Made by a program: the position numbers and the translations under genes. The notes beneath the pieces are model-generated. The model was not told the origin of the DNA, ran no database searches, and saw only the letters and a list, made by a program, of their open reading frames with translations. 23,673 nucleotides of DNA from a virus, in the IMG/VR virus record IMGVR_UViG_3300017759_000088, positions 1-23,673 of that record, one strand, 5' to 3'. Below, piece after piece: positions 1 to 23,673 of the stretch (position 1 is the stretch's first letter; each line of letters begins with the position of its first letter).

Positions 1-345
1 CCGTAAGGCTCGCTTGATCGCGTCGGTCTCTGCACCTTTAACGGCGTTTTCATGGTCGTGGCTGTTGTCGCCTCCCCAGCCTTCACGGGTGACACCACCG
101 GCACGGACGCGAACGCGGGCAATGTAAGTGGGTTGCTTTTCGTTTACACATTTCATTTCAAGGGTTTCACTGCTCCAGCCATCGAACCCAAAGATTCGGT
201 TGGCTTCTGAAATGGCGTGTTCGCCGGAGATGTAGTCAAGCGTGCGACCTCCAGCACCCTTGCGTTTTTTGACGTTGTTGAGGTCAAGCGGTGCCGCCAA
301 GGATTCTTTGGCGGCTTGATCTAGAAGAATCGTGGACATGTCCAT
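1..345 (-). CDS. Rad52-type single-strand annealing protein (C-terminus beyond window)
   Basis: The first 115 residues are present; the gene runs off the left edge. Residues 36-58 (starting LDYISGEHAI, with FGFDGWS near the end) and 101-115 (AVKGAETDAIKRALR) match the conserved core of Rad52/Rad22 annealing proteins, which pair complementary single strands during phage recombination. This part is the N-terminal ring-forming, DNA-binding domain. The ATG at 345 shares one base with the TAA of the upstream exonuclease gene (TAATG), so translation is probably coupled; a second ATG lies two codons in. The exonuclease partner next door supports the assignment. This is a confident family call from motifs; full length and any C-terminal extension cannot be seen. 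Confidence 0.9.
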   Translation of the reverse strand, partial: MDMSTILLDQAAKESLAAPLDLNNVKKRKGAGGRTLDYISGEHAISEANRIFGFDGWSSETLEMKCVNEKQPTYIARVRVRAGGVTREGWGGDNSHDHENAVKGAETDAIKRALR

Positions 346-1118
346 TATTTGAAGGCCCATGAGGGCAGTGAAAGGGTTTGCGGTTCCATCGGGGTGTGTC
401 CCGGCCAGTTGTTGAAGACTCTGCAGTTGGCGATCAGGTCCAGGGCCTTGCGGCGCAGATAACGGCCTTCTGCGATCGCGTCATCATCAAGGCGATATAT
501 GCCGATCTGATGAGGCGGCTCACGTTCAACAACTACAAAGACAAAACGCTTCATCTGGGACATCTCCAGATAGTGAGCGCATTGCAGGTGGTAAGAAAAA
601 TTGGCCACCTGTTTGGCGAAACTGGCTGGGCTTGCTCCACCAGCGGGCACCGTCTTTAAGTCAACGATGGTTTCATCTGGGGTGATCCAATCCAGCCGAG
701 CTTTCATCGGGAGGGCTGTCGAATCGTCTTCTGCGAAAAAAGACTGTTCAGCTAAACCATCGACAAAAAAGGTGTTGCATAAAAGGTTCCCATTTACGGC
801 GTGATTCATGCCCAGGGCCTTTTCGTATTGGGCCAAGGTGATGGGTTGCCGACCGTTTTTGATGGCTTGCTGGGCCTCTTCTTTGCCTGCCTTGGTGTTG
901 CGTGGGCCGCAAACTTGGTAGGTGTTTTTGAACTTTTCATGTTCAAGGATGAAGCAGTGGGCCAGGGTGCCTTCGATCATTTGAGGGCTTGGCTTGCGTT
1001 CAGCACGTCCGCCTTGATGCTTCATCCAGTAGAGAAGCTCAGGGGACTCCAAAGCCTGCTTCATGTCGCTCTGGCTGTAGCCAGGGTCGCTGAAGTAATC
1101 GACTTCTGAGACGGTCAC
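345..1118 (-). CDS. RecE-like PD-(D/E)XK exonuclease
   Basis: This 257-aa protein resembles the C-terminal nuclease domain of RecE (DUF3799 type). It should resect double-strand ends 5' to 3' to expose 3' tails for the annealing protein encoded next. Visible motifs are GTLAHCFILE (50-59, the conserved histidine motif), Asp143 in KARLDW, the Asp153-x-Lys155 core of IVDLKT, and Gln179/Tyr183 in YHLQCAHY, in the order expected for this nuclease superfamily. It starts with GTG, overlapping the previous stop by four bases (GTGA), and its stop overlaps the Rad52 start by one base. The three tightly packed genes look like one leftward operon. Family assignment is firm; activity is inferred. Confidence 0.88.
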   Translation of the reverse strand: MTVSEVDYFSDPGYSQSDMKQALESPELLYWMKHQGGRAERKPSPQMIEGTLAHCFILEHEKFKNTYQVCGPRNTKAGKEEAQQAIKNGRQPITLAQYEKALGMNHAVNGNLLCNTFFVDGLAEQSFFAEDDSTALPMKARLDWITPDETIVDLKTVPAGGASPASFAKQVANFSYHLQCAHYLEMSQMKRFVFVVVEREPPHQIGIYRLDDDAIAEGRYLRRKALDLIANCRVFNNWPGHTPMEPQTLSLPSWAFK

Positions 1119-1366
1119 TTAACGTCCTCCCGATTCCAATGAATGCCGCCGGGACCATATATGCCCTGAAGCTCAGGCCAGGTCCGCAAGATTTTGGCCA
1201 CGTTGTCCGGGTCAGCGACCAAGCCAGCGGTGGCCAGCTTTCGTTCAAAGTCGCCGCCATGCACCTGGGCGATATGGAACATTCGAGTAATTTCGCTTTG
1301 AGTCATTTGGGGCCTAGAGTCTGCATGGGCAGACTTCAGAAGCGATGCCAGGGGTGGTTGAAGCAC
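1115..1366 (-). CDS. Small phage protein of unknown function (83 aa)
   Basis: I do not recognise this 83-aa protein. I prefer the GTG start at 1366 because an AGGAGG motif (1377-1382) lies 10 bases upstream, overlapping the TAG of the preceding gene. An ATG at 1306 (MTQSEITRMF) would give 63 aa without a clear Shine-Dalgarno site, and a longer reading from 1429 would run deep into the upstream gene. The C-terminal half contains ERKLATAGLVADPDNVAKIL and a WPELQGIYGPGG segment, and looks like a small folded domain. Its stop overlaps the GTG of the exonuclease gene, so it probably belongs to the recombination operon. Confidence 0.65.
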   Translation of the reverse strand: MLQPPLASLLKSAHADSRPQMTQSEITRMFHIAQVHGGDFERKLATAGLVADPDNVAKILRTWPELQGIYGPGGIHWNREDVK

Positions 1367-1380
1367 TGGGGTTTGTCCTC

Positions 1381-1740
1381 CTATTTGCAGAGATGGTCGA
1401 TAAGTTCCGAAACGTTGCCTGCTTCGCATTGCAGGCGATGTAGAGCCGATCTGCTGTGCATAGGCATCTCATATTTCACGCCAGGTGGTGGAGTCGCCTG
1501 GTCATAACGTTCCTGAGCTGACTGGTTGTAGTGGTCAAAATTCTCAGGAAAATCACTGAATCTCCACTCAGCCACTTCATCAAGTTTGTCTGATGCAAAC
1601 GTTGCGCCTTGCTGGTAGCCGCGTCGGTAAGCCTGCTCGCAAGCTCTGGCGATGTGCTTAGCAATATCAGGACAAATTTCTTTAATCTGCTTTGCTTGCT
1701 TGTACTGCTCGTAAAAAATTTCTGGATAGGATTTAGTCAT
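1381..1740 (-). CDS. Hypothetical protein (119 aa)
   Basis: This is an unrecognised 119-aa soluble protein rich in aromatic and charged residues (YPEIFYEQYKQAKQIKEICP near the N-terminus). The predicted structure is mostly helical, with no membrane segment or obvious catalytic motif. The ATG at 1740 overlaps the TGA of the upstream small membrane-protein gene in an ATGA arrangement, and GAGGAG lies 8 bases before it, so the start is well supported. It lies between the cassette genes and the recombination genes in the leftward transcript. Function is unknown. Confidence 0.7.
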   Translation of the reverse strand: MTKSYPEIFYEQYKQAKQIKEICPDIAKHIARACEQAYRRGYQQGATFASDKLDEVAEWRFSDFPENFDHYNQSAQERYDQATPPPGVKYEMPMHSRSALHRLQCEAGNVSELIDHLCK

Positions 1741-1937
1741 CGTTTCAGCTCCTCGCAGGCGGCCTGCACGCCCAGGCGGCAGTCACGTTCTGTCATTTGG
1801 TCCAGCGTGCCGGTCAGAGAAACGAACAAGGCACCGCCAAACAGCACGAACAGAAAAGTGGTGAACGCTGGAGCAAACCACGGGGGACTGCCGGGGTCGT
1901 TGTAGAGCTTGGTGCTTTGGTAGCGGATTTGTTTCAT
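1737..1937 (-). CDS. Small single-span membrane protein (66 aa)
   Basis: This 66-aa protein has one hydrophobic segment at about residues 20-42 (FAPAFTTFLFVLFGGALFVS), preceded by a basic, Tyr-containing N-terminus and followed by a charged C-terminus with two cysteines (DCRLGVQAACEELKR). It is probably an inner-membrane protein with a short cytoplasmic tail. The stop overlaps the next gene's start (ATGA), indicating coupling. No Shine-Dalgarno site is seen. It is too short and generic to name; small phage membrane proteins at such positions can be superinfection-exclusion or host-interaction proteins, but nothing here shows that. Confidence 0.65.
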   Translation of the reverse strand: MKQIRYQSTKLYNDPGSPPWFAPAFTTFLFVLFGGALFVSLTGTLDQMTERDCRLGVQAACEELKR

Positions 1938-1952
1938 TGGTTTGGGAGAGAA

Positions 1953-1968
1953 GGCCCCCGAAGGGGCC
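1953..1968 (-). terminator. GC hairpin with UUCG loop after the 55-aa gene
   Basis: On the minus strand GGCCCC-TTCG-GGGGCC forms a perfect 6-bp stem closed by a stable UUCG tetraloop, 6 bases after the stop of the 55-aa gene. It is followed by TTCTCTCCC rather than a pure T-run, so it may be a weak terminator or an mRNA 3'-stabilising hairpin. It mirrors the hairpin after the 48-aa gene. Confidence 0.5.
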
Positions 1969-1974
1969 GGGGGA

Positions 1975-2142
1975 TCAGACGCGGGAGCGCAGTTCGGCTT
2001 GGATCATTTCGACGATGGACATCAGGCGGTCTTTCCTTGCGGAGTTGTTGGTGATAACTGCCTGGGAACTCATTTCGAGCGAGTTGTCCATCAAGACCAG
2101 GGTGGAGATGGTCTTGCAGCGTTCGGGGGTCCAGAGGTTCAT
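1975..2142 (-). CDS. Cassette gene A: 55-aa hypothetical protein
   Basis: This is a 55-aa protein beginning MNLWTPERCKTISTLVLMDN and ending IVEMIQAELRSRV, probably two or three helices. I found it by reading the minus strand directly. Support is contextual: it begins 23 bases downstream of the -10 box of promoter module A, carries the same AACCACCCC leader before its ATG (here with one extra A) as two other cassette genes, and ends just before a UUCG hairpin. Its first three codons (ATG AAC CTC) equal those of the 79-aa cassette gene. The sequence is not recognised. As a short, strongly promoted early-region gene it is a candidate host-modifying peptide, by inference only. Confidence 0.65.
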   Translation of the reverse strand: MNLWTPERCKTISTLVLMDNSLEMSSQAVITNNSARKDRLMSIVEMIQAELRSRV

Positions 2143-2164
2143 TGGGGTGGTTGGAACTGAAGTC

Positions 2165-2225
2165 AGTATGACCCCGCCTTGGTAGGTGACTAGTACCCCT
2201 TGTGCAGCCTTTTAGGTTGGCACAA
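2165..2225 (-). promoter_or_regulatory. Repeated promoter module, copy A
   Basis: Read leftward: a 26-bp dyad TTGTGCCAAC-N8-CTGCACAA (2225-2200), 3 bases, a degenerate hexamer GTACTA (2196-2191), 5 bases, CTACCA (2185-2180), 9 bases, then CATACT (2170-2165) as a -10 box. The hexamers fall where a -35 element would be. The leader GACTTCAGTTCC follows. The same geometry occurs at modules B and D and partly at C. Promoter function is inferred from the repetition and the position 5' of a small gene. Confidence 0.7.
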
Positions 2226-2244
2226 CAAAAGGGGCCGAAGCCCC
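2223..2244 (-). terminator. Intrinsic terminator of the 48-aa gene
   Basis: On the minus strand GGGGC-TTCG-GCCCC (2244-2231) is followed directly by TTTTGTTG. A 5-bp GC stem, UUCG loop and U-run make a plausible rho-independent terminator, 5 bases past the stop of the 48-aa gene and just before module A. It would insulate the two cassettes. Confidence 0.7.
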
Positions 2245-2249
2245 CCGGG

Positions 2250-2396
2250 TCAGTCGATAGACTCCAGGCGCTTGCGCTCCTGGGCCAGGTACTGGTTGAG
2301 GTCTTTGACCAGTTGCTGGTGCTGTTCTTGTACCTTGCGGTCAAGTTCCTCCTGGTGGGCCACAAGGGCTTTCAGGTAGTTAGATCCTAGATCCAT
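2250..2396 (-). CDS. Cassette gene D: 48-aa helical protein
   Basis: This 48-aa protein begins MDLGSNYLKALVAHQEELDR and ends LAQERKRLESID. Almost the whole chain is predicted to form one amphipathic, Gln/Glu/Lys-rich helix with heptad-like Leu/Val spacing, suggesting a small coiled-coil or adaptor peptide. The ATG is preceded by GCAACCACCCC, the leader shared with cassette genes A and B. Upstream lies promoter module D; downstream is an intrinsic terminator. The gene therefore looks like a self-contained transcription unit. The sequence is not recognised. Confidence 0.65.
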   Translation of the reverse strand: MDLGSNYLKALVAHQEELDRKVQEQHQQLVKDLNQYLAQERKRLESID

Positions 2397-2413
2397 GGGG
2401 TGGTTGCGTGGGC

Positions 2414-3268
2414 CTATTCATTCTGCGCCTTGTGGTCGGTGTTTGGTAGGGATTGTGTAGGTTCGTTAGTTGGCACAGGAGCAGTGCTTATCCCATGCTC
2501 CGTCAGAGCCTGTCGAAACCTGCCGTTTTGCTCCTTCATTTGCTTATGCCACTCCTTAGCGACTTTTGCTGATCGGGCTTTTTGCCTTTCCTCCCATTCT
2601 TTCATCTTTGCCTCGTGGAACCGTTTTCGTTCGGCGGCTGCCTCTTCCTCGGCAATTTTGTCTTGGATCCTGTTAATTACAAAGCAAAGCAACGCTTTGG
2701 GCTGAACGTAAATTGATTTTTGATCGGCATGTAAAACGCCACTTCTCATTGGTGGATATGACCTGAAAGCGTCTGCCCCTCGAACCATTGACTTAATTTC
2801 ACTTTCGTAGGGTCGGTCAGAACCCAAGTCGGTAAAAATTTTGTGCTCTTGGATTACTCGTCGGACATCATTGCCTGCTGTTTTTAGCGGCAAGTAACCA
2901 TCAGCCTTGAGTTTTGCAATTTTGACTTCAAGCCGTTTTTTGCGGATTTCTTTTCTAGCTTTATTTCTGCGTTTAATTTCGCCATTAGCAGCTTGTATTG
3001 CATGAGCTAGCTGCCCATCAGTTGCATTCATAAGCTTGCAACCGATCGCATATTCAATCTTTGTCCATTGCGCTTTGCTGGTCTTGTCGCCCCATTGCCC
3101 AGGCCATTTTTCTTTTTGTTTTTGTTCCTTGAGTGCCTCTAGCTCTTTGTGCCAAATCTCGTATTGATCCGGATCGTGGCCCATTTGGGTGATCCGGTCC
3201 TCCAGATACGACTGGCGGTTTTCGCGTTTGTCGTACGTGGTGTTCGCGTATTTGTTTGGTTTACTCAT
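2414..3268 (-). CDS. Charged, coiled-coil-rich protein of unknown function (284 aa)
   Basis: This 284-aa protein is very rich in Lys, Glu, Arg and Gln. Two stretches look like long helices or coiled coils: about 92-130 (NGEIKRRNKARKEIRKKRLE and following) and about 205-255 (DKIAEEEAAAERKRFHEAKM and following). Between them is a more globular part (YLPLKTAGNDVRRVIQEHKI, then SEIKSMVRGADAF). The C-terminal 25 residues are Pro/Thr/Asn-rich and overlap promoter module D. The start overlaps the stop of the alpha-CTD-like gene (ATGA), so the two are translationally coupled and may act together. I do not recognise the family; a nucleic-acid-binding or scaffold role is only a guess from charge. Confidence 0.75.
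   Translation of the reverse strand: MSKPNKYANTTYDKRENRQSYLEDRITQMGHDPDQYEIWHKELEALKEQKQKEKWPGQWGDKTSKAQWTKIEYAIGCKLMNATDGQLAHAIQAANGEIKRRNKARKEIRKKRLEVKIAKLKADGYLPLKTAGNDVRRVIQEHKIFTDLGSDRPYESEIKSMVRGADAFRSYPPMRSGVLHADQKSIYVQPKALLCFVINRIQDKIAEEEAAAERKRFHEAKMKEWEERQKARSAKVAKEWHKQMKEQNGRFRQALTEHGISTAPVPTNEPTQSLPNTDHKAQNE
2420..2478 (-). promoter_or_regulatory. Repeated promoter module, copy D (inside the 3' end of the upstream gene)
   Basis: Read leftward: a degenerate 26-bp dyad (2478-2453, sharing TGTGCCAACT and ACACAA with copies A and B), 3 bases, CTACCA (2449-2444), 5 bases (AACAC, as in copy C), CGACCA (2438-2433), 7 bases, then CAGAAT (2425-2420) as the best -10 candidate. The 3-6-5-6 spacing equals that of the other copies. 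Most of it overlaps codons for the C-terminus of the 284-aa protein. Its -10 is the weakest match of the four. Confidence 0.55.
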
Positions 3269-3618
3269 TGCAGTTCCTCCCGAAGGTTTTCGATAGCGGC
3301 CAAGATGTCGTCCGCGCTGCCCTCGCCGACGTGGCTGATCAACAGCAGGTCTTTACGAGTCAACGCCATGACAGCCCCGACGTTTTTGTAACCACGCCGC
3401 CATAGAGCGTTATGGGCACGAATTGGCAGCATTAGCCGGTCAAGCGGCATCTCATGCAAGCTTTCCTTTTTAGGAGGCGCTAGGGCTTCGCACAATTCGC
3501 GGATGTCTTCGCGAGTTAAGGACTGGCCCTCTGGGGTGTCCCAAGCCATGACCCCATTGGCCAGGTCTTCACGGATCAAGCTGGCCACGTAGGACAGCTG
3601 GGGTTTTGTTAATTCCAT
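3265..3618 (-). CDS. RNA polymerase alpha C-terminal-domain-like protein (117 aa)
   Basis: Residues about 52-114 match the helix-hairpin-helix fold of the RNA polymerase alpha CTD: MPLDRLMLPIRAHNALWRRG, then YKNVGAVMALTRKDLLLISH, then VGEGSADDILAAIENL. By my alignment the E. coli DNA-contact residues Arg265, Asn268, Gly296 and Ser299 correspond to Arg67, Asn70, Gly98 and Ser101, while Lys298 is replaced by Gly100. The N-terminal 45 residues (LTKPQLSYVASLIREDLANG and following) are not part of alpha and look like a small helical domain. The protein lacks the alpha NTD, so it cannot be a polymerase subunit; it may bind DNA at promoters or contact activators or sigma. Its stop overlaps the next gene. 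Fold call is fairly firm; the role is inferred. Confidence 0.8.
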   Translation of the reverse strand: MELTKPQLSYVASLIREDLANGVMAWDTPEGQSLTREDIRELCEALAPPKKESLHEMPLDRLMLPIRAHNALWRRGYKNVGAVMALTRKDLLLISHVGEGSADDILAAIENLREELQ

Positions 3619-3693
3619 AAAACAGTGGTGGATAAAGCCGGGGTTGGCAAGCCTGCGCCCATAAGTTGGCGACTCCTCTCTGTTATCCCCGGA

Positions 3694-3709
3694 GAGGCCC
3701 GAAAGCCTC
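3694..3709 (-). terminator. GC hairpin overlapping the stop of the 79-aa gene
   Basis: On the minus strand GAGGC-TTTCGG-GCCTC forms a 5-bp stem that includes part of the stop codon of the 79-aa gene. No U-run follows, so termination strength is doubtful, but the position matches hairpins after the other cassette genes. Confidence 0.4.
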
Positions 3710-3947
3710 AGAACTGAGCAGCGAGGCCGGTGGCCAGGTGCTTAAAGAAGTGGTGGAAATCGCCGTTGCGGAAATCCAGTTGCTGAAGGATGCCGGTAAT
3801 CTGCTGGCGCTCTTGGCCCTTGGTGCTGAGGATGCGATCGATTACAACGTCTGTGGTGATGATGTGCGAGTCGCCGGTCGTAGGGCTGGTGACTTCGTAG
3901 GTCTTGAGGGTGAAGTCTTTCTCAGCGAAGAAGGTGGAGAGGTTCAT
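3708..3947 (-). CDS. Cassette gene B: 79-aa hypothetical protein
   Basis: This is a 79-aa protein with a beta-rich N-terminal half (DFTLKTYEVTSPTTGDSHII, then TTDVVIDRIL) and a helical C-terminal half ending FFKHLATGLAAQF. No known motif is seen. The ATG at 3947 follows GTCAACCACCCC, the shared cassette leader, and lies 24 bases from the -10 box of module B. A GC hairpin overlaps its stop. The next gene leftward (alpha-CTD-like) begins 90 bases on, without a clear module of its own, so it may be read from module B if the hairpin leaks. Function unknown. Confidence 0.7.
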   Translation of the reverse strand: MNLSTFFAEKDFTLKTYEVTSPTTGDSHIITTDVVIDRILSTKGQERQQITGILQQLDFRNGDFHHFFKHLATGLAAQF

Positions 3948-3971
3948 GGGGTGGTTGACTGAACTGAGCTA

Positions 3972-4031
3972 AGTATGGGCCTTGCTGGTAGCCAAGTGGT
4001 AGGAATTGTGCAGCTTGTTGAGTTGGCACAA
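3972..4031 (-). promoter_or_regulatory. Repeated promoter module, copy B
   Basis: Read leftward: dyad TTGTGCCAAC-N8-CTGCACAA (4031-4006), 3 bases, CTACCA (4002-3997), 5 bases, CTACCA (3991-3986), 8 bases, CATACT (3977-3972). This is the most complete copy and I use it as the type sequence. The leader TAGCTCAGTTC follows. The paired hexamers centre near -29, straddling the usual -35 position on one DNA face, as expected for a dimeric or tandem activator site. Confidence 0.72.
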
Positions 4032-4043
4032 CCCCCAGGGGGT
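4031..4043 (-). terminator. Short GC inverted repeat after the 96-aa gene
   Basis: ACCCCC-T-GGGGGT is a perfect 6-bp inverted repeat, followed on the minus strand by TGTGCC and merging into the dyad of module B. It lies 7 bases after the stop of the 96-aa gene, in the position taken by the terminator before module A. Without a U-run its activity is uncertain. Confidence 0.35.
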
Positions 4044-4050
4044 GAAGGCC

Positions 4051-4341
4051 TCACCAATGACGCTTGGTGATGGTCTGGGTTTTGGCCTTGCCTTCTGCCC
4101 AGTCCCAAAAACGAACCTCACGGCCAGTCGAAAACTGCCCCCAAAATGGAAGAGCTGTCTCGCTGTCCCAAAAGTTCATGGCGCAATTCAAACTGTGCCA
4201 GACCAGCTGGTCAGGATCGACGTGGGCCACAACCTCCATGACTTGATCCATGGTCTTGAAGACCAAGGACTGGCCATCAGGAGTGCGGAGCGTAAAGCCA
4301 AGAACCTTTTGGCCTACGCGGTCGAGCTGAAGAATAAACAT
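4051..4341 (-). CDS. Cassette gene C: 96-aa hypothetical protein
   Basis: This 96-aa protein begins MFILQLDRVGQKVLGFTLRT. The ATG at 4341 is chosen over an upstream ATG at 4416 because GGGGGAG lies 5 bases before it and because the longer reading would cross promoter module C. It is beta-rich at the N-terminus and Trp-rich at the C-terminus (LVWHSLNCAMNFWDSE, then REVRFWDWAEGKAK). No family is recognised. Unlike the other three cassette genes it has a clear Shine-Dalgarno site. It is the first gene after rusA in the leftward direction. Confidence 0.7.
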   Translation of the reverse strand: MFILQLDRVGQKVLGFTLRTPDGQSLVFKTMDQVMEVVAHVDPDQLVWHSLNCAMNFWDSETALPFWGQFSTGREVRFWDWAEGKAKTQTITKRHW

Positions 4342-4365
4342 CGGGTCTCCCCCGGAACTGAAGTC

Positions 4366-4396
4366 ACTATGGGCCCGATTGGTAGGTGTTTGGTAG
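4366..4396 (-). promoter_or_regulatory. Repeated promoter module, copy C
   Basis: Read leftward: CTACCA (4396-4391), 5 bases, CTACCA (4385-4380), 8 bases, CATAGT (4371-4366), then the leader GACTTCAGTTCC as in copy A. The full 26-bp dyad is missing; only CTGTGA at the far end (near 4425) recalls its outer half, inside the reconstructed rusA reading frame. The first hexamer begins 3 bases after the reconstructed rusA stop. Confidence 0.65.
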
Positions 4397-4399
4397 GTA

Positions 4400-4818
4400 C
4401 TAGGCCAGAGTTTCAATCGTCACAGTTGCACCTGGACGTTCACCCGGCAGGCAGTATCTCTGACAAGCACTAAGCAACACCACGTAGCAATCGTCGGTGA
4501 ATGCCGAACCTGTGAGCCCATCAAGCAAACTCCGGCAGCACTTGTCGATGTCGTTTTTTTGGTCGTGTAATGCGTGCGAGCTGATGGACGCAAATTGCCT
4601 TTGGCCCCAAAATCACCCTTAGGGCGCAAAAACCGAAACTCAACGGCAACGCTGCAGGCTTGCTCAATCAACTCTCCGCAGGCAGCCAATGCCTCAACTC
4701 GCACGGCGTCTCTCCAAGGCCCGACACGTTCTGAGGCTTCTCGCATCCCGTAACGAGTGCGAATTTTTGATCCTTGCGGCGCGGCTTCGATTCCTGAAAT
4801 TTCGATGTCGTAACGCAT
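4400..4818 (-). CDS. rusA: RusA-type Holliday-junction resolvase, -1 frameshift at an A7 run
   Basis: RusA resolves Holliday junctions. The first 88 residues (ISGIEAAPQGSKI near the start, FRFLRPKGDFGAKGNLRPSA before the break) match the N-terminal half. At the A7 run (4560-4554) the family match leaves the original frame, which reads on to a TGA at 4420-4422 as unrelated sequence (132 aa). One step back gives NDIDKCCRSLLDGLTGSAFT, then DDCYVVLLSACQRYC and a final VTIETLA, ending at TAG 4400-4402: a normal 139-aa RusA. The acidic residues for catalysis (Asp90, Asp92, Asp109, Asp110) exist only in the shifted frame. Explanations are programmed frameshifting or polymerase slippage on A7, a real mutation, or a sequencing error in the homopolymer. 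The start codon abuts a terminator U-run and has no Shine-Dalgarno site. Confidence 0.85.
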
Positions 4819-4846
4819 AAAAAAAGCGGGGTGCTCGAATCCCCGC
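4819..4846 (-). terminator. Strong leftward terminator or attenuator touching the rusA start
   Basis: On the minus strand GCGGGG-ATTCGAGCA-CCCCGC (4846-4826) forms a 6-bp GC stem with a 9-base loop, followed by seven Ts (4825-4819) and then directly by the rusA ATG. It has all parts of a rho-independent terminator. As placed it would stop leftward RNA before rusA unless bypassed, so it may be an attenuator. Confidence 0.65.
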
Positions 4847-4875
4847 CCGGTGCTCTTCCCCTCTAACGCTAATTC

Positions 4876-5685
4876 ATGTCATTCATCCCGCAAGGCGTTC
4901 CCTTCACGTCACTTCCAACAGCAATTCGCGGAACGCTTCAGCCGAATCAGCTGGCGATTCTCTGGGTTATCCAGACCTACGCCGGAGCGAATGCCGATTG
5001 CTGGCCGTCAATCAAAACCATCGCTGATGGCGCTTGTGTTTCTGTCCGTACTGCTCGGGCTGTCGCTGGGCAGTTGGAGTCCATGGGACTTCTCCAGCGC
5101 GAATCACGCCGAAACGATCGCGGCGACTGCTGCACAAACCTCTACCGGGTCACTGTCAACCACCTGGCCAACGTTGCCCCACCGTCCTTAGACCCCCCGG
5201 CAGCATCTGCCGCACCCCTAGGCAGGAAATGCCGTACCCCCCGGCAAATGGTGCCGGACCCCCCGGCAGGAGCTGCCGCCAAACTAAATACAAAAGAACT
5301 AAATACAAAAGAACTACAAACAGCCAGTAAAGCTGCAAAAGGCCAAAAGCCAGGACGAAATGCCTACAGCGACGAGTTCCAGGCCTTTTGGCAGCAGTAT
5401 CAAAAAATTGGCAACAGAGCGACTGGTCAATCCAAGCCCAAGGCATGGGTTGAATACAAAAAGCTCACCAGAGGCGTTCAGGAGCGCCTACAAGGCACTT
5501 TGGCCGCTTCATTGAAGGATCAGGCCAGAGGGGAGCAAAAGGGCCGGTTCCTGACCTGCTACCCCGATTGTTTTCGTTGGCTGCGTGATGGCCGTTATGA
5601 ATCCTTCCTGGAAACTGCCACAGCAGCCACAGCCAAACCCAGCCACCTGACCCATCTTGGTGCTCAGGAAGGCGATCCCTTCTAA
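4876..5685 (+). CDS. Replication initiator, lambda-O-like layout (winged-helix protein)
   Basis: This 269-aa protein probably binds the origin iterons within its own gene and recruits the replicative helicase or its loader. Residues about 20-92 form a winged-helix/HTH domain (LQPNQLAILWVIQTYAGANA, then WPSIKTIADGACVSVRTARA, then LESMGLLQRESRRN). Residues about 95-156 are a Pro/Ala-rich linker encoded by the iterons and AT-rich tract. Residues about 160-250 (YSDEFQAFWQQYQKIGNRAT, then SKPKAWVEYKKLT, then RFLTCYPDCFRWLRDGRYES) match the C-terminal region common in phage replication proteins of this type. This order (DNA-binding domain, ori-encoded linker, C-terminal partner domain) is that of lambda O. 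It is the first rightward gene, divergent from rusA. No Shine-Dalgarno site is seen. Confidence 0.8.
   Translation: MSFIPQGVPFTSLPTAIRGTLQPNQLAILWVIQTYAGANADCWPSIKTIADGACVSVRTARAVAGQLESMGLLQRESRRNDRGDCCTNLYRVTVNHLANVAPPSLDPPAASAAPLGRKCRTPRQMVPDPPAGAAAKLNTKELNTKELQTASKAAKGQKPGRNAYSDEFQAFWQQYQKIGNRATGQSKPKAWVEYKKLTRGVQERLQGTLAASLKDQARGEQKGRFLTCYPDCFRWLRDGRYESFLETATAATAKPSHLTHLGAQEGDPF
5192..5279 (+). repeat. Four tandem 22-bp iterons with internal dyads
   Basis: Four contiguous units start at 5192, 5214, 5236 and 5258, exactly 22 bp apart. The consensus is ACCCCCCGGCA-N5-TGCCG plus one variable base; unit 2 differs by having CCTAGG in place of CCCCGG. Each contains the dyad GGCA-N5-TGCC. As 22 is not a multiple of 3, the repeats encode different residues in successive units, so they are conserved as DNA rather than protein. 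Confidence 0.88.
5282..5311 (+). repeat. Tandem 15-bp A-rich repeat next to the iterons
   Basis: AACTAAATACAAAAG occurs twice without a gap (5282-5296 and 5297-5311), followed by a partial third copy (AACTA). It encodes a doubled LNTKE in the initiator linker. Its position directly after the iterons suggests part of a DNA-unwinding element. Confidence 0.8.
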
Positions 5686-5700
5686 CCCCACCCCTGGCCA

Positions 5701-6210
5701 ATGAATTCATCTCATAAGCGGTCGTCCCTCGACCGTGACGCAACCTTTTACGCTCCAAAGGTCTCCTGCTTCGCGTGTTACGACACTGGCATCGTCACCA
5801 ATGGCGACGGGCTCCTGAACCATTACTTGCCCGATTACGACGCCGAAATTATCGACGGCAACATCCATCGGCATGGTGGCTCAGACTTAGCCGTTATTTG
5901 TCACTGCGTCGCCGCTTACGAGGCTCAGGACTACGAGGCCCAAACAACTCGCGCAGGGTTTCGTGATTCCACAGGTGTTCGCGCAACTGACACCAGTGGC
6001 CGTCAACAACCCATAGGCGTCAACGTTGACAAGGACACCATCCGCGACATTCACCGTCAACGTCGTGCTAACTGGGAAGCCACTGCTCGTGACATCAACT
6101 CGTTAAGACAACAAGTCCGCACTGGCCTCAAGCCACTGCTGCCTGCATACATTGCTGACGTGAAAGAGCAGCTTCAAAACGTAGAGCAGCTCCTACCTTC
6201 AATCGACTGA
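5701..6210 (+). CDS. Cys-motif protein downstream of the initiator (169 aa)
   Basis: This 169-aa protein has Cys23-x2-Cys26 (VSCFACYDTG) and Cys67-x-Cys69 (VICHC), probably one zinc site in its first 75 residues. The rest is helical, ending QLQNVEQLLPSID. The CYDTG/CHC pattern recalls zinc-binding phage replication accessory proteins, and the position directly after the initiator (15 bases) fits a replication helper, but no Walker motif is present so it is not itself a helicase or ATPase loader. I cannot name the family. The ATG at 5701 is the first in frame; no strong Shine-Dalgarno site. Confidence 0.7.
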   Translation: MNSSHKRSSLDRDATFYAPKVSCFACYDTGIVTNGDGLLNHYLPDYDAEIIDGNIHRHGGSDLAVICHCVAAYEAQDYEAQTTRAGFRDSTGVRATDTSGRQQPIGVNVDKDTIRDIHRQRRANWEATARDINSLRQQVRTGLKPLLPAYIADVKEQLQNVEQLLPSID

Positions 6211-6462
6211 ATGAAACTCCACACAGTCAGGCAACGGCCTGTAATCTTTCGCCTGCAAACGCTTCTTGACCAGTCTTTGGCCGTATCGCGTGCAGTTCTT
6301 GACAACACCCTTGAAGATGTTGAGCCCTTACCTGAATCAACTTATGAGTTTATTTCGGGCCAACTAAAAGAAATTGATCAAATTCTTCGCCTTTCCGCTT
6401 ATGCATTGCCCGAAATGCCATTCAGTTCGCGTTTCAGTTGTGACGACCAAAAGAACTGTTGA
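6211..6462 (+). CDS. Small helical protein (83 aa)
   Basis: This is an unrecognised 83-aa protein, mostly helical in its first 65 residues (LQTLLDQSLAVSRAVLDNTL, then FISGQLKEIDQILRLSAYAL). The last 15 residues overlap the zinc-ribbon gene in another frame and look unstructured. Its ATG follows the previous TGA directly (TGAATG), which supports coupled translation. No motif suggests a function. It could be shorter or spurious, but the tight junction favours a real gene. Confidence 0.55.
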   Translation: MKLHTVRQRPVIFRLQTLLDQSLAVSRAVLDNTLEDVEPLPESTYEFISGQLKEIDQILRLSAYALPEMPFSSRFSCDDQKNC

Positions 6463-6595
6463 AGGCCCCTACGAAACAGTGCGCCGCCGCCATTGCTATA
6501 CCTGTGACTACAGGTGGTACACCGCGCAGGAACCAGAGGTCAATATTGGACCATATTTGCACTGGATAGGTGATCAAGTAAAAATTCCTGAGTAA
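6401..6595 (+). CDS. Zinc-ribbon protein resembling the NrdR N-terminus (64 aa)
   Basis: From the ATG at 6401 the protein begins MHCPKCHSVRVSV and carries Cys3-x2-Cys6 and Cys32-x2-Cys35 around a basic hairpin (ETVRRRHCYTCDYRWYTAQE). This pattern matches the zinc ribbon at the N-terminus of NrdR repressors and also resembles small Ogr/Delta-like phage regulators. The ATP-cone domain of NrdR is absent. It probably binds DNA or RNA and may regulate transcription. A longer reading from 6374 adds nine hydrophobic residues before the ribbon; the shorter start fits the family better. It overlaps the previous gene by 62 bases. Confidence 0.65.
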   Translation: MHCPKCHSVRVSVVTTKRTVEGPYETVRRRHCYTCDYRWYTAQEPEVNIGPYLHWIGDQVKIPE

Positions 6596-6626
6596 AAAAT
6601 TCACTGCATTCTTTGCATTTTCCCTA

Positions 6627-6884
6627 ATGGCTAAAGTTACAATCAACCTGAAGCAAGACCAGCTTGACGCTTACAAACGCATCGCTGAGCAAAATCAAAA
6701 ACCGCTTTCGCACGTCGTTATTGACCACTTGACCAATTCGGATTTCAAGCCCTCCACCTCGCAGCTTTACAAGGCCGCAACCGAAGTTCATCACAAGTAC
6801 AAAGGTTTCCTCTCACGCGATCAGGCGTTCCATATAACCTCTGTTGCCATTAATTCACTTCACCAAACTTCCAGGCCCTGTTAA
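6627..6884 (+). CDS. Possible ribbon-helix-helix protein (85 aa)
   Basis: The N-terminus, MAKVTINLKQDQLDAYKRIA, looks like the beta-strand plus first helix of a CopG/Arc-type ribbon-helix-helix protein, followed by a second helix (EQNQKPLSHVVIDHLTN). The remaining 45 residues are helical and unrecognised. Such proteins bind DNA as dimers and often repress their own operon. It sits alone between the replication genes and the terminase genes, a natural site for a late-gene regulator, though this is only context. No strong Shine-Dalgarno site. Confidence 0.55.
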   Translation: MAKVTINLKQDQLDAYKRIAEQNQKPLSHVVIDHLTNSDFKPSTSQLYKAATEVHHKYKGFLSRDQAFHITSVAINSLHQTSRPC

Positions 6885-6893
6885 CGTCTGGGC

Positions 6894-7217
6894 ATGGCTG
6901 CTAAATCGACCAATATCCAGGTAGATGAGCGGATAAATACCGTTTACAAGCTCTTATTGGAAGGCAATAGCAGAACTCAAATCCTGCAATACGGTGCGGA
7001 TGCCTGGGGCCTCAGCACTCGCCAGCTGGAGGAATACATCAAGCGGGCCCGTGATCACCAGCGCCTAGACGCTGAGCTGGAGCGGCCCGAATGGCTCCAC
7101 GAATCGCTCTGTGCCTTGAAAGACATTCAGCGAAAGGCCACCACAAAAAGCCAATACAGCACAGCCCTTAAGGCCATCGAGTTGCAGGCCCGACTTTTGC
7201 GCTTCGAGATGTCATGA
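6894..7217 (+). CDS. terS: Terminase small subunit
   Basis: This 107-aa protein is directly upstream of and overlaps the large terminase (ATGA). The N-terminal region (VDERINTVYKLLLEGNSRTQ, then YGADAWGLSTRQLEEYIKRA) forms a helix-turn-helix as in small terminases that recognise the packaging site. The C-terminal half is helical (ALKDIQRKATTKSQYSTALK, then AIELQARLLRFEMS), suiting oligomerisation. It is at the short end of the family range. Assignment depends on position and helical pattern, which agree well. Confidence 0.82.
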   Translation: MAAKSTNIQVDERINTVYKLLLEGNSRTQILQYGADAWGLSTRQLEEYIKRARDHQRLDAELERPEWLHESLCALKDIQRKATTKSQYSTALKAIELQARLLRFEMS

Positions 7218-8575
7218 GTTTGGTTGACGACATCTGTGAGGCCGTGCCGCTTACGCAGTTCGCTACGCCACCCTCAGCTCAAGACACCAACGAAATTCTT
7301 CGTCGCATAAAAGCCGACCTGCACCCTGGTCAGTTGGCCTTTGTTGAAGACACCGAAACTCAGATCTTGGGTCTGACTGCCGGATATGGCGCAGGTAAAA
7401 CCGTGGCGCTAGCTGCGAAAAGTATTTCGCTGGCGATCCTCAATCAGGGTTTCACGGGCATCGTCATGGAGCCCACCTACCCGATGATTCGTGACATCTG
7501 GAAAGCCACCTTTGACAAATACCTGGAGCAATACGGCATCCCTTTTACATACCGAACAAGCCCTTTGCCTGAATATGAATTACACCTAAGCAAACCGACC
7601 CGGATTCTGTGCCGGTCAATTAAAAATGGGGCCTTCACTGCGGTGGGCGTCAACGCCGCGTGGGCTTGCTTTGATGAGATCGACATCTTGCGCCTGGTCG
7701 ATGCACAGAGCGCGTTTGAAAAGATTTTGGGCCGTTTACGCGAAGGCAATGTGCGGCAATTTGCTGTTGCCAGCACACCTGAAGGCTTTCGCTGGTTATT
7801 TCAGCAGTTCGGCAAACCAGAGATGCAGGAGCGCAGCGACCGCAGGTTGATTAAAATGAAGACGGCAGACAATCCACATCTGCCCCCAGACTTCATCGAA
7901 CGGCTGCAGCAGAACTACGACTCAGCAAGCCTTGCCGCTTACCTGAATGGTGAGTTCGTCCTTTTAAACAGTACGCAGGTTTACGACCGTTTTGACCGAG
8001 CGAAGCACGTTATTGAGACGGCCCCGGTCAATTTGGACAATGAGCCACGCCACTGGGGTTGTGATTTCAATATTGACAACTGCAACGCTGTTTGTGGGGT
8101 GAGGTTGGGCCATCAATTTCTAATCATTGACGAGTTAAAAGCTCATGACACAGATGCCATGGCTGCAGAAATCAAGCGACGATCTGCCCACGTTTCTGCC
8201 CCTATATATGTCTACCCAGACGCATCTGGAGGAAACCGTCATTCGTCAGCCGCGAAGACAGATTTGGAGCTGCTGCGGATGGCCGGACTCTCAGTCGTTG
8301 CCGGTCGTTCCAACCCTCTCATCCGTGATCGGGTGGCTGCTGTTCAAGCTCTGCTGGAAAACGGCAAAGGCGAGATTCGGGTGCAAATTCTTGCCAGGTG
8401 CGAACGAATGATCGAGTGCTTAGAGCTGCAGAGCTATTCAGAGCGCAATCCTTCGGAACCTGACAAAGAGGCCGGATTCGACCATCTCACTGACAGCTTG
8501 GGCTACGTGGTGTGGGCTCTATACAACCCCTTGCACGTAAGGGCTGGCCGAGGGACGGGCATCAGAGTATATTGA
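7214..8575 (+). CDS. terL: Terminase large subunit (packaging ATPase and nuclease)
   Basis: This 453-aa motor pumps DNA into the prohead and cuts the concatemer. The ATPase domain has Walker A TAGYGAGKT (55-63), Walker B ACFDE (Asp154, Glu155) and the coupling motif VASTP (185-189). The RNase-H-like nuclease domain shows Asp284 in WGCDFNI, Asp306/Glu307 in LIIDE, Asp336 in YVYPDASG and Asp423/Asp427 in FDHLTDSLGY. All motifs are intact and the length is normal. It overlaps terS by four bases. Downstream is a terminator and a 180-bp gap, so packaging genes may form a separate unit from the head genes. Confidence 0.96.
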   Translation: MSLVDDICEAVPLTQFATPPSAQDTNEILRRIKADLHPGQLAFVEDTETQILGLTAGYGAGKTVALAAKSISLAILNQGFTGIVMEPTYPMIRDIWKATFDKYLEQYGIPFTYRTSPLPEYELHLSKPTRILCRSIKNGAFTAVGVNAAWACFDEIDILRLVDAQSAFEKILGRLREGNVRQFAVASTPEGFRWLFQQFGKPEMQERSDRRLIKMKTADNPHLPPDFIERLQQNYDSASLAAYLNGEFVLLNSTQVYDRFDRAKHVIETAPVNLDNEPRHWGCDFNIDNCNAVCGVRLGHQFLIIDELKAHDTDAMAAEIKRRSAHVSAPIYVYPDASGGNRHSSAAKTDLELLRMAGLSVVAGRSNPLIRDRVAAVQALLENGKGEIRVQILARCERMIECLELQSYSERNPSEPDKEAGFDHLTDSLGYVVWALYNPLHVRAGRGTGIRVY

Positions 8576-8680
8576 TTACAGAACCGGCTATGGCTTGCGG
8601 GCTGTCGGGTCAAAGTCCAAACGGATCGGGTCGGGGTTCGCCCTAGACGCTGTGTTCTCCCCTTCCAGTTGAATATTGAG

Positions 8681-8702
8681 AGGGGCAGGTAACTGCCCTT
8701 TT
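8681..8702 (+). terminator. Intrinsic terminator after terL
   Basis: GGGCAG-GTAA-CTGCCC (8683-8698), extendable by a G-U and an A-U pair, is followed by TTTTCTTGT. It lies in the 180-bp gap between terL and the portal gene and should end or attenuate the upstream transcript. The rest of the gap (8576-8680) shows no gene; it is GC-rich with short G-runs. Confidence 0.75.
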
Positions 8703-8703
8703 C

Positions 8704-8731
8704 TTGTGTCTGCAGATCTCTCCATTAATAT
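8704..8731 (+). promoter_or_regulatory. Possible promoter for the head genes
   Basis: TTGTGT (8704-8709), a 16-bp spacer and TAATAT (8726-8731) lie in an AT-rich stretch just after the terminator and 25 bp before the portal start. The match to a sigma-70-type promoter is modest; the main support is the need for a start point after the terminator. Confidence 0.3.
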
Positions 8732-8755
8732 CAAATTATTGGAAGGGGCTTAGCC

Positions 8756-10207
8756 GTGTATTCATCTGGGATTGGTGGCGCTAAGCGTGTTGGCAACGTC
8801 AGCACTGTGGACTCGCCTAACCAGGCGTACATGAACATGGCCGACCATTGGAGCCTTCTTGAAGTCCTGTTATCGGGCACTTACGGCCTTCGGAAGGGCC
8901 ACAGAAAATTCTTGCCGCAGTATCCCCGTGAGGATGATCTCTCATACGATAATCGTCTAAAAATCAGCTGTCTGAGCCCTTTCTACGCTCGCATCGAAAA
9001 AATGTTGGCGGGCATGTTGACCCGCAAACCGGTCAGATTGACCGATGTAAGTGACACGATCACAGAGCAACTGTTTGACGCAGATCTGCAGGGCAACGAC
9101 ATCACGCAGTTTTTGTATGAAGCCACCAGGATTTGCCTGCGTTACGGCCATGTCGGTGTTCTGGTCGATGCTGCGTCTGATGGCAGCGGTAGGCCGTACT
9201 ACGTTCGCTATGCACCAAGAGATATTTTGGGCTGGCGAAGTGAAATTATTAATGGCGCACAGAAGCTGACTCAGCTGCGTTTATTTGAAACGATCACTGA
9301 GCCCGATGGTAAATACGGGGAGAAGGCAGTTGAACAAGTTCGAGTCCTGACTCCTGGGGCTTACGAGATTCACCGCAAGGAACAGGACGGTGAGTTCAAG
9401 CTGTTTGATGAGGGCACAACGACTGTCAAAGACATTCCGTTTGCGGTGGCATATTCCAACCGCGTTGGGGTGCTTGAGTCGCGGCCACCAATGAACGACA
9501 TCGCAGAGCTAAACCTCAAGCACTATCAGGCCAGCTCTGATCTCAGCAACCAGTTGAGAATCAGTGCAGTGCCTTTCTTGGCCATCTACGGGATGCCGCC
9601 TAGCGCGGAAGAAATAACGGCTGGCCCATCGGAGGCCATGAGCCTGCCGACTGATTCCCGAGTCGAGTTTGTGGAGCCATCTGGGAACAGTTACGAGGCG
9701 CAGTTCAAGCACCTGGACCGGATCGCGGAAGAGATCAATACGCTGGCGTTGGCCAGTGTCTTGGGCCAGAAGCTGTCAGCAGAAACGGCAGAATCCAAGC
9801 GCATTGACCGGAGCCAGGGCGACAGCACCATGATGCTGATCGCTCAGCAAATGCAAGATCTGCTGGACAACTGTTTGCGTTTTCATGCCGAGTATTTGAA
9901 CGAAAGCCAGCCAGGTACGGCCTACGTCAACCGGGACTTTATGGGTCAACGTTTGCAGCCCCAAGAAATACAAGCATTGCTGCAGCTTTACACTGCCGGG
10001 ACTATCACCCAGAAAACCTTGCTTGAAGAACTCAGTAAGGGAGAGGTGCTTGATGATTTGGATGTTGAAGAAGAGCTTGAGGCGCTTGAAATGGGCGGTC
10101 TATCAGGCACGCAGGAACCTGAACAAGAAGAGGAGCAGGAGCCAGAAGAAGATGAAGAAGATACGCTGCCAGAAGAGGATGAGGACGTAGAAGATGTGGC
10201 GGAATAA
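8756..10207 (+). CDS. Portal protein (DUF4055 type)
   Basis: This 483-aa portal should form the dodecameric ring at the head vertex through which DNA is packaged and ejected. The N-terminal region (GTYGLRKGHRKFLPQYPRED, then YDNRLKISCLSPFYARIEKM, then LAGMLTRKPVRL) is typical of DUF4055 portals, as is the YVRYAPRDILGWRSEIING segment. The GTG start at 8756 is preceded by GGAAGGGG with 7-base spacing. The last 45 residues form a very acidic tail (runs of Glu and Asp after residue 440) that is probably disordered. The gene overlaps the next by 14 bases. Position between terminase and the MuF protein agrees. Confidence 0.92.
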   Translation: MYSSGIGGAKRVGNVSTVDSPNQAYMNMADHWSLLEVLLSGTYGLRKGHRKFLPQYPREDDLSYDNRLKISCLSPFYARIEKMLAGMLTRKPVRLTDVSDTITEQLFDADLQGNDITQFLYEATRICLRYGHVGVLVDAASDGSGRPYYVRYAPRDILGWRSEIINGAQKLTQLRLFETITEPDGKYGEKAVEQVRVLTPGAYEIHRKEQDGEFKLFDEGTTTVKDIPFAVAYSNRVGVLESRPPMNDIAELNLKHYQASSDLSNQLRISAVPFLAIYGMPPSAEEITAGPSEAMSLPTDSRVEFVEPSGNSYEAQFKHLDRIAEEINTLALASVLGQKLSAETAESKRIDRSQGDSTMMLIAQQMQDLLDNCLRFHAEYLNESQPGTAYVNRDFMGQRLQPQEIQALLQLYTAGTITQKTLLEELSKGEVLDDLDVEEELEALEMGGLSGTQEPEQEEEQEPEEDEEDTLPEEDEDVEDVAE

Positions 10208-10463
10208 ACCGGAGCGTCGAGAGCGAAACCTATTTGTATTTCAGGGCAGATGTATGGGCCCACATTTCGGGATTGTGAGAACTACTTGGTACGACAACGG
10301 CCAAATCAGCGGGATACAAGAAACAAGGCTGAGAGAAAGCCCCGACTGGGTTATTAATACAGCCAAGTTCACCGCAGTGGTTGGCACAGCATTGCGCGAA
10401 GGTGCTGACGTGTCTGTTTATGTGGATTGTGACCCTGCCGAATTGGGCTTGGAGGGCATGTGA
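10194..10463 (+). CDS. Small protein between portal and MuF genes (89 aa)
   Basis: This 89-aa protein is rich in beta-strand and aromatic residues (GIVRTTWYDNGQISGIQETR, then LRESPDWVINTAKFTAVVGT). No family is recognised. Its ATG lies 14 bases inside the portal gene and its TGA overlaps the GTG of the MuF gene, so it is packed into the head operon and almost certainly translated with it. It may be a minor head or connector-associated protein, but only context says so. Confidence 0.65.
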   Translation: MWRNKPERRERNLFVFQGRCMGPHFGIVRTTWYDNGQISGIQETRLRESPDWVINTAKFTAVVGTALREGADVSVYVDCDPAELGLEGM

Positions 10464-12964
10464 CTGCATCGCCTAGTGCTGGGGAACAGCGCAAATTCCT
10501 AGCCAACACCATCAAGCCTGGTGGCGTTGCGGGTGTGCCTGAGAGCTACTACCGCAAGGCGTTGGATCTGAACCGTTTCAGCAATGGCGTTGCTAACAAG
10601 CTGCTGGAGTCTTACCGGCGGCAGATCGTCAAGGCGGTGCGGGAGCTGGAGCGCATCGACAAGATGCCCAGCAGCAAAAAGCCGCAGTTCAAGGCTGCAC
10701 GGATGCGGGCCCTGATCAAGCAAAACCTGGACGCCATGAAGAAGTGGTCTGGGCAGAGCATTAATGAGTTAATCCAACAGCTGGACGGTTTGGCTGATGT
10801 TGAGGTTGCGTTTGCCAGAGCTGAGCTTCAACGGGTAGTGCCTGCAGCGGTCAAGACCCAGGTGCGGACGGTCGAGGTCACTGAATCTTTTGCCAAGGCT
10901 GTGGTGAAAGCTGACCCACTGGATGTGGGCACCAACCTTTTGCAGGACAGCTTTGAGGAGGCGGTAAAGGGGCCAGGTTCAGTGATGAAGCTGACGGCAC
11001 GGCAGGGCGCTGTGATTCGGATGCCTGATGGCACCAGCATCGTCAAAGCATTTCGCGGTTTAGCTGAACGGCAAGGCGAGCTGTTCTCGCGTGCGGTGCT
11101 GGATGGCCTGCTCACAGGCGAGAGCACAGCGTCAATTGCTCGGTCTTTGTATGGAGAGCTGGGCTTCTCAACTGAGGCCCTAACTCCACGTCAGGTGGCA
11201 TTGGCCCAGCAGGGCAACGCCTGGAAGATGGCCAAGCATCAGGTGAGGACGTTGGTGAGGACCAGCGTCAATGCCACGTCAAACGCTGCGAGCTTGCAGG
11301 TTTATAAAGCCAACCCAAACCTGACGAAGAAGTACAGATGGATCGCCACGCTGGACAGCAACACCACGGCGATTTGCCGAAACCTGGATCAGAAGGAGTT
11401 CTTCTACGGCAAGGGGCCAACTCCAGCCAACCCACCACATTTCGGCTGCAGATCTACAACGGTGCCGGTGATTGATTACGCGGGCGCATCCAAGAAATTT
11501 GGGATTGATATTCCACCACCTAGCTCAAAGATTGGCTACCGCCCGACAAAAGAGGGCACGCCATCTAGTGCAGACCCCAAGGGTGGCCGGGTGCCTGTCG
11601 GGACTAGCGCAGCACAGCACCTGTACGACCTACGGGGCACAACTAAGGCGGGCAAGAAATCAAGGTTTAATGCCAGTCCTGCCCAGGCCCGGATGCTGAA
11701 CGGTGGCAAGGCAACGCCTGGGGCATTTGAGAAGGCGCGTTATTACAACCGCTTGGCTGATCGCTATGGCCCAGATGGTGCCATGAAACGGTTTATGCGT
11801 GAGGACGGCTCAGAGGTAAGCCTTAAGCAACTGCGTTCCCGTTATGGGGAGCCGGACAAGATCACAAAGAGCAAGAAAGCTGCGACCCCTAAAGCAAAAC
11901 CCACGACAAAAATTCTGACCAAGAATGAAAAGATCGCCAAACAGGTGATGCAGGATCCAGCTTTAAGAAGCGATAAGAAACGCATCGAGGCAATGGTTGA
12001 TAAAGGCGTGCCAAAGGGTACGGATTTTGTCGGCTTGATTGCTGATGCCAAGCAAAAGTCAGGGCTGAGTACCACTGAGAAGTTTGCAAAAGTCAAACCC
12101 AAACTCAAGCCAAAAACCAAAGCTGTAGCTAAGCCAAAGTCCAAGCCAATACCGAAGGTGGAAACGCCGACAGTTGATTTTGACGCTGAACTGGCCTCTG
12201 TAACAAAGGAATTAAAATTTTTGACACCTGAGCTGCTTAAGGCAAAGGTCGATCCTGGGGCGTTGAAAAAGACGAAAGAGTTGATCGCCAAGAAAAACAA
12301 ACTTCTGGCTGATAAAGCATCAAAACAAGCCAAGTCAGGGAAGGTCAGCGATGTTTCTTTCGAGCACCAAAGCAGGCTTTTCAAGGAATATGGCTTCAAA
12401 ACTGAGGCCGCTTTTGACGAAGCCAAACAAGGCATTCAAGATTGGACAAATATGGCTTACACCGGGTTGCGGAACGAGCAACTTAGTCGTGTGCCCACTA
12501 AAAACCTGACGGCGTATGAAGTCAGCAAGGTTGAACGTTGGAATAAAAAGAAAAAGCAAGGCGATGTTTTTTACGACTATGAAACGTTGGAAAAGAACTT
12601 GGATACGTTTGTTAAAAACGCGCCTAAGTATCAAGGCGAGGTTTTGCGAGGCAATGCGGTAAACAGTGTGGCCGACGCTGAGAGCATGATCAAGTCGGTT
12701 GCTAACGGACGCAGGACACCGACTTACGACAGTTGGACCACCAACTCAGATCAGGCCCAAAACTTCTTTGAGGATGGAGAGGTTGGCATCCTGTGGAAAA
12801 TGAAAAACAAAAACGGTGTGCCGATTGCAGCGCACTCAAGATTTCAAAAAGAAGCTGAAGTGCTTATGCCTAAAGGCAACCTCTACAACGTCCAAAACGT
12901 CAAGAAAACCTTGGTAGATGGCCAGACTGTTTTCGAGGTGACGTTGGATCAGGTCAGCCCTTGA
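10460..12964 (+). CDS. MuF-type head protein fused to a predicted ADP-ribosyltransferase
   Basis: This 834-aa protein has three parts. Residues 1-350 are a MuF head-morphogenesis domain, with the signature WIATLDSNTTAIC (Asp299, Cys306) and PPHFGCRSTTVPV (Cys330, Arg331). Residues about 390-630 are a long Lys/Pro-rich linker. Residues about 630-834 resemble R-S-E-class ADP-ribosyltransferases such as VIP2: Arg730 in GEVLRGNA, the S-x-T-like motif DSWTTNSDQAQNFF (Ser758, Thr760), and the ExE pair Glu798/Glu800 in QKEAEVLMPKGNLYNV. MuF proteins ride in the head and some carry C-terminal toxins, so this domain may be injected with the DNA and modify a host target, as T4 Alt does. GTG start at 10460 after GGAGGG. 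Domain calls are strong; delivery and target are inferred. Confidence 0.9.
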   Translation: MTASPSAGEQRKFLANTIKPGGVAGVPESYYRKALDLNRFSNGVANKLLESYRRQIVKAVRELERIDKMPSSKKPQFKAARMRALIKQNLDAMKKWSGQSINELIQQLDGLADVEVAFARAELQRVVPAAVKTQVRTVEVTESFAKAVVKADPLDVGTNLLQDSFEEAVKGPGSVMKLTARQGAVIRMPDGTSIVKAFRGLAERQGELFSRAVLDGLLTGESTASIARSLYGELGFSTEALTPRQVALAQQGNAWKMAKHQVRTLVRTSVNATSNAASLQVYKANPNLTKKYRWIATLDSNTTAICRNLDQKEFFYGKGPTPANPPHFGCRSTTVPVIDYAGASKKFGIDIPPPSSKIGYRPTKEGTPSSADPKGGRVPVGTSAAQHLYDLRGTTKAGKKSRFNASPAQARMLNGGKATPGAFEKARYYNRLADRYGPDGAMKRFMREDGSEVSLKQLRSRYGEPDKITKSKKAATPKAKPTTKILTKNEKIAKQVMQDPALRSDKKRIEAMVDKGVPKGTDFVGLIADAKQKSGLSTTEKFAKVKPKLKPKTKAVAKPKSKPIPKVETPTVDFDAELASVTKELKFLTPELLKAKVDPGALKKTKELIAKKNKLLADKASKQAKSGKVSDVSFEHQSRLFKEYGFKTEAAFDEAKQGIQDWTNMAYTGLRNEQLSRVPTKNLTAYEVSKVERWNKKKKQGDVFYDYETLEKNLDTFVKNAPKYQGEVLRGNAVNSVADAESMIKSVANGRRTPTYDSWTTNSDQAQNFFEDGEVGILWKMKNKNGVPIAAHSRFQKEAEVLMPKGNLYNVQNVKKTLVDGQTVFEVTLDQVSP

Positions 12965-13151
12965 CCTCTTCCTCGTATTTGAAACCAAACTCAAGTGCCA
13001 AGGCATCCATAAACCCGTCCTGCCCTGGGCCAACTTGCTTGCCATTGGCATTTGTCACGGTGCCAACCTCGTCGGCCCGTGAATCGTCATAGCCAAAACG
13101 CTGTGCGCGTTCTTTGGCTTGTTTCTTGCTGCTGTAGTCCTGTGTTGCCAT
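12954..13151 (-). CDS. Reverse-strand small gene inside the head operon (65 aa)
   Basis: Reading leftward from an ATG at 13151 gives a 65-aa protein, MATQDYSSKKQAKERAQRFG and following, with an acidic C-terminus (ALEFGFKYEEEVKG). It looks folded and protein-like, and overlaps the end of the convergent MuF gene by 11 bases. A weak GAGG precedes the ATG by two bases. A consensus TTGACA box (13231-13226) lies 75 bases upstream, but the -10 is poor. The frame is also open back to a GTG at 13253 (99 aa). A gene against the operon's direction is typical of a separately regulated accessory gene (moron). No family recognised. Confidence 0.55.
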   Translation of the reverse strand: MATQDYSSKKQAKERAQRFGYDDSRADEVGTVTNANGKQVGPGQDGFMDALALEFGFKYEEEVKG

Positions 13152-13241
13152 GGCCTCAAGGTAGCACTGCAATCTAAATCGGCTTTTGATGAATAATTTT
13201 TGATCGTTAGATACAGTTAAGAAGCTGTCAAAGCCTGCCCC

Positions 13242-13364
13242 ATGCAACTCCACAGCAAGTTTCAGTTCAAACCGACCACAGAAGAGGCCCCGGCCTGCCC
13301 CCCGAAAAAGCCCGCTGCCAAGAAAAAAGCAGCTAAAACAGAAGCATCCAAGGAGAACAGCTGA
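13242..13364 (+). CDS. Small Lys/Ala/Pro-rich protein (40 aa)
   Basis: Reads MQLHSKFQFKPTTEEAPACP followed by a Lys/Ala-rich tail (PKKPAAKKKAAKTEASKENS). It is strongly basic and probably disordered, like histone-tail or nucleoid peptides. Its TGA overlaps the next ATG (TGATG), and that gene in turn overlaps the following one, which argues that this short frame is translated. It may bind DNA or RNA in the prohead or host; function is not known. Confidence 0.5.
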   Translation: MQLHSKFQFKPTTEEAPACPPKKPAAKKKAAKTEASKENS

Positions 13365-13441
13365 TGCCTAGTTACAAAGGCCCCATGAAGCCCCAGAAAC
13401 CTGCGGGCAAAAAGAAAAAGAAAGGAGGCAAGAAAAAGTGA
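13364..13441 (+). CDS. Tiny poly-lysine protein (25 aa)
   Basis: Reads MPSYKGPMKPQKPAG and then ten residues that are all Lys or Gly (eight Lys, two Gly). Ten of 25 residues are Lys. The start overlaps the previous stop (TGATG) and the stop overlaps the next start (GTGA), so the three genes form a tight chain. It is too small to assign; strong positive charge suggests nucleic-acid binding. A non-coding explanation is possible, but the double overlap favours a gene. Confidence 0.45.
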   Translation: MPSYKGPMKPQKPAGKKKKKGGKKK

Positions 13442-13671
13442 GGGAAGGTTCTCGCGTTGCTTGGTCCTATGGAGGGGCCAAAACCACAGGAGTGGTTCAA
13501 AGCTTTGCCAAATCCAATCGCGTGTCAATTAAGACCCGCAGTGGTGGCACTGTCACCAGGGTTGGCTCTGCTGATGATCCGATTGTGCGGATCAAGTCAG
13601 ACGTGACTGGCAACACTGTTCTGAAAAGGCGGTCAGAGCTGAGCACTGCTAAGAAGGCCAAAAAGAAATAG
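13438..13671 (+). CDS. TUDOR-like DUF2945 (HVA1-type) protein (77 aa)
   Basis: This 77-aa protein resembles the small SH3-like 'hypervirulence-associated TUDOR' domain: GSRVAWSYGGAKTTGVVQSF early, and SADDPIVRIKSDVTGNTVLK then RRSELS late, with the family's conserved G-x-x-V-x-W, DDP and SEL landmarks. The C-terminus is Lys-rich (KKAKKK). Start is GTG at 13438, overlapping the previous stop (GTGA), with GGAGG upstream. These domains are found as stand-alone bacterial and phage proteins of uncertain role. Family call moderate to good; function unknown. Confidence 0.7.
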   Translation: MREGSRVAWSYGGAKTTGVVQSFAKSNRVSIKTRSGGTVTRVGSADDPIVRIKSDVTGNTVLKRRSELSTAKKAKKK

Positions 13672-13673
13672 CC

Positions 13674-13955
13674 ATGGCTAAGGCCATTGACAAAGGAGGC
13701 CACCGTTTTGAGGGCCTCAACAAGCCGATCATGACCCCAAGGCACCCCAAATATGCGGCTGCTGTTGTGGCCAGCGTGGATGGCAAACAAAAGCTAATTC
13801 GATTCGGACTACAGGGCGCTGATCGTTTCCCCAAGCGTGACGGCGAGAGCAAAGCCGACGCAGAGAAACGCAGCAACTGGAAGAAACGTCATTCCCAGAA
13901 CATCAAACGTGGCCCAATTTCTGGCGCTTACTGGGCGAACAAGTTTCTTTGGTAG
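13674..13955 (+). CDS. Conserved phage protein with LIRFG...AYWA pattern (93 aa)
   Basis: This 93-aa basic protein has a sequence pattern I recognise from uncharacterised proteins in many phages: LNKPIMTPRHPKYAAAVVAS, KQKLIRFGLQGADRFPKRDG, then KRHSQNIKRGPISGAYWANK and a final Leu-Trp. Function is unknown. Position just before the scaffold and capsid genes is compatible with a structural or assembly role. It starts three bases after the previous stop with an ATG in GCCATGG; no strong Shine-Dalgarno site is visible. Confidence 0.75.
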   Translation: MAKAIDKGGHRFEGLNKPIMTPRHPKYAAAVVASVDGKQKLIRFGLQGADRFPKRDGESKADAEKRSNWKKRHSQNIKRGPISGAYWANKFLW

Positions 13956-13990
13956 TACATTTGGGCTGCAATTAACCTTACGGGTTATTT

Positions 13991-14692
13991 ATGTCTGAAG
14001 ATCAACTGCAAGAGGCTACGCCTACAGCAGACACTAATGAATTGGATCTGCTTAAAAGCAGTGTCGAAGCATTAGAACGCAAAAATCACGAGCTGATTGG
14101 TAAATTAAAAAAATCCAAATCAGTGCCTGAAGGCATCGATGTCCAAGAGTTGATGGACTTCAAGGCAAAAGCAGAGCAAGAACAACTGGAATCAAAGGGC
14201 AAATACAGCGAAGCACTGCAAGCCAGAGAGCATCAGTTCCGCGAAAACAGCACCAAAAAAGATGAACGCATCGCAGAGCTGGAGGCCCGTGTACGTGACC
14301 TTGAGCTGACTGCGCCTGCGGTTAGCGCCTTGTCAGACGTTGTGCATGACCCTGATTTAGTCATGCGGAACTATTTGAAGGATAAGGAAATCCAGCAGGG
14401 CAACAATGGCCCGGTGATGGTTGATGGCTATGAGCGAATTCCTGTCGCTGACTGGGCTCGCAACAACGTGCCGGAATGGGTGCAGAAGGTTCCTAAACCC
14501 CAGGGCGGTGGCGCACCTGCAGCGCGTAGTGCATCGAGCGGGGGTCTAGATCCTGATTTGCTGCGTGACTTGACCGTTGGCGGCATTAATCGCGGCATCA
14601 ACATGTCAGCCCTGGGTGAAATTATTAGAAAGCACCCTGAAAATTGGCAGAATTACAAAGCTGAAGCGGAAAGACGTTTGCGCGAGCGTTAA
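13991..14692 (+). CDS. Probable capsid scaffolding protein
   Basis: This 233-aa protein lies directly before the major capsid gene. The first 110 residues are a charged coiled coil (LDLLKSSVEALERKNHELIG, then KKDERIAELEARVRDLELTA). The middle is Pro/Gly/Ala-rich (KPQGGGAPAARSASSGG), and the C-terminus is helical and basic (EIIRKHPENWQNYKAEAERR), as in scaffolds whose C-terminus contacts the capsid protein. No protease motif is seen. Length, composition and position are all typical of head scaffolds. The preceding 35 bp are noncoding; no strong ribosome-binding site. Confidence 0.75.
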   Translation: MSEDQLQEATPTADTNELDLLKSSVEALERKNHELIGKLKKSKSVPEGIDVQELMDFKAKAEQEQLESKGKYSEALQAREHQFRENSTKKDERIAELEARVRDLELTAPAVSALSDVVHDPDLVMRNYLKDKEIQQGNNGPVMVDGYERIPVADWARNNVPEWVQKVPKPQGGGAPAARSASSGGLDPDLLRDLTVGGINRGINMSALGEIIRKHPENWQNYKAEAERRLRER

Positions 14693-14765
14693 TATGAATC
14701 AACTGGCAACGCTACGCCGAGCCAATCGGGTTACGCCCACACCGTAAACACTACTTCAGGAGATC

Positions 14766-15794
14766 ATGGCCACCCTTCGGTCAGACTTGATCATCCCCGA
14801 GGTATTTAGCCCTTACGTCATCGAGGAATCGACCCGTTCCGACGCATTTTTGCAGTCGGGTGTGGTGCAACCGATGGCCGAGCTGAATACTTCCGGCGAT
14901 GGCAGCGGAGACTTTGTTTCCGTGCCTTTCTATAAGGCAAACCTTTCTGGCGACTTTGAGGTGCTGACCGACAGCACGTCATTGACACCAGGCAAAATCG
15001 AGGCAGATCGTCAGATCGGCGTATTGCTTCGTAGAGGCAGGGCTTTTGAGGCAAGAGACCTTGCGGCATTGGCATCTGGCTCTGACCCGATTGGAGCGAT
15101 TGGCCAGAAAATGGCCCGCTATGTAAACCACCAAAAGCAGAAGGATCTTGTTTCCTGCCTGTCTGGTGTCTTTGGCTCGCTGAATAACAACTCTTCCAGC
15201 AGCGCCTTCTTTGGCCTGTCCTTGGATTCTGAGTCTGGTGATTCACCGACCTCATTGACACCTGGCCACGTCGCACGCGCCAAAAATCTTTTGGGCGACC
15301 AAGGCGACAAGTTGGCCGCTGTGGTCATGCACAGCGCGACTTATTACGAGCTTGTCGAAAGGCGTGCCGTGGATTTTGTCGCGGCAGCTGATACCACTGC
15401 AGGCGCAACCGCAAGCGGTGGTTCGCTTGAGGGTGCCTTTGGCAACCCCACTGTCCCGGTCTTCATGGGAATGCGGGTTGTGGTCAGCGATGACGTGCAA
15501 ACCACAGGTAGCGGCGCTTCTACGGAATACGCCGTTTACTTCATGACCCAGGGCGCTGTCGGCGGTTCTGAGGTCACTGCGCTCAGGACCGAAACTGATC
15601 GTGACATATTAAGTTTGTCAGACGCGCTTGCAATTTCGCTCGGGTACTGCTACCACCCGATCGGTGCTAAGTGGGGCGTGACCACGGTCAACCCGACTCG
15701 CGCTCAGCTGGAAACCGTGGGTAACTGGTCGAAGGTGTACGAAACCAAGAACATTGGTATCGTCCGCGCGACAGTTATTAGCTCCCTTGATTAA
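14766..15794 (+). CDS. Major capsid protein (SPP1 gp13-like, HK97 fold)
   Basis: This 342-aa protein matches SPP1 gp13-type capsid proteins at several places: IPEVFSPYVIEESTRSDAFL at the N-terminus, VLLRRGRAFEARDLAALASG then SDPIGAIGQKMARYV, AAVVMHSATYYELV, and NWSKVYETKNIGIVR at the C-terminus. It should form the icosahedral shell. Length is normal, and no N-terminal delta domain is present, consistent with a separate scaffold encoded just upstream. AGGAG lies 3 bases before the ATG, as expected of a highly expressed gene. The 73-bp gap before it shows no gene. Confidence 0.92.
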   Translation: MATLRSDLIIPEVFSPYVIEESTRSDAFLQSGVVQPMAELNTSGDGSGDFVSVPFYKANLSGDFEVLTDSTSLTPGKIEADRQIGVLLRRGRAFEARDLAALASGSDPIGAIGQKMARYVNHQKQKDLVSCLSGVFGSLNNNSSSSAFFGLSLDSESGDSPTSLTPGHVARAKNLLGDQGDKLAAVVMHSATYYELVERRAVDFVAAADTTAGATASGGSLEGAFGNPTVPVFMGMRVVVSDDVQTTGSGASTEYAVYFMTQGAVGGSEVTALRTETDRDILSLSDALAISLGYCYHPIGAKWGVTTVNPTRAQLETVGNWSKVYETKNIGIVRATVISSLD

Positions 15795-15812
15795 CCCAGG
15801 AGGTAACTAACC

Positions 15813-16178
15813 ATGGCATCCATTTTTGAGGCAACAGCGGGCAAACTTATTGGCCCGACTACTGGCGGCACTGTGACCCAGGCCAGCAACAAGACGACCG
15901 GCGTAACGATTAACGCTGCATCCGGTCAAATCACCATGAACGGCGCTGCCCTTGGTGCAGGCGCTGAAGCCACTTTTGCTGTGACCAACAGCGAGGTGGC
16001 CGCAACAGATGTTGTCGTTGCTGTTCACGGCTCTGCCGGAACTGCTGGCAGCTATTTGGTGCAGGCAAGCACGATGGCGGCAGGTTCTTTCAACCTGACC
16101 GTTTCAAACGTGTCTGCTGGCTCGCTGTCAGAGGCGATCGTCATCAACTTTGTTGCGCTTAAGGGCGCTTCTAGCTGA
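15813..16178 (+). CDS. Probable head decoration protein
   Basis: This 121-aa protein is rich in Ala, Gly, Thr, Val and Ser and is predicted all-beta (GGTVTQASNKTTGVTINAAS, then GQITMNGAALGAGAEATFAV, then TNSEVAATDVVVAVHGSAGT). I recognise this kind of sequence from proteins encoded directly after capsid genes in many phages. A strong AGGAGGT lies 8 bases before the ATG, as for abundant virion proteins. Binding to the shell is inferred from position and expression signal; it could instead be a fibre-like or other surface protein. Confidence 0.65.
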   Translation: MASIFEATAGKLIGPTTGGTVTQASNKTTGVTINAASGQITMNGAALGAGAEATFAVTNSEVAATDVVVAVHGSAGTAGSYLVQASTMAAGSFNLTVSNVSAGSLSEAIVINFVALKGASS

Positions 16179-16354
16179 TGGCTTTGTTCGCTTTCAAGCG
16201 ACTTAGGGAACAGCAGGCTGCCGCGCAAGCGGTGGCCTCTGCCCCTGCTAAGACTGAACCCAAGACCACCACCCGCAAGGCCAATGGCAGTAACAATCGT
16301 CGCAACAGCGGGCGGGGCAAGCTCGAACAGCTACATGACGCTGGCGGAAGCTGA
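16178..16354 (+). CDS. Small basic protein overlapping the next gene (58 aa)
   Basis: Starts at the TGATG junction with the preceding gene and reads MALFAFKRLREQQAAAQAVA, then a Lys/Thr/Asn/Arg-rich stretch (TTTRKANGSNNRRNSGRGK), ending HDAGGS. It is basic and probably largely disordered. The last 71 bases overlap the next gene in another frame. Short proteins with this MALF-x-FKRLR-like start occur after capsid genes in other phages, as far as I recall, which with the tight junction supports a gene. Function unknown. Confidence 0.5.
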   Translation: MALFAFKRLREQQAAAQAVASAPAKTEPKTTTRKANGSNNRRNSGRGKLEQLHDAGGS

Positions 16355-16844
16355 TGCCTACGTTGACGCCATGGTGCTGGGCACTGATGCGAACAAGTGG
16401 GGCTCAGGCAACGCTGATAGTCGCAACCGTGCGCTGACAGCTGCCACACAACGGCTTGACCGCGAAAGATTTCTAGGGGCCAAGGCAACCGACACGCAGG
16501 CGCTTGAGTGGCCGCGTACAGGTGTCAGAAAGCCTTCGACGTATATCAATACTTACGCAACGGGATTTCCGTTTCGTATCGCCGACGATTTCTTCACCGA
16601 TACAGAGATTCCGTCGCAGATTAAACACGCTCAGATTGAGCTAGCGGTTTACCTGCACAGCAACAAAGACGGCATCAGCCTGGGCGGCCTTGAGGACTTC
16701 AAGAGCATTCAGGTGGGCAGCATTTCGGTCGTGCCTGATAAGACCGGCTCAGTGGGAGCTGATCGCGTGCCGCCCATGTTTGAAAGATATCTCCACAGCC
16801 TTAGAATTAGTGGACCAGGCAACATTTCTGTCAAACGGAGCTGA
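16284..16844 (+). CDS. Head-tail connector (adaptor) protein, DnaT-like fold
   Basis: This 186-aa protein belongs to the adaptor-type family annotated as DnaT-like or gp6/gp15-like. Landmarks are TIVATAGGASSNSYMTLAEA, ALTAATQRLDRERFLGAKAT, LEWPRTGV, and IPSQIKHAQIELAVYLHSNK, in the order typical of these helical ring proteins that dock under the portal. The ATG at 16284 is needed to keep the conserved N-terminal strand, so the 71-base overlap with the preceding small gene appears real. It starts the connector block. Confidence 0.8.
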   Translation: MAVTIVATAGGASSNSYMTLAEADAYVDAMVLGTDANKWGSGNADSRNRALTAATQRLDRERFLGAKATDTQALEWPRTGVRKPSTYINTYATGFPFRIADDFFTDTEIPSQIKHAQIELAVYLHSNKDGISLGGLEDFKSIQVGSISVVPDKTGSVGADRVPPMFERYLHSLRISGPGNISVKRS

Positions 16845-16846
16845 TT

Positions 16847-17092
16847 ATGGGCTATGGATACACGTCGGCCAAGGCCACGATCATCACAAACACAGCCGCG
16901 CACACCGGCAAGTTTTTCAAGATCATGGCGCTTGAAGATTCTGTAATCGCGTCGATGACAGCCACCAACATCACAGAAAACGGCTCAGCTACTAAAGAGG
17001 CGATTGAGTTTGATACAGCCGCCTGTATTGAGGGGCTGATTATCACCAGCATCACCCTTACAAGCGGCACCATCATTGCTTACGAGGCTTAA
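16847..17092 (+). CDS. Small beta-rich protein in the connector block (81 aa)
   Basis: This 81-aa protein is rich in Thr, Ala and Ile (KATIITNTAAHTGKFFKIMA, then SMTATNITENGSATKEAIEF) and is predicted all-beta. It resembles small phage proteins found near capsid and connector genes that have no assigned role. The TAA shares its last base with the ATG of the stopper gene (TAATG), so it is translated within the operon. It may be a minor virion component. Confidence 0.65.
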   Translation: MGYGYTSAKATIITNTAAHTGKFFKIMALEDSVIASMTATNITENGSATKEAIEFDTAACIEGLIITSITLTSGTIIAYEA

Positions 17093-17454
17093 TGGCACTT
17101 GGCGACATCCTGGCGGCAAAGCTGGCCCCGATTATCGGGGGAACGGTTCTTGGCGGTGATGTCACGATTCGCTTTGTGACTGGTGGCAGTTACAACGCCA
17201 CGACGGGCACGGTTACAGAGTCTGAATCAGACACAGCAATCAAAGGTGTTGTCAGTGAAGTGGCGCTCCGTGAGGCCAATGAGCTGATTCAAGCGGGTGA
17301 CAAAAAGCTCACCATTTCGGCGGCAGATGTGGCTAGCGCACCGGAGACCAAAGACCGCGTGGTGATCAGCAGCATTGTTTATCAGATCGTCCAGGTGGAC
17401 AAGCAAGAGTTGAATGGTGTGGACATCGCCTTCGACCTTTATTTGAGGGCCTAA
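17092..17454 (+). CDS. Probable head-closure (stopper) protein
   Basis: This 120-aa protein is mostly beta (GGDVTIRFVTGGSYNATTGT, then VVSEVALREANELIQAGDKK, then VVISSIVYQIVQVDKQELNG), with the pattern of stopper or head-closure proteins of the SPP1 gp16 / Phage_H_T_join type: a strand-rich body, an 'IQAGDKKL' turn and a C-terminal strand describing the redefined interface. It lies exactly where the stopper is expected, between adaptor and tail-completion genes. It starts at the TAATG junction. Confidence 0.7.
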   Translation: MALGDILAAKLAPIIGGTVLGGDVTIRFVTGGSYNATTGTVTESESDTAIKGVVSEVALREANELIQAGDKKLTISAADVASAPETKDRVVISSIVYQIVQVDKQELNGVDIAFDLYLRA

Positions 17455-17456
17455 CG

Positions 17457-17930
17457 ATGGCAAAGCAGATTGGTTTTGATCAAGTTGACGACTACTTAAA
17501 CCGGCTGGGGGACTTCTTCGCGCAAAGCACAGTGTTTGAAGCCGACAAATTGTTAAAAAAAGCAACGCCAACGCAAACCGGCAGATTGCGAGCAAGTTGG
17601 CAGATCGGTGAAAACGCCATAAGTCGCGACTCAGAACCACCTGGTGAATACTCGGCGGCTCAAGGAGGCAGCATCCCTCAAGCAAAGGGCATTAACTACC
17701 AACCAGGCACTGAAACAATCGGCAACGTTTACAACGTTCACAACGCCGTGGAATATGCCGAACCGATTTGCATGGGCACCGGCCTGCCACCTTCATGGGG
17801 CAACGACTTCAAGACCACCCAGGGCACGGTTGCGGGTTTCCCCGAAATGATCACAAAAGAATTACAAGTTGATTCGCAGAGGCGTTTCAACGATGCTGTT
17901 AAAGATGCTCAAAGAAAAGGGAGAATCTGA
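17457..17930 (+). CDS. HK97 gp10-like tail-completion protein
   Basis: This 157-aa protein carries the recognisable core of the HK97-gp10 family: KATPTQTGRLRASWQIGEN, then NVHNAVEYAEPICMGTG, where the 'TGRLR-S' and 'N...YA' landmarks are conserved. Members sit at the neck, joining tail to head. The C-terminus is basic (RRFNDAVKDAQRKGRI). Its TGA overlaps the next ATG (ATGA). Confidence 0.82.
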   Translation: MAKQIGFDQVDDYLNRLGDFFAQSTVFEADKLLKKATPTQTGRLRASWQIGENAISRDSEPPGEYSAAQGGSIPQAKGINYQPGTETIGNVYNVHNAVEYAEPICMGTGLPPSWGNDFKTTQGTVAGFPEMITKELQVDSQRRFNDAVKDAQRKGRI

Positions 17931-18355
17931 TGGCTGCAGCGGATCTCAACGCAGTACGCGCCACCATCGAAGGCAGGCTTGCGACAGAGCTGGCTAGCAG
18001 TCCCGCAATTCCAGTCGTGTTTCACAATATGGCGTTTGAGCCAACGCCTAACTCGTCATGGGTGCAATGCCTTGTGAGCTTTGGGTCAAGCCAATATTTA
18101 GGCCATGGGCTTACAACTAATTCTCAGAATCGGATTGTCGGTCTTCTTGTCATCAGCATCTTCTCCGCCAAAGGTGTTGGCCCCGGAGCTAATTTTACTA
18201 TCGGCAAAAGGATTCGAGACCTTTACAATAGAGTCATCGTGTCGGGGGTTTACTTCGACGCTGCAACAGGTCCACAGGCACTGCTTTCAGCAGCACCCGA
18301 GGGCTACTTCCAAACAAGGGTTTCTGTGACCTTTGAATTCATCGAGGAACTTTGA
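17930..18355 (+). CDS. Tail terminator protein (DUF4128 type)
   Basis: This 141-aa protein fits DUF4128/gpU-like tail terminators: an N-terminal helix (LNAVRATIEGRLATELASSP), then VVFHNMAFEPTPNSSWVQCL, QYLGHGLTTNSQNRIVGLLV, and a C-terminal strand (RVSVTFEFIEEL). Terminators cap the tail tube and set the joining interface with the head. The order (gp10-like, terminator, tube) is standard. Start overlaps the previous stop (ATGA). Confidence 0.8.
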   Translation: MAAADLNAVRATIEGRLATELASSPAIPVVFHNMAFEPTPNSSWVQCLVSFGSSQYLGHGLTTNSQNRIVGLLVISIFSAKGVGPGANFTIGKRIRDLYNRVIVSGVYFDAATGPQALLSAAPEGYFQTRVSVTFEFIEEL

Positions 18356-18358
18356 CCT

Positions 18359-18775
18359 ATGGCTTTTTATCGAGGCGAAGAAGGCAGCGTCAAATTTGAC
18401 GATGCCGGATCTAGTGCGGCGGCGATTACTAGCACTCGGTCGTGGTCGTTGACTCTCGACAAACAAGTGCTGGAAACCACCGTGATGGGCAGCACCTACG
18501 GCGGGAACGTTGGCGGAATTATCACGGGCTCAGGCAGTGTCGAGCTGATTTATACGGCATCAAGCGGTGATGAAACCGCTGCTTTTGTAGATCACATCAA
18601 CACCCCAAACGATGAAGGCACCGCGTTGTTTGAGCTGTTCCTAGACACGTCAGGCGCTAAAAAAGTTAGTTTTGACGGTGTGGTGACATCAGCCGAACTC
18701 ACCGCGACGGTGGGTGAACTTGAAATCATCACCGTTAACTTCACCACTAACGGCACCATCACCACCGCTATCTGA
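18359..18775 (+). CDS. Tail tube protein, paralogue 1
   Basis: This 138-aa protein begins MAFYRGEEGSVKFDD and ends VNFTTNGTITTAI. It is a beta-rich protein of the major tail tube type, with TRSWSLTLDKQVLETTVMGS and GSGSVELIYTA landmarks. It is closely related to the next gene along its whole length, so the two are tandem duplicates. One is probably the main tube subunit; which one cannot be told from sequence alone. It is followed after two bases by the second copy. Confidence 0.85.
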   Translation: MAFYRGEEGSVKFDDAGSSAAAITSTRSWSLTLDKQVLETTVMGSTYGGNVGGIITGSGSVELIYTASSGDETAAFVDHINTPNDEGTALFELFLDTSGAKKVSFDGVVTSAELTATVGELEIITVNFTTNGTITTAI

Positions 18776-18777
18776 TC

Positions 18778-19200
18778 ATGGCTTTTTATCGAGGACAACA
18801 AGGCACCATCAAGTTCGACAAGGACGCTGCTGGTGCTGCTTTAGGTGAAATAGCTGCAGTGCGGTCTTGGTCGCTCTCAGTTGACAAAGAATCGCTGGAA
18901 GTCACCGATCACGGCGATACTTTTCGCGCATACGTTGGGGGCTTGATCGGTGGCTCAGGCTCCTGTGAAGTGCTTTATGACGCACCTGGCGCGGGCGACA
19001 AGCTGGATTTATTTAACGAGGCATTGACCGCGGAAGATCCAGCCAACGCAAACTTTGAGCTGTATCTAGATGAAAGTGGCGACAAAAAAATGTCGTTTGC
19101 TGCTCTAGTTACAGGCGCAGAATATAGTGCTACGGTTGGAGAGCTTGAAGTGATTACGGTCAACTTCACCGCCAACGGTACTATTACTTCCGGTATTTAA
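18778..19200 (+). CDS. Tail tube protein, paralogue 2
   Basis: This 140-aa protein begins MAFYRGQQGTIKFDKDAAGA. It aligns with the preceding protein over its full length: RSWSLSVDKESLEVTDHGDT matches RSWSLTLDKQVLETTVMGST, and both end with a near-identical ATVGELE(I/V)ITVNFT(T/A)NGTIT motif. Divergence is greatest in the middle, where tube subunits face outward or contact neighbours. Both copies are intact and end in proper stops, so both are probably made. Its TAA shares a base with the next ATG. Confidence 0.85.
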   Translation: MAFYRGQQGTIKFDKDAAGAALGEIAAVRSWSLSVDKESLEVTDHGDTFRAYVGGLIGGSGSCEVLYDAPGAGDKLDLFNEALTAEDPANANFELYLDESGDKKMSFAALVTGAEYSATVGELEVITVNFTANGTITSGI

Positions 19201-19556
19201 TGCCTGCGACTCAAAGAACGGTTGACATGCTGGTTGGGGCGTTTGATCTCAACCAGCGTCGTAAATTTGAACTAAAAAACGCTGAAGGCAAGAAAGTTCT
19301 AGATCTGTTTTTCAAGCCAATCACACGCGCTGATCGGAAACGCGCTCAAAACCTTGCCAACAGCGAGGAAGCATTAGACATCAGCACGCAGATGCTGTGC
19401 CAGATGGCAGAGCTTGAGGATGGTACGAAAGCTTTTGCCTCAGCAGATGCACCGAAATTGCAACGTGAGTTGCCTGAGTCTGTTCTGAATGAACTTGAGT
19501 TGTTCTTGTTTGGGCTTGGCGATGATGCCGACTTGCAAGACGCAAAAAACGACTGA
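19200..19556 (+). CDS. Tail assembly chaperone, short form (gpG-like)
   Basis: This 118-aa protein occupies the gpG position between tube and tape-measure genes. It begins MPATQRTVDMLVGAFDLNQR and ends LFGLGDDADLQDAKND. It should coat the tape measure protein during tail assembly and leave before maturation. Close to its end is a canonical slippery heptamer that allows production of a longer form. Sequence is not strongly conserved in this family, so the call depends on position plus the frameshift. Confidence 0.85.
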   Translation: MPATQRTVDMLVGAFDLNQRRKFELKNAEGKKVLDLFFKPITRADRKRAQNLANSEEALDISTQMLCQMAELEDGTKAFASADAPKLQRELPESVLNELELFLFGLGDDADLQDAKND

Positions 19557-19732
19557 AGCAGGACAGCTGGGCTTATTTTGAGTTTTTCCTGGCCTGCGAA
19601 TTAGGTATGACCGTAAGCAGGCTTCGCAACGAATTGACAGATGCGGAGCTTATTTACTTTGCTGCCTACCACGAACTGAAGGCTGAAAAGGAGCAGCAGG
19701 CAATTGATCGCGCCAAGCAACAGCGGCGGTAA
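19200..19732 (+). CDS. Tail assembly chaperone, -1 frameshift form (gpGT-like)
   Basis: A -1 shift at 19544-19550 joins the first 117 codons to a downstream frame of 60 codons (RLKQDSWAYFEFFLACELGM, then TVSRLRNELTDAELIYFAAY, then HELKAEKEQQAIDRAKQQRR) ending at TAA 19730-19732, for about 177 aa. The T part has the usual aromatic, helical look of these extensions, with the typical 'ELTDAEL-YFAAY' pattern. In lambda the T part links the chaperone to tube subunits. The downstream frame has no good start of its own. This is an established mechanism for long-tailed phages. Confidence 0.85.
19544..19550 (+). promoter_or_regulatory. Programmed -1 frameshift site A-AAA-AAC
   Basis: Zero-frame codons are GCA AAA AAC, so the heptamer A-AAA-AAC is correctly phased for a -1 slip, two codons before the gpG stop. 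It is one of the strongest bacterial slippery sequences. No obvious downstream pseudoknot was traced. Confidence 0.85.
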
Positions 19733-19747
19733 GCTGGGACAAGTTAG

Positions 19748-22282
19748 TTGGCTGATGTGACCACAACAGTCCTTACAGCCAAGTTTGATTTTTCTCAGCC
19801 AAAGTCTGCCATCAAGGGGACGCAGGCACAGGTTGACCAGTTAAAAAATAAAGCCAAGGGCGCACAAGGCGCATTAGACAATGCGGCTAAGTCTGCAAAG
19901 GGTGCAGGCGTTGCATCTGCGTTTTTTGGCAAAGCGGCAACGGGAGCGGTCCCAGGTGTTGCGGCCCTAGGTACTGCCTTAAAAACAGCTTTAGGGCCCA
20001 TCGCTTTGCTGACATCAGCGGCGGGTGTTCTTACCTCTGCCTTCTCGACGTTGGCTCAGCAGGACTTTGCGGAAGCAAAGGTCCGCACGCTTGGCGTCAA
20101 CAGTGAGGAATTGAAGGGCCGTCTTAGTGATGTGAGCCGTGAGCTGTCGGGCCAAGCCAGCGTTGTTGATCTAACTGCGGCGGCTTACGACGTGGCCTCT
20201 GCTGGCTTTAATGATGCGGCTTCTGCCGCGCAGGTGCTGAAGGCTTCGAGCCTTGCGGCCACTGGTGGCTTCTCTGATCTAAACACCGTGGCAGATGCCA
20301 CAACGTCAGTTCTTAACTCCTATGGCTTGGGGGCAGAAGAAGCTTCGCGCATCACTGACCAGTTCATTCAGACGCAAAACGACGGGAAAATTGTTATTGG
20401 TCAATATGCGGCCAACATCGCAAAGGTTGCCCCTATTGCAGCGGCCCTGGGCATTGGCCTGGATGAGGTCAACGCAGCGGTGGCCCAAATCACTGGCACA
20501 GGTACTGGCGCAGAAGTCACATTTACAGCACTCAAAACAGCATTCGCCCAGTTGGCGTCTGGTGGAGTCGGAGAAAAGCTGAAGGAGTTTGGGGTCAATA
20601 TTGACGCCAACACGATTGCAGCTGATGGCTTTGTCGGCACCTTGAAAAAAATCAAGGATTCTGGAGCTGATACGGGCGCGATTCTTAAAGCCTTTGGCAC
20701 AGAGGCTGGCCCAGTTTTGCAGCCGTTGTTAAACGACTTTGACAAGCTAAACAAGCTGCTGGAGAACCAACGCAATGCCCAGGGCGCAGCCGCCAAAGCT
20801 GCCTTCGAGGCAGGCGACACAATCAACGGTGCCCTTAAGCGACTGCAAACAGCTTTTACAAATATCTTTGCTGATGGCGCAGAGCTTGGCGTGCTGCTCA
20901 AAGGCACATTTCAGGTGGCGGCAGTAACTGTTGAGGTCTTTGGGGCTGCGTTGAAGTTAGTCCTGGCCCCTATCCGTGGGCTAATTCAAGGCGTCACAAC
21001 ATTTTTTGCGGAGCTAAAGCCATTTGGTGAAAACATAAATCTGGCTTATGAGCTTGAGAAAGGATTCCAGGCAGTAATGAGTGGCGTGGATTTTGCCACT
21101 AAAGCCATTACAGGATTTTTTGCTATTACTAGCAATCTGGCTTATACAACTCTTGGCAACGTTATAAATTTTGCCAATGGAATTAGAGAAGGAATCGTCG
21201 GTATCTTTAACGACCTTGGCGCAACAATACGCAGCACGCTAGAAAACCTTTATGCCAACATCCCGCGCCCAATACAATTCATTATTGAGGAAGCGGGCAA
21301 AGGATTTAAGGCTGTTCAAGGTTTCTTAGGCCAAGCCGTTTCTGGTGTCGTTAATAAAATTAAAGGCGCTGGCCAAGGCATCGCCCAAGGCGTCAAAGAG
21401 TTGGCCATCGTTGGTGGTTTTGACCCGGCGGCATCGACCCAAAGCACCGCAGCAGCTGCCAACGTTTCAGCTGCCAACGCGATACAACAAACAGGCGGCG
21501 ACCTTTTAACGCCTGGTGGCAAGCCAAAAACAAAAGAACAAACAGACGCCGAAAAAGAAAGAAAAGATCAGTTAGCGCAAAAAGACAAACTGCTGAAGAA
21601 ACTTGATCGACAGTTTCAGCTAGAAACCGCAGTTGATGACAAGCAACGGCGTCAGCTTGAGCTTAATTTCAAGATTGCAGATCTCAAAACACAGTTCCCT
21701 AAGCTGACAGAAGACGAACTTAAGCCGCTAGAAGATAAACTGAGGCTTAGCAATGACACAGTAGAAAGCAAAATACTACAAGAGGCTTTAGACAAGAAAG
21801 CTCAAGAAAATGCAGACAAACTTACCGCTCAATATGAACAATTAGATAGTGCATTTAGAGACGGCATTGTTGATTCAATTATGTCCGCAGTTGATGGCAC
21901 TAAATCGCTTTCTGATTCTTTGGTTGGTGTTATCAAACAGATGGCAAAGCTGATTTTGCAGCAGCAATTAATGAACGCCTTGTCTGGCTTTAGCTTTTCA
22001 AGTTTCTTTGGATTTAGGGCTAACGGTGGGCCAGTGTCAGCCGGGAACCCTTACATAGTCGGCGAGCGAGGCCCTGAAATGTTTGTTCCTAGCGGTTCAG
22101 GCAAGATCGTGGCCAACGATCAGCTGGGAGGTAGCACCAACGTTGTCGTAAACGTCGATGCCAGCGGTACTAACGTAGAAGGCGATGAAGGCTCATCACG
22201 TCAGCTTGGCGCTCTTGTTGGCGCTGCTGTTCAGAATGAGTTAATCAAGCAGCAACGACCTGGAGGACTCTTAAGCCGATGA
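19748..22282 (+). CDS. Tail tape measure protein
   Basis: This 844-aa protein sets tail length and is released during infection. The N-terminal part is Ala/Lys-rich and helical, followed by a tail tape measure core of the TP901 type (QDFAEAKVRTLGVNSEELKG, then SGFNDAA-type repeats around residues 100-280) and hydrophobic segments at about 395-500. A charged coiled coil covers about 600-710. The C-terminus has the typical RANGGPVSAGNPYIVGERGP then EMFVPSGSGKIVA motif. At about 0.15 nm per residue the tail would be near 125 nm, an estimate only. The start is TTG at 19748, as judged from frame and position; the ribosome-binding site is weak. Confidence 0.93.
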   Translation: MADVTTTVLTAKFDFSQPKSAIKGTQAQVDQLKNKAKGAQGALDNAAKSAKGAGVASAFFGKAATGAVPGVAALGTALKTALGPIALLTSAAGVLTSAFSTLAQQDFAEAKVRTLGVNSEELKGRLSDVSRELSGQASVVDLTAAAYDVASAGFNDAASAAQVLKASSLAATGGFSDLNTVADATTSVLNSYGLGAEEASRITDQFIQTQNDGKIVIGQYAANIAKVAPIAAALGIGLDEVNAAVAQITGTGTGAEVTFTALKTAFAQLASGGVGEKLKEFGVNIDANTIAADGFVGTLKKIKDSGADTGAILKAFGTEAGPVLQPLLNDFDKLNKLLENQRNAQGAAAKAAFEAGDTINGALKRLQTAFTNIFADGAELGVLLKGTFQVAAVTVEVFGAALKLVLAPIRGLIQGVTTFFAELKPFGENINLAYELEKGFQAVMSGVDFATKAITGFFAITSNLAYTTLGNVINFANGIREGIVGIFNDLGATIRSTLENLYANIPRPIQFIIEEAGKGFKAVQGFLGQAVSGVVNKIKGAGQGIAQGVKELAIVGGFDPAASTQSTAAAANVSAANAIQQTGGDLLTPGGKPKTKEQTDAEKERKDQLAQKDKLLKKLDRQFQLETAVDDKQRRQLELNFKIADLKTQFPKLTEDELKPLEDKLRLSNDTVESKILQEALDKKAQENADKLTAQYEQLDSAFRDGIVDSIMSAVDGTKSLSDSLVGVIKQMAKLILQQQLMNALSGFSFSSFFGFRANGGPVSAGNPYIVGERGPEMFVPSGSGKIVANDQLGGSTNVVVNVDASGTNVEGDEGSSRQLGALVGAAVQNELIKQQRPGGLLSR

Positions 22283-22629
22283 CAGCTAGCTGGGATTCAT
22301 CTGTCAATATTCCGCCTACCTACGGCACGACAAAGGCCAGCCAGCCGATTGTCCGTCAAGCACAGTTTGGCAGCGGTTATCAACAGGTCGGCAGCCTTGG
22401 CATCAACCAAAACCCGAAGTCATACGCGCTGACCTACAACTTGTCAGAAGCAGAGTCAGACACAGTGGAGGCGTTTCTAGATGCTCGCGGCGGCACTGAA
22501 AAGTTCATCTTCACACCGCCAAGCGAAAGCAGCAGCATCAAGGTGCGTTGCGCTAGCTGGAACAAAACGATGACAACCAAGGGCCGCGTTCAATTGACCA
22601 CAACTTTTGTTCAGGTGTTTGAAGCATGA
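22279..22629 (+). CDS. Minor tail protein, gpM-like
   Basis: This 116-aa protein matches the phage minor tail (lambda gpM) family: QAQFGSGYQQVGSLGINQNP, YALTYNLSEAESDTVEAFLD, GTEKFIFTPP and VRCASWNKTMTTKGRVQLTT. It belongs to the tail tip that attaches the tape measure and tube. It overlaps the tape measure stop (ATGA) and its own TGA overlaps the next start, giving a coupled tip-protein string. Confidence 0.88.
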   Translation: MTASWDSSVNIPPTYGTTKASQPIVRQAQFGSGYQQVGSLGINQNPKSYALTYNLSEAESDTVEAFLDARGGTEKFIFTPPSESSSIKVRCASWNKTMTTKGRVQLTTTFVQVFEA

Positions 22630-23333
22630 GCACGCCGCAATCAATTCAAGAACAGCTTCAGTCCTTGGAGCCGTCAGCAATTATCGAGCTGTTTCAACTT
22701 GAACTGACCGAAGCCGTCAACGGTGTTGACCAGACGTATTACTACCACGCAGGCACAAATGAGCTGACCGCTGATGTTGTGTTCAATGGCTTGACGTATG
22801 CAGCCACGGCAATCCAAATAGATGGCTTTGCAACCGCAACTAAAGGCGTATTGCCTCGTCCAACGATGCGGATCGCAAACATCAGCAATGCCATCTCAGC
22901 GTTGTTGTTGCTTTACAACCCACTGCAAGCGAAAGTCACACGGATTCAGACTTGCAAGAAGTTCCTAGACGCTGTGAACTTCACAGGTGGCACAAACGCA
23001 ACCGCTGATCCGACCGCAAAGTTTGAGGATCAGATTTATTACATCGATCGAGTGGCAAGCGAAAACCTGACGATGGTTGAGTTTGAGTTAGCCAGCAAGC
23101 TTGATTTGATCAACGTGGCGCTGCCACGCCGTCAAATTCTTGAGCATTGCCCATGGGTTTACCGAGAAGACAGCACCTGCGGCTACAAGGGCAAAAAGTT
23201 TTTCGACATCAATAACAATCCGACAACAGAGGCAAATGATGTATGCGGCAAGCGTTACACCAGTTGCACTTTGCGTTTCCCTGAAGGCGATCTCCCTTTT
23301 GGAGGGTTTCCAGGTGCCAGACTTCAGATGTGA
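22626..23333 (+). CDS. Minor tail protein, gpL-like (probable Fe-S protein)
   Basis: This 235-aa protein matches lambda gpL. The N-terminal two thirds are beta-rich (ELTADVVFNGLTYAATAIQI, then KGVLPRPTMRIANISNAISA). The C-terminal domain holds four cysteines, Cys175, Cys185, Cys207 and Cys214 (HCPWVYREDSTCGY, then DVCGKRYTSCTLRF), the arrangement that in lambda gpL binds a 4Fe-4S cluster. The protein sits between gpM- and gpK-like genes, as in lambda. The last 20 bases overlap the JAB-peptidase gene. Confidence 0.88.
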   Translation: MSTPQSIQEQLQSLEPSAIIELFQLELTEAVNGVDQTYYYHAGTNELTADVVFNGLTYAATAIQIDGFATATKGVLPRPTMRIANISNAISALLLLYNPLQAKVTRIQTCKKFLDAVNFTGGTNATADPTAKFEDQIYYIDRVASENLTMVEFELASKLDLINVALPRRQILEHCPWVYREDSTCGYKGKKFFDINNNPTTEANDVCGKRYTSCTLRFPEGDLPFGGFPGARLQM

Positions 23334-23622
23334 TGCCGAGGCTCATGCAGCCAGGTCTTACCCGAATGAGTGCTGCGGCCTTGTTGTCAATGGTGAGTAT
23401 TGGCCTTGTCGCAACACAGCAGAACTTCCGACCAGCACGTTTGTGCTTGAGCCGCGTGATTATGCCGTGGCTGCAATCATGGGCAAGGTTGAAGCTGTGG
23501 TTCATTCGCACCCAGAAGGTGGGCCAGCAAGTGAATCAGATCAAGCTGTATGCAGCCAAGGTTCCGTGCCTTGGCATATTTGGCGTATGCCTCAACGCGA
23601 ATGGTTAACTATCAATCCTTGA
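23314..23622 (+). CDS. JAB/MPN metallopeptidase-like tail protein (gpK N-terminal half)
   Basis: From GTG at 23314 (GGAGGG 7 bases upstream) this 102-aa protein has the JAB/MPN layout: HAARSYPNECCGLVV with the catalytic-type Glu, then VVHSHPEGG and a Ser-x2-Asp (SESD). In lambda gpK this domain and an NlpC/P60 domain are fused; here they are separate overlapping genes. The spacing from the second His to the Asp is one residue shorter than the usual JAMM pattern. It ends PWHIWRMPQREWLTINP, typical of phage members. The role is in tail tip assembly or cell-wall passage. Confidence 0.85.
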   Translation: MPDFRCDAEAHAARSYPNECCGLVVNGEYWPCRNTAELPTSTFVLEPRDYAVAAIMGKVEAVVHSHPEGGPASESDQAVCSQGSVPWHIWRMPQREWLTINP

Positions 23623-23673
23623 TCGGTCTCCAGTGGGAGTACGGCAAAGCTGACTGCTTTTCACTGGTGCGCG
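23601..23673 (+). CDS. NlpC/P60-like tail protein, start only
   Basis: Only 24 codons are in the window: MVNYQSLIGLQWEYGKADCF and SLVR. The W-x-Y-G-x-x-D-C-x-x-L-V pattern, with the Cys in place, is the active-site start of NlpC/P60 peptidases as in the C-terminal half of lambda gpK. It overlaps the JAB gene by 22 bases. A tail-borne peptidoglycan hydrolase is the likely function; the rest lies to the right of the window. Confidence 0.8.
   Translation, partial: MVNYQSLIGLQWEYGKADCFSLVR

Follow-up and report, generated by a model that had tools for sequence, protein, structure and literature searches.

The window, meaning the whole 23,673-nt (23.7 kb) stretch of DNA that was analysed, is an IMG/VR virus record, read as a virus of marine cyanobacteria. 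Its large terminase shows 60-61% identity to those of two phages grown on Synechococcus WH7803, namely Cyanophage KBS-S-2A and Synechococcus phage S-H1. WH7803 is also the listed host of S-PM2. The minus strand of the window from 345 to 4818 carries an early-type cluster comprising an exonuclease, a RusA-like protein and small unknowns, and the plus strand carries a replication initiator first, followed by terminase, portal and head genes. Within the early-type cluster lie four copies (A-D) of a repeated module, each ahead of a small gene, and the features of this region are as follows:

1975..2142, minus strand: gene A, 55 aa, without a family match
2143..2164, minus strand: leader of module A, GACTTCAGTTCCAACCACCCCA, without a Shine-Dalgarno sequence
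2165..2170, minus strand: -10 box of module A, CATACT
2180..2196, minus strand: direct repeat of module A, GTACTA-N5-CTACCA, 11-bp period
2201..2224, minus strand: palindrome of module A, candidate activator site, gap of 30 bp to the -10 box
2229..2246, minus strand: terminator-like hairpin with a T-rich tail, between gene D and module A
2250..2396, minus strand: gene D, 48 aa
2397..2419, minus strand: leader of module D, ending CAACCACCCC
2420..2425, minus strand: -10-like hexamer of module D, CAGAAT, weak
2433..2449, minus strand: direct repeat of module D, CTACCA-N5-CGACCA
2454..2477, minus strand: palindrome of module D, degenerate, gap of 28 bp, within the 284-aa coding sequence
2414..3268, minus strand: fast-evolving gene of 284 aa, with module D in its 3' end
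3265..3618, minus strand: protein of 117 aa, residues 50-110 of which form a domain resembling RNA polymerase alpha-CTD, predicted candidate partner
3708..3947, minus strand: gene B, 79 aa, phrog_6004, widespread in cyanophages, with a promoter type that varies by clade
3948..3971, minus strand: leader of module B, TAGCTCAGTTCAGTCAACCACCCC
3972..3977, minus strand: -10 box of module B, CATACT
3986..4002, minus strand: direct repeat of module B, CTACCA-N5-CTACCA
4007..4030, minus strand: palindrome of module B, gap of 29 bp, weight-matrix score 15.4
4051..4341, minus strand: gene C, 96 aa; other phages have unrelated small genes in its place
4366..4371, minus strand: -10 box of module C, CATAGT
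4380..4396, minus strand: direct repeat of module C, CTACCA-N5-CTACCA
4401..4424, minus strand: palindrome of module C, right half decayed, gap of 29 bp, overlapping the end of the RusA frame of relatives

A preliminary description of this DNA had placed the four modules here with a spacing of 3, 5 and 7 to 9 bp between their parts, and all four were recovered. The dyad that it gave as 26 bp is present but is best framed as 24 bp, and its remark that the dyad of module C is nearly lost is true of the window, where it has decayed, but not of relatives with CTGCA words, where it is intact (CTGTGACAATCCAAACAGTTGCACAA). It overlooked the leader, which ends in CAACCACCCC before the ATG in A, B and D; the sequence CTCAGTTCAGTCAACCACCCC immediately 5' of the ATG recurs in conserved form in different modules and at different genes, and has no Shine-Dalgarno sequence. 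The -10 hexamers of A, B and C lie near the sigma-70 consensus TATAAT, with that of D being weak, and the lack of a -35 consensus also stood, as no sigma-70 promoter with TTGACA at 16-18 bp was found in the region 1900-4950.

In the window there are two exact copies of the 18-base dyad pattern and one with two mismatches. Allowing up to three mismatches, these three occurrences compare with 0.07 expected from shuffles (0 of 100 shuffles reach three), while the matrix for the palindrome of module B gave zero matches in the reversed or shuffled window. CTACCA-N5-CTACCA with up to two mismatches is found five times, one being an overlapping match, against 0.97 expected, a count of five being reached in 1 of 100 shuffles.

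The whole of module D falls inside the 3' end of the 284-aa gene, the product of which has only 38% identity between the diverged pairs compared. Where residues are identical, the same codon is used in 46% of cases in the body of the gene and in 87% over the last 24 columns (0.46 vs 0.87, to be taken as an effect size rather than as a probability, as the sequence pairs are not independent). By this codon comparison, synonymous sites are frozen over module D at the end of a fast-evolving gene. A terminator-like hairpin directly 5' of module A might suggest that the dyad itself acts as an RNA hairpin terminating transcription of the upstream gene. However, the dyad has no T-run and at A the hairpin is a separate element, module D is intragenic, the distance from dyad to -10 box is fixed and an Rfam search returned no match, so that a terminator role for the dyad is highly improbable.

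Spread of the module and switching of its direct-repeat words

The preliminary description had rested its reading on further copies or conservation in relatives, and a profile built from relatives bore this out, identifying 60 distinct modules, spread over 19 related cyanosiphovirus contigs, with E-values down to 1e-25. The exact dyad pattern was present in 16 IMG/VR stretches, and the module in all 16 of them; in bacterial genomes the pattern gave 14 scattered matches in unrelated taxa, none of them cyanobacterial, a number near chance. The 60 modules precede 17 unrelated gene families, mostly of less than 110 aa. In a near-complete 39-kb relative (G013), all four strong modules fall within a single 2.4-kb segment of the early recombination/replication cluster, and none stands ahead of its structural genes.

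At position C, different phages carry different genes. Upstream of gene B the element itself differs, being the module in the clade of the window, other palindromes in some other phages and, in L039, L041 and similar contigs, a near-consensus TTGACG-N17-CATACT promoter. The module thus occupies a position that in other phages holds a plain sigma-70 promoter, and with such cassettes ahead of many unrelated small genes, newly acquired genes would fall under the same control.

The direct-repeat words are not the same in all phages. The window and its nearest relatives have CTACCA/CTACCA, whereas words resembling CTGCA/CAGCA are found in G002, G003, G012 and G015 and words resembling CACAA/CACCA in G007 and, for the most part, in G018, in both groups at different genes in each phage. 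Different modules agree in their two hexamers at an identity of 0.81 when they come from one genome and of 0.64 when they come from different genomes, a difference reached in 0 of 2000 permutations, with one representative taken per diverged lineage; related phages are not independent samples. The same module comparison shows no within-genome covariation in the dyad arms (+0.001, -0.025) or in the leader (-0.005), a small effect of its own in the -10 box (+0.037; 26 of 2000) and +0.102 in the N5 between the hexamers. Words can differ even between close phages, as in G011 and G012, although the exonucleases of these two are 90% identical. The simplest reading of words that change in concert across unrelated genes of one phage is that a trans-acting factor of that phage has shifted its specificity.

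Such a pattern could also be thought to arise if the modules were mainly recombination boundaries, providing homology for gene shuffling and being conserved through exchange rather than for regulation. The presence of one module ahead of 17 unrelated gene families, and the varying genes at position C, would be in keeping with this. Gene conversion should nevertheless bring the dyad and leader along with the hexamers, and neither covaries; in addition, the gap to the -10 box is constant across unrelated phages, and module D has frozen synonymous sites despite being intragenic. Recombination as the main role is thus considered improbable.

A 24-bp palindrome class in cyanophages

The relatives and S-H1 suggested a more general form of the palindrome, TGTGCCAGT-N6-ACTGGCACA, with which IMG/VR was scanned, giving at least 120 matches. 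The class that emerges is a 24-bp palindrome, TGTGmCAsT-N6-AsTGkCACA, located 28-31 bp upstream of a -10 box with the consensus TATAAT and usually without a -35 box. Among the matches listed, 42, 165, 128 and 25 sites have gaps of 28, 29, 30 and 31 bp respectively, where approximately 7 per position are expected. A -35 box with at least 5 of 6 positions was present in 43 of 277 unique promoters of this class (5 with shuffled spacers). Photosystem II reaction-centre genes were clear in 3 of the 33 larger palindrome contigs checked, which identifies those three as cyanophages.

Copies of the palindrome are also present in the cultured phages Syn9, S-PM2, S-CRM01, S-SKS1, S-SRM01, B23, KBS-S-2A and S-H1, those of S-CRM01, S-SKS1, S-SRM01 and B23 having been found with a strict pattern that was absent from P-SSP7, Syn5, P-SS2, S-CBS4, Ma-LMM01, S-TIM5 and P-HS2. 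Syn9 and S-PM2, the loci of which were left out of matrix building, together have 12 -10 matches at a gap of 29 bp against 0-3 at most other gaps, and the palindrome matrix found no sites in reversed or shuffled genomes. Several of the S-PM2 sites are followed by groups of hypothetical genes that are very small. The dyad geometry is retained in S-H1 and KBS-S-2A, which lack the strict 11-bp repeat.

The gaps in the window (30, 29, 29 and 28 bp for A-D) all fall within the 28-31 bp of this class, with only B being significant by the matrix (score 15.4, compared with 7.0 for A and weak scores for C and D); copies A, C and D each match 13 of the 18 positions of the wide consensus and are not significant alone. 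The modules are placed in the class because of the score of B, the matching spacing and the bridging copies in S-H1 and KBS-S-2A.

Candidate binding proteins and the proposed activation

From the sites, their spacing and conservation, the joint shifts of the words and the replacement of downstream genes, all present in the sequences compared, we infer that each module is a two-site promoter cassette without a -35 box and with a conserved leader, used by a host sigma-70-type RNA polymerase (probability about 0.6). The polymerase would use the -10 box without a -35 box. Many Synechococcus phages would rely on one activator bound to the 24-bp palindrome, which is centred near -54. A host protein is the simplest candidate for this activator, since the phages with the site have few early genes in common. 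At about -37 to -21, the 11-bp direct repeat fills the place of the -35 box and would bind a second factor, the sequence preference of which varies by phage lineage. The repeat is probably read by such a lineage-specific factor, which is likely to be encoded by the phage, as its changing words point to a phage protein. Transcription, presumably early in infection, would start within the conserved AGTTCAG stretch, giving a transcript with a short leader lacking a Shine-Dalgarno sequence and then mainly one small gene.

The preliminary description had already thought an activator likely and the dyad a possible site for a second protein. Both suggestions gain support from the conserved modules without -35 boxes and with two separate candidate protein sites. 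The palindrome may alternatively be the operator of a phage or host repressor, in which case the promoters would be on by default and shut off later. Perfect palindromes in many copies per genome are indeed typical of operators, but at about -42 to -66 the palindrome lies beyond the usual repressing zone, its gap is fixed to approximately 3 bp and the lack of a -35 box in most copies would lead one to expect low basal activity. A palindrome-to--10 distance fixed within approximately 3 bp, a centre near -54 and the general lack of a -35 box fit an activator touching RNA polymerase better than a repressor. A repressor is accordingly judged unlikely, and sequence comparison gives good support to reading the modules as promoters that depend on an activator.

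With regard to the proteins concerned, the only DNA-binding candidates seen among the early proteins of the window and the 39-kb relative are the exonuclease, the RusA-like protein, a Rad52-like protein, the replication initiator and the 117-aa alpha-CTD-like protein. The latter, encoded between modules D and B, could itself read the direct repeat or the dyad and so tether RNA polymerase. It was found only in module-bearing phages of the clade of the window, its resemblance to alpha-CTD is seen both by Pfam and by PDB chains, residues equivalent to R265, N268, G296 and S299 of E. coli appear by eye to be kept, and the three phages with CTGCA words have a distinct domain signature in common. 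However, contig G008 keeps all of its modules despite loss of the alpha-CTD domain from its version of the protein, the dyad occurs without such a protein in S-H1 and KBS-S-2A, protein identity does not clearly follow the words and the predicted structure is a poor model (pLDDT 52). A profile search for further alpha-CTD relatives revealed no new clade. The alpha-CTD-like protein is a doubtful reader of either site. A phage sigma factor was also considered and rejected as the reader, being present in KBS-S-2A and in the gene B carrier G023 and absent from the module-bearing contigs of the clade of the window. None of the early genes tested clearly tracks the hexamer words.

Relation to known systems

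Promoters activated by lambda CII possess a TTGC-N6-TTGC direct repeat at the -35 region. The preliminary description had likened the modules to these, and the direct repeat does straddle the -35 region in both, but the likeness is loose: CII sites have a 10-bp period and no second palindrome upstream, the modules have an 11-bp period and other words, and neither TTGC-N6-TTGC in the modules nor a CII-like match among the scanned early proteins was found. In promoters of the PhoB/OmpR type, 11-bp tandem direct repeats take the place of the -35 box, leaving about 8-10 bp to the -10 box. The modules share an 11-bp direct repeat in this position, with other words that vary by phage, and no winged-helix response regulator of the OmpR family was found among the scanned early phage proteins.

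The closest precedent, in kind, is the SAS/ESAS system of cluster K mycobacteriophages (PMC3203893, PMC12699233). Within the non-structural portion of the genome these elements recur upstream of many different genes, with a conserved start-codon sequence, imperfect inverted repeats just upstream and repeat words specific to subclusters, and their function is not settled in those papers. The modules resemble them in being repeated ahead of varied genes, in pairing a start-codon element with upstream inverted repeats and in having group-specific words. There is no sequence relation between the two: SAS has a Shine-Dalgarno core, which the module leader does not, and the SAS/ESAS sequence GGGATAGGAGCCC is not found near the start codon of the modules, where the leader reads CAACCACCCC-ATG. 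The modules also have a -10 box at a fixed gap and an additional 11-bp direct repeat, and whereas it is the inverted repeat that changes in ESAS, the modules vary in their direct repeat and hold the dyad constant.

NtcA-type promoters with the box GTA-N8-TAC have been predicted in T4-like cyanophages (PMC3037559), and no mention of the palindrome was found in the excerpted text of that paper. These are likewise palindromic activator sites present in many copies in cyanophages and presumed to be served by a host activator, but the box differs from TGTGmCAsT-N6-AsTGkCACA, in which GTA-N8-TAC does not occur. Repeated intergenic sequences of the halovirus HF2 have been placed upstream of a reporter by cloning and assayed as promoters, according to the abstract of PMC8707807; they are comparable as intergenic viral repeats but belong to an archaeal virus and are unrelated in sequence. 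The preliminary description knew of no described phage promoter with the pattern of the modules, and no description of the element or of the wider palindrome was found in openly licensed PMC literature. This novelty is lessened by the same dyad-to--10 geometry in sequenced cultured cyanophages and by SAS/ESAS as a close precedent in kind.

On a larger scale, and more tentatively, it is possible that unrelated Synechococcus phages, both T4-like Kyanoviridae and small cyanosiphoviruses, share an undescribed activator-dependent promoter class with the 24-bp palindrome, serving clusters of small genes that are probably involved in host takeover, and that the clade of the window has added a second control site, read by a phage-encoded and rapidly switching activator, in place of the -35 box. 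T4-like cyanophages lack MotA and AsiA, and the control of their early and middle transcription is called unresolved in a review (PMC2984593). The fixed-gap palindrome in the cultured phages Syn9, S-PM2, S-CRM01 and S-H1 makes this control testable. In uncultured cyanophage genomes the palindrome marks promoters and so genes that are likely to be co-regulated, and the concerted change of words in the clade of the window offers a natural set of cases in which to follow the joint change of a regulator and its sites. As a whole, the comparison suggests a common mode of switching on clusters of small genes in otherwise unrelated viruses of cyanobacteria.

Putative promoter layouts upstream of the 79-aa gene and around the likely start site

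Upstream of the 79-aa gene (phrog_6004) and its neighbours, three loci (L056, L058, and L060) possess GnGCA units with an 11-bp period which reach the -10 box, reading GAGCA-N6-GCGCA-N6-GCGCA-TATAAT, and the dyad half-site of the window modules is also present in this variant. In another clade (L063-L067 and L069), the palindrome GGGGTATACCCC immediately adjoins the -10 box upstream of the same gene. Among the putative cyanophage promoters with a 24-bp palindrome 28-31 bp upstream of the -10 box (loci L112-L231 of the IMG/VR scan), short recurring sequences were identified just 3′ of the -10 boxes, namely TACGGAGTA, TACATGTA, and ACTTCAGT. These vary by phage group, look like small dyads and are placed around the likely transcription start site.

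Phage-encoded proteins resembling RNA polymerase subunits

Window 3265-3618, minus strand: phage protein of 117 aa containing a domain similar to the RNA polymerase alpha-CTD
L074 (KBS-S-2A) 7779-8708: phage-encoded RpoD-like sigma factor

Comparison with relatives and a profile search found the 117-aa protein only in the window's clade, and in contig G008 its alpha-CTD-like domain has been lost by an in-frame deletion, with a short remnant remaining. A phage RpoD-like sigma factor is also encoded by the relative G023 (L079), with none being found in the module-bearing contigs of the window's clade.

The 284-aa and RusA-like genes

Window 4554-4560: run of seven T
Window 4826-4850: GC-rich hairpin with an A/T run

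The 284-aa gene (2414-3268, minus strand) shares approximately 39% identity with its counterparts in close relatives, against >90% for its neighbours, and has evolved much faster than these. Only residues 1-89 of the RusA-like frame align with most relatives; the seven-T run lies about at the apparent shift in this frame, either a sequencing error or a real frameshift. The RusA-like and replication-initiator genes are divergent, and the hairpin is situated in the gap separating them, its orientation fitting the ending of minus-strand transcripts just before RusA.
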